Shown here: positions 1 to 43,093 of the stretch, one piece after another | Numbering within the stretch: position 1 is the stretch's first letter | Layout of the letters: each line of letters opens with the position of its first letter | NCBI GenBank assembly: GCA_018817425.1 | Contig: JAHITX010000077.1 | Span: 1 to 43,093, forward strand | DNA length: 43,093 nt | Direction: 5' to 3' | Source of the DNA: Pseudomonadota bacterium | GTDB taxonomy: Bacteria; Desulfobacterota; Desulfobacteria; Desulfobacterales; RPRI01 | The notes under the pieces: model-generated | The model's input: the letters and a program-made list of their open reading frames with translations, nothing else | Database searches by the model: none | What the model was told of the DNA's origin: nothing | Made by a program: the position numbers and the translations under genes

Positions 1-752
1 AAATATCATACAGATACAACCTCAAGCGCTTTAAATAGCACTTAATATCCATCAATTTATTTTGGAGATTAATACGGATTGCAGTTTTATGTAATACCGT
101 ATTAATATAATCAATGCAATTCATGCGCTTTTAGTTTTACTAAATATCAGATAAAAATCTGGGGGGGTTGCCGATCATATTCTTATAAACTCCTTAAAGC
201 ACAAAGTGATTCCAAAAGGGGAAGCCTTATAACAGGACTATACAAGAAGTCTGCGTTTGTGAATTGCAAGGAAGGAAAACCAAAGCTGACGCTGAGAAAG
301 CCTATAACATGAAGAAGTACTTGACGGAAGCATATAACTAACTCGCAAATTAAACGCCGGATAATGCGGGGATGTGAACCATAAGCAAACGTTCCTGCGG
401 AGCATAGCAACCAAGACAAATAAACTTTGGCCTTTCTTTCAATCTGCAATCCTCATTTCTGGCAATTACCCATCACCGAACAGTTGTAGGTGAACTCAGC
501 GATGAAAGGAAAAAACATATACCATGCAGTTATACAAAAGCCCGTTTGTACTTCGTGGCCTGTAAGCCGTGCTTTAAATAACAGCAAGATCTTTCCGGTA
601 CTCTACTTCATCCAAAGCGGTGAACAAAAATACAATAAGCAAATGGTAAGATAATTTCCAGACCCTGTACAATGAAACTTTCGGATTCTTATTGTCTCCA
701 CCGCGTCAGCATACACTTGCCCTGCCCTACCCCAAATTAAACAAGCCACTTA
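1..752. other. Region with no recognisable gene
   Basis: I see no convincing gene here. The longest open frame (about 88 codons, minus strand, 183-449) has unusual composition and matches no family I know. All other frames are broken by stops. The stretch looks like eroded DNA, consistent with the transporter remnant that follows. Confidence 0.5.
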
Positions 753-905
753 GCATAGTTCTTTGTAACTGAAGCTTAACTTTCAGGCATTCTCAAATTC
801 TCCGGCAACTTCCGCTATTCCCGATAGCATAAACCCTACCACCCTTGTTTAAATCACCGGCGGAAATTAAGATTGACATAGGCTTATGAAGTGCGAAAAT
901 GATTT
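753..905. repeat. Long direct repeat, copy A (partner at 7290-7440)
   Basis: About 150 bp is repeated in the same orientation at 7290-7440, at roughly 75% identity by eye with small gaps. Shared blocks include TCAGGCATTCT, CTACCACCCTTG, GGAAATTAAG and TTGACATAG. The pair brackets the asr operon and its neighbours. Together with the duplicated asr leader (2225 and 7741) it suggests an old segmental duplication. No coding potential is seen in either copy. Confidence 0.7.
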
Positions 906-939
906 TACAATCACAAAAACAATAACCGGAAACTTATAT

Positions 940-1267
940 ATGGACAAAACAGAAGCAGACGCCCCGGCCGGAAAATTTCTTCATATCGAAACAAAGTGGC
1001 TGGTATTATTGGCTGTTGGCGTTGGAACATTTATGTCTGCATCTGCAGGAAACAATGACGTATCTCGGCCTTACCACAGGGCCATTTCTCGGAGGCTGGC
1101 TGACCGACCATCTTGGCTGGCATTTTGTTTTCTTCATCAATGTGCCGATAGCTCTGTTTGCCATCTGGTTGAGTTTATTTGACATGGGTCTGTTATTTGT
1201 ATGTGGAGTGGCCTTGATGGCGGCAGCCATCACCTTTATGCGCGGCAATGACCACCCCCGGAAATAA
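940..1267 (+). pseudogene. Remnant of an MFS drug transporter (EmrB/QacA-like, DHA2 type)
   Basis: Two frames together spell a transporter. The first, from the ATG at 940, reads [20 protein letters not shown] then [14 protein letters not shown], the usual N-terminus and first helix of EmrB-type carriers. The reading then moves to another frame near 1050, which carries [20 protein letters not shown] and [11 protein letters not shown], the conserved helix 4-5 motif. It then jumps to a final helix and a basic tail ending at 1267. About 100 codons replace the roughly 500 of an intact carrier, so a frameshift and at least two large internal deletions have occurred. It is certainly non-functional as a transporter. 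Confidence 0.8.
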
Positions 1268-1307
1268 ATCTCAATTGAAAATGGCTTACTGAACAACAAT
1301 AAACCGG

Positions 1308-1335
1308 TTGACAACTAATGGAATTTTCATATAAT
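1308..1335 (+). promoter_or_regulatory. Consensus sigma-70 promoter for mntA-hepT
   Basis: A perfect -35 TTGACA (1308-1313) and a perfect -10 TATAAT (1330-1335) are separated by 16 bp. Transcription would start near 1342, about 60 nt before the mntA ATG at 1403. The leader ends in a strong ribosome site, AGGAG, near 1391-1395. Confidence 0.7.
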
Positions 1336-1402
1336 TTAACTTGGTCTGGATTGATACATATAAAGCACATCCGGCATAAATAATTCATAAAGGAGAAAAT
1401 CA

Positions 1403-1699
1403 ATGAAAGCAAAGGAACCAGTAGTGCTTCTGCAGGAAAACCGTGCATTACTTAATAAACATCATGTAAAAGCGCTTTATCTTTTCGGTTCCGTTGTTCG
1501 CGAAGAAAATAAGCCTGATAGTGATGTGGACATTCTCGTGGAATTCCAACCCGAGGCTCATGTTGGCTTGTTCGGCCTGGCTAGGTTACAGAGGATATTA
1601 TCTGAAATTCTTGACAGGCCCGTGGATCTGACGACCGCTAACTCCTTGCACAAAGCACTGAAAGACAGAATACTCAAGGAGGCTGTTCGTGCCGCATAG
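1403..1699 (+). CDS. mntA: MntA-type nucleotidyltransferase antitoxin
   Basis: A 98-aa minimal nucleotidyltransferase. The family motif GS-x10-DxD is intact: GSVV follows the LYLF strand and DVDILVEF follows ten residues later. In MntA/HepT systems this enzyme adds AMP to the HepT toxin and so neutralises it. The gene has a good ribosome site (AGGAG) and a consensus promoter. It overlaps hepT by 11 nt, which indicates translational coupling. Length and motif spacing are normal, so it is probably functional. The module sits between two imperfect copies of a sequence from the end of the MFS remnant. Confidence 0.9.
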   Translation: MKAKEPVVLLQENRALLNKHHVKALYLFGSVVREENKPDSDVDILVEFQPEAHVGLFGLARLQRILSEILDRPVDLTTANSLHKALKDRILKEAVRAA

Positions 1700-2042
1700 A
1701 GACTGGAAGTTCAGGATTCAAGACATATTGGATGCCATCAGTGCAATTCAGAACTACACACAAGGGATAGAATTCAAGAGTTTCACTGAGGATCGGAGAA
1801 CTGTAGATGCGGTAGTCCGAAACCTGATTATCATTGGAGAAGCCGCTGTTCACATTCCGGAAGATATTTGTTTGGAGTACCCTAATGTTCCTTGGTACGA
1901 CATGCGCGGTATGCGCAATATTGTGGTTCACGAGTATTTCCAAGCTGACGACGCGATTATATGGGATACGATACATGTGGATTTGCCAACATTACCCGAC
2001 CTGCTAATAAAAGTACTTGAAGATAGCCCAGATTACCAGTAA
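1689..2042 (+). CDS. hepT: HepT-type (DUF86) RNase toxin
   Basis: A 117-aa DUF86/HepT protein. It carries the HEPN catalytic motif RNxxxH followed by tyrosine (RGMRNIVVHEYF), the R-x4-H-x-Y signature. In characterised systems the tyrosine is the residue AMPylated by MntA. The start is GTG at 1689, preceded by AAGGAGG at about 1676-1682 inside the end of mntA. HEPN RNases of this type cleave RNA, and with MntA they form a type VII toxin-antitoxin pair. No damage is visible. Confidence 0.9.
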   Translation: MPHRDWKFRIQDILDAISAIQNYTQGIEFKSFTEDRRTVDAVVRNLIIIGEAAVHIPEDICLEYPNVPWYDMRGMRNIVVHEYFQADDAIIWDTIHVDLPTLPDLLIKVLEDSPDYQ

Positions 2043-2130
2043 TTTCAATTATTTTTTCGTAATCATAACAATCATCCAGGACTTTTTTACTGAATACAGT
2101 TATTGAAACTCCCCGCTGCAAGCAGCAGGT

Positions 2131-2181
2131 GCGGCAATGACCACCCTCTATATCAAAGCACAATTAAAATAGTTTCTCTGA
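2131..2181. repeat. Imperfect 51-bp direct repeat flanking mntA-hepT (partner 1242-1292)
   Basis: The first 16 bp (GCGGCAATGACCACCC) are identical at 1242-1257 and 2131-2146. Similarity continues weakly to 1292 and 2181, about 70% overall. The first copy is the 3' end of the MFS remnant; the second lies just after hepT. The toxin-antitoxin pair is therefore bracketed by the same sequence. Confidence 0.6.
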
Positions 2182-2224
2182 CAATTAGCCCGATAGTATA
2201 ACCTATGAAGATATTGATAATGTA

Positions 2225-2325
2225 CTTGACTTAAGTCAAAGACTTTTTCCTCTCTGGATGTTTAAGTATTACATAAACAAGAAACTCAATAAACAACTGC
2301 TTGTTAGTAAAGAAAGGGATAAAAC
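2225..2325 (+). promoter_or_regulatory. asr leader with FNR/CRP-type operator (copy B)
   Basis: A perfect 14-bp palindrome, TTGACTTAAGTCAA (2226-2239), has the TTGAC-N4-GTCAA form typical of FNR/CRP-family (including HcpR/DNR-like) sites. It lies about 90 bp before asrA. If it works as a class II activator site centred at -41.5, transcription would start near 2274. The following bases, up to the asrA ATG, are repeated almost unchanged at 7741-7846. Anaerobic or redox control of asr fits this site. The regulator is not in the window. Confidence 0.65.
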
Positions 2326-3342
2326 ATGGGATGGAAATTTACAAATGCCACCTTCAATGATCTGTTTGACAGACTAAATAAGGATTACACGATTCTTGCT
2401 CCGAAACGATTTGTTAAGCGCGGTCGATTCTCTGATACTGACCTTATTCGATATGATGAAGTCAAAAAGCCTGATGATATTGTCTGGAATGAGAAATCAA
2501 CTTTTTCCCCGAAGGAAGCGGTCATTCCGATCACGCAGACGCTTTTTTATTTTACAGAAAATGAGTTTCGGGAACCGCAACCTGAAGAAAAGCAGTTTCT
2601 TGTTTTTCTTCGCCCCTGTGATATCAATGGCATCCGCCGTCTGGATACGATTTATCTTAAAAACGGCCCCGAGCCTGATTCTTATTATGCTAATTTGCGA
2701 AAGCGTGTCAGATTCGCTATGATTGAATGTACGGAAAGCTTTGATACCTGTTTCTGCGTATCCATGAAATCCAATATTACTTCCGACTACGATATAGCTG
2801 TATGTTTAACTGATGATAAAGTTTTGCTTGAAGTTAAAAACGACGAGTTTCTCAGTTACATCACTTCTGATATACCTCAGGTTGAATTCAGTCCTGAATT
2901 TATTCTCGAAAACAAAATCAAAGTAAATGTTCCTGAAGCAGATGATATGCCCTCCGGTATTTATGATCATGATATGTGGGGCGAATATAAAAGCCGCTGC
3001 ATAGCCTGCGGACGCTGCAACACAACCTGCATAACATGCAGCTGCCACACAACAAATGATATCTTCTATGATGATAACGCTCTTGCCGGAGAAAGAAGGC
3101 GTACCTGGGCATCGTGTCATATAGACGGCTTTACTGATATGGCAGGAGGCATATCTTTCAGGAAAGATAATGGTTCCCGTATGCGGTTTAAGGTTTTACA
3201 TAAAGTTTATGACTACAAGAAACGCTTTGGAGAACTTATGTGTGTGGGATGTGGTCGATGTGATGACAATTGCCCGGAATATATTTCTTATTCAAACTGT
3301 ATAAACAAACTCAGTAATGTAATTCAGGAGGAAAATCTATGA
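2326..3342 (+). CDS. asrA: Anaerobic sulfite reductase subunit A (iron-sulfur)
   Basis: A 338-aa cytoplasmic iron-sulfur protein of the AsrA family. An N-terminal domain with RPCDINGIRRLD and CFCVSM is followed by two 4Fe-4S binding sets: C225-x2-C228-x2-C231-x3-C235 and C306-x2-C309-x2-C312-x3-C316, the last followed by Pro. AsrA passes electrons between AsrB and the sirohaem subunit AsrC during six-electron reduction of sulfite to sulfide. The ATG has an AAAGGG ribosome site and lies just after the FNR-type leader. The gene overlaps asrB by 4 nt (ATGA). Length is normal for the family and no damage is seen. Confidence 0.95.
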   Translation: MGWKFTNATFNDLFDRLNKDYTILAPKRFVKRGRFSDTDLIRYDEVKKPDDIVWNEKSTFSPKEAVIPITQTLFYFTENEFREPQPEEKQFLVFLRPCDINGIRRLDTIYLKNGPEPDSYYANLRKRVRFAMIECTESFDTCFCVSMKSNITSDYDIAVCLTDDKVLLEVKNDEFLSYITSDIPQVEFSPEFILENKIKVNVPEADDMPSGIYDHDMWGEYKSRCIACGRCNTTCITCSCHTTNDIFYDDNALAGERRRTWASCHIDGFTDMAGGISFRKDNGSRMRFKVLHKVYDYKKRFGELMCVGCGRCDDNCPEYISYSNCINKLSNVIQEENL

Positions 3343-4136
3343 CCAAAAATCCTCTGACGCCCAAACCGCACAGAATACTTGAAATAAACCGGGAAACCGA
3401 TCTTGAGTCGACATTTCGGATTGAAATGGATACTCCTCCCGTAATGGGGCAGTTCTACATGGTATCTATTCCAAGAATCGGCGAAATGCCTATATCCATC
3501 AGCGGAATCGGAGATGGCTGGATCGATATGACGATCCGTAATGTGGGCAAGGTAAGCCAGGCCGTTCATTCTATGAATCATGAATCAATATTCTTTTTAC
3601 GTGGTCCCTATGGAAACGGTTTTTCTCTAGACGAGTTGAAAGGACAACATCTTGTTATTGCTACAGGTGGATCAGGCATAGCTCCTGTCCGTCCTATAGT
3701 AGAATATTACTATCACAATGCGCACGAAATTGAAAAACTTGACCTGCTGTTTGGTTTCAAAACTCCTGATACCATAATGTTTAAAAAAGATATCGAACGC
3801 TGGAAGAACAAGTTTGAAACAATTCTTACTGTTGATGATGGTTGCGGTATCTGGGAAGGCGAATGTGTGGGTCTTATCACAGGATATGTGAAAAATATAA
3901 AGCTTTCCGAATATAACAAGATGGATATTATCATAATCGGCCCGCCTGTCATGATCAAATATACTGCCGCAGAATTCATCAAAAGAGGAGTCAACGAGGA
4001 AAGAATCATTGTTTCCATGGAACGGCGAATGTCCTGCGGACTTGGCAAATGCGGCCACTGCAAGATCGGAGAATATTACATCTGCCTGGATGGCCCGGTA
4101 TTTCGCTATAAAGATGCTTTTAAAATGATAGATTAA
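3339..4136 (+). CDS. asrB: Anaerobic sulfite reductase subunit B (FAD/NAD-binding)
   Basis: A 265-aa member of the ferredoxin-NADP reductase superfamily, related to PyrK and HydG. It has the flavin-binding barrel, then LVIATGGSGIAPVRP, the NAD(P)-binding loop. At the C-terminus is a 2Fe-2S set, C233-x4-C238-x2-C241-x7-C249, within CGLGKCGHC. It takes electrons from NAD(P)H and hands them to AsrA. It overlaps asrA by 4 nt and lies 13 nt before asrC, with AGGAGG in the gap. Intact by length and motifs. Confidence 0.95.
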   Translation: MTKNPLTPKPHRILEINRETDLESTFRIEMDTPPVMGQFYMVSIPRIGEMPISISGIGDGWIDMTIRNVGKVSQAVHSMNHESIFFLRGPYGNGFSLDELKGQHLVIATGGSGIAPVRPIVEYYYHNAHEIEKLDLLFGFKTPDTIMFKKDIERWKNKFETILTVDDGCGIWEGECVGLITGYVKNIKLSEYNKMDIIIIGPPVMIKYTAAEFIKRGVNEERIIVSMERRMSCGLGKCGHCKIGEYYICLDGPVFRYKDAFKMID

Positions 4137-4149
4137 CAGGAGGAATATA

Positions 4150-5157
4150 ATGACTCTTGATATAAACACAAAGACAGTTATAAAAAATGCTTACCGGATT
4201 ACCAAGGAAAGAGGAAAAACAGCATTGCGGATTCGCGTTCCCGGAGGATATCTGAAGGCAAAGCATTTCGACCTGCTTAAAGAAATTGCCGAAGTTTATG
4301 GAGACAAAATAGTACACCTTACTACAAGACAGGGCTTTGAGATTTCAGGTATCGATTATAATAGTATTTCTAATGTTAATACTCTGATTAAACCTTTATT
4401 ACAGGATCTTGAAATTGATATCGGCGTTACAATCAAAGATGCTTCCAAAGGTTATCCGTCTGCAGGAACCCGTAATATTGCCGCATGTATAGGAAACCGT
4501 GTGTGTCCTTTTGCCAACTATAATACTACTGCTCTGGCACAAAGGATAGAAAAAGAAATCTATCCGAACAACTACCATGTAAAAGTCGCCCTCACTGGAT
4601 GCCCTAATGACTGTATTAAATCGCGTATGAATGATTTCGGAATTGTGGGTATGGTTGAACCACAATATGATTATCAGCGCTGCATAGGATGTGAAGCATG
4701 TGTCAAAAACTGCAAAAGCAATGTTACAGGAGCGCTTAGTCTTCATAAAGGAAAGGTGAAACGTGATACAAGGCGTTGTATCGGCTGCGGCGAGTGTATA
4801 CTCAAATGCCCAACAGCCGCCTGGACACGTAATCCTACTAAATATTATGATATCCTTATTATGGGCCGCACAGGAAAGAAGAACCCCCGCATTGCTGAAC
4901 AGTTCATCCAGTGGGCTGATGAAGAAGTTGTAATAAAAGTGATAAAAAATACATACAAGTTTATTGATGAACACATTGACAAAACTCTTCCCAAAGAACA
5001 CATCGGATATATTGTTGATCGTACAGGGTATCAGGTTTTCCGCGACAAAGTGCTTGAAGATATCAAACTAAATCCTGAAGCACGGGTAGCCGGACACGTC
5101 CAGTGGGGTGGTTTTAGATACAGCAGCGATACCTTTATGTCCGATAGGATGCAGTAG
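4150..5157 (+). CDS. asrC: Anaerobic sulfite reductase subunit C (sirohaem catalytic subunit)
   Basis: A 335-aa sulfite/nitrite reductase-fold protein. The sirohaem-4Fe4S ligands are visible: C113-x5-C119 (CIGNRVC) and C151-x3-C155 (GCPNDC). A two-cluster ferredoxin insert follows, at C178/181/184/188 and C210/213/216/220, as expected for AsrC rather than the longer CysI or DsrAB. This subunit carries out reduction of sulfite to sulfide. It has a strong ribosome site (AGGAGG, 4138-4143). It is the third gene of the asrABC operon and appears intact. Confidence 0.95.
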   Translation: MTLDINTKTVIKNAYRITKERGKTALRIRVPGGYLKAKHFDLLKEIAEVYGDKIVHLTTRQGFEISGIDYNSISNVNTLIKPLLQDLEIDIGVTIKDASKGYPSAGTRNIAACIGNRVCPFANYNTTALAQRIEKEIYPNNYHVKVALTGCPNDCIKSRMNDFGIVGMVEPQYDYQRCIGCEACVKNCKSNVTGALSLHKGKVKRDTRRCIGCGECILKCPTAAWTRNPTKYYDILIMGRTGKKNPRIAEQFIQWADEEVVIKVIKNTYKFIDEHIDKTLPKEHIGYIVDRTGYQVFRDKVLEDIKLNPEARVAGHVQWGGFRYSSDTFMSDRMQ

Positions 5158-5193
5158 TAGGAATTTAAATAGTTCCCATTTATTAAGAGGGAA

Positions 5194-6216
5194 TTGCAGG
5201 TTGAGGTGTTAACTTTGATTAAAGGAAAGTTATTAGCCGGAAGTCGTAATCTGGTTCAACTGATCATTTTTATTATTACTGTTGCCGTCGGGTTTCAATT
5301 TTACATTTTTGTTTCACAGGCTCTTGGAGACAGCCCTATTACCGTGCCAAGACCATCCGGGGTTGAAGGATTTTTGCCTATCGGCGCCTTAATGGGTTGG
5401 AAGTACTTTATCAATACAGGCCATTGGGATATTATCCATCCCGCTGCAATGGTTTTTCTCGGATTTGCAGTATTTATATCGTTTTTGTTAAGAAAATCCT
5501 TTTGCGGCTGGTTTTGTCCGGTTGGGACATTTTCAGAATGGATATGGAAAACGGGCGAATACGTACTGAAAAAAAATTTTAAAATTCCGCTTGGAATAGA
5601 TATTCCACTGCGCCTTTCCAAATATCTCCTTCTGGGCTTTTTTATTTACATAGTTTTCAAAATGAGTTCGTCAGATATTGCCGCTTTTTTACAAAGCCCT
5701 TACTATAAAATAGCCGACGTTAAAATGCTTCATTTTTTCACTGAAATTTCATATTTTACATCCGCTGTTCTATTGTCGTTAATTTTATTATCCTTTTTAT
5801 ACAGAAATTTTTGGTGCCGATATGCATGCCCATACGGAGCATTGCTTGGAATTTTCGGCATGTTCAGCCCAACACGTATTCATCGGAATCCTGACACTTG
5901 CATAAATTGCGAGAAATGCACGCAGGTATGTCCTTTTCACCTTCCGGTAAATAAAAAAAAGCAGATATTCAGTCCCGAATGCAATTGCTGCCTTGATTGC
6001 GTGAATACATGTCCTTCTGAAGAAACATTGGAACTTAAAACCGTATTTTTTAAAAATTCTTTAAAAACATCACATGTTGGTTTTTGTGTTATATTAATTT
6101 TTACAGTTATAGTATATTGTTCTGAAATTTCCGGTCATTGGAAAAGTGGGCTTTCGGAAAGCGAATTCAAAACGTGGCTTAAATTATCAGATTCTTCTAT
6201 AAATACCGATCCATAA
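5194..6216 (+). CDS. NapH/YccM-like membrane iron-sulfur protein
   Basis: A roughly 340-aa polytopic membrane protein with hydrophobic segments near residues 18-42, 85-105, 145-160, 190-208 and 292-310. Two Cys-x3-Cys-Pro motifs sit at helix ends (CGWFCPVG and CRYACPYG), as in NapH, NosR and CcoG proteins. Two cytoplasmic 4Fe-4S sets follow (CINCEKCTQVCP and CNCCLDCVNTCP). Such proteins usually move electrons between the quinol pool and soluble partners. It starts 36 nt after asrC, so it is probably co-transcribed and may link Asr to the membrane. There is no ATG start: TTG at 5194 follows AAGAGGG closely, and GTG at 5206 or TTG at 5215 are alternatives. Confidence 0.85.
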   Translation: MQVEVLTLIKGKLLAGSRNLVQLIIFIITVAVGFQFYIFVSQALGDSPITVPRPSGVEGFLPIGALMGWKYFINTGHWDIIHPAAMVFLGFAVFISFLLRKSFCGWFCPVGTFSEWIWKTGEYVLKKNFKIPLGIDIPLRLSKYLLLGFFIYIVFKMSSSDIAAFLQSPYYKIADVKMLHFFTEISYFTSAVLLSLILLSFLYRNFWCRYACPYGALLGIFGMFSPTRIHRNPDTCINCEKCTQVCPFHLPVNKKKQIFSPECNCCLDCVNTCPSEETLELKTVFFKNSLKTSHVGFCVILIFTVIVYCSEISGHWKSGLSESEFKTWLKLSDSSINTDP

Positions 6217-6238
6217 GAAATACCGCTGAGAGGTGCGA

Positions 6239-6284
6239 TTATCTGTGTGATAACCTGTTGCCAAACTGCACACATTGTGATAAC
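6239..6284 (+). promoter_or_regulatory. Probable operator of the BrnT/BrnA-like pair
   Basis: A small inverted repeat, TTATC-N5-GATAA (6239-6253), overlaps the first of two 9-bp direct repeats TGTGATAAC (6246-6254 and 6276-6284). The copies are 30 bp apart, about three helical turns. The second ends 11 nt before the toxin ATG. This is a plausible autoregulatory site for the ribbon-helix-helix antitoxin. Function is inferred from position only. Confidence 0.4.
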
Positions 6285-6295
6285 TTTATTAATAA

Positions 6296-6580
6296 ATGAA
6301 AAGCATAAACTGGAACACCGAAAAGAGTGTGACACTCAAAACGTTACGAGGAATCTGTTTCGAGGATGTGGTTTTCTTTATTGAAAGGGGTGAAATATTA
6401 GACGACTATTTACATCCCAACCAGAAGACATACCCCGGACAACGAATCATGGTTATTTGTGTGGCTAATTATGCATATCTCGTACCTTATGTTGAGAATG
6501 AGGAAGAGCTATTTTTAAAAACGATTATTCCAAGCAGAAAGGCCATGCAGAGATATCTTGGAGAAAAACATGAAGGCTAA
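6296..6580 (+). CDS. BrnT-like toxin of a type II toxin-antitoxin pair
   Basis: A 94-aa protein with the features of a BrnT-like (COG2929-type) toxin family: IxWNxEKS near the N-terminus, ISFEDVVF-like GICFEDVVFFIERGEILDD, HPNQKTYPGQR, and a C-terminal LKTIIPSRKA. These are expected to be RelE-fold RNases. The ATG at 6296 begins right after a repeat-rich operator-like region. The gene overlaps the downstream antitoxin gene by 23 nt, with the toxin first as in brnTA. It appears complete. Confidence 0.8.
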   Translation: MKSINWNTEKSVTLKTLRGICFEDVVFFIERGEILDDYLHPNQKTYPGQRIMVICVANYAYLVPYVENEEELFLKTIIPSRKAMQRYLGEKHEG

Positions 6581-6848
6581 ACTGACAAAAGAAGAGAAAG
6601 AAATATTGGATAGCTTCGATAAAGGCGAATGGGTTCCTGTAGCTGACCTTTCAAAAAGGAAAAAAGAGTTGGCTGAGTATGCTCGCAATACTTTAAGAAA
6701 AGACAAGAGGCTGAATATAAGGATTTCTGAAAGAGACCTCATAGAGCTGCAAAGAAAGGCTGTCAAGGAAGGACTGCCCTACCAGACTTATGTATCAAGC
6801 ATTATCCACAAATTCATCAATGGAACTCTGGTCGAAGCTGGAAAATAA
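6558..6848 (+). CDS. BrnA/CopG-like ribbon-helix-helix antitoxin
   Basis: A 96-aa antitoxin partner. The N-terminal half is charged (LTKEEKEILDSFDKGEW), typical of toxin-wrapping segments. The C-terminal half, from about residue 53, reads LNIRISERDLIELQRKAVKE then GLPYQTYVSSIIHKF, a ribbon-helix-helix DNA-binding fold. It would bind the upstream operator and repress the pair. A strong overlap with the toxin gene supports coupling. An internal ATG at 6570 (MKAKLTKEE) is the likelier start: it is preceded by TTGGAGAAAAAC and fits the family's N-terminus. Confidence 0.8.
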   Translation: MEKNMKAKLTKEEKEILDSFDKGEWVPVADLSKRKKELAEYARNTLRKDKRLNIRISERDLIELQRKAVKEGLPYQTYVSSIIHKFINGTLVEAGK

Positions 6849-6890
6849 GATGGCCAACGAATAAGGATACATTATGCAAAGCCACAATCT

Positions 6891-7247
6891 TTGACAGGCT
6901 TTATAAAGAATGCAAAGTTTTTGGTTTTAACCACAATTGCATTGTTGGTCCTTGGGGTAGCTATAATATCTGGTGACGGAAAGTTGATGGTTCTAAATAT
7001 ATATGAAAAGATAACCGGTCAGAAATACCAGACCTTTTCCCAAGTACAAGATTATTCAAATGCAACGTACATAATCCTGAAAGCTAAGTTATCTCAAGAT
7101 ACAAACATGAGATTAGAAAGTGCAGATATTACTATATTTGTAGAGTCCGATACTTCGCACAGATACCGTGTTGAGTTAAAGGATGAGATTGATTTCTATA
7201 ATGTAAAGAAAAAACAAAATGGGACTTGGCAAATCAATAAAGAATGA
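6891..7247 (+). CDS. Small membrane-anchored protein with a doubtful 5' end
   Basis: The frame encodes about 118 residues: one N-terminal hydrophobic helix (FLVLTTIALLVLGVAIISG) and a soluble domain of no family I recognise. Only a TTG at 6891 opens this frame, and it lacks a close ribosome site. A better signal, AAGGA followed by ATG at 6874, reads only MQSHNL and then stops in another frame. A single-base frameshift near 6885-6891 would join the two. It may therefore be a recently broken gene, or an intact one using TTG. Confidence 0.45.
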   Translation: MTGFIKNAKFLVLTTIALLVLGVAIISGDGKLMVLNIYEKITGQKYQTFSQVQDYSNATYIILKAKLSQDTNMRLESADITIFVESDTSHRYRVELKDEIDFYNVKKKQNGTWQINKE

Positions 7248-7289
7248 TGGCAAGGATACTGTACAACTAACCAGGTAATTTTAAATGTT

Positions 7290-7440
7290 TCAGCATAATT
7301 CTTTATAACTGAGACTCTGCTATCAGGCATTCTATAGTTCTCCGTCATCTTCCACTATCCCCCATAAACTCTACCACCCTTGCTTCAAGCCCCGATGGAA
7401 ATTAAGTTTGACATAGACTTAAGAAATGAGAAAATGAATT
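7290..7440. repeat. Long direct repeat, copy A' (partner at 753-905)
   Basis: Second copy of the 150-bp repeat described at 753, in the same orientation. It lies within a 610-bp stretch without genes (7248-7858). That stretch also holds the MITE-like element at 7562-7703 and the second asr-type leader at 7741. Nothing else recognisable was found in the stretch. Confidence 0.7.
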
Positions 7441-7561
7441 TTATGATAATAATGATACGATAGAACGGCATAATATTATATCAAAACAACCCATAGCTAA
7501 ATCGACATGGCTATGAGTTATACTGACCCGTTTAATACAATATATTCGTAAGATAAATAAC

Positions 7562-7703
7562 GAACCAATTGCAAAACGCCCCATTTTGACCGATCTCAGC
7601 GTTGGGCTCAAATTTTTAACCTCAAAATACTCAATGTATTCCTGCGGTTAAACTTTTCGCCCGCCTTGATCTTGACCAAACCGAAACGTTTTGAAACTGG
7701 CTC
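7562..7703. repeat. MITE-like element, about 142 bp, with imperfect terminal inverted repeats
   Basis: The ends are inverted copies: CCAATTGCAAAACG (7565-7578) against the complement of CGTTTTGAAACTGG (7687-7700), 12 of 14 matching. A fragment of the same element in the opposite orientation lies at 34868-34921. The element at 36177-36321 shares its internal layout (an AAATACTC-x-A-x-GTA block and GCCTTGATCT). No open frame is present, so it would be a non-autonomous dispersed repeat. Confidence 0.6.
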
Positions 7704-7740
7704 TAACGTGAATTAGAATTTCAATCCAAGGGAAGATATT

Positions 7741-7846
7741 CTTGACCTAAGTCAAAGACTTTTTCCTCTCTGGGTGTTTAAGTATAAATAAACAAGAAAC
7801 TCCATAAATAACTGCTTTAAAGTAAAGAATGGGGTAAAAACATGGA
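7741..7846 (+). promoter_or_regulatory. Second copy of the asr leader (B') upstream of a cupin gene
   Basis: About 105 bp match 2225-2328 at roughly 90% identity by eye, including a near-perfect operator TTGACCTAAGTCAA (7742-7755). The copy extends through the position of the asrA start codon, where ATG at 7842 now opens only a four-codon frame. The cupin gene starts 13 nt further on with its own ribosome site. The cupin gene is therefore probably under the same redox-type regulator as asrABC. Confidence 0.65.
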
Positions 7847-7858
7847 AAGGAATTAGAA

Positions 7859-8164
7859 ATGAAATCAAAAATTAATGAAATGATAGATTATCAGGCAAAT
7901 GCGGTTGTAAGCAAAACACTCATTGAGAAAAAAGCCGGTACCGTAACAATTTTTGCCTTTGACAAAGATCAGGGCTTAAGTGAGCATAGCGCTCCATTTG
8001 ATGCCATGGTTCAGGTAGTTGAGGGAGAAGTCGAAATTAAGATTTCAGGAGAACCGTATCGGTTATCAGAAGGTGAAATGATTATTATGCCTGGAAATAA
8101 ACCCCATGCATTAAAGGCAATCAGCAAATTTAAAATGATTCTGACCATGATCAAGTCTCAATAA
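7859..8164 (+). CDS. Small single-domain cupin protein
   Basis: A 101-aa cupin. The two conserved cupin motifs can be seen: a degenerate motif 1 around LSEHSAPFDAMVQVVEGE, with one His and the VxGE end, and motif 2 around GEMIIMPGNKPHAL. Few metal ligands remain in motif 1. Cupins of this size often bind a metal or a small effector; the substrate cannot be told. It has a good ribosome site (AAAGGA). Its leader is a near-copy of the asrA leader, which suggests co-regulation with sulfite reduction. Confidence 0.8.
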   Translation: MKSKINEMIDYQANAVVSKTLIEKKAGTVTIFAFDKDQGLSEHSAPFDAMVQVVEGEVEIKISGEPYRLSEGEMIIMPGNKPHALKAISKFKMILTMIKSQ

Positions 8165-8203
8165 TTTGTTGCAGGCGACACGTTTAATACTGACAATCTT
8201 CCT

Positions 8204-8232
8204 TTGACATACTATCGTTTTCTATTTATAAT
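8204..8232 (+). promoter_or_regulatory. Perfect consensus sigma-70 promoter
   Basis: TTGACA (8204-8209) and TATAAT (8227-8232) are separated by 17 bp, the ideal arrangement. Transcription would begin near 8239 and give a roughly 110-nt leader to the gene at 8348. No operator-like repeat overlaps it, so strong or constitutive expression is expected. Confidence 0.75.
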
Positions 8233-8347
8233 TATTGCCACTAAAAGCAATGTCTTATCAAATCAAACCGGGCGTTTTGTCGTCAATCGACTGATGTGGC
8301 CGTCGGGTAGCGTGATGGAAACTCTTAAAACATAATGAGAGGTGAAT

Positions 8348-9331
8348 ATGGACATCAATTTTAAAGCTAAGCATGAAGTACCGATGTGGAACGAAACCCG
8401 CTGGGGTGGATGCTACAATCCCAAGCAAGGTGTTGGACTCTATTTGCATGCCGGTCGCCTGCGCGGTAATCTGGATTGGTGGTGGGCCCAAACAATTATC
8501 TACATGCCTGATGATCGTATTGCAGTAGAGCGTTCCTGGGTGCGTAACTTGGTCGAAGACGGCGTTAAAACCTCCAGCCTTGATCTTCGAGTAAGGAACA
8601 AAGGATGGTCTGCTCATTATGACGGCATCGTCGAATTGACAACAACTGTGGCTCTATCTAAAGCACCGCGTGGCTGTATCGCACCTTCTATTCCGGCGAG
8701 ATTCAACATTACCGCCGACGATAGTCGACCTTGGTGGGATATGTACGCTGGTATGCCTGCTTTCAAGGAGGGGGAGTCCGGTACGCATCTTGAGCAACCG
8801 GGACAAGGCAAGGGCACATTACAGGTTGGAAACGAAAGCTATCTTTTAGATGGCGTCACATACTATGATCACTCCTCAGGCATACGCGACTGGACCAAAT
8901 CCCACTCGCATAACTTTGCTCATATTGTGATGCCGGACTATACGATTCATGCGGTCACAGTCTATGCGACGCCTACCAAGGCCCATGCCCACTTTGGTGT
9001 GTTCTCACCCATAAAAGGCAAACCGCTCAAAATCATTCAGTCAACTATGCCTAAATTAAACGATGTCTTTAGTATGCATGATCAGTATGATTGGATACTT
9101 CAAGCCGAGGGTGACAAACCGAAAACCTTCCGTGTCGAAGTCATGCACACCTTCCCTATGACTATTACTAACGAAAACGACAATATCAATGGGTTTTATT
9201 GGGATGCTCCAGGCGATCCAATGTTCTTTACTGAATGCCAGGTCAAAGTCACCGCGCCTGACGGAGCTGTCGGTTATGGGCACATTGAGCGTACCAACCG
9301 AAGAAGCTGTGTGCTTCACTGTGATAGCTAA
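8348..9331 (+). CDS. Uncharacterised protein, possibly beta-rich lipocalin-like
   Basis: A 327-aa soluble protein with no signal peptide and no membrane segment. It is rich in Trp, Gly and His (WNETRWGGCYN, NLDWWWAQTIIYMPDDRIAV, YDHSSGIRDW, SHSHNFAHIV). The alternating pattern suggests two beta-sheet domains. It resembles proteins annotated only by DUF numbers in steroid- and lipid-degrading bacteria, but I cannot name it firmly. The ATG at 8348 is preferred over GTG at 8342 because AGAGG lies 5 nt upstream. It is monocistronic, behind an ideal promoter. The final IERTNRRSCVLHCDS may be an altered C-terminus. Confidence 0.75.
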   Translation: MDINFKAKHEVPMWNETRWGGCYNPKQGVGLYLHAGRLRGNLDWWWAQTIIYMPDDRIAVERSWVRNLVEDGVKTSSLDLRVRNKGWSAHYDGIVELTTTVALSKAPRGCIAPSIPARFNITADDSRPWWDMYAGMPAFKEGESGTHLEQPGQGKGTLQVGNESYLLDGVTYYDHSSGIRDWTKSHSHNFAHIVMPDYTIHAVTVYATPTKAHAHFGVFSPIKGKPLKIIQSTMPKLNDVFSMHDQYDWILQAEGDKPKTFRVEVMHTFPMTITNENDNINGFYWDAPGDPMFFTECQVKVTAPDGAVGYGHIERTNRRSCVLHCDS

Positions 9332-9410
9332 GTATTAGAGAAAATTAGTCACTACAGTTCCTGTTTTACTTCCTGAAACATCCTGACAAATATCTTTGTT
9401 ATGTGGTTTT

Positions 9411-9803
9411 TTATTTTATATTTTTTGAAAATAAACATGTAGCACTATAAAACCAAAAGCATAAACCAATAATTGTATAAATTATATTCGATATAGCAAA
9501 GTTTAATGGAGCTTCGCTCTTGTGTTTGCCGCGATTGCCATCTGCCAAATTTTTCCACAGATATCCACTACGAATTTGAGCAATGGGTGTTCCGATAAAT
9601 AAATAACCAAACATAATAAAGAATAATGCGCGATATTGATTCTTCGGAATATCTGCATAGACGTGAATCAAAGCTATAGATGTAAACAAGATAAGCGTTG
9701 GTATAAATACAATTGGAGTATTAGATTTTATTTTTTTATTTTTTGTAAAATCCTGCTCCAAGGCATTTTTACGTTCTTGTTTTATTCTTGCTTTTTTTTC
9801 CAT
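9411..9803 (-). CDS. Small three-helix membrane protein
   Basis: A 130-aa protein. A charged N-terminal segment of about 25 residues (Lys/Arg/Glu-rich) is followed by three hydrophobic helices, near residues 30-50, 58-75 and 103-122. No family was recognised. The start codon is ATG but the ribosome site is weak. The flanking 290 bp up to the RAYT gene (9804-10094) contain nothing recognisable beyond the transposase promoter. Confidence 0.55.
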   Translation of the reverse strand: MEKKARIKQERKNALEQDFTKNKKIKSNTPIVFIPTLILFTSIALIHVYADIPKNQYRALFFIMFGYLFIGTPIAQIRSGYLWKNLADGNRGKHKSEAPLNFAISNIIYTIIGLCFWFYSATCLFSKNIK

Positions 9804-10059
9804 ATTTTTATTTCACATAACAAGTTATTCACCAGACCCGGTGATCTTGTAATTTCGTATGATCAACACAAAGTTTTAGAAAAAAACCTATAATGTTTAA
9901 GTTCAATTACAAAATGACCAAGGTTTATTTTGATTTAAATTTGAGCTACATATAATCTATTGACAAGAATTTTGCAATAATATATTTTTTAACTTTCCAG
10001 ATATCATATTATTTATCATACTATCTGGGTGAGTTTGGGGACGCCCTTTACATTTATAG

Positions 10060-10088
10060 TTGACAACCTAAATATTTTATATTAAATA
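10060..10088 (+). promoter_or_regulatory. Possible promoter of the RAYT gene
   Basis: TTGACA (10060-10065) is followed after 17 bp by TAAATA (10083-10088). The predicted start of transcription falls at or next to the RAYT ATG (10095), so the message would have almost no leader. The -10 match is moderate. Confidence 0.4.
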
Positions 10089-10094
10089 GATGAT

Positions 10095-11102
10095 ATGCCA
10101 AGAAAAGCAAGAGTAGATGCACCGGGAGCCCTTCATCATATCATTGTACGGGGAATCGAGCGGACCAAAATATTCAGTACCGATTCCGATCGTGATGATT
10201 TTCTGAACCGGTTTGGAAAGCTCATAACCGAAACAAAAAGCAGTTGTTTTGCATGGGCTTTATTATCAAATCATTTCCATTTACTGGTAAAAACCGGCAG
10301 CGTTCCGGTGTCAACTTTGATGAGGCGGTTGCTTACCGGATATGCAGTTTCATTTAACCGGCGATATAATCGATCCGGACATCTCTTTCAGAACCGCTAT
10401 AAATCCATTTTATGCCAGGAAGATGCTTATCTTCTTGAGTTGGTCCGTTACATTCATCTAAATCCAATCAGAGTAAAGCTTGTTAAAAATATGGAGGCTT
10501 TGGATCATTATCCTTATTCCGGGCATAGCAATATCATGGGTAAGATTAAAAGACCATGGCAGGATATAATTGATGTTTTAGAACTATTCGGAAGCAAACC
10601 AGGAACAGCCCGCAGGCGTTATAAGGCATTTGTTGAAAAAGGTATTTCGGAAGGCAAGCGTCCCGATTTAATCGGGGGAGGATTGATAAGAAGCAGCGGA
10701 GGCTGGGAAGCAGTAAAAGCCATGCGCAAGGCAAAGTTATTTGAGAAATCGGATGAACGCATACTTGGCAATGGAGAATTTGTTGAGACAGTACTTGCTG
10801 AATCAAATGAGCAGATGAAAAGGAAATATCATTTAAGGTCTAAGGGATTTGATCTTGATACTGTTGCAGCCAGAGTATCGGAACTTACCGGTATTGATAA
10901 GTCGCAGATATTACTTCCGGGAAAGGAGCAAAGCCGGGTTATTGCACGCAGCATATTTTGTTATTTTGCTGTGCGTGAACTTGGGATAAGCATGTCAGAG
11001 CTTTCGAGGAAGATGGATCTTTCTTTATCAGGCGTGAGCTTATCGGTGAAACGTGGCGAAAAGATAATTGATAAGACAGGTTATTGTCTCATTGAAAAAT
11101 AA
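10095..11102 (+). CDS. REP-associated tyrosine transposase (RAYT, Y1 family)
   Basis: A 335-aa Y1 transposase. The N-terminus MPRKARVDAPGALHHIIVRG is typical of RAYTs. The HUH motif is SNHFHLLV (near residues 58-65) and the nucleophile tyrosine lies in LLELVRYIHLNP. After about residue 250 there is a helix-turn-helix region related to the DnaA C-terminal domain (SMSELSRKMDLSLSGVSLSV), common in RAYTs of this group. RAYTs cut single-stranded REP palindromes. Palindrome clusters occur in the window (28857, 41434), and a decayed relative lies at 41995-42371. The gene appears intact. Confidence 0.92.
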   Translation: MPRKARVDAPGALHHIIVRGIERTKIFSTDSDRDDFLNRFGKLITETKSSCFAWALLSNHFHLLVKTGSVPVSTLMRRLLTGYAVSFNRRYNRSGHLFQNRYKSILCQEDAYLLELVRYIHLNPIRVKLVKNMEALDHYPYSGHSNIMGKIKRPWQDIIDVLELFGSKPGTARRRYKAFVEKGISEGKRPDLIGGGLIRSSGGWEAVKAMRKAKLFEKSDERILGNGEFVETVLAESNEQMKRKYHLRSKGFDLDTVAARVSELTGIDKSQILLPGKEQSRVIARSIFCYFAVRELGISMSELSRKMDLSLSGVSLSVKRGEKIIDKTGYCLIEK

Positions 11103-11167
11103 TAACTATATAAATAAAGAGCGTTATTTTCACCCAAAAGACGCAAAAAATAAGACCAAGGGTTAAA

Positions 11168-12313
11168 ATGTCAGGTTTTTTTTCTGATTATGATTTTGTT
11201 GAAAATGCAATCGAACAGGAATACAGGAAGGCCGAAAAGAAAAAAGGTTTTATAAATCTTACCGGTAGCAACCCGACTCACGAAGGGCTGATCTTTCCTT
11301 TTGAAGTTTTAAAAAATGCCGCAATATCATATCTTTCAAAACGAAGATATGATCCTGATCCGAAAGGTCTGTATTTAGCACGCCAAGCTGTTTCAGATTA
11401 TTACAAAAACCGCATGCCTTCTATTAAAATTACAACTGATAATATTACTATTACAGCAAGCACAAGTGAATCATACAGTACTTTGTTCTCTCTTCTTGCC
11501 GACCCTGGAGACAATATACTTGCACCGAAAATAACTTATCCTCTTTTTGAGCATCTGGCAGCCATTCATCATATAGAACTGCGTCCTTATGGGCTGGATG
11601 AAAAGAACAACTGGCAAATCAATGAAAACAGCATACTTTCGGAATATGACAGCCGGACACGTGCAATCATAATTGTTTCACCGCATAATCCTACGGGATC
11701 GGTTATAAAAGAATCAGTTGCTGTACTTAATAAACTTGGGCTTCCGGTAATATGTGACGAGGTTTTCGCCGAATTTTCATGTATGACTGCAAATATTCCA
11801 CCATTCGGATCACTGCATCCCGATCTTACGGTTTTTCATCTTAACGGAATTTCAAAGATGTTCGGACTTCCCGATTTGAAGCTCGGATGGATTGCATTAA
11901 GCGGACCTGCTTTAAAAGATTTTGGAAAAAGGATTGATCTGTTAAATGATACTTATCTTGGAGCAAATTACATGATACAGTCAATGCTCCCATCTATTTT
12001 TTCAGATGGCTTTGCTTTTGTTAAACAAATGCAAAGCCATATCCGCATTGGCATTGATCTTGCCGTTGAATTGCTTTCTAAAAACCCTAATATAAGTGTA
12101 AACCGACCGGATGGGGGATATTATCTGTTTCCTGAAATAAAAAACTGGAAAGATGAAGAAAAGGTTGTATTATACCTTTTAAAAAGTAAAAATGTTTTGG
12201 TTCATCCCGGTTATTTTTATGACTGTGATAAAAAAGTGCATATTATGATCTCCTGTTTAACGGAAACAAAAAAGCTGGCCGAAGGAATTAAGCGTATTAT
12301 TGCCGCAATTTGA
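11168..12313 (+). CDS. PLP-dependent aminotransferase, class I/II
   Basis: A 381-aa fold-type I aminotransferase. Visible landmarks: TASTSESYSTLFSLLADPGD (cofactor phosphate region), VSPHNPTGS, CDEVFAEF, and the Schiff-base lysine in NGISKMFGLPDLKLGW, followed by the conserved basic residue region near the C-terminus. It would exchange an amino group between an amino acid and a 2-oxo acid in the cytoplasm; substrate unknown. It lies 17 nt before the BcrC-like gene. The three-gene operon suggests a 2-oxo acid product feeding the downstream enzyme. Confidence 0.88.
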   Translation: MSGFFSDYDFVENAIEQEYRKAEKKKGFINLTGSNPTHEGLIFPFEVLKNAAISYLSKRRYDPDPKGLYLARQAVSDYYKNRMPSIKITTDNITITASTSESYSTLFSLLADPGDNILAPKITYPLFEHLAAIHHIELRPYGLDEKNNWQINENSILSEYDSRTRAIIIVSPHNPTGSVIKESVAVLNKLGLPVICDEVFAEFSCMTANIPPFGSLHPDLTVFHLNGISKMFGLPDLKLGWIALSGPALKDFGKRIDLLNDTYLGANYMIQSMLPSIFSDGFAFVKQMQSHIRIGIDLAVELLSKNPNISVNRPDGGYYLFPEIKNWKDEEKVVLYLLKSKNVLVHPGYFYDCDKKVHIMISCLTETKKLAEGIKRIIAAI

Positions 12314-12330
12314 TTTTAGAGGTGGGTTAA

Positions 12331-13458
12331 ATGATAGAAGAGTTTAAGAAGATTTATGACACCAGGCACGAGTATGTCGGAGAATGGAAAGAAAAACACC
12401 CTGATCGCAAGATAATGGGATATATCTGCACATCCATGCCCGAAGAGATAATCTATGCGGCCAATGTTTTGCCGATCAGAATACTTGGGGCACATGAATC
12501 CCAAAATATAAGTCAACAGCATATGATGGGAATGTTTTGCCCTTTTTCCCGTGATGTTTTAGCTCAGGGCCTTTTGGGAAGGTACGACTATCTTGATGCC
12601 ATAGGCATTACTCATACATGCCAACATATCTATCAGGCATATGAAAGCTGGGTTTTGCATAAAAATATAAAAAGCTTTTATATACCAACGCCAAACACTT
12701 CGCAAACGCCGCATGCCCTGCCTTATATGAAGGGCCAGCTAAAGCTGTTTATGGAAAAGCTTGAAAGCTGGACCGGTAAAAAGATAAGCGAAAATGATTT
12801 AAGACATGGCATTAAAGTAGTTGATACAACCCGACGCTTAATGAGACAAATATATGAAATGCGAAAGTCTGAAACACCACCCATATCAGGGCTTGAATCC
12901 ATGCTTATGGTTGTTGCTGCTCAAATGTCAGACAAGGAAGAATTCAACAAAATATTGGAAAATGTTATAAAGGATGAACTCCCCGGCCGTAAAGCAAAGG
13001 AAAATCGGGGAATCAGGTTAATGCTGGTAGGCAGTGAACATGACGATGTGAAATTTATTGAAATGGTGGAAAATCTTGATGCAATTATAGTCATCGATGA
13101 TCACTGTACCGGCAGCCGTTATTTCTGGAATACTACTGAACAAAAAGAAGATGCACTGACCGATATAGCCAAACGATATATTAATAAACCGCCCTGCCCT
13201 ACCAAGGATTTTCCTGCACGAAAACGTCCGGCTCATATTATCGATTTAGCCAGGAAATGGAACGTCGCAGGAGTAATAGAGATTCAGCAAAAATTCTGTG
13301 ATCCCCATGAGCTTGATAAGGTTGCCGTTTCCAAGGCTTTGGAAGAAGCAGGTTTTCCAATATTGAACCTGGAAGCTGATGTTACAATGCCGGCAGGCCC
13401 TTTCAGAATAAGGGTTGAGGCTTTTTTAGAGATGCTTGGTTCCCAAGATTTATTTTAG
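12331..13458 (+). CDS. Benzoyl-CoA reductase / 2-hydroxyacyl-CoA dehydratase family subunit, BcrC-like
   Basis: A 375-aa member of the HgdB/BcrC superfamily. It has the opening CTSMPEEIIYAANVLPIRILG, Cys residues in MFCPFSRD and THTCQHIYQ as likely 4Fe-4S ligands, the block DDHCTGSRYFW, and QQKFCDPHELD near the C-terminus. The last two blocks look closer to BcrC/BadD of class I benzoyl-CoA reductase than to typical lactyl-type dehydratases. These enzymes need an ATP-dependent activator (BcrA/BcrD or HgdC type), which is not in this operon. RBS GAGGTGGG. Intact. Confidence 0.85.
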   Translation: MIEEFKKIYDTRHEYVGEWKEKHPDRKIMGYICTSMPEEIIYAANVLPIRILGAHESQNISQQHMMGMFCPFSRDVLAQGLLGRYDYLDAIGITHTCQHIYQAYESWVLHKNIKSFYIPTPNTSQTPHALPYMKGQLKLFMEKLESWTGKKISENDLRHGIKVVDTTRRLMRQIYEMRKSETPPISGLESMLMVVAAQMSDKEEFNKILENVIKDELPGRKAKENRGIRLMLVGSEHDDVKFIEMVENLDAIIVIDDHCTGSRYFWNTTEQKEDALTDIAKRYINKPPCPTKDFPARKRPAHIIDLARKWNVAGVIEIQQKFCDPHELDKVAVSKALEEAGFPILNLEADVTMPAGPFRIRVEAFLEMLGSQDLF

Positions 13459-13477
13459 AATATGGAGTGCAAATATA

Positions 13478-14806
13478 ATGGCAAAATATAAAACAGAACC
13501 TTTAAAGTGCTGGAATAAGGCAAAAGAGCTTAGAAACGGGTTTTACGATAATATAGCAAAAGCAAGAGATGAAGGCAAAATGATAATTGCCGGGGGGACC
13601 GAAAGCGCTATTTCACTGCCTGCCGGCTTTGACATGGAGTTTTTCGGCGGGGAACCGTATGTCGCCGGTTGCGCTTTTATGGGTAAAAATGATTCAAGCA
13701 TATATATGAAGTATTTTGAGGCTGCCGAAGCAGCAAAATATCCAAGAGATCTTTGTGCTTACATGCGGCTAAGTGTCGGATCATTAATTTGTAACAGCTA
13801 TGCATTCGGAGGAACATATCCGAAACCTGCTTTTAATCTCCAAACCCATATATGTGATACCCAGGGAAAGTGGTATCAGACAATGAGCGAACTTGAAGGC
13901 GTGCCATATAATGCCATAGACTTTATACCTTTTGAATGGGAAAGCGAAAATGAAAGCGAAGATAGCAAAAATCTTAAACATAAATATCTGAAAGACCAGA
14001 TGCTGGATATCATTGACTGGATGGAGGATGTAAGCGGAAAAAAATATGATGATGAAAAATTCATTAATGCGTTAAATTATGAATGCGAATCAGCAAGCCT
14101 GTGGGCGCATTGCTGTATGTTAAACCGCAATATCCCCGCTGTTATGGATGAGAAGATGATGCATTCTCTTTATGTTATAGCAACTCTTATGAGACATAAA
14201 AAAGCATCGGTGGATTTTTTTAAGGAGCTATTAGACGAGCTTAAAGACAGGGCAGAAAGAGGCATAGCTGCATTCGGCAATGAACGGTTAAGATTATTAT
14301 TAGACGGTATGCCACCCTGGCACTCTCTTGAAATATACCGTTATATGGAGGAATTCGGAGGTGTGAGCATAGGTTCAAATTTTTCATTCGGTGTTTCAGG
14401 AGGATGGGCATATGACAGCAAGCAAGATACACGGGTTCCGGCAAAACCTCCTAAAGAAGCCGGAGTGGAATTGAAAACAAGAGAAGATGCATGCTCCTGG
14501 TATGCAAAGTGGCTGCTTGAAACCAATACCGTCTTAAGATCACTTAGATTTTCCGGCAATGGTAAAAATAAAAACATTCTTGATCTGGTAAAAAAATGGA
14601 ACGCAGACGGAGCACTGATTCATCTTAACCGGGGTTGTGAAGGAACGGCAATGGGACAGATGGAAATAAGATATTTCTTAGCGGAAAACGACATCCCTGT
14701 AATGGCTTTTGAAGGCAATCATGCCGACATACGCGAGTTTGATTTGCCACGGATAAAAACAACAATAAATACATTTATGGAAACGCTTGAAATAAAAAAG
14801 CTCTAG
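13478..14806 (+). CDS. Benzoyl-CoA reductase / 2-hydroxyacyl-CoA dehydratase family subunit, BcrB-like
   Basis: A 442-aa partner of the preceding gene. It starts at the ATG at 13478 with GGAG upstream; an upstream in-frame start at 13436 would run back into the previous gene. Landmarks: CAYMRLSVGSLICNSYAFGG with two Cys, WAHCCMLNRN, and HLNRGCEGTAMGQMEIRYFL, which carries another likely cluster ligand. BcrB subunits hold a second 4Fe-4S cluster and complete the active site with BcrC. It overlaps the convergent pagL gene by 4 nt. No truncation is seen. Confidence 0.85.
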   Translation: MAKYKTEPLKCWNKAKELRNGFYDNIAKARDEGKMIIAGGTESAISLPAGFDMEFFGGEPYVAGCAFMGKNDSSIYMKYFEAAEAAKYPRDLCAYMRLSVGSLICNSYAFGGTYPKPAFNLQTHICDTQGKWYQTMSELEGVPYNAIDFIPFEWESENESEDSKNLKHKYLKDQMLDIIDWMEDVSGKKYDDEKFINALNYECESASLWAHCCMLNRNIPAVMDEKMMHSLYVIATLMRHKKASVDFFKELLDELKDRAERGIAAFGNERLRLLLDGMPPWHSLEIYRYMEEFGGVSIGSNFSFGVSGGWAYDSKQDTRVPAKPPKEAGVELKTREDACSWYAKWLLETNTVLRSLRFSGNGKNKNILDLVKKWNADGALIHLNRGCEGTAMGQMEIRYFLAENDIPVMAFEGNHADIREFDLPRIKTTINTFMETLEIKKL

Positions 14807-15462
14807 AAATAGCGGGTTACGCCTATTAAAGCACCAATAGAATTCACGCTCGTATTTCGCTCATCACTTCCTCCGTTGGAAACATGGTGAAACATGGCTT
14901 CAAAATCCATCGACCAGTTCTTTTCAAACAGATAGCGAAACCCTATACTTCCCTGAGGATTATACTCTATATTATTGCCTATTAAAGTCTGTGAACGATC
15001 TTTGTATGCATCGTTATAAACAATCCCGCCTCCTGCCTGGATGTAAGGAAATATGCGGTCTGTGCTATAAGGAAGATTATATCTGAACAGGCACGTTACA
15101 CCGCTGATTATATCACCAGGACCCTCAAATATAAAAGAATGAGTCAGTTCAAAGATGAAGTCTAAATTTCCTTCCAAGTTAAATTTTCTCACAGTCAGTT
15201 CGGGATTCAAACCCCAGATAAATCGAAGGTTTGCCATGGCATAATTTATTTCCGGCCTGGAGCTTCTTTTGTATATCGGAGAATATAAAACTCCGGCAAT
15301 AGTCTGAACCGCAAACCTGTCTTTAACAATTATATCGAACAAAACGTTAGAGTTATTCTTATCTTCCCCGCCGGTTTGGTCGTCAGACCGTGCAAAGCCA
15401 TTTAAAGGCAGAAATAGTAATAACAGATAAATAACTATTATTGTAAAAAATACTCTTCTCAT
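14803..15462 (-). CDS. pagL: PagL-like lipid A 3-O-deacylase
   Basis: A 219-aa outer-membrane beta-barrel protein. It has a signal peptide (residues 1-24, cleavage likely after NGFA) and alternating strands. At the C-terminus is the PagL active-site block, HHVSNGGSDERNTSVNSIG, with His and Ser of the H-x-S-N-G motif and a downstream Glu, ending in an aromatic residue (RYF) as expected for barrel insertion. PagL removes an acyl chain from lipid A. The protein implies a lipopolysaccharide outer membrane. It is convergent with the BcrB-like gene. Confidence 0.82.
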   Translation of the reverse strand: MRRVFFTIIVIYLLLLFLPLNGFARSDDQTGGEDKNNSNVLFDIIVKDRFAVQTIAGVLYSPIYKRSSRPEINYAMANLRFIWGLNPELTVRKFNLEGNLDFIFELTHSFIFEGPGDIISGVTCLFRYNLPYSTDRIFPYIQAGGGIVYNDAYKDRSQTLIGNNIEYNPQGSIGFRYLFEKNWSMDFEAMFHHVSNGGSDERNTSVNSIGALIGVTRYF

Positions 15463-15550
15463 TATCTTCTCTCTGTTTCCTGTTTACATAATAACAAAAC
15501 ATCTTTTTATCCTCGTTACTGTTATAATAATTTTTCACAAAAGCAAGAAA

Positions 15551-16123
15551 TTATTTATCTGTCTGCGTTAAAGTTTTCCAGTAAGCTAACAGCTCATCTC
15601 TATTTACTATTGCTGTTACATTATTAATATGCTCTCTTATGCTATCCAAGCCACCTTCCTGCCGGTCAACAAGAATTACTGCTTTAACAACTTCCATGCC
15701 TTCGGAACGTGCCCGTTCAATGGCTGTAACTGTTGATCCTCCTGTGGTGGCAACATCATCTATTATGACAACCCTGCTCCCTTTTTTCAGATCACACTCT
15801 ATCCATCGGATAATACCATGATCTTTTATTGCTTTTCTTATTGAAAAAGCATTAATCGGATTTTCTTTCAATCCTGAAACAAAAGCTGTTGCAACGGCTA
15901 TGGGATCTGCTCCAAAAGTAAGTCCTCCTACTCCGGCTATATTTGAATCTTTAATTGCATCAAATACCAGATTGCCGATTAAAAACATACCCCGCGGGTT
16001 AAGAGTAACAGGCTTGCAGTTAATATAAAAATTACTCATCTTTCCTGATGCAAGTTTAAACACCGGCTCTTTGGTGTATTGAAATGATTTACGGCACAAA
16101 AGGTCAATAAGCTCTTTTTTCAT
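15551..16123 (-). CDS. pyrE: Orotate phosphoribosyltransferase
   Basis: A 190-aa enzyme joining orotate and PRPP to give OMP in pyrimidine synthesis. The PRPP motif [13 protein letters not shown] is complete. The N-terminal [19 protein letters not shown] and [11 protein letters not shown] are family landmarks. The start is the ATG at 16123 ([10 protein letters not shown]), preceded by GAGGA; a longer frame to 16171 adds residues not found in the family. About 130 nt upstream on the same strand is a strong intrinsic terminator, so expression may depend on read-through. Confidence 0.93.
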
Positions 16124-16250
16124 AATAAATAAAAATCCTCTAAAATGTTTAAAAGTTAGAGCCCCATGCATAACATCCGCGCTGAAGCTTTAGGTAAATA
16201 CTTATTAAAATATCAATAAAATGTTGATTTTAATCTGTTCTTCAGGGTAT

Positions 16251-16302
16251 AAAAAAGCCCCCGCCGAAACGGAAGAAGCTTTTATGGGGACTCGGCAGAG
16301 GC
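16251..16302 (-). terminator. Intrinsic terminator in the pyrE leader
   Basis: Read on the minus strand, GCCTCTGCCGA (16302-16292) pairs with TCGGCGGGGGC (16267-16257) over 11 bp, counting two G-U pairs, with a 24-nt loop. Six U follow (16256-16251). On the plus strand the G-U pairs become C-A mismatches, so the hairpin is specific to minus-strand RNA. It lies between the promoter at 16350-16378 and pyrE. That makes it either an attenuator or the end of a roughly 93-nt small RNA. Confidence 0.75.
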
Positions 16303-16349
16303 TTTGAGTAAGGAAAACTCTAATAAAGCATTCCTTCGGACTCGTTTGT

Positions 16350-16378
16350 TGTATAGCAATTAATTTTAATCAGGTCAA
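16350..16378 (-). promoter_or_regulatory. Sigma-70 promoter for the pyrE leader
   Basis: On the minus strand TTGACC (16378-16373) and TATACA (16355-16350) are spaced by 17 bp, with TG one base before the -10 (extended -10). Transcription would start near 16343 and meet the terminator at 16302-16251 before pyrE. Confidence 0.65.
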
Positions 16379-16461
16379 TGAAAACCATAATTGCATAAGA
16401 TTCAAGAGTTCATGAAAAAAAACAATACAAGTCTCAGGTTTATGACTATGGAGCTTATTGA

Positions 16462-17154
16462 ATGGGCAATGGAAACAATGAAAATTATTTAATAAGAATG
16501 TTTCATGTTTACAGGCGATATGGAAACAAGACAGCCCTTTTTGATATTAACCTGGATGTGAGAAAAAACGAATTCATATATATAACCGGTCCCAGTGGCG
16601 CCGGAAAGACGACTCTTCTTAAACTTCTTTACCTTGGAGAGCCAATGTCCGAAGGTCAAATTATCGTAGATGGTGTTAATCTGGCAAGGATAGCAAAAAA
16701 CAAAATGCCGCTTCTTCGAAGAAAATTCGGAATAATATTTCAGGAGTTTAAATTAATACCAGCAAAAACCGTATTTGAAAATATTGCTCTTGTTCTGGAA
16801 GCAGCCGGAAAACAAAACAGGTTTATACAAAAAAAAGTGGGCAGCATGCTTAGAGCTGTGGGTATGGAAGACAGACAGAACTCTTTCCCACTCAGTCTTT
16901 CGGGAGGAGAGCAACAACGTGTTGCAATAGCCAGAGCAATGGCGGGTGATCCGAAGATAATTCTTGCGGATGAGCCGACAGGAAGCCTTGACCCTGATTC
17001 TGCAGAACAGGTAATAGAACTTATTAAAGGATTTCATGCCCGAGGCTCAACGATAATTATCACGACTCACGACACCAAACTTATAAAAAAAACAGGCGGC
17101 AGAATGATACATTTAAAACAAGGCCGTTTGTGGTTACCATCAAATCAGCGCTGA
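16462..17154 (+). CDS. ftsE: Cell-division ABC transporter ATPase FtsE
   Basis: A 230-aa ABC ATPase. Walker [10 protein letters not shown] lies at about residues 43-51, the Q-loop in [18 protein letters not shown], the signature [15 protein letters not shown], and Walker [14 protein letters not shown]. FtsE drives conformational change in FtsX, which switches on septal peptidoglycan hydrolases through EnvC-type partners. One nucleotide separates it from ftsX, and an envC-like gene follows, so the whole pathway is present. The GGAG before the ATG supports the start. Confidence 0.93.
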
Positions 17155-17155
17155 T

Positions 17156-18037
17156 ATGAAACTTCTTTATTTTAAACATGCATTCAATGATATTGTAAAA
17201 AGCAGGTTCTTGCATATCGTTGCAATTATAACACTTGCTTTTGCGGTAATTATTACAAGTTCTATTATTCTTTTTTTCAAAAACACAACCGGCATATTTA
17301 ATATATGGAAAAAAGGAGTAAAGGTAATGGTTTATCTTTCTCCGGAAACTCCCGATGAGGCTATACACGAAATACAAAAGAAGATTTCAGGAATGTATGG
17401 CGTTAAGGATGCTATATTCATTTCAAAAGAAGAAGCTCTTAACATACTTAAGCAACAGATGAAAAGACAACCATCGTTGCTTGAAAATCTCAAAGGCAAT
17501 CCGCTTCCAAATGCATTTGAAATACATTTGATTGAATCTTCGGAAGTATGGGAAAAGATTGAAAGCCTTGTTGCCCATCTTGAATTGATACCACAGGTTG
17601 AAGAAGTTGAGTACGGACAAAAGTGGCTGGCCCGATTTTCAGGTATTATCAATATATTCACTTTGTCAGGATATGCCCTTGGAATCCTTTTCTTTATTGC
17701 TTCAGTGTTCATAGTTGCAAACACGGTACGTCTTGTTCTTTATGCAAAACGCGATGAAATAGAAATTATGCGTCTTGTCGGAGCATCCGATAGCTTTATT
17801 AAAACTCCGCTTTATATTGAATGTATTATACAAGGAGCTGCAGGTGGAATTATCGGTCTTGTTCTGCTTTATATTATTTTTACGTCTTTTATCTCAAATG
17901 TTGGCAAGGGCATGACATCAGATCTTATAAATATAAATTTTTTTTCTTTTAGTGCGTTGTCAACAATTTTGATCTGCAGCATGTTTATAGGATGGCTCGG
18001 TTGTTTTGTGTCTTTAAAAAATTTTCTGAAAAATTAG
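17156..18037 (+). CDS. ftsX: Cell-division permease FtsX
   Basis: A 293-aa inner-membrane protein with the FtsX pattern. A first helix (residues about 22-42) is followed by a periplasmic domain (VMVYLSPETPDEAIHEIQ, and EALNILKQQM), then three helices from about residue 170 onward. The conserved LYAKRDEIEIMRLVGASDSF loop lies between helices 2 and 3. It forms a complex with FtsE and relays ATP hydrolysis to an EnvC-like activator in the periplasm. Normal length. Confidence 0.92.
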   Translation: MKLLYFKHAFNDIVKSRFLHIVAIITLAFAVIITSSIILFFKNTTGIFNIWKKGVKVMVYLSPETPDEAIHEIQKKISGMYGVKDAIFISKEEALNILKQQMKRQPSLLENLKGNPLPNAFEIHLIESSEVWEKIESLVAHLELIPQVEEVEYGQKWLARFSGIINIFTLSGYALGILFFIASVFIVANTVRLVLYAKRDEIEIMRLVGASDSFIKTPLYIECIIQGAAGGIIGLVLLYIIFTSFISNVGKGMTSDLININFFSFSALSTILICSMFIGWLGCFVSLKNFLKN

Positions 18038-18147
18038 AGAAGAACAAGGATATCAGAGACCCGCGGTCAGGGATCAGCTCAAGAATTCAAAAGCTTTTCT
18101 TTTTGGCTTTTGGTCTATGTTTCCTATAAAAAAAGTCTGGATACGGT

Positions 18148-19398
18148 ATGTTGTTTAATAGAGTATCGCTTATTAAAACTTCTGCTCTTTGTGCCGCAAT
18201 ATTTTTTCTTGTTTTTCTTGCAGGAGTAAACGGCGGTTCTGTTCCCAAGAAAACAGGATCAAAAGATAAGCCTTCTTCAAAGGATTCAAAAACAAAATTA
18301 TCCCAAGGCATAGGGAAACTGCAACAGAAGGCAATACTTATTGATAATCAAATCGAGCAAAGCAAAGCTGAAATTGAAAGTATAAAAAAGGAAGAATCAC
18401 TGGTTTTACACAACCTGAATGAACAGGATATTGCAATTGATAATATAAGAAAGAATATATCTTCTTTAAGAAGAGAACTCGAAGCTGCAAGCAGACAAAT
18501 AGAAAAAATCAAAGGTGAAATAGAAAATATCGATAATGAAATCAAAGAATCGGAACGCTATATTTCAAAGCGTCTTGTTGCTCTTTATAAACTAAACCGG
18601 CTTGGCAGGATACATGTTCTTGCATCTGTGGATTCCATTTATGAAATCATTCAGCGTGAAATGTATTTTGAACGAATCCTTGACAGCGATAAAAAAGAGA
18701 TTGATAAATTATTTGAAAACAGAAACAGATTATGCCAGTTGCAAATCAATTTAAATGAAAAAAATGCCGGTTATAAATCAGGGGAAAAATCTCTTGAAGA
18801 AGAGATTGCAAAGATCTCTTTTGAAAGACAAAAACGTGCACAATTTCTTGATGAAATCCGAAGCAAAAAAACACTTGAGATAGCAGCAGTAAACGCTCTT
18901 GAGAATGCTGCAAAACAACTTGATGATGCTATACAAACCCTAAGCGCAGAAAAGAACGGAACTAATTTATTGCAAAATGCTTCCTTTAAGGACCCTGCAT
19001 CATTTAAAGGGTTGCTTAACCTGCCTGTCAAGGGTAAAATAGTCTCAAGTTTTGGCACTTACCATAATAACAAATATAATACCACCAATTTTAAGAGTGG
19101 AATTGATATAGAGTCTGAAATAGGTGAGCCAATAAGATCGGTTATTCCTGGTAAAATAATATACTCCGGATGGTTTAAAGGATATGGAAACATGATTATA
19201 GTCGATCATGGCAAAAGTTTTTATACTGTATATGCACATCTTGAAGAAAGTTTTAAATCAAAAGGTGATGTGGTAGAAGCTGATGAAGTAATTGCATCAG
19301 CCGGTGACACCGGTTCTTTAGCCGGTTCCGGACTTTATTTCGAAATCAGGCATCATGGGAAACCAATCAATCCTATAAAATGGTTTAAGAAGCAATAA
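18148..19398 (+). CDS. envC: EnvC-like murein hydrolase activator with degenerate LytM domain
   Basis: A 416-aa periplasmic protein. A signal anchor (residues about 8-28) is followed by a long coiled coil (about 45-255) and a C-terminal LytM/M23 domain. Two of the zinc-site residues are replaced: the usual HxGxD is KSGID (His to Lys) and HLHFE is GLYFE. Only YAHL keeps its His. Such degenerate LytM domains act as activators of amidases, not as enzymes. The position right after ftsEX and before ctpA and a yibQ-like gene matches the EnvC role. A 110-nt gap after ftsX holds a weak hairpin only. Confidence 0.88.
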   Translation: MLFNRVSLIKTSALCAAIFFLVFLAGVNGGSVPKKTGSKDKPSSKDSKTKLSQGIGKLQQKAILIDNQIEQSKAEIESIKKEESLVLHNLNEQDIAIDNIRKNISSLRRELEAASRQIEKIKGEIENIDNEIKESERYISKRLVALYKLNRLGRIHVLASVDSIYEIIQREMYFERILDSDKKEIDKLFENRNRLCQLQINLNEKNAGYKSGEKSLEEEIAKISFERQKRAQFLDEIRSKKTLEIAAVNALENAAKQLDDAIQTLSAEKNGTNLLQNASFKDPASFKGLLNLPVKGKIVSSFGTYHNNKYNTTNFKSGIDIESEIGEPIRSVIPGKIIYSGWFKGYGNMIIVDHGKSFYTVYAHLEESFKSKGDVVEADEVIASAGDTGSLAGSGLYFEIRHHGKPINPIKWFKKQ

Positions 19399-19409
19399 AA
19401 GGAGAAAAT

Positions 19410-20828
19410 ATGGGCCAGAAAAAAAACAACCATATCAGGCTTTGGGTTATGGTTATAATTGCTGTCGGTTTTTTAACCATAGGCGCAGGTTTTTACCGTA
19501 ATCTTTCTGCAAATAATGAAGAAACCTATAAGGGATTGAAAATTTTCAGTGATGTTCTTGAAATAATAGAAAATGATTATGTTGATACTGTTGATACAAA
19601 AGAACTGGTTCAAAAGGCTATTCAAGGTATGATCAGAGGCCTTGATCCGCATTCTTCGCTTCTTCCACCGGAAGCCCTGGAAGATTTACAGATTGATTCC
19701 GAAGGAGAATTTCCCGGCATAGGTATTCATATAACACTTTTAAATGATCTTGTTACGGTTATTTCCCCCATTGAAGGAACACCTGCTTTTAAAGCCGGCA
19801 TAAAAGCAAAGGATAAAATTATCAAGATAGATGGAGTTACTCCCAAAGATTTAAGGGATGCCGTAAGCAAAATGAGAGGCCCGAAAGGCACATCTGTTGT
19901 TGTAACTATATTTCGTGAAGGAGCTACAGACCCAATCGATTTTACCCTTGTGCGCGATATAATTCCTGTAAAAAGCATCAAATCCATATCAATCAAACCC
20001 GGATATGGCTATATATGGATTACCAACTTTACAGGAAATACTACAGAGGATTTTATAAAAGCTCTTGATAAACTTGAGTCGGATTCCGTTCCCTTAAAAG
20101 GTCTTATACTTGACCTTCGTGATAATGGAGGCGGTCTTTTAAAACAGGCTTTAAATATTTCCGATGTTTTTCTTGAAAAAGGAAAGATTTTATCAATCGA
20201 GGGAAGACATAAGAAGAATTCAAGAGTTTTTAAAGCTCATGCCGATAAGATAAAGCGTACTTACCCTATAATTGTTCTTGTTAATGGTGGAAGTGCAAGT
20301 GCTGCTGAAATTGTTGCCGGGGCATTACAGGATCATAAAAGGGCGCTGATATTAGGGACAACTTCATTCGGAAAAGGATCTGTGCAGAGTGTTGAACCTT
20401 TAAGAGATGGCTATGCTCTCAAGCTGACAATAGCCAGATACTACACCCCAAGTGGCCGATCTATACAAGCTAAAGGAATTGAGCCGGATGTTGTACTACG
20501 GCATAAAACAATTGGTGATGAAAGTACTTATGATGATGGAGGCATGCTGAAAGAAAAGGATTTAAAAAATCACCTTAATGCAAATCCTGATGAAGAAAAA
20601 AATGATGGAGAATCCGATTCGAATATTATAAAAGATAAAGACCCGGAAACGAAAAAGGGTAAAGATAAAAAAGACGGCAGAAAGAAAACAAAAATGCGCG
20701 ACTTTGATTACAGGCTTGGCCCACTTACTATAGAAGGTCTCCAGTCCGATAATCAGGTGATGCATGCGCTTGAGATTTTATTAAGTTATGAAATATTCAA
20801 GGATAGATTGAATAATACTGCGGATTGA
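19410..20828 (+). CDS. ctpA: Carboxy-terminal processing protease (S41)
   Basis: A 472-aa periplasmic serine protease. It has an N-terminal anchor (residues about 10-30), a PDZ domain (GIGIHITLLNDLVTVISPIE, and GIKAKDKIIKIDG), then the protease core. The catalytic serine is in NGGSASAAEIVAGAL and the lysine in TTSFGKGSVQ. A highly charged Lys/Asp/Glu linker (about residues 375-435) precedes a short conserved C-terminal segment. CtpA-type proteases trim C-termini of envelope proteins, including hydrolases. RBS AGGAG; 11 nt after envC, so same operon. Confidence 0.93.
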   Translation: MGQKKNNHIRLWVMVIIAVGFLTIGAGFYRNLSANNEETYKGLKIFSDVLEIIENDYVDTVDTKELVQKAIQGMIRGLDPHSSLLPPEALEDLQIDSEGEFPGIGIHITLLNDLVTVISPIEGTPAFKAGIKAKDKIIKIDGVTPKDLRDAVSKMRGPKGTSVVVTIFREGATDPIDFTLVRDIIPVKSIKSISIKPGYGYIWITNFTGNTTEDFIKALDKLESDSVPLKGLILDLRDNGGGLLKQALNISDVFLEKGKILSIEGRHKKNSRVFKAHADKIKRTYPIIVLVNGGSASAAEIVAGALQDHKRALILGTTSFGKGSVQSVEPLRDGYALKLTIARYYTPSGRSIQAKGIEPDVVLRHKTIGDESTYDDGGMLKEKDLKNHLNANPDEEKNDGESDSNIIKDKDPETKKGKDKKDGRKKTKMRDFDYRLGPLTIEGLQSDNQVMHALEILLSYEIFKDRLNNTAD

Positions 20829-20885
20829 ATAATCTAAATATAATAATATAGTGTCTAAATACTGTACGGTGCATTGTTTTAAATT

Positions 20886-21869
20886 ATGGCTAAAAGAAAA
20901 AAAGAAAAAAAGAAAAAAAAGGGATCGAAAAAAGTAAAAAATTTAAGATTTAATATTTTAAAAGCTTGTGCAGGTTTATTTGTTTTACTGTTTTTAGTGG
21001 TTGGGGTTGGTTTTTTATATAATTACTATATTTCAAGACATAAGCCTATTCCTATTCCCGTAAAACAAACGGCTCCTTTGAAAATAAAAATACAAAAGAA
21101 AAAAACCGTATCAAAACCGCCTGTTTTTGAAGTTTACCCGAAAGAAGAAAGACAATATATAAAAATTAAACCAAAGGGCAAAGCAATTCCTGACCGCCAT
21201 TTGCCTAATGTGGCAATAATCATAGATGATGTTGGATATCATCCTGATCTTGAAAATAAATTCCTGCAACTTGATGCTATCTTTACCTTTTCGGTATTAC
21301 CTTTCAGTCCGCACAAAAAAAGCATAATTAAAGCAGCACAAAAAAAAGGAAGGGAAATAATGCTCCACCTTCCAATGGAGCCGAAAGAATTCCCGGCAAT
21401 TTCTCCAGGTCCCGGCGCTCTGCTTACAACCATGAATCCCGACCAGCTTATAAACCAGCTTAATAAAGATATTGATGATGTTCCTTTTATCAAAGGCGTA
21501 AATAATCATATGGGCTCAAAAATGACGGCCTCAGATACTCAGATGTATCAGATTGTATCGGTTCTTAAACAAAGGGGGCTTTATTTCATTGACAGCAGAA
21601 CAGCACCAAAAACTTATGGCAAAGAATCGGCAAAGCTATTTAAAATATCTTTCGCCGAGAGGGATGTATTTATAGATCATAAACAGGACAAAGAATTTAT
21701 AAGAAAACAGATCCATGAACTTATTAATATAGCCAACAGGCATGGCGAAGCTGTTGCAATAATACATCCGTATCCTATAACATATGAGGTAATTTCAGAA
21801 ATGCTTCCTTATATGAAGAAAAAAATAAACCTTGTACCTGCTTCAGCAATTGTTAAAGATTTAAGTTGA
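20886..21869 (+). CDS. YibQ-like divergent polysaccharide deacetylase
   Basis: A 327-aa protein with an extremely basic N-terminus (Lys-rich, residues 2-20), one membrane helix (about 27-48), a proline- and lysine-rich linker, and a divergent polysaccharide deacetylase domain from about residue 105. Family marks: VAIIIDDVGY, FSVLPFSPH, IMLHLPMEP, VNNHMGSKMTA, FIDSRTAP and AIIHPYP. YibQ is often encoded next to envC, as here. Its exact substrate is unknown; an envelope or murein role is inferred from context. Confidence 0.88.
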   Translation: MAKRKKEKKKKKGSKKVKNLRFNILKACAGLFVLLFLVVGVGFLYNYYISRHKPIPIPVKQTAPLKIKIQKKKTVSKPPVFEVYPKEERQYIKIKPKGKAIPDRHLPNVAIIIDDVGYHPDLENKFLQLDAIFTFSVLPFSPHKKSIIKAAQKKGREIMLHLPMEPKEFPAISPGPGALLTTMNPDQLINQLNKDIDDVPFIKGVNNHMGSKMTASDTQMYQIVSVLKQRGLYFIDSRTAPKTYGKESAKLFKISFAERDVFIDHKQDKEFIRKQIHELINIANRHGEAVAIIHPYPITYEVISEMLPYMKKKINLVPASAIVKDLS

Positions 21870-21903
21870 ACTTAATACAAGCAAACAGCTCCGGGAAAGA
21901 CTT

Positions 21904-22446
21904 ATGAATATAATTAAAACTGATCTTGAAGATGTTATTTTAATAGAGCCACCTGTTTTTTCAGACAACAGAGGGTATTTTACAGAAGTATACAAGAAGA
22001 GCGTATATGATCCTCTTGGTATAGACAGAAATTTTGTGCAGGATAACCTTTCCTGTTCTTCAAAAGATGTATTAAGAGGTTTGCACTATCAGATAAAACA
22101 AAAACAGGCAAAACTGGTTCAGGTTATTAAAGGGGAAGTATTTGATGTAGCTGTTGATCTAAGGCCACATTCAAAAACTTTCGGCAAATGGGAAAGTTTT
22201 ATTCTTTCGGACAAAAACAACCGCCGCCTTTTTATACCTGAAGATTTCGCCCACGGTTTCTGTGTTTTAAGCGATACAGCTTATCTTTTATACAAGTGCT
22301 CTGAGTATTATGCCCCTGGTGATGAAGGAGGCATAATTTGGTGCGATGATATATTAAATATAAAATGGCCTGTAAAAAACCCCATAATATCGGAAAAGGA
22401 CAAACAACTTCCCTCCTTTTCTAAAGTTTTCGGTAAAATAAAATGA
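21904..22446 (+). CDS. rfbC: dTDP-4-dehydrorhamnose 3,5-epimerase
   Basis: A 180-aa cupin-fold epimerase for dTDP-L-rhamnose synthesis. Family marks: FSDNRGYFTEVYKKS, QDNLSCSSKDVLRGLHYQ with the catalytic His, VFDVAVDLRPHSKTFGKW, and IPEDFAHGFCVLSDTAYLLY. It inverts C3 and C5 of dTDP-4-keto-6-deoxyglucose. It overlaps rfbD by 4 nt, so the last two steps of the pathway are coupled. rfbA and rfbB are not in the window. Confidence 0.95.
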   Translation: MNIIKTDLEDVILIEPPVFSDNRGYFTEVYKKSVYDPLGIDRNFVQDNLSCSSKDVLRGLHYQIKQKQAKLVQVIKGEVFDVAVDLRPHSKTFGKWESFILSDKNNRRLFIPEDFAHGFCVLSDTAYLLYKCSEYYAPGDEGGIIWCDDILNIKWPVKNPIISEKDKQLPSFSKVFGKIK

Positions 22447-23327
22447 AAATACTTGTAATAGGGTCACAAGGACAGCTGGGATGGGATTTGTTAAAAGAAG
22501 CTAAATCATTCGGTTTTGAAGCTACAGGTTTTGATCTTCCGCAAATCGACATAAGCATCAAATCGGATGTAGAAAAAATTATAAACGATTTTAATCCAAC
22601 TATTGTTGTAAATGCAGCGGCTTACACAAATGTGGATAAAGCTGAAGAAGAAAGCAAAGTCTGTTTTGCAGCAAACTGTTTTGGTCCGGAAAACATTGCT
22701 GCCGTTTGCAATAGTCTTTCAATTCCGCTGATTCATATTTCAACCGATTATGTTTTTGATGGAAGCGCAAATACTCCTTACACTGAAACAGATAAGATAT
22801 CCCCGATAAGTGTATATGGTAAAAGCAAGGCAGAAGGCGAAATTTTGGTAAGAAATACTATAGAAAAGCATATAATAATAAGAACTTCATGGCTTTACGG
22901 CATACACGGAAATAATTTTGTTAAAACTATTTTAAGACTTGGAAAAGATAAAGAAGTAATCAGTGTTGTATCCGATCAGTATGGCTCCCCGACTTTTGCC
23001 ACTGATCTTGCAAATGCTGTATTAACTGTTTCTTCTCAGGTCAAAAACGGTAACAGCAATATCTGGGGAACTTACAATTTTTGCGGCGCAGGAATAACCA
23101 CCTGGCATGAATTTGCAGAAAAGATAATAGAAGAAGCAAAACAATACATGCAAATAAAAACAACCATGGTAAAACCGATTGCATCAAAAGATTATCCTGT
23201 AAAAGCCGAAAGGCCTTCTTATTCTGCTCTTGATTGCAGTCTGATTAAAAGGCAATTCGGGATATCTCCGAAACCCTGGCAGGAAAGCCTGAAAGCCTCA
23301 ATAAAAATAATTTGCAGTAATACATGA
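22443..23327 (+). CDS. rfbD: dTDP-4-dehydrorhamnose reductase
   Basis: A 294-aa short-chain reductase. The Rossmann motif is GSQGQLGWDL, the NAD-binding NAAAYTNVDKAEEE follows, and the catalytic pair is Y-x3-K in SVYGKSKAEGE, with STDYVFDGS before it. It makes dTDP-L-rhamnose, a sugar of O-antigen and other surface glycans. It overlaps rfbC by 4 nt and precedes the U32 gene by 27 nt. Confidence 0.95.
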   Translation: MKILVIGSQGQLGWDLLKEAKSFGFEATGFDLPQIDISIKSDVEKIINDFNPTIVVNAAAYTNVDKAEEESKVCFAANCFGPENIAAVCNSLSIPLIHISTDYVFDGSANTPYTETDKISPISVYGKSKAEGEILVRNTIEKHIIIRTSWLYGIHGNNFVKTILRLGKDKEVISVVSDQYGSPTFATDLANAVLTVSSQVKNGNSNIWGTYNFCGAGITTWHEFAEKIIEEAKQYMQIKTTMVKPIASKDYPVKAERPSYSALDCSLIKRQFGISPKPWQESLKASIKIICSNT

Positions 23328-23354
23328 AAGAATTTTCTGCCACGGCTAAAGCCC

Positions 23355-24584
23355 ATGTCTAATAAGGTAAACAAAAAAATTGAACTCCTTGCCCCGGCCG
23401 GGAATTTTGAAAAGCTTGAAATTGCCATCCATTACGGTGCTGATGCGATTTATCTGGCAGGAAAAGACTTTTCTTTAAGAAATTTTTCAGGAAATTTTAC
23501 AATTGATGAACTAAACGAAGCTGTTCGGTTTGCCGGCAAAGCCGGGGTAAAAGTGTATGTTGCATGCAATATATTTTCAAGAAACAACGAGCAAAAAGCC
23601 ATAAAAGATTATTTAAAGAGCCTTTCAGAAATTGCACCTGATGCAGTAATTATTGCAGATCCCGGCATATTGCTTGAGGCAAAAAACATAATGCCTGATA
23701 TGCCTATACATTTAAGCACACAGGCAAACACCACAAGTTACAAGGCAGCTTTGTTCTGGAAAAATATTGGTGTTACAAGAATAAATACGGCCCGTGAGCT
23801 TTCTTTAAAAGAAATCAAAGAAATAGCTTCATTGGGTGAAGTTGAAATAGAAGCTTTTGTTCACGGTGCAATGTGCATATCATATTCGGGGCGCTGTTTG
23901 TTAAGCAATTTTATGGAAAACCGTGACAGCAATCATGGCATGTGCTGCCATCCGTGCAGATTTAGCTATGCGGTTGTTGAACAGACACGACCCGGCGAAT
24001 ATATGCCAATTGGAGAAGACAGCCGTGGCACATATATCTTTAACTCAAAAGATTTGTGTATGATCGGCCACATTCCTGAAATGATAGATGCAGGCATATC
24101 TTCTTTAAAGATTGAAGGCCGCATGAAGGGAATAAACTATCTTGCTTCAACAGTCAGGGTTTACAGGGAAGCTATCGACTCATGGTATGAATCTCCGGCA
24201 GAATTTGAAGTAAAAGAAGAATGGATAAAAGAGCTTGGCAGAATAAGCAACAGAGGATACTGCACAGGATTCTACTTTGGTAATACGAGAGAAACTGTGC
24301 CGAACTATCTTGATATAAAGCCTGCTACCAAACGCACATTTATAGGTAAAGTCATTGGATCTGAAAATGGAAATATGGCAATTATTCAAGTGCGAAACAA
24401 ATTATTTTTAAACGACAAGGTTGATATACTGTGCATTAAAGGCCCGGCAAAACATGATACAATAAGAAGAATAACGGATACAAATGGGCAACAACTTGAT
24501 TTTGCCCAGCCCGGAAGTATTGTAAGCATACTGTTTGACAATAAATGTAAAATAAATGATCTTGTAAGAAAGATAGAACTATAA
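23355..24584 (+). CDS. U32 peptidase-family protein (TrhP/YegQ-like)
   Basis: A 409-aa U32 family member. Landmarks: LLAPAGNFEKLEIAIHYGAD, the signature EAFVHGAMCISYSGRCLLSN, then MCCHPCR, giving the four Cys expected to hold an iron-sulfur cluster, and SLKIEGRMKG. Relatives of this length (TrhP/YegQ) take part in tRNA uridine hydroxylation; others were named as collagenases. I favour the tRNA role but cannot decide. It probably continues the rfb operon. Confidence 0.9.
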   Translation: MSNKVNKKIELLAPAGNFEKLEIAIHYGADAIYLAGKDFSLRNFSGNFTIDELNEAVRFAGKAGVKVYVACNIFSRNNEQKAIKDYLKSLSEIAPDAVIIADPGILLEAKNIMPDMPIHLSTQANTTSYKAALFWKNIGVTRINTARELSLKEIKEIASLGEVEIEAFVHGAMCISYSGRCLLSNFMENRDSNHGMCCHPCRFSYAVVEQTRPGEYMPIGEDSRGTYIFNSKDLCMIGHIPEMIDAGISSLKIEGRMKGINYLASTVRVYREAIDSWYESPAEFEVKEEWIKELGRISNRGYCTGFYFGNTRETVPNYLDIKPATKRTFIGKVIGSENGNMAIIQVRNKLFLNDKVDILCIKGPAKHDTIRRITDTNGQQLDFAQPGSIVSILFDNKCKINDLVRKIEL

Positions 24585-24600
24585 CCATTGGAGGGAAAAT

Positions 24601-25116
24601 ATGAGAGGTTACATCCAGGTATATACCGGAAACGGGAAAGGAAAGACAACAGCGGCATTGGGCCTGTCAATTAGAGCTGCGGGAGCCGGCCTGAAGGTTT
24701 ATATTGCTCAATTTATCAAGATGGGCCTTTACAGCGAAATAAAAGCCCTTGAAAAATTTTCCGGTCAGATAACAGTAGAACAATTCGGACTTGGGCGATT
24801 TATTAAAGGCAAACCTTCTAAAGAAGATATTGAAGCAGCCCATAAAGGAATTGCAAAAATAAAGAACTTAATGAATTCATCTAAATACGACATTATAGTT
24901 CTTGAAGAAGCAAATTCAGCTTCTTCATGCGGCGTTATATCTGTTGAAGACATCCTTGATATTATAGCATTAAAACCTGATAATGTTGAACTTGTCATAA
25001 CAGGCCGGGGAGCCGATCCAAAAGTAATTGAAAAAGCCGACCTTGTTACGGAAATGAAAGAAATCAAACATTACTATAATAATGGGGTACAGGCGAGAGT
25101 TGGAATAGAAAAGTAA
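24601..25116 (+). CDS. cobO: Corrinoid adenosyltransferase CobO
   Basis: A 171-aa ATP:corrinoid adenosyltransferase of the CobA/CobO type. It has the P-loop GNGKGKTTAALG near the N-terminus, the hallmark IAQFIKMG segment, and a VLEEANSASSCGVIS block in place of the usual LDE-(I/V)-N. It adds the 5'-deoxyadenosyl ligand to cobalt, so the cell makes or salvages adenosylcobalamin. RBS GGAGGG. A decayed cobB lies far away at 41640-41990. No cobalamin riboswitch was seen upstream. Confidence 0.92.
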   Translation: MRGYIQVYTGNGKGKTTAALGLSIRAAGAGLKVYIAQFIKMGLYSEIKALEKFSGQITVEQFGLGRFIKGKPSKEDIEAAHKGIAKIKNLMNSSKYDIIVLEEANSASSCGVISVEDILDIIALKPDNVELVITGRGADPKVIEKADLVTEMKEIKHYYNNGVQARVGIEK

Positions 25117-25131
25117 TAAAAAACAGGGCAT

Positions 25132-26397
25132 ATGTCTATGAACAAAAAGATCACGATAATAGCTGTTTCTTTCATCATCATTATTAATTCTCTCATTTTT
25201 GTCTTTGCTAGTAATAAATCAAAAACTCCTCACAGGATAGACGAAAAGGTTTTGACTGTTATTGCCGGACAACTTTCGGAAGGAGAAGTTCTTGGCAATA
25301 TCCTGGCAAAACAGGGTGTAGAGCTATTAGATGTTAGTTTAATAACAAATACGTTGAATAAGATTTTTAATCTTAGAAAATGTAATGTAGGGGACAAATG
25401 GAAACTTTATCTTGATAGTAAAGGTAATTTTAATAAATTCGAATATTATGACGGGCCCATGGAATTTTATGTAGTGGAACCGGATATTAATAATAACACA
25501 TTTATTGCTTCAACACATGAAATAAAAGCGAAAAAAATAATAAGAGGAACCCGGGGGAAAATAAAAAATTCATTGTATCAAAGCATGACTTCTTTAAATG
25601 TTCATCCTGAAATGGTTGTGCAATTTGCTGAAATTTTTGCTTCTACAATAGATTTTTTTACTGACTGCCGCCCGGATGACGAATTCAGCATTCTGTGGGA
25701 TTCCTATGTTGATAAAGATGGGGTTGTTTTAAAAGATATAAATATATTGGCTGCTTCCTATACAAGATCAGGATATACACATAATGCCTTTTATTATAAA
25801 ACGCCTGATGGAAACGGTAACTATTATGATGAAAACGGGGACAGTGTTGAAGCGGTATTTTTAAAAGCTCCCCTTAACTACAGAAGAATATCTTCCTATT
25901 TTACCCGCAAAAGATATCATCCCATATTAAAAAAATACCGCCCTCATCTTGGGATTGACTACGCAGCACCAAGGGGTACCCCTATTTCTGCCATAGGTGA
26001 CGGTGTCATTACTGCGGCTGGAAGAAGAAGAGATGGGCTTGGCACAACGATAATAATAAAGCATCCCAATAACCACAAATCCTGGTATGGACATTTGTCC
26101 AAAATAGCAAAAGGAGTTTTACGGGGTTCCCGTGTAAAAAAAGGCCAGGTTATAGGATATGTGGGAGCAACGGGTCTTGCTACCGGCCCTCATCTTGACT
26201 TCCGTTTGCAGAATGGCAAAACGTTTGTTAATTTTCTTGCGCTGAAGATGCCTCCTTCTCATCCTCTACCGGAGAAGTATCAAAAAAATTTCGAGGTCGC
26301 AAAAAATATGCTTATGGAAACAACAGACAATCTAAAACCTGGAGAAATTACTTTTTTTCAGAATAAAAAGGCAAGAAAACTGTATTCGCTGTATTGA
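25132..26397 (+). CDS. M23 family murein endopeptidase (MepM-like)
   Basis: A 421-aa envelope protein. It has an N-terminal anchor (about residues 7-27), an OapA/LysM-like region, a central domain, and an M23 peptidase domain near the C-terminus: HLGIDYAAPRGTPISAIGDG, WYGHLSKIA and GPHLDFRL. The last motif has Asp where most M23 enzymes have the zinc-binding second His (HLHF). This variant seems common in a delta-proteobacterial subfamily, and Asp can still bind zinc, so activity is likely. ATG at 25138 is an alternative start with better ribosome-site spacing. Confidence 0.88.
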   Translation: MSMNKKITIIAVSFIIIINSLIFVFASNKSKTPHRIDEKVLTVIAGQLSEGEVLGNILAKQGVELLDVSLITNTLNKIFNLRKCNVGDKWKLYLDSKGNFNKFEYYDGPMEFYVVEPDINNNTFIASTHEIKAKKIIRGTRGKIKNSLYQSMTSLNVHPEMVVQFAEIFASTIDFFTDCRPDDEFSILWDSYVDKDGVVLKDINILAASYTRSGYTHNAFYYKTPDGNGNYYDENGDSVEAVFLKAPLNYRRISSYFTRKRYHPILKKYRPHLGIDYAAPRGTPISAIGDGVITAAGRRRDGLGTTIIIKHPNNHKSWYGHLSKIAKGVLRGSRVKKGQVIGYVGATGLATGPHLDFRLQNGKTFVNFLALKMPPSHPLPEKYQKNFEVAKNMLMETTDNLKPGEITFFQNKKARKLYSLY

Positions 26398-26421
26398 GAT
26401 ATGTATAGTACTAAAGTTCCG

Positions 26422-26988
26422 TCAAGCTTTCATCAGTATTCCTCTAAGGTCAAATAGATGACAAAGCGCTGTAAAAGCCAGCGAATGACGAAATCTACCC
26501 AAGGCAATCTCTTGCCCTATCTCCTTTATACTCATAACGCCAACTGCCACATGCTCACCATCATCAAGCTCAGGGAGCATTGTCTGCTTCACGTTTCTTG
26601 CCACCCAATGATGACAGCGGTTATCCAAAAATGCCGGGTTGGGCTCCACATATCCTAAATACTCCCATTCTTCACTCGTGTAACCCGTTTCTTCTTTCAA
26701 CTCTCGGATAGCCGCTTCTTTTGATGTTTCTCCTGATTCAACGATTCCTGCGGGAAGCTCAGTTGTTGTTTCACCGGTTCCAAAACGATGCTGATAGACA
26801 ATCACTAATTTATTCTCCGGGGTCAGCGCTATCACATTTACCCAATCAGAAGATTCGAGGACTGTGGCTTTTACCGTATGAGCATTCCTTGGGTTTCTCA
26901 TCCAATCAAATCTTACACGAAAAAGCTTCAGGTCAGGTCCTGTCTCAGTTTGAATGCATTCCCAATCTGTTTGTTTTTTATCGCTCAT
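26422..26988 (-). CDS. Nudix hydrolase, ADP-ribose pyrophosphatase type
   Basis: A 188-aa Nudix enzyme. The Nudix box is complete: G-x5-E-x7-REUxEExGU, seen as GIVESGETSKEAAIRELKEE followed by TGY. A typical downstream segment, YVEPNPAFLDNRCHHWVA, fits the ADP-ribose/nucleoside-diphosphate-sugar subfamily. It is convergent with the M23 gene, with only 24 bp between them and no clear terminator. Confidence 0.88.
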   Translation of the reverse strand: MSDKKQTDWECIQTETGPDLKLFRVRFDWMRNPRNAHTVKATVLESSDWVNVIALTPENKLVIVYQHRFGTGETTTELPAGIVESGETSKEAAIRELKEETGYTSEEWEYLGYVEPNPAFLDNRCHHWVARNVKQTMLPELDDGEHVAVGVMSIKEIGQEIALGRFRHSLAFTALCHLFDLRGILMKA

Positions 26989-27034
26989 AAGTATTCTCCA
27001 AAGTTTCGGTAAACAATTAAGTTCCGTTAGATTT

Positions 27035-28777
27035 TTAACGATCCATCAGCACCTGCATATCGCTCTTGATGAAATCTTCTCCGATATATGTACTTCCGCC
27101 CATGGCTTTTATCATGGAAAGTCCATCCAGCAAGGGGTTGATGCCCAAATTGACTATCTTTGAGGCTTTTTCCACTTTGTCTCTCTGAGCAATAGCCATC
27201 CAGCTTATACCCCAGGAGATTAATTTGCGGGTCTTGATAATCATTTCTTCGGTGTTTAAATAAAAGATCTGGTTGTTTTCAGCAGTCATCTCCTTTCCAA
27301 GGGCTTTAAAGTTGGAGTTGCTGCCAAGACTTTTTTTATCAGGTGCATCTATCATACTTTTAAGCAGGTTGCGGTTGATAGTCAGGGCAAAATATTCTTC
27401 TATAAAAGTATAAGCCGGGCTCATATTAGCTCCGGTTGGCAGCATGACGTATTTAACATCGGTTTTCCGGTAAGTCTCATGCTGTATAGGCATATTTAAT
27501 TTCTTGATTTGTTGTTTGATCAATTGATTGATAACATCGGGTTGTTTTACTTCGATAAACAAAGCAAGTTCAGGATAGGGAAACGGCCCATCCATATTGA
27601 TATCTTTGATCAGCATTCCAGCCTGAGTACCGAAAGCATCCAGAAGAGATTCTATTTCCATACCTGTTTCCTTAACAAAGCTTTGCTTTATCTTTGCCAC
27701 GGCTTCAGATGTTATTTCCGGATGATGCTGAATCTCATCCCAATAGACTTTCAGATCAAAGGTGTTCTGCCAGTTATAGATCAATGAATCAACCGGAATA
27801 TACTTTAAAATGTGGTTGGCAGCAGGATCAATATCGGTAATAGTTTTTAGCCTGTGAGACAACTTTGTTCTGTCAATTCCTGCAATTATTTTTGAACGTA
27901 CCAGGGGGCTGCCGTCATCATATTGTACAAAATTAATGGTCTCAATTCCCTGTAAATTCTCAAACTGGGTTACAAGCTTTCTCGCACCTGGATCAGTATC
28001 TGCCTTGTGGCTGACAGCCTCCCGGAAAAAGGTAATAAAATGATCGGCATTTGCAAAGGCAAGAAAATCTGTCTGGCCTGACTTATAAAGATCGGCACAA
28101 TGGCGTTGATAGATCTCGGCCTGTAATAAAGAAGTACTATCATCTAATGACTGTTTAAGGCAGCGTTTTACAGGCGCTATTGAAAAACCGGCTATCATCA
28201 GTCCTTTAGTCAATGCATAGTAAACCGGCCGACCGTTTTTCAGAAAGAACTCGCTTATCTCCCATTGTTGATATTTTTGGGTTTTCACGGAAAGTGTTGA
28301 GCCAAACATGCTGGCAAAGCTCTCTATAATTTTAACAGACTGTTTGGGCCTTGCCACCAATACTATCGAATCAAGGAGGGTTTCAGGATCAACGGATTCC
28401 AGTTGCCGGGGGTCAAGATTTATATTTAACATTGCAAAAGAAACATCCTGACCAAAAAAGGCATCAAACCAGGTACTGTTAACAGCGGTTTTAAAGTTTC
28501 CCACGGCATGTGTGATCTCTGTACGCTGCTTAGGCGGTATCTCCATAGCAGCCATAAGCTGCGGCAAATCAATACCGCCAAGAGACTGCCCCATGCGACC
28601 TTTCCTGAATCGTTCGATCTGCTTTTTCAGTTCGCACACCCTGATCATGCCTAAAGTATCTTTTGGCAGCACAGCTTCAATGGCAGTTTGCCGGGCAAGT
28701 GGTTTATAGAAGTAATAATAGGCCCCGGCTGAAATCACCAGAGCAATAATCACCAACACAATAATTGTTTTTCGCAT
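27035..28777 (-). CDS. DUF3352-like membrane-anchored protein
   Basis: A 580-aa protein. One N-terminal membrane helix (residues about 4-24) is followed by a large extracytoplasmic region of repeated alpha/beta units, with segments like VLPKDTLGMIRV, FFGQDVSFAML and YYALTKGLMIAGF that resemble DUF3352. No catalytic motif is visible. Function is unknown. It lies 46 bp upstream of the Nudix gene start region on the same strand and may share a transcript with it. Confidence 0.7.
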   Translation of the reverse strand: MRKTIIVLVIIALVISAGAYYYFYKPLARQTAIEAVLPKDTLGMIRVCELKKQIERFRKGRMGQSLGGIDLPQLMAAMEIPPKQRTEITHAVGNFKTAVNSTWFDAFFGQDVSFAMLNINLDPRQLESVDPETLLDSIVLVARPKQSVKIIESFASMFGSTLSVKTQKYQQWEISEFFLKNGRPVYYALTKGLMIAGFSIAPVKRCLKQSLDDSTSLLQAEIYQRHCADLYKSGQTDFLAFANADHFITFFREAVSHKADTDPGARKLVTQFENLQGIETINFVQYDDGSPLVRSKIIAGIDRTKLSHRLKTITDIDPAANHILKYIPVDSLIYNWQNTFDLKVYWDEIQHHPEITSEAVAKIKQSFVKETGMEIESLLDAFGTQAGMLIKDINMDGPFPYPELALFIEVKQPDVINQLIKQQIKKLNMPIQHETYRKTDVKYVMLPTGANMSPAYTFIEEYFALTINRNLLKSMIDAPDKKSLGSNSNFKALGKEMTAENNQIFYLNTEEMIIKTRKLISWGISWMAIAQRDKVEKASKIVNLGINPLLDGLSMIKAMGGSTYIGEDFIKSDMQVLMDR

Positions 28778-28856
28778 AAAGACCTCTTCTCTAAAAGTTA
28801 ATATCCTGTTTCCAAATGCCGGAAAAGTCTATGGGGTTTTGTGGGGCATATTGTTT

Positions 28857-29074
28857 AGGGGCGTATTGCAATACGCCCCTACGATTATGTATCGTGTCCA
28901 TCGTATGATCATGCATCGTACCAATATGATTTATTTTAATGATTCTTTGTTCATAACACAATACCCTCGTAGGGCGGCATTTTATATGCCGCCATGTGAC
29001 GGCAACTTCCATCATCTAACTACCATCTTGAGTTACGCCACAGACATCATTTTGGCGGGGTGTGAAACCCCGCC
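28857..29074. repeat. Cluster of three REP-type palindromes
   Basis: The 425-bp gap between the DUF3352-like gene and the KAP gene holds three perfect palindromes. One is a 24-bp palindrome without a loop (28857-28880). The second is GGCGGCAT-N5-ATGCCGCC (28973-28993). The third is GGCGGGGT-N5-ACCCCGCC (29054-29074). The second and third share the outer sequence CGTAGGGCGG in opposite orientations, like a BIME. RAYT transposases act on such elements, and one is encoded at 10095. No gene is seen in the gap. Confidence 0.75.
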
Positions 29075-29202
29075 CTACGCAAGCAAAAAGTCCAATCCCC
29101 GAAATTCCACTCCGTTGCGTTCATTCATACGCCGCCGGCTTCGCTTCGTCGGCTATTCACTCTCTGCACTCCGCTAAAAAATTTTGCCAAGGGTCCAAGG
29201 GC

Positions 29203-31374
29203 TCAAGTGTCAATGGAAACGGACCTGGAGAGGCGGAAGCCTATACCGTTGTATCGGTCGTCAGGTGGGATGCTGCTACGAAAAGACATCCGGCATCGGA
29301 GCGCATAGTCGCCCCAACTGCCGCCGCGTACCACGCGACTAGAGCCTGTTGGATGACCAATTGGATCTTTCACAGGATCAGAAGGATAATCACCTTTCCA
29401 GTCCTGGCACCATTCCCAAACATTACCAAGCATATCGTACAGTCCCAATTTATTAGGATCTTTTTGGCCAACCCCGTGGGTTTCATCTTCAGAGTTATTA
29501 GCATACCAAGCAATTTTGTCTATGTTGTCTTCATATCTATCCCTTTTAGTCCCTACCCGACAAGCATATTCCCATTCCGCTTCAGTAGGTAGACGAAAAC
29601 CGTTTGCATCATTAATCCTCTTTACGCTTTTCCCATTGATTTCATAGGCAGACTTATATCCTGTTTTATCGGAAAGACTGTTACAAAATTCCACAGCATC
29701 AAACCATGATAAACTCTCCACTGGTTTATCAACCCCCCTAAAATGACTGGGGTTTTTACCGGTCACTTTATAATACAATAACTGTGTTACAGGATACTTG
29801 TCTATTTCAAAATCACTCACAGTTGTTTCGACTTCCCCTTCTTTTTCATCGCCCATAGTAAATGTACCACCTGGAATCTTTACCATTCTTCCATTTAATT
29901 CATCTTTTAAAGAAGTTTCCTGTGCCTCATAATTTATAGCCTTTGCCCTTGTTTCCGGATTTAAGGCAGGCGCAAGCATAAACACATATCGAGTTACTTC
30001 CTCCTGATTCTCAAACCCTTTATCATGAAACGTACCCCTTTCCTCACATCTTAAGATGACTTCAAGTTTTGAAAAGTGCCGCTCTTCCAACCATCGATCA
30101 ACTATCGGGATATCGGTTTTGGTCGGCTTATAAGGCTGTTCCCTGCTCTCTTCAATTTTCTCTTTTTTTGTTTCTACAAGTTGCCGGATTATTTTCTGAA
30201 GCTTTATAAGGTGATGCGGGTAATTTTCAAGTTGACGATAAAGATTTGGAAGCAAAAATGCAATCAAACTCATTTTTATGAGGAGTTCCGGGAGAAAAGG
30301 TTCACAATCCTCTACTTGCTTGCGGTCCGCCACCCACATGGAAAAGGAAATGGCATTTATGAATCGTTTTAAAGTTCGGGGATTATTGCCAAGTGTCTCA
30401 AGTATCGTTTTAATAAATGGTTGTGCATCTTTTAAGTCATTCATTAAAGATGTGATATGACTTAAAAGGTGTTTTGGATCTGCCGGTGGCATCGCAACAG
30501 GAAACTGAACTATCTTATCCAGATAGTCTTTTTCTATATCCGGCAAATCTTCGCGGTTTGTAAGGTATAGTTCCCTGTAACGCACGCGAATACCCCGTTC
30601 TATTACTTCCCTGGCAACACCGATCACAAATACAAAATTCGGTAAATCCAAAAGCACCTTTAAGCCCTCAAGCAACTGGACAGCCTTTTCGGGCAGACAA
30701 CGATCCAGATCATCGATAAATACTACGATCTTTGTACCGAACTCCTCAGCAGCTTTCTGTAGTTCCTGAAGAAGATTATAATAAAGACTCTCGTATTCCT
30801 GAACAGAATCCAAAATACCGGCTTCTTTCTCTTTATTATCAATTTCCTTTTCAGCTCTTCGCGATTCATCAATCATATCTTTAAATTTAAACTTCGACTT
30901 AAGAAGCAACGGAATTTTGATTTCACCTTCTAAGCCATAGGCAAGGGCAATTGGCACCTTTGTGAGTTTTTTTAAAAAAACTGAGACTTTTTTAGAAAAT
31001 TCCCCTTTATCACCTTTTTGTCTTTCATGAACCCGTTTTAATGAAGCGGCCAAGGTATGAAAAAACGGAATAATCAGGTGCTCCTCACCTGCAAACTGCC
31101 AGGGATTAAACCAGACGGTCAGTATCCGGCATTCACTGTCAGTGGCATCAGCGCACAAAGCCTTTTCGATCAGCTTTAACATACTGGTTTTCCCCGAACC
31201 CCATTGACCATAGACACCAATTGTAAAAGAACCACTGGATTCTACGGAACGTATCATCTGGACCAACCCATCACAATGTTCCTGATGTCCGATCCGGTCT
31301 TCTTCTGCTATACTATCCGGCACAACTAACATGGGTGTATGGGTTTCTCTTTTTGAGGGCTTTTTGGAGACCAT
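29203..31374 (-). CDS. KAP-family P-loop NTPase fused to FGE/C-type-lectin-fold domain
   Basis: A 723-aa fusion protein. Residues about 25-350 are a KAP NTPase: Walker A GQWGSGKTS (56-64), VWFNPWQFAGEEH, Walker B VVFIDDLDRC (217-226) and GNNPRTLKRFIN. A helical linker follows. Residues about 495-720 are a formylglycine-generating-enzyme/SUMF1-type domain (MVKIPGGTFTMGDE, GFRLPTEAEWEYACR, GLYDMLGNVWEWCQDW). One of the two FGE active-site Cys is Asp; only C694 remains, so it is more likely a ligand-binding C-type-lectin fold than an enzyme. The C-terminal 44 residues (GGSW to IGFRL) match the layout of diversity-generating-retroelement variable regions. Good RBS (AAGGAG). Confidence 0.9.
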   Translation of the reverse strand: MVSKKPSKRETHTPMLVVPDSIAEEDRIGHQEHCDGLVQMIRSVESSGSFTIGVYGQWGSGKTSMLKLIEKALCADATDSECRILTVWFNPWQFAGEEHLIIPFFHTLAASLKRVHERQKGDKGEFSKKVSVFLKKLTKVPIALAYGLEGEIKIPLLLKSKFKFKDMIDESRRAEKEIDNKEKEAGILDSVQEYESLYYNLLQELQKAAEEFGTKIVVFIDDLDRCLPEKAVQLLEGLKVLLDLPNFVFVIGVAREVIERGIRVRYRELYLTNREDLPDIEKDYLDKIVQFPVAMPPADPKHLLSHITSLMNDLKDAQPFIKTILETLGNNPRTLKRFINAISFSMWVADRKQVEDCEPFLPELLIKMSLIAFLLPNLYRQLENYPHHLIKLQKIIRQLVETKKEKIEESREQPYKPTKTDIPIVDRWLEERHFSKLEVILRCEERGTFHDKGFENQEEVTRYVFMLAPALNPETRAKAINYEAQETSLKDELNGRMVKIPGGTFTMGDEKEGEVETTVSDFEIDKYPVTQLLYYKVTGKNPSHFRGVDKPVESLSWFDAVEFCNSLSDKTGYKSAYEINGKSVKRINDANGFRLPTEAEWEYACRVGTKRDRYEDNIDKIAWYANNSEDETHGVGQKDPNKLGLYDMLGNVWEWCQDWKGDYPSDPVKDPIGHPTGSSRVVRGGSWGDYALRCRMSFRSSIPPDDRYNGIGFRLSRSVSIDT

Positions 31375-31447
31375 CTGATTCTCCTTATAGATTTTTAAAT
31401 GAATAATCGGCTAAACCACAAATATAAAAATCTTTTTATACAATATT

Positions 31448-31476
31448 TGTATATAAAATAAGTAATTGCTCGTCAA
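31448..31476 (-). promoter_or_regulatory. Sigma-70 promoter for the KAP-NTPase fusion gene
   Basis: On the minus strand TTGACG (31476-31471) and TATACA (31453-31448) are separated by 17 bp, in an AT-rich region. The predicted start near 31441 leaves a leader of about 67 nt before the ATG at 31374. Confidence 0.6.
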
Positions 31477-31583
31477 GGAATTTGAGATTTAATTAATCGG
31501 AACAAGCTGATATATGTATTTACCATAATACTCCAAACCATATAGACATTTGTATAGACATTAAAACCGAAAAGTTTGATAAT

Positions 31584-32081
31584 ATGCTTGTGGATGAGCT
31601 GATTATATTTACAGATGGAAGTGTGAATACTAAGTCAAAGATTGGATATGGGGCTTACCTCGCTGTATCTGAACCTGGACTTTCGTTGGATGCTTTGAGA
31701 AAGCAAGTGAAAGTGAAGCGCTTTGATCATACTTCTTCAACGAATCTTGAATTACAAACTCTATTATGGGCGCTAAACGATATTCAGGTAATGGGGAACA
31801 AGGTAATTATATATACGGATTCCCAAAACATCATGGGTTTGCCGGGAAGGCGTGAGCGCTTAGAAAAAAACAATTATTGTTCAAAGAAAAACAGGCGTAT
31901 AAATAATTATGAGCTTTATCAGAAATTTTATAGAATGACTGATCAAATAAATTGTAAATTTGTTAAAGTGCATGGACATCAGGCATCAAATAAAAAAGAT
32001 GATACAGACAGGCTTTTTACACTTGTGGATAAAGCTTCAAGGAATGCGTTGAGAAAAGATGTCGGGGAGCATTCAATTTGA
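31584..32081 (+). CDS. Ribonuclease H family protein
   Basis: A 165-aa RNase H-fold protein. The four acidic catalytic residues are visible: FTDGS, the Glu in TNLELQTLLWAL, YTDSQ, and the Asp in FTLVDKASRNAL. KVHGHQ supplies the usual His loop. It would cut RNA in RNA:DNA hybrids. It is divergent from the KAP fusion gene across 209 bp and differs in sequence from the housekeeping rnhA type, with a basic insert near residues 90-105. It starts at ATG 31584. Confidence 0.85.
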   Translation: MLVDELIIFTDGSVNTKSKIGYGAYLAVSEPGLSLDALRKQVKVKRFDHTSSTNLELQTLLWALNDIQVMGNKVIIYTDSQNIMGLPGRRERLEKNNYCSKKNRRINNYELYQKFYRMTDQINCKFVKVHGHQASNKKDDTDRLFTLVDKASRNALRKDVGEHSI

Positions 32082-32161
32082 AACGGGCTCTCTTGCAATA
32101 AATAGATTTTTTATGATAGTATTGTACAAATTATATTTTTAGGAAATAGAGGAAATGTTGT

Positions 32162-32353
32162 ATGAACGGAAATAACCGCGCTAATATAAAAGTGGGTGCG
32201 CATGTAAAAGTTGTGCAAAAACAGGATCAGCGTACAGGCAATCTGACTGAAGGTATTGTGAAGAATATTCTTACAAAATCAGGTACCCATCCGCATGGGA
32301 TAAAGGTACGCCTTGAAAGCGGTATAGTAGGACGGGTTAAAGAAATTACCTGA
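32162..32353 (+). CDS. ywbE: YwbE family protein
   Basis: A 63-aa basic protein of the YwbE (DUF2196) family: IKVGAHVKVVQKQDQRTGNL, TEGIVKNILTKSGTHPHGIK, VRLESGIVGRVKEI. It is a small SH3/KOW-like beta barrel with no known biochemical role. A weak promoter, TTGCAA-N18-TAGTAT (32093-32122), lies upstream. The length equals that of the family. Confidence 0.92.
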   Translation: MNGNNRANIKVGAHVKVVQKQDQRTGNLTEGIVKNILTKSGTHPHGIKVRLESGIVGRVKEIT

Positions 32354-32473
32354 GCCATTTACAAAACGTCTCATCTTGGCTGTTGACGGGCAAGCAAAAC
32401 ACCCTGGAAGCCTGGTTAACTGCCGCATTGCGGCTAAATTGAACCAAATGATGCAGAGGAGGTCATACCTACT

Positions 32474-32686
32474 ATGAAGACAATAAAACAAGTTCTTGTT
32501 TTGACAATCAGTATTGCCTTGGTGCTGGTGGCTGTGCAAAACACAGCTCCCATCCAGGCTCGATTCCTTTGGTTTACCACAGAAATGCCGGTAATACTAC
32601 TGCTGTTTCTTACGGCTGCAGGAGGTTTTATATTAGGGTTAATTGTGTCGCTACTCGCTAAAAGCGGCACTAAACTTAAATCGTAA
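32474..32686 (+). CDS. LapA-domain (DUF1049) membrane protein
   Basis: A 70-aa protein with two hydrophobic helices (residues about 8-24 and 38-60) and the LapA/DUF1049 pattern: an AVQNTAPIQARFLWF loop between helices and ILGLIVSLLAK. Homologues take part in envelope or lipopolysaccharide assembly. RBS AGGAGG about 10 nt before the ATG. It lies 17 nt before sodB, so the two may be co-transcribed. Confidence 0.88.
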   Translation: MKTIKQVLVLTISIALVLVAVQNTAPIQARFLWFTTEMPVILLLFLTAAGGFILGLIVSLLAKSGTKLKS

Positions 32687-32703
32687 AATAAAAGGAGAAT
32701 ATT

Positions 32704-33297
32704 ATGTCTATTATGCTACCCGATCTTCCTTACAAAAAAGATGCGCTTGAACCATATATCAGTTCGGAAACTTTGGATTTTCATTATGGAAAACACCATA
32801 ATGCTTATGTTACAAACCTCAACAAGCTTATTGAGGGTACTGATCTGGCCGGCAAGACATTAGAGGATATCATTAAAACAACTGCAAATACTAGTGACAA
32901 AATCGGTATTTTTAACAATGCCGCTCAGGTCTTAAACCATACCTTTTACTGGCAATCCATGAAACCGGATTGTGGTGGCTTACCTACAGGAAAGATCGCA
33001 GAAAAAATCAACTCCGATTTTGGAAGCTACGACAACTTTATTAAAGAGCTAAAGAATGCCGGTCTTACACAATTTGGCAGCGGATGGGCATGGCTGGTCT
33101 TGAAAGATAACAAGTTGGAGGTTATGAAAACATCAAACGCTGATACTCCTATAGCTCACGGTTTAAAGCCATTATTGACGGTGGACGTATGGGAACATGC
33201 TTATTATCTTGATTATCAAAACAAACGTAATGAATACCTTGACGCATTCATCGAAAACTTTATCAACTGGGATTTTGTCAATTCTAATCTCGCTTAA
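32704..33297 (+). CDS. sodB: Superoxide dismutase, Fe/Mn family
   Basis: A 197-aa enzyme. The four metal ligands are present: His in LDFHYGKHHNAYV, His in VLNHTFYW, and Asp and His in VDVWEHAYYLDY. GLTQFGSGWAWLVL is the usual substrate-funnel block and has Gln and Gly spacing closer to the Fe type. It removes superoxide in the cytoplasm. There is no signal peptide. Its RBS is AGGAG. In an anaerobe it serves defence against oxygen exposure. Confidence 0.95.
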   Translation: MSIMLPDLPYKKDALEPYISSETLDFHYGKHHNAYVTNLNKLIEGTDLAGKTLEDIIKTTANTSDKIGIFNNAAQVLNHTFYWQSMKPDCGGLPTGKIAEKINSDFGSYDNFIKELKNAGLTQFGSGWAWLVLKDNKLEVMKTSNADTPIAHGLKPLLTVDVWEHAYYLDYQNKRNEYLDAFIENFINWDFVNSNLA

Positions 33298-33343
33298 TAG
33301 ATAGTTACAAAACTGATGGCAACATTGAGGAGGCCTGCTGCTA

Positions 33344-33805
33344 ATGGATGACAGTATAATATGTTTTACCCTTGGATTATCACAAACGGATATACAGGCC
33401 GGAATGGCGGCCTTTGCTGAAATGGCACAGGGATCAAATGCACTGGAAGTAATTCCTGTCACAGAAGATTTGTTTACCAAAACTGTAGGCGATGTGATCG
33501 AAGAAAAGGTTAAGACATTAACTGAAAACAAAGCAGCAAAGCCTTCTGCCGATTGCAACCGCAAAACTCCCGCATCCGGCAATTACCGTATGGTACTGAT
33601 AAATTCTGAAGATAAAGAGCAAGTAATACAGATCCTAAGAAGTTATAAACAGGTGTTGCCCGATCCGCAGGATGTGATTATTGCTATGATCACAGAAACA
33701 GCCCGAACATGGAATTTTCTGGAATATCTTATGCACCTTGATAAAGAACACGAATACAGAAAAACCCACCCTCCTCAAAATGACCCGGATATGAAACGGA
33801 TGTAA
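33344..33805 (+). CDS. DUF3783 domain protein
   Basis: A 153-aa soluble protein. The C-terminal part, MITETARTWNFLEYLMHLDK followed by EHEY, matches the DUF3783 pattern. The N-terminal half (MDDSIICFTLGLSQTDIQAG) is alpha/beta. A polar linker (residues about 65-80) joins them. Role unknown. GGAGG lies 13 nt before the ATG; it lies 46 bp after sodB and may be in the same transcript. Confidence 0.75.
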   Translation: MDDSIICFTLGLSQTDIQAGMAAFAEMAQGSNALEVIPVTEDLFTKTVGDVIEEKVKTLTENKAAKPSADCNRKTPASGNYRMVLINSEDKEQVIQILRSYKQVLPDPQDVIIAMITETARTWNFLEYLMHLDKEHEYRKTHPPQNDPDMKRM

Positions 33806-33822
33806 AATCTTTCTTTTTTATT

Positions 33823-34821
33823 CTATTCGAAATAAATAATAAATTCCATATCCGGCGTTTTATTATATGAAGCAGGTTTGTCTTTCCAGAACCAGACAAC
33901 AGCCTTGGCCGGCCAGCCAGTGATACTGATATCATCTGTTGGCGGGGTGCTTGGACTAACATTATTGCATCCTCCCGGATACCCACAACTGCCTCCTCTG
34001 TGTATATAATGTTTTATAGCAACAGGCGCATTGGGTTGGATGTCTTTTGAGATATTAGTTGAATTATCATATGACACATATACGTATTTGAGGTTAAAGT
34101 CCCTGGCATTGTAAAATAAAAAGCTGAATTTTTGTTTATAGCTAAGTTGAGCGCATTCTTTACTATAGTGTACTTCCGCTTTCTTAAGCGCAGGATACCA
34201 TCGCAGATCATAAGGTTCACAATAAACCGGAAATTTATCGCTTCCCAGTTCTTCTTCGGGCACAACCGCCATATTCCATGATATTATTAAGTCAGGTACT
34301 GCCAGAAGATATGGATTAAGTATGGAAACTGACTGCATTGAAGGGCCTTCAATACTGTCATTACCACGGCCATAGGAAGCTCCCATAGTTCCCCACCATG
34401 GTCTGCCATCTTCAATCTGACCAAAAACTGTCCGTGAAGGAATATAGTCGCCTTCAATGAGTTCCGGATATTGATAAACGGCATCTGTCCTAAGATCGTA
34501 CACTTCCGATTTGGACATAAAATCCAGATCCATAACAGAATTCAGATTTATATCTATTTCTTCTTCTGATGCAAAGTCGCCAATGGCAAGCTGATTTGCG
34601 GTTTTCTGAATATTAGCAAGTTCATTTTTACTTGCAGCAGGTGTATTTTGAATTACAGCAGAAACTGATTCTTGTTCGGCCGGATGCTTCCGTAGTAACG
34701 GGTAGGCAATTACCGCCAATACAACAAGAGCGATAAATAATATTAAAGTAACAATGCTCATACCGCTTTGGCCAGACGATTCAACTCGCTTTGCATTTGT
34801 TTTTAAAGGACATATATCCAT
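33823..34821 (-). CDS. Membrane-anchored protein of unknown function
   Basis: A 332-aa protein. A short cytoplasmic N-terminus precedes one membrane helix (about residues 25-43) and a roughly 285-aa extracytoplasmic region rich in Tyr, Trp and Ser, with Cys pairs (CEPYD, KECAQ, SCGYPGGC) that could form disulfides. No family was recognised. ATG at 34821 is preferred; GTG at 34851 would add ten residues. It is convergent with the DUF3783 gene. Confidence 0.65.
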   Translation of the reverse strand: MDICPLKTNAKRVESSGQSGMSIVTLILFIALVVLAVIAYPLLRKHPAEQESVSAVIQNTPAASKNELANIQKTANQLAIGDFASEEEIDINLNSVMDLDFMSKSEVYDLRTDAVYQYPELIEGDYIPSRTVFGQIEDGRPWWGTMGASYGRGNDSIEGPSMQSVSILNPYLLAVPDLIISWNMAVVPEEELGSDKFPVYCEPYDLRWYPALKKAEVHYSKECAQLSYKQKFSFLFYNARDFNLKYVYVSYDNSTNISKDIQPNAPVAIKHYIHRGGSCGYPGGCNNVSPSTPPTDDISITGWPAKAVVWFWKDKPASYNKTPDMEFIIYFE

Positions 34822-34867
34822 ATTATCATCTCTCACTAAAAGGCAATCCACATAAATTCAGGCTTAA

Positions 34868-34921
34868 AGAGCCACTTTCAAAACGTTTCAGTTTGGTCAA
34901 GGTCAAGGCGGATGAAAATTT
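34868..34921. repeat. Fragment of the 7562-7703 MITE-like element, opposite orientation
   Basis: About 54 bp, containing TTTCAAAACGTTTC, GTTTGGTCAAG and TCAAGGCGG, matches the complement of 7654-7703 with few differences. It is the outer third of the element only and lies between two minus-strand genes. Confidence 0.65.
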
Positions 34922-34961
34922 TGTATATAATATTTTTTTCATCTCTACATCTCCCGACATT

Positions 34962-35192
34962 TTATTCTTTTCTTTTTACCAAGGCATCTTTAATATCTTG
35001 CAACTCTTTTAATAACTTTTTTGTGGTTATGTTATTTTTATACGCCATTATAATCAATTTTACAGAAACAAGAAACACACCTGCTTCTAAAAGCAGATCG
35101 TGAGTAAGACCTTTGGTAAACAATGCCAATACAAAAAGCACAAAAGTAATCGCTATAATCACTGAAGATCCGACATCAAAATGTTCTCTCAT
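34962..35192 (-). CDS. Small two-helix membrane protein
   Basis: A 76-aa protein with two hydrophobic helices (about residues 9-27 and 33-50) and a charged helical tail (KKLLKELQDIKDALVKRKE). It overlaps the GNAT gene upstream by 4 nt (ATGA), so it is translated with it. No family recognised. Confidence 0.65.
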   Translation of the reverse strand: MREHFDVGSSVIIAITFVLFVLALFTKGLTHDLLLEAGVFLVSVKLIIMAYKNNITTKKLLKELQDIKDALVKRKE

Positions 35193-35647
35193 TTCTTATT
35201 AACCTTTTCCATATATATAATTTCTATATGGTCACAATCATAACCACCCGTTTTATAGATATTATAACCTAATTTTTTATAAAGATGTATATTATTATCG
35301 CTTTTAGAACCTACAAAAAGCTCAAATCTTTTTGGGGTAAAATGCTTTTCAATTTCTTTCATCAAAGCTGCTCCGATGCCTTGATTTTGCATATCAGGAA
35401 GAACTGCCAGCTTGCCGACAAAACAAGTCCCATCTTCTTCATATGCTCTCACAGTGCCGATAATTTGTTTTTCAGAAACAGCTTTTAATATTATATATGT
35501 TTTGAATTGTTCTTTTATTTCAGCAATTGTCTGTTTAAGTGGAGGTATATTATAATCATTGTAGCGTTTGGCCTCAATTTGATAAGCCAACTTCTGCAAT
35601 CTCAAGACTTCTTCTGCATCAGTAATTTTTGCTTGTATGATTGCCAT
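35189..35647 (-). CDS. GNAT family N-acetyltransferase
   Basis: A 152-aa acetyltransferase from the ATG at 35647 (MAIIQAKITDAEEV). The GNAT acetyl-CoA motif is VGKLAVLPDMQNQGIGAALM, with Q/R-x-x-G-x-G/A as QNQGIGA, and the C-terminal LYKKLGYNIYKTGG is typical. Substrate unknown. A longer frame to 35686 adds 13 residues that do not fit the family. It is coupled to the small membrane protein downstream. Confidence 0.82.
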   Translation of the reverse strand: MAIIQAKITDAEEVLRLQKLAYQIEAKRYNDYNIPPLKQTIAEIKEQFKTYIILKAVSEKQIIGTVRAYEEDGTCFVGKLAVLPDMQNQGIGAALMKEIEKHFTPKRFELFVGSKSDNNIHLYKKLGYNIYKTGGYDCDHIEIIYMEKVNKK

Positions 35648-35666
35648 ATAAATAGCCCGGACTAAC

Positions 35667-35906
35667 TCAACTGTTTTGTTCGGCATTTTCAGTTTGCCAT
35701 TTCATTTGCAGTTTTCTTTGATTAACAGAGCAATCTCGAAGATAAAGGTTTATTAAGTTTTGGTAAGGAATGCCCAAATCTTCCGACATAGACTTGAAAT
35801 ATGAAATGGTATCACGGTCAAGCCGAATAGTTACCGGTTGTTTTAAATGTTTTATATAGGGATTTTTACGGCCCTTCATTTTGGAAAAATCATAATGGTC
35901 TCTCAT
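35667..35906 (-). CDS. brnA: BrnA-type antitoxin
   Basis: A 79-aa ribbon-helix-helix protein of the BrnA family. The pattern is YDFSKMKGRKNPYIKHLKQP, then VTIRLDRDTISYFKSMSEDLG and IPYQNLINLYLRDC. The start is the ATG at 35906 with GGAGA 7 nt upstream; it overlaps the remnant of brnT by 4 nt (ATGA). BrnA normally binds BrnT and represses the operon. Here the toxin gene is broken, so this is an orphan antitoxin that could still regulate. Confidence 0.85.
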   Translation of the reverse strand: MRDHYDFSKMKGRKNPYIKHLKQPVTIRLDRDTISYFKSMSEDLGIPYQNLINLYLRDCSVNQRKLQMKWQTENAEQNS

Positions 35907-36007
35907 TTTCTGTATCTCCAATAATCTTTTTCTTCATCGCCATCCGCTTTTCTGGCAGATATAATTCTAAACTTTTTAATTTTAGCCTTTTCTTTCTGTT
36001 TATTCCA
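35903..36007 (-). pseudogene. brnT: Internally deleted brnT toxin gene
   Basis: Upstream of and overlapping brnA, the frame ending at 35903 reads WNKQKEKAKIKKF followed at once by RIISARKADGDEEKDYWRYR. The first part matches the N-terminal helix of BrnT and the second its conserved C-terminus (RIISARKA). About 50 central residues are missing and a stop codon lies just before the Trp codon. The toxin cannot be active. Confidence 0.75.
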
Positions 36008-36176
36008 TTAAAAACGTAGCTCAGCTATATGTACATTTTACTTATAATTATGAAAATGTAAAGATTGAAGATTCACAGTTGAAGCAACGGAATTAGGACT
36101 CGTTTTTGCGGTACAAGTTTAATCCGAACATGCCGGTTTTCTTTTCCCATTATCTTCCAAAATTCACTTTATAACT

Positions 36177-36321
36177 AGTGCCCATCCATAAACGGCATCT
36201 TGCGACCCATATCTGCGTTCTCGCATTTTTGAAATACTCGACGTAAGACCATTACGCCTGCGTTTTCAAAAATGCTGCGGCCTTGATCTGAACCGCAATC
36301 TACCATTTCTGGATGGACACT
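36177..36321. repeat. MITE-like element, 145 bp, with 19-bp terminal inverted repeats
   Basis: The ends AGTGCCCATCCATAAACGG and CCATTTCTGGATGGACACT are inverted repeats (16 of 19 match), flanked by TA on the left (overlapping) and right, which suggests a TA target duplication. Inside are nested inverted repeats (GCATTTTTGAAA against TTTCAAAAATGC, and CGTAA against TTACG), so the element can fold into one long hairpin. The layout is related to 7562-7703. The rest of the gene-free stretch 36008-36487 holds nothing else recognisable. Confidence 0.7.
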
Positions 36322-36487
36322 AACGATCAGATTCATTAAAAATATCATTATAGAATCGCATATATAGAAAAATTAATATTTGTAAAAACAGGACAATATG
36401 AGTTATAGTTTTATAAAAGTGATTTTTGAGCAACAGTTTTTAAATGTCTTTGAACCAAACAAATGCAATAGAAAGGGGAAGGTAACT

Positions 36488-37540
36488 ATGCAAAGAGAAG
36501 CTATGAGCGATGTTCAGTTGTCTGAGGGCTTAAACCATGATGTTGACATGCCACAAGGTGACTATATGGAAGATTTTGCTCAACTTGTTATAGCAGAGTC
36601 AGAGGATTATGACCTTTGCTTCGTACCTAATTTATGGCATGTCGGCGGAGGAAAGAGCGGCTATTGGCAAGTGGATAAAGCATTGATGATCCAGACAACT
36701 TTTATGATGATCCCCAAAAACAAACGTGGCAAAATGCATAACAACGAATTTATCAGCAACCGCTTAGACCCCAAAGATTGGGTCGACACAGATTTTTCAA
36801 TCAAGCAGGTCGGAGATTCGATAGTCTGGAAAACACAAAAAATGGAATTTATTTCCCGGCCTCCCTTTTGGGAAATTAAGGGCGATCACATGGGCATTCA
36901 GTACAATATGCTTTTTGGAGGTATTGGCAAAGCAATAAGAAGTGGCGGCCTTTGGGAGGACTTGCCTAAAACGCTTCGCGCCGGTTATGACCATTTCTGT
37001 TGGGTTGAAGGTGATATTACTGTCGGAGGCAAGAAACATGTTCTAAAAAATGCTTACGGGCTTCATGAAAGATTAACATTCGGAAAAACATATGACCCGG
37101 TTACATCAATGCGTAAACCATACAACTGGGTTTTGGGCATGAATGACAAATATCGTATATACTTCTTCGTTTTACCGGGAGAGGAAAAAATAGGGCAAGG
37201 TCAAATCTCTATCAATGATGAAAAGCTTGCATTCGGCTTGGGAGATATTTCGGTAAAGGATATGGAAATGTGGATAGATCCGCTTACAGGGATGCAGGTT
37301 CCATCCAGATGGGAATTCAAGCTGAACTCTAAAGATGGTAAAGTAGACCTGGAAATTGCAGCGGGAGGAAGAAGCATATTTACTGTAGCATCACACACAG
37401 GAACTACGGTTCGCTATGCATATTCATGTTTAATCAACGGCCAGGCAATTTTTGCAGATGGCCGCAAAGCTGATATCAATGATGTCATGGCGTATATGGA
37501 ATGGGGAAAATCGGCTTTCCCACTTCAGGCCGGTATTTAA
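36488..37540 (+). CDS. Uncharacterised protein, possibly CrtC/AttH-like beta-barrel
   Basis: A 350-aa soluble protein. The pattern (GYWQVDKALMIQTTFMMIPK, RPPFWEIKGDHMGIQYNMLF, YDHFCWVEGDITVGGKK, NAYGLHERLTFGKTYDP) is dominated by beta strands rich in Trp and Gly. It recalls the hydroxyneurosporene synthase/AttH lipocalin-like group, but I cannot assign it. ATG at 36488 is chosen because AGGGGAAGG lies 5 nt upstream; the frame runs 30 codons further back without support. Monocistronic. Confidence 0.75.
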   Translation: MQREAMSDVQLSEGLNHDVDMPQGDYMEDFAQLVIAESEDYDLCFVPNLWHVGGGKSGYWQVDKALMIQTTFMMIPKNKRGKMHNNEFISNRLDPKDWVDTDFSIKQVGDSIVWKTQKMEFISRPPFWEIKGDHMGIQYNMLFGGIGKAIRSGGLWEDLPKTLRAGYDHFCWVEGDITVGGKKHVLKNAYGLHERLTFGKTYDPVTSMRKPYNWVLGMNDKYRIYFFVLPGEEKIGQGQISINDEKLAFGLGDISVKDMEMWIDPLTGMQVPSRWEFKLNSKDGKVDLEIAAGGRSIFTVASHTGTTVRYAYSCLINGQAIFADGRKADINDVMAYMEWGKSAFPLQAGI

Positions 37541-37598
37541 TTAGCACATAGATGTTGCGTATGAAAATATAGTTTATAGCGGTATTTTAAATTCTCAA

Positions 37599-37931
37599 TT
37601 ACTTCGCTTTATAGCGATCAGACTCATTAAAAAAAGTAATGTCTGCATATCCGGCATAGATTTTTCCCGAATGCTTTGTGTTTTCAGGAATGAAGTAAAT
37701 ATCACCCTTACTATACTCTTTTTTGGCTCCATCTATTATCAATTCAATTTTCCCACTAAGAACAAATCCTACCTGGGCAGCATGAGAGTGCTCAGGTAGG
37801 TCAGCATCCTTTTCAAATTGCATAAATATCAACTGATGATTAGAAGCCTGCGATAAATACGCCTTGATACCATCTATTGGTATATCAGCTTCCGGCAAAT
37901 TTCTTATTGGTTCTGGAAATATATTTTTCAT
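37599..37931 (-). CDS. Cupin domain protein
   Basis: A 110-aa single cupin. Motif 1 is complete (LPEHSHAAQVGFVLSGKIEL, with H-x-H and later Gly) and motif 2 reads GDIYFIPENTKHSGKI with its His. The metal site is probably intact, unlike the cupin at 7859. Function unknown. It probably acts as a small binding or isomerase-like protein. Confidence 0.85.
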   Translation of the reverse strand: MKNIFPEPIRNLPEADIPIDGIKAYLSQASNHQLIFMQFEKDADLPEHSHAAQVGFVLSGKIELIIDGAKKEYSKGDIYFIPENTKHSGKIYAGYADITFFNESDRYKAK

Positions 37932-38019
37932 TTTTAGCCTTTTTTCATAACTTAGCCTTCATCTGTGGGAAGGGGTGAAGTTAAACTCCCAATAGATGGA
38001 GCAGTGATTATATTGTTTA

Positions 38020-38481
38020 TTATTGGAACCCGGACCGTTTGCCGGTCATACTATCTATTTCAATTTTAATCACAGATGTTTTATCGATAGTACTATCTGT
38101 GAATTGGAATAAGTTTTTCGAATATTGGCTCATGATAATATTTAATGCTTTTCTTTTTTGCTCCGGATTATCAATAAAAAATGCTTTACCAAAGCCAATT
38201 ACACTCTCATATTTCATGCCCCACTCACAGGCATTTTTGCCTTTTAAAACCTCAACATCTATATCAAACTCAAAGCAAACATTATTATTTTTCCGCAAAA
38301 TATTTATTTTCTTTCCTTCCAAAGAACCATGGACATAAATCGTATTGTCCCGGTATCCGTAGCATAAGGGCACAATGTACGGAATATTATCCTCAGCCAA
38401 TCCGACACGACAGACAATCGAATTATGAATAACAGCTTCGATCTCCGATTTTTCAGTAATTTCTTTTTCTTTTCTTCTCAT
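38020..38481 (-). CDS. Pyridoxamine 5'-phosphate oxidase-like flavin-binding protein
   Basis: A 153-aa split-barrel protein of the flavin-nucleotide-binding/NimA-like group. Marks: VCRVGLAEDNIPYIVPLCYG, TIYVHGSLEGKKINILRKNN and CFEFDIDVEV, then SVIGFGKAFFIDNPEQKRKA. It likely binds FMN; NimA relatives reduce nitro compounds, but the substrate here is unknown. Its ATG overlaps the stop of the broken gene upstream (ATGA). Confidence 0.85.
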   Translation of the reverse strand: MRRKEKEITEKSEIEAVIHNSIVCRVGLAEDNIPYIVPLCYGYRDNTIYVHGSLEGKKINILRKNNNVCFEFDIDVEVLKGKNACEWGMKYESVIGFGKAFFIDNPEQKRKALNIIMSQYSKNLFQFTDSTIDKTSVIKIEIDSMTGKRSGFQ

Positions 38482-38948
38482 GAATTTTTACTCTTATTTT
38501 GCAGATAATTGGAATAGATAAAATCAATAGCATTAAGTTGCGTGAATGTAACCTCATAGTAAATCCTCTGATTTACAAAAAACGGCTTGATCTTCTGTAT
38601 ATAGTAACTGTCGGCTCTTGCATTCTTTGGATCGGTGAATCTATGCCGATTTACTTTGTCGGCAATTTTCTCGTAATATTCATTAAGAGTAGAATCTGTG
38701 TTGAGAGGAAACTTATCAAGATTTCCAAGGACATCAAGCGAATACGTGGTTTTCAGGAAGTCCTTGACTCTGAGAAGGTACTCAAAATATTTTAGCATCA
38801 ACCGTTCTGAGCTTTCCTGTTCAAGGGTATAGTGAGATGCCGAAATCTACAGGAAGTCATGGAACTGGCGCAGAAATTTCAGATTCCCCCTTGTTTTCAT
38901 AAACTCAGTTGCTTTGCCGATATTATCCCACTTGTCATCCAGTAGGGC
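38478..38948 (-). pseudogene. Broken gene with in-frame amber stop, family not identified
   Basis: One continuous frame runs from 38948 to 38478 except for a TAG at 38849-38847. It reads ALLDDKWDNIGKATEFMKTR, GNLKFLRQFHDFL, stop, ISASHYTLEQESSERLMLKY, then FEYLLRVKDFLKTTYSLDVL and further to IKPFFVNQRIYYEVTFT. The protein style recalls the N-terminal part of large helicase- or defence-type proteins, but I cannot name it. An ATG 23 nt upstream (MSGNIFT) is in another frame, suggesting a frameshift at the start as well. The last 20 residues do not continue the earlier pattern, so the 3' end seems truncated. The second part alone could be expressed from TTG or ATG near 38801. Confidence 0.65.
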
Positions 38949-38963
38949 TTAGTAAAGATGTTT

Positions 38964-38988
38964 CCTGACATGGTCTCACCATGTCAGG
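38964..38988. repeat. Perfect 11-bp inverted repeat
   Basis: CCTGACATGGT and ACCATGTCAGG are separated by CTC. This is a very stable hairpin on either strand. There is no run of T after it, so it is not a clear intrinsic terminator. It includes the out-of-frame ATG upstream of the broken gene. Confidence 0.6.
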
Positions 38989-38990
38989 GT

Positions 38991-39197
38991 TCACATATTT
39001 CCACTATCTCTGGATTGATAGATAGGAGATATCTGTACTATCAGAACGCCGCCTTCACAAGCGAAGTCTTTGTGAAAGGCGTGGTTGTAAAATATTTTAA
39101 AGGGCAGAGCTGCCAACTGTGTAGGCCTTACACCCATGTTGTCCGTCAATGCGACCCCCATTATTTCGGTCACGTCCCCTGCCTTCATTAAATTCAC
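38991..39197 (-). CDS. Doubtful small frame downstream of a membrane protein gene
   Basis: A 68-codon frame opening with GTG at 39197 and overlapping the stop of the gene at 39194 by 4 nt, which could mean coupling. An internal ATG lies at 39188. The composition is ordinary but no family was recognised and there is no good ribosome site. It may equally be non-coding. Confidence 0.25.
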   Translation of the reverse strand: MNLMKAGDVTEIMGVALTDNMGVRPTQLAALPFKIFYNHAFHKDFACEGGVLIVQISPIYQSRDSGNM

Positions 39198-39436
39198 CGG
39201 TTTCTCAAAACCTTAATACGAATATAAACGGCCAACACAAACCATGCGACAGCAATTACATTCCATATCTTATTGTCGGCTAACACCTCAAAGATACTTG
39301 GCAGAAACACACATGAGAGTATAGATATCCAAAAAAATATTCTTACTACAACCTCATCTTCGCGCCTAGGATCAAAAATACGATATAAGATACTTCTTTG
39401 TTCTTGATCCGATTTTGATGAATTCTTGTTTTCCAT
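39194..39436 (-). CDS. Small two-helix membrane protein
   Basis: An 80-aa protein with a polar N-terminus (MENKNSSKSDQEQRS) and two hydrophobic helices (about residues 32-50 and 56-72), ending in a basic tail. GAGAGGA-type ribosome site upstream of the ATG at 39436. No family recognised. Confidence 0.6.
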   Translation of the reverse strand: MENKNSSKSDQEQRSILYRIFDPRREDEVVVRIFFWISILSCVFLPSIFEVLADNKIWNVIAVAWFVLAVYIRIKVLRNR

Positions 39437-39966
39437 ATCCTCTCGTTTCAGAGGGAGAAAGGAACCTCTAAATTGCTATATTTGAATAAAAGAAGAACAA
39501 ATTGGGTCAAGTCTTTATTTGACCTTTAATTACTTTTTCTTTTAAAGTTTGAATCTCTTTCCCTAATTTACTGCCTGTAGCTGCTTTTTAAACCCGTTCA
39601 ATAATACTGTCACCATAATGGATCAGCATATCACTCAAAAGCGATTAATTACTCTATTAACAGAATAACTCCAAATGCTAAAAATATCTGAAAACATAAT
39701 TTCAAGCTTTGGCTTTTTCCTCTTTAAATCCTGAAAGTTACACAAACAACTCATTTTAAATAAATCGAATTAAAGTGGCTATAACATAAAACTATATATT
39801 AGCAAAGAAGAAATTAATTGTAACAGGCAGTTTTCGTTCTCTTTTAAATATGATGAAGGAGGAATGGCGGTTTATGGATTTATTACAAGATTATCAATGT
39901 AAACTGACAAAATTCTGAAGCGGATACCACAAACAATGTCTATTCTCAAAAAAATGAGTTTGAATA
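39437..39966. other. Gene-free stretch with a possible coding scrap
   Basis: No intact gene lies here. On the minus strand around 39510-39585 a short frame reads TGSKLGKEIQTLKEKVIKGQ then IKT and stop. This looks like the end of a decayed gene (possibly transposase-related), but it is too short to assign. The remainder is AT-rich and shows nothing recognisable. Confidence 0.35.
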
Positions 39967-39995
39967 TTGACAACTGTAACGTGACAGCTTACAAT
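39967..39995 (+). promoter_or_regulatory. higBA promoter with overlapping operator
   Basis: TTGACA (39967-39972), a 17-bp spacer and TACAAT (39990-39995) form a near-consensus promoter. The inverted repeat TGTAA-N9-TTACA (39975-39993) lies in the spacer and covers part of the -10, as expected for an antitoxin operator. The predicted transcription start (about 40002) coincides with the higB ATG. Confidence 0.65.
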
Positions 39996-40001
39996 AGGCT
40001 C

Positions 40002-40286
40002 ATGATAAAATCTTTTGCCGATAAAGAAACGAAACAACTTTTTATAACAGGCAAATCAAAACGTCTGCCCCCTGAATTAATCAAACGGACCATAAGGCGC
40101 TTAGAATATATACATTATGCATTAACCTTAAATGATCTCATGATGCCTCCAATCAACCGGTTACACGCACTAAAAGAAGATAGGAAAGGACAATATTCAA
40201 TATCGATCAATGACCAACAATGGCGAATCTGTTTTAGTTTCGTTGAAGGCGATGCCTACGATGTTGAAATAACTGATTACCATTGA
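40002..40286 (+). CDS. higB: HigB/RelE-family toxin
   Basis: A 94-aa RelE-superfamily mRNA interferase of the HigB type: MIKSFADKETKQLFITGKSK, then RRLEYIHYALTLNDLMMPP, NRLHALKEDRKGQYSISIN and QWRICFSF, the conserved core. The ATG at 40002 is preferred because it matches the family start; a frame back to 39936 lies upstream of the promoter. No Shine-Dalgarno sequence fits, and the promoter predicts a leaderless message. higA follows 11 nt later. Confidence 0.9.
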   Translation: MIKSFADKETKQLFITGKSKRLPPELIKRTIRRLEYIHYALTLNDLMMPPINRLHALKEDRKGQYSISINDQQWRICFSFVEGDAYDVEITDYH

Positions 40287-40297
40287 GGGATAGAAAC

Positions 40298-40639
40298 ATG
40301 ACTACTACAAACACTGCAAAAAGAGAATGCCCCCCAACACATCCCGGCGAGATGCTCAGAGAAGATTTCATGCCGGATTTTGATCTGAACGCTACTTCAA
40401 TGGCTATGGCTTTGGGTGTATCACGCCAGACTATTAATGAAATTTTAAGAGAACGACGGGCCATAACACCTGCCATGGCATTGAGATTATCCCGTCTTTT
40501 CGGGAATTCCCCCGAATTTTGGCTGAATGCCCAACATGCCTGGGATTTATGGGATTCCGAACAGCGGTTTCACAAAGAACTATCTCAAATTAAGCCCTTG
40601 AAGCTGCATGACATAGAAGTTATGATAGATAGAATTTGA
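40298..40639 (+). CDS. higA: HigA-family antitoxin
   Basis: A 113-aa XRE-type helix-turn-helix antitoxin of the HigA/VapI group: CPPTHPGEMLREDFMPDFDL, then the helix-turn-helix MAMALGVSRQTINEILRER, and LRLSRLFGNSPEFWLNAQHA. The ATG at 40298 has GAGGGA 7 nt upstream. It neutralises HigB and should bind the operator at 39975-39993. Complete. Confidence 0.92.
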   Translation: MTTTNTAKRECPPTHPGEMLREDFMPDFDLNATSMAMALGVSRQTINEILRERRAITPAMALRLSRLFGNSPEFWLNAQHAWDLWDSEQRFHKELSQIKPLKLHDIEVMIDRI

Positions 40640-40764
40640 AGTATATGGAGATTAGTGATCCCGCAAATCACAAAGAGAAGTATAACATAAAAGCAAAATC
40701 CATAAGCAGACCCCATTGTCCAATATCTATCTGAAAGTTTTTTATTCAGGCAAATGATCTGTTA

Positions 40765-40992
40765 TCAAATTGATGCTCTATACTCCTTTTCAGTTTGATG
40801 CGACATCTCTTGATATGAAAATTCCCAAAGTCCGGCATTATCTTTTGCATGCTCAATAGTCATACTAACGATATTGCCTTTAGCATCGATGTCAACATAG
40901 ATATTTTCACTTATTTCTTTAGTCTCATTTACTTCTTTATCGGTGAATTCGACGTGAGCAGTATCCGTATCGGAAAAATATTTCACTTTCAT
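40765..40992 (-). CDS. DUF2283 protein, probable antitoxin
   Basis: A 75-aa DUF2283 protein (MKVKYFSDTDTAHVEFTDKE, NIYVDIDAKGNIVSMTIEHA). The ATG at 40992 has AAGGAG 8 nt upstream. DUF2283 genes commonly pair with a small upstream gene in toxin-antitoxin-like modules, as here. Its role as antitoxin is inferred from this arrangement. Confidence 0.82.
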   Translation of the reverse strand: MKVKYFSDTDTAHVEFTDKEVNETKEISENIYVDIDAKGNIVSMTIEHAKDNAGLWEFSYQEMSHQTEKEYRASI

Positions 40993-40997
40993 GATTA

Positions 40998-41231
40998 TCA
41001 CTCCTTGTATGATCTATCGAAAAACGCATTATGAACCGTTTCGCCATCTTCGAGTAAAATAACTCTCAAATATTTCCCTGTTTCTGATATTTTGGCCCAT
41101 TTTCTGATCCTGCCATCAGATTGAATTTCTGTCTTATCAGGTTTATCAATAACTGATTTTATCCAATCTTCTCTGATTTGAGCACGATCCGGGCGTTTCC
41201 TCGTATAATCAAAATATTGTGTGGTTTTCAT
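40998..41231 (-). CDS. Small protein paired with DUF2283, possible toxin
   Basis: A 77-aa protein from the ATG at 41231 (MKTTQYFDYTRKRPDRAQIR). It has the pattern of small DUF4258-like proteins that sit immediately before DUF2283: WIKSVIDKPDKTEIQSDGRI, RKWAKISETGKYLRVILLED and HNAFFDR. RelE-like folding is plausible. A longer frame to 41267 has no support. The partner gene follows after 5 nt. Confidence 0.75.
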   Translation of the reverse strand: MKTTQYFDYTRKRPDRAQIREDWIKSVIDKPDKTEIQSDGRIRKWAKISETGKYLRVILLEDGETVHNAFFDRSYKE

Positions 41232-41433
41232 TTTTAAAACCTTAGATTCATGTAAGCCAGCCAGCATTTCAACAAAGAATTTGTGTAACTATATCAAAAA
41301 ACCGGAAATAATCAAAGTAAAAAGTAGATGAAGGTAAGTTCTCCGGATGGAAATATCTTGTACATGTTCTATATCCAATAAGATTGCTCGCTTCGGAGAC
41401 TGTGTCATAATTATATTTAATGGGCGCTTTTTC

Positions 41434-41516
41434 ATCCTGTCGTACCGGACTTCGATCCGGTATCTAGGTTGCAATATCTGTTACTTTTATGGATTTAGGG
41501 TCAAGCCCGGGATAAC
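41434..41516. repeat. REP-like palindromic element
   Basis: Two imperfect palindromes: ACCGGACTTCGATCCGGTAT (near 41445-41464) and a second around GGGTCAAGCCCGGGATAAC (41499-41517). The arrangement of a CCGGACTT-x-ATCCGG unit and a GGGTCAAGCCCGG unit in inverted order is typical of bacterial extragenic palindromes. No gene overlaps convincingly. Confidence 0.5.
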
Positions 41517-41639
41517 AAAAAACTATATAATACTGTTTTTATTATTATTCTATACAAGCAGAAAGGTGTAAATGTACATATGACGCCAAAGTATTTCTTA
41601 CGCGAAACCCCTTTGGCTTTTTCTTTAGGATTTCCTGAA

Positions 41640-41990
41640 TAAATATTTTCCATTAGGTTTTTATCATTGCTTATCATTTGTGAATAGTGAAAACAGTGAC
41701 CTCGTATCGGAGTATCCTGTTTTAAAAAAAGAAAATCCTTTAGAGGCTTTACTTCGGTGTATCCAAGTGACTGAATCCAAGTGACTGAAGGCCTGATTTC
41801 ATAACAGTACTATAGGGGAGGCATCCGCACATGGGATATGATTGGATAACTTAGTGAATGAGGATAAAAACAAATCAGTTTGTTTTATATCCATTTCGGA
41901 AAGTAAACGTATTTTATCTATATCCACATTTTTTGAAACAGTATCTGCCAGAACTTTTATTTTAGAATTATCAAGAATTTCATCTTCTCA
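41640..41990 (-). pseudogene. cobB: Remnant of cobyrinate a,c-diamide synthase (cobB/cbiA)
   Basis: Two segments on the minus strand match CobB. The first (about 41988-41816) reads ILDNSKIKVLADTVSKNVDI, DKIRLLSEM, the end of the N-terminal domain. The second (about 41790-41665) reads GLQSLGYTEVKPLKDF and then DTPIRGHCFHYSQM, the conserved C-terminal RGHxFHYS block. The central amidotransferase region is missing. A perfect 14-bp tandem duplication (41761-41774 and 41775-41788) also shifts the frame inside LQSLGYTEV. The 5' part is replaced by the RAYT remnant. Confidence 0.75.
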
Positions 41991-41994
41991 GATG

Positions 41995-42371
41995 CTGCTA
42001 TGCCCGGAATAAGGATAATCCCATATTTTCAGCAAGCTTTGCCCTGATGGAATTTAGATGAATGTAACGGACCAGCTCAAGCAGATAAGCATCCTCCTGG
42101 CATAAAATGGATTTATAGCGGTTCTGAAAGAGATGCCCGGATCAATTATATCTCCGGTTAAATGAAACTGCATATCCGGTAAGCAGCCGCCTCATCAAAG
42201 TTGACACCGGAACACCACCGGTTTTTACCAGTAAATGAAAATGATTTGATAATAGCGCCCATTCTAAACAACTGCTTTTGGTTTCGATTATAAGCTTTCC
42301 AAACCGGTTTAAAAAATCATCACGATCGGAATCGGTCCTGAAAATTTTGGCCCGCTCGATTCCCCGTACGA
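41995..42371 (-). pseudogene. Truncated RAYT transposase remnant
   Basis: On the minus strand the sequence follows the RAYT at 10095 closely, from about its residue 19 to 145: VRGIERAKIFRTDSDRDDFL, LLSNHFHLLVKTG, SILCQEDAYLLELVRYIHLN. Both ends are missing, a CGA codon has become TGA (in RRYN-stop-SGHLFQ), and there is a deletion near the 3' end. Its 5' edge abuts the tpiA-like stop codon and its 3' edge abuts the cobB remnant. Confidence 0.85.
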
Positions 42372-43076
42372 TTAACTGTCATAGTCATCACAGGAGGCCT
42401 TCTCGCAAATACGTGCGAACGCCACCGGGTCCAGGCTTGCCGTCCCTACCATTAACCCGGACAAACCCGCTATCGCCAGGTAATCGCCAGCATTATCCTC
42501 ATTAATTGAGCCACCATAAAGGATCGGTTTGTCAGGTGCGATTATCCTGATCTCCCCTATCACCTCTTTTATCTTTTCAAGAGATTGGGGAACATTAATA
42601 CCTATGGCATCAACAGGTCCATAGCCGATAATCAAATCCTCAAGATCTGCTTCGTTCAGGGCCGCTATCTGAGACCTTGCATAGGTTTTGTCGACACAGA
42701 CGATGGGTTTTATATCGGCAGCCCTGGCCTCGCTGACTTTGTTAGCAACATCCTGGTTGGTTTCATAAAAATAACGACGCCGCTCAGAATGACCGAGAAT
42801 AGCAAACTCAACCAGGTCTCGTGCCATTTCAGCGGCCATTGCCCCGGTATAAGCGCCCAGGGGGAATGGCGACAGATCCTGAGCTGCCAAGGTTAGATGC
42901 TCAGTTGTATATTTCTGTAATTCCTGTTGCATGGGGATAAGGTATAATGCAGGTGGGGCGATGATTACTTCTACCTGGGGATTGGGACGATACAACTGAC
43001 AGAACTTTTCAAGCCATGCTTCAGCTTCGGACATGGATTTATGGGCCTTCCAGTTTGCCAATACATATTTTGTCAT
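42372..43076 (-). CDS. tpiA: Triosephosphate isomerase-like protein lacking the canonical catalytic Glu
   Basis: A 234-aa TIM-barrel protein. ANWKAHKS gives the N-terminal Asn and Lys (N8, K10), ILGHSERRRYFYE the electrophilic His (H96), and LYGGSINEDNA the phosphate-binding loop. In loop 6, where isomerases read AYEPVWAIGTG, this protein reads GYGPVDAIGIN, so the catalytic Glu is Gly153 and Trp is Asp. It is also somewhat short, and its final residues (CDDYDS) run directly into the RAYT remnant. It may be a divergent paralogue with another role, or inactive. The ATG at 43076 lies 17 bp from the window end. Confidence 0.8.
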   Translation of the reverse strand: MTKYVLANWKAHKSMSEAEAWLEKFCQLYRPNPQVEVIIAPPALYLIPMQQELQKYTTEHLTLAAQDLSPFPLGAYTGAMAAEMARDLVEFAILGHSERRRYFYETNQDVANKVSEARAADIKPIVCVDKTYARSQIAALNEADLEDLIIGYGPVDAIGINVPQSLEKIKEVIGEIRIIAPDKPILYGGSINEDNAGDYLAIAGLSGLMVGTASLDPVAFARICEKASCDDYDS

Positions 43077-43093
43077 AACTACCTCTCAATAAA

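Follow-up and report, generated by a model that had tools for sequence, protein, structure and literature searches.

A KAP NTPase-lectin fusion gene with an orphan and probably frozen DGR-type variable region

The KAP-FGE gene and its protein domains

The window, i.e., the whole stretch of 43,093 nucleotides that was analysed, carries on its minus strand a gene for a fusion protein of 723 aa (29203..31374, ATG start; delimited by the ORF listing, Pfam and orthologues). The protein joins a KAP NTPase to a domain of the formylglycine-enzyme (FGE)/C-type-lectin fold, and we refer to its gene, which lies on contig C77 of the window's own genome (G000), as the KAP-FGE gene. The KAP family P-loop NTPase domain comprises residues 37-343 (30346..31266, minus strand) and is matched by Pfam PF07693 with 146.8 bits (cut-off 20). 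Its Walker A (GQWGSGKT, 31186..31209) and Walker B (IVVFIDDLDR, 30700..30729) motifs, both on the minus strand, are intact in the sequence and invariant in the 3 orthologues. That is, the Pfam match and both motifs by which a KAP protein is recognised are present. The FGE-sulfatase/C-type-lectin-fold domain covers residues 496-715 (29230..29889, minus strand) and is matched by PF03781 with 155.1 bits (cut-off 23.3). Both the complete NTPase and its fusion to a lectin fold had been proposed by the sequence-only reading, and both assignments hold. No further Pfam domain exceeds its cut-off in the 723-aa protein, including the part N-terminal to the KAP match, which consists of about 36 residues.

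Orthologues are found in two genomes of the same genus, with identities of 83% (G006) and 81% (G009). Between the species, dN/dS amounts to 0.08-0.12 for the KAP domain and to 0.17-0.20 for the FGE domain ahead of its variable part, and the least conserved parts of the chain are the inter-domain stretch and alignment columns 690-715. The G006 orthologue has the same two downstream genes as the window, after a transposase-like ORF, and on the G009 contig a block matching the window's 15.6-24.1 kb adjoins the KAP-FGE gene. Among the ORFs neighbouring the window gene, neither an effector or partner gene nor, in the ORF lists, Qat partner genes were recognised by eye, and no relative of the protein is present in the viral contig collection. 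The same architecture occurs in the homologue loci L115, L116 and L118 and in G023, the latter being discussed below. Records with Deltaproteobacteria, Aminicenantes or Chloroflexota in their title contain KAP-FGE fusions as well.

By sequence, the best solved relative of the lectin domain is TvpA of Treponema denticola (2y3c, E 1.4e-36), while the best FGE is found at E 3e-17. We also modelled the domain alone with AlphaFold (8 sequences, pLDDT 73, pTM 0.81), and a Foldseek search of this model against the PDB places TvpA at rank 1 (E 5.4e-20, TM 0.82). Sequence and fold are thus in accordance with a lectin-fold display domain as found in targets of diversity-generating retroelements (DGRs). 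TvpA has the same fold and the same layout of the variable repeat (VR) as the window domain, whereas its solved chain (294 residues) is without a KAP domain. The full-length AlphaFold model (3 sequences) reaches a pLDDT of 32.5 and is unusable, and the VR is among the lowest-confidence parts of the domain-only model (pLDDT <50 at domain residues 188-194 and 200-212). Because the VR is poorly modelled, we argue its exposure from TvpA, by analogy with which it would lie on the domain surface.

Two cysteines of the bacterial FGEs 6muj, 2q17 and 5nxl are taken by us to be the catalytic ones. In the alignments to these three proteins, one of the two positions falls in a gap of the window protein and the other opposite an Ala. 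Judged from these alignments, both FGE active-site cysteines are missing and not just one of them, as had been stated at first. Cys694 of the window protein pairs with a different alignment column than that of the FGE active site. The human FGE mutants C336 and C341 are named among the Foldseek match descriptions, and the weaker enzyme matches of the lectin domain comprise EgtB, PvdO and related proteins.

The variable repeat and its templates

The 3' end of the window gene shows the layout from RGGSW to IGFRL that had been likened to the variable regions of DGR targets. Here, a block at 29225..29328 (minus strand) is homologous by alignment to a template repeat (TR) from a genome of the same genus, G002, and represents the DGR-type VR of the gene. 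Its hypervariable codons, as delimited by codon comparison in three species, are those of residues 686-710 (29245..29319, minus strand; alignment columns 690-715).

We compared the VR between the orthologues of G000, G006 and G009, i.e., for one genome per species. Over the whole alignment, 25 of 728 columns show three different residues, and 8 of these columns are located within the 26 VR columns, for which 0.9 would be expected (hypergeometric, 6e-7). Furthermore, the substitutions in the VR are shifted towards the first two codon positions. The ratio of substitutions at codon positions 1+2 to those at position 3 is 20:3 in the VR vs 93:152 elsewhere for G006/G009 (p 5e-6), 26:7 vs 134:202 for G000/G009 (p 1.6e-5) and 21:8 vs 122:188 for G000/G006 (p 6e-4). 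Over the three pairs, dN/dS of the VR takes values of 0.7, 1.35 and 2.67. That is, instead of the ordinary conservation that would have spoken against variable codons at this place, the VR columns are those that differ most among the orthologues, and the interspecies hypervariability of the gene falls on codons for which a template has AAY. In addition, G000 is changed at three codons that are identical in G006 and G009 and non-AAY in the template (columns 697, 701 and 702). A DGR alone, with a template like that of G006/G009, would not cause these three changes; they suggest drift or selection once the retroelement had stopped, or a diverged template that was lost.

The TR of G002 (contig C72 of that genome) translates to RGGGWNNNARNCRSANRNNNTPDNRNNNLGFRL and directly adjoins a truncated reverse transcriptase (RT) with YMDD (phrog_1423, E 1e-27). 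Its 12 Asn codons occupy, by eye, places at which the KAP-FGE genes vary. At these 12 positions, the window gene has the codons GGC GAC TAT / CGA / TTT / AGC AGC ATC / GAC / TAC AAC GGT, i.e., NNY in 11/12 cases (by eye), which bears out the proposal that its NNC/NNT codons look as if derived from AAY. Mismatches to the G002 template are enriched at adenines in the three KAP-FGE VRs (p 2e-4, 4e-7 and 3e-5) as well as in the VR of a NACHT-FGE gene of G000 (p 3e-3). Considering the variable sites across four VRs together, 25/30 template-A sites are variable vs 25/74 other sites (p 4e-6). The G002 template is heterologous to the genes of G000, G006 and G009, such that adenines are tested only indirectly for the VR of the window gene itself, and 26/89 non-A sites differ as well between this VR and the template.

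A cognate template is provided by G023, a genome from the same order and another family. Its full-length KAP-FGE homologue is 35% identical to the window protein and has both Pfam domains over cut-off. The gene order is KAP-FGE, Avd, TR, RT and NACHT-like-FGE, with the Avd over its NCBIfam cut-off and the NACHT match of the second FGE gene at 23.2 bits, under the cut-off of 26.7. Between TR and KAP-FGE VR we count 20 mismatches in 129 bases, 17 of them at A, i.e., 17/30 A sites vs 3/99 non-A sites differ (p 1.4e-10); between TR and NACHT-FGE VR, 19 of the 22 mismatches are at A. Given that these TR-VR mismatches are concentrated at adenines, a gene of the KAP-FGE type, that of G023, is indeed the target of a DGR. 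Since the G023 RT is without the segment carrying YxDD, this cassette also looks disabled, or misassembled. A 3' VR with changes concentrated at template adenines is found in both genomes, with a cognate template for G023 and a heterologous one for the window gene, and by these alignments the 3' end of the window gene is a DGR-type variable region.

A second gene with the same VR layout is located on contig C82 of G000. It encodes a NACHT-like-FGE protein, whose NACHT match (24.8 bits) is just under the cut-off of 26.7 and whose FGE match scores 147.6 bits. The 3' tails of this gene and the KAP-FGE gene are 74% identical over 148 columns, extending past the stop codon, and the co-targets in G043 and G047 likewise share their tails. 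Given the shared 3' tail and VR layout, as in the G043/G047 co-targets, and the match to the KAP and NACHT-like pair of G023, the two G000 genes appear to have once been targeted together by a single cassette that is now lost.

The 3' tail past the stop codon of the window gene (29130..29202, minus strand), which is related to the tails of the C82 gene and the G009 orthologue, contains a candidate imperfect hairpin (29130-29157). According to a passage in PMC3240598, a hairpin or cruciform downstream of the VR is a feature of DGR targets. The stem is imperfect in the window gene and perfect over 7 bp in C82, and by eye one arm is lost in G006. The hairpin z-values are -1.54 for the window gene, 0.22 for G009 and -2.10 for C82, with 18/200, 108/200 and 6/200 shuffles, respectively, folding as well. 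The hairpin is not clearly better than shuffles and was dropped as firm evidence, for which it is too weak.

Search for the retroelement

The own assembly G000 comprises 5.12 Mb on 147 contigs (99.13% complete, 3.6% contamination). No DGR RT was found in it, i.e., the single RVT_1 match, located on its contig C72, has the motif SPQGGIISP, which is presumably of the group-II type, and YADD. The search with phrog_1423 returned the same single match and no DGR RT. DNA similarity revealed no template repeat in G000, and the template pattern with at most 3 mismatches matched only the VR on C82 and no TR. In the controls of this pattern search, the G002 template was recovered with 0 mismatches and the reversed pattern gave 0 matches in 12 genomes. 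A candidate at C101:25153-25181 (E 0.014) was rejected as a template, as it covers 29 bases without VR layout and without AAY runs. A candidate in G006 (C143:27153-27181, 3 mismatches) was likewise rejected, being part of an unrelated reading frame without VR layout. For Avd (NF033474), G000 shows 4 weak matches, the best of which reaches 32.1 bits vs a cut-off of 80.

The statement that neither an RT nor a template repeat is present in the window is correct, and it holds for the 5.12-Mb assembly within the searches made. The template, DGR RT and Avd that were expected elsewhere in the genome under the sequence-only reading are not found in G000, with Avd matching only under cut-off. As a result, the window gene is an orphan target, i.e., its machinery is not found in its own assembly, and the NACHT-FGE gene on C82 is a second one.

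We extended the search to the relatives. Avd exceeds its cut-off in 4 of the 15 genomes searched (G023, G033, G043 and G047). It does so in no genome of the genus, which is represented by the 10 drafts G000-G009 with a completeness of 63-99%, some of them just 63-87%. Among all RVT_1 and phrog_1423 matches of these 10 genomes, the truncated RT of G002 is the only DGR-like one, where the RTs were classed by motif. Specifically, 15 RVT_1 matches in 7/9 of the other same-genus genomes and the further phrog_1423 matches of the genus were inspected, and all except that on G002:C72 were discarded as DGR RTs. The remaining types are QGxxxSP, retron-like, one beside cas1/cas2-like ORFs (G009:C83), an odd one (G004:C318) and fragments. 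The mutator is not found in G000, G006 and G009 and is truncated in G002.

That the search does pick up real DGR RTs is seen from 30 RT loci, one per genome, from 30/34 genomes with a match. An SQ-type motif, which we assume to be a mark of DGR RTs, is found together with YxDD in 5/30 loci (G032, G033, G043, G047 and G054), none of them from the genus. Among the other loci, 14 show QGxxxSP with [YF]xDD and 11 are without an ORF holding both motifs. Near the homologues L113-L125, no DGR RT was detected by tblastn with four RT queries, the L084 query being of a non-DGR type, and near L115-L118 and L120 there are no template copies beyond short matches. L118 has a second VR-like FGE end, which is 78% alike.

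A probable orphan receptor, its alternatives and known systems

Altogether, the window protein is probably an NTPase-coupled receptor with a tip that was once randomised by a DGR and a VR that is now an orphan and, with RT, template and Avd not in the assembly, probably frozen. Such a receptor would act within the cell, and its C-terminal FGE/C-type-lectin domain would bear a ligand-binding tip, about 12 codons of which a DGR would have randomised at an earlier time. For this, an error-prone RT would have copied the template repeat, thereby mutating adenines, and the resulting cDNA would have taken the place of the gene's 3' end. The binding of a ligand would then gate the NTPase, a mechanism that has been put forward for lectin-sensor/NTPase proteins in conflict systems of bacteria. 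Today, the diversity would be frozen, or reliant on a cassette outside the assembly or in other cells of the population. The anatomy of the gene and the pattern between species are observed directly, and from them we infer the past DGR action on the window gene itself, the frozen state, the intracellular location, ligand sensing and NTPase gating. A defence role may be added from precedent, i.e., by analogy to known systems, as neither an effector nor a partner could be recognised among the adjacent genes. Of the hypermutable sensor envisaged before, the DGR-type VR on a lectin domain fused to a KAP NTPase stands, while the present tense of 'hypermutable' does not fit an own assembly without RT, TR and over-cut-off Avd.

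The 99.13% complete assembly without these components argues against a still-active target that is diversified in trans, with its cassette in an assembly gap or in other cells of the population. The same holds for the truncated state of the sole DGR-like RT in the 10 same-genus drafts (63-99% complete) and for the three non-AAY codons at which the G000 VR is changed as well. We consider ongoing diversification in trans rather unlikely, even though the assembly is a draft of 147 contigs and the VRs of G006 and G009 are strongly different with the rest of the gene conserved, which calls for diversification around the time when the species separated, or later. Moreover, disrupted and trans-acting DGR loci are on record in Doré et al. 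2024 (PMC10907252), including targets for which diversification in trans is the best explanation, and intact-component variants at loci that are disrupted in the reference.

The 3' hypervariability might also stem from ordinary positive selection or from gene conversion among FGE paralogues, with no retroelement involved, given that FGE-domain genes ending in the same motif occur commonly across the order and that two G000 genes share the 3' tail. This is very unlikely, since the changes fall on template-AAY codons with the third base mostly kept, and a cognate TR, Avd and RT lie beside the G023 KAP-FGE homologue. Donor tracts matching the VR with its flanks were not seen elsewhere in G000, and the donor pool is small there, with only one other place matching the window's 3' end (E <0.001) and 4 FGE domains in the genome. 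For the lectin domain, the PF03781 match and the weaker EgtB and PvdO matches would also allow for an ordinary enzyme, i.e., a catalytic FGE or sulfoxide-synthase type domain regulated by KAP. With both FGE active-site cysteines absent in the alignment, a variable binding protein (TvpA) as a far closer relative (E 1.4e-36 vs 3e-17) and the FGE active-site part being the hypervariable part of the window protein, we deem an enzyme extremely improbable.

Contrary to what had been supposed, the architecture is not a novel one for a protein of recognition or defence, since DGR-linked NTPase-FGS proteins, among them ones with KAP, are already published (PMC8195603, PMC10907252). According to Kaur et al. 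2021 (PMC8195603), the STAND NTPase of NTPase-FGS proteins may be displaced by KAP, a DGR RT and the four-helix accessory protein are often associated, and a likeness to adaptive receptors is drawn; related ternary systems are covered in Kaur et al. 2020 (PMC7159879). The window protein is alike in that an NTPase is followed by a C-terminal FGS/FGE lectin domain in one chain. It differs from these conflict proteins in that neither Pfam nor inspection of the neighbours by eye led to a recognised N-terminal effector or EAD, where the same paper (PMC8195603) reports an N-terminal effector/EAD or a neighbouring EAD-effector gene as common and not required. A further difference is that no DGR RT or over-cut-off accessory protein is found in the window's assembly.

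Doré et al. 2024 (PMC10907252), in the passages considered, list KAP NTPases among the targets of DGR clade 5D and deal with multicellular bacteria; the antigen-sensor role is there still to be experimentally tested. The targets of clade 5D commonly number two and have single CLec domains together with a central NTPase, which in some is of the KAP family, whereas the two targets of the window's genome are on separate contigs (C77 and C82) with no cassette found. The anti-phage KAP ATPases QatA and PifA have the KAP NTPase region in common with the window protein. QatA matches its KAP half with 150 bits vs a cut-off of 600 (NCBIfam), and the PifA match is restricted to residues 23-409, i.e., again the KAP half (PADLOC). 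In contrast to a full-length match, which is absent, these matches concern mainly the N-terminal half, while the C-terminal half of the window protein is the lectin domain.

The interesting part of the window locus is its machinery-less state. In the titles, abstracts and passages covered, we found no report of orthologous NTPase-lectin receptors that outlive their retroelement across several species. As a tentative idea, which we regard as possible without favouring it, the DGR may have served the genus as a one-off affinity maturation, i.e., useful receptors were kept and the mutator was then repeatedly lost, leaving a fixed, innate-like specificity per species. The NTPase would be under strong purifying selection while useful receptor versions are kept. 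If this holds, an adaptive receptor becomes a fixed, innate-like one.

If the reading of an orphan and probably frozen receptor is true, target genes can outlive their retroelement, and surveys that start from the RT miss such targets. Roux et al. (PMC8144416) state in a passage that their own approach would not detect remote targets. G000, G006 and G009 would then provide three naturally locked receptor variants on a conserved scaffold, with no mutator blurring the sequence, and this set would be a good start for finding the ligands of DGR-diversified NTPase-lectin sensors.

Second target gene and neighbourhood of the KAP-FGE gene

The window's genome holds a second target, i.e., a NACHT-like NTPase-FGE fusion with a variable repeat (VR) on contig C82 (L067:8119-10896, minus strand), whose 3' tail is related to that of the window's KAP-FGE gene. 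Around this gene, the cassette of reverse transcriptase (RT), template repeat and Avd is likewise absent from the stretch of C82 read.

In each of the same-genus genomes with an orthologue, G006 and G009, the KAP-FGE gene is immediately followed by a putative Y1/REP-type transposase ORF, named by eye; the ORF differs between the two genomes (L065:12636-13334 and L114:2355-2828, respectively, both plus strand). Furthermore, short repeats at 7553-7704 and 34868-34922 of the window occur in several copies and are shared with G006:C53 (82-98% identical); they possibly form a MITE-like family.

Reverse transcriptases of the genus and order

At L064 (G002:C72, 1858-3522, minus strand), the same-genus genome G002 carries a template repeat and an adjoining truncated DGR-like RT. 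This RT abuts an ORF that terminates in the initial portion of an FGE domain, a junction that looks as if made by deletion. In G023 (same order, other family), the DGR RT (L105, G023:C47, 4957-5880, minus strand) is adjoined by Avd, a template and two targets and yet misses its YxDD-bearing segment, which points to a disabled cassette or to a misassembly. Three further DGR-like loci of the order, L106 (G043:C6), L107 (G047:C348) and L112 (G048:C232), combine template-like repeats with RT matches, some interrupted by stops, and several FGE ends; co-targets share 3' tails within G043 and likewise within G047.

Another RT of the genus, in G009 (L053, G009:C83, 1317-3547, plus strand), is followed by ORFs that by eye are cas1- and cas2-like, a layout resembling RT-associated CRISPR adaptation modules.

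Paired FGE ends in Chloroflexota

Two neighbouring FGE ends of Chloroflexota CSMAG_1213 (L118, 9636-9775 and 12374-12514, plus strand), one belonging to a KAP-FGE protein, are 78% alike. Tblastn found no RT near them in the stretch fetched. VR codons seem to hold most of their differences.
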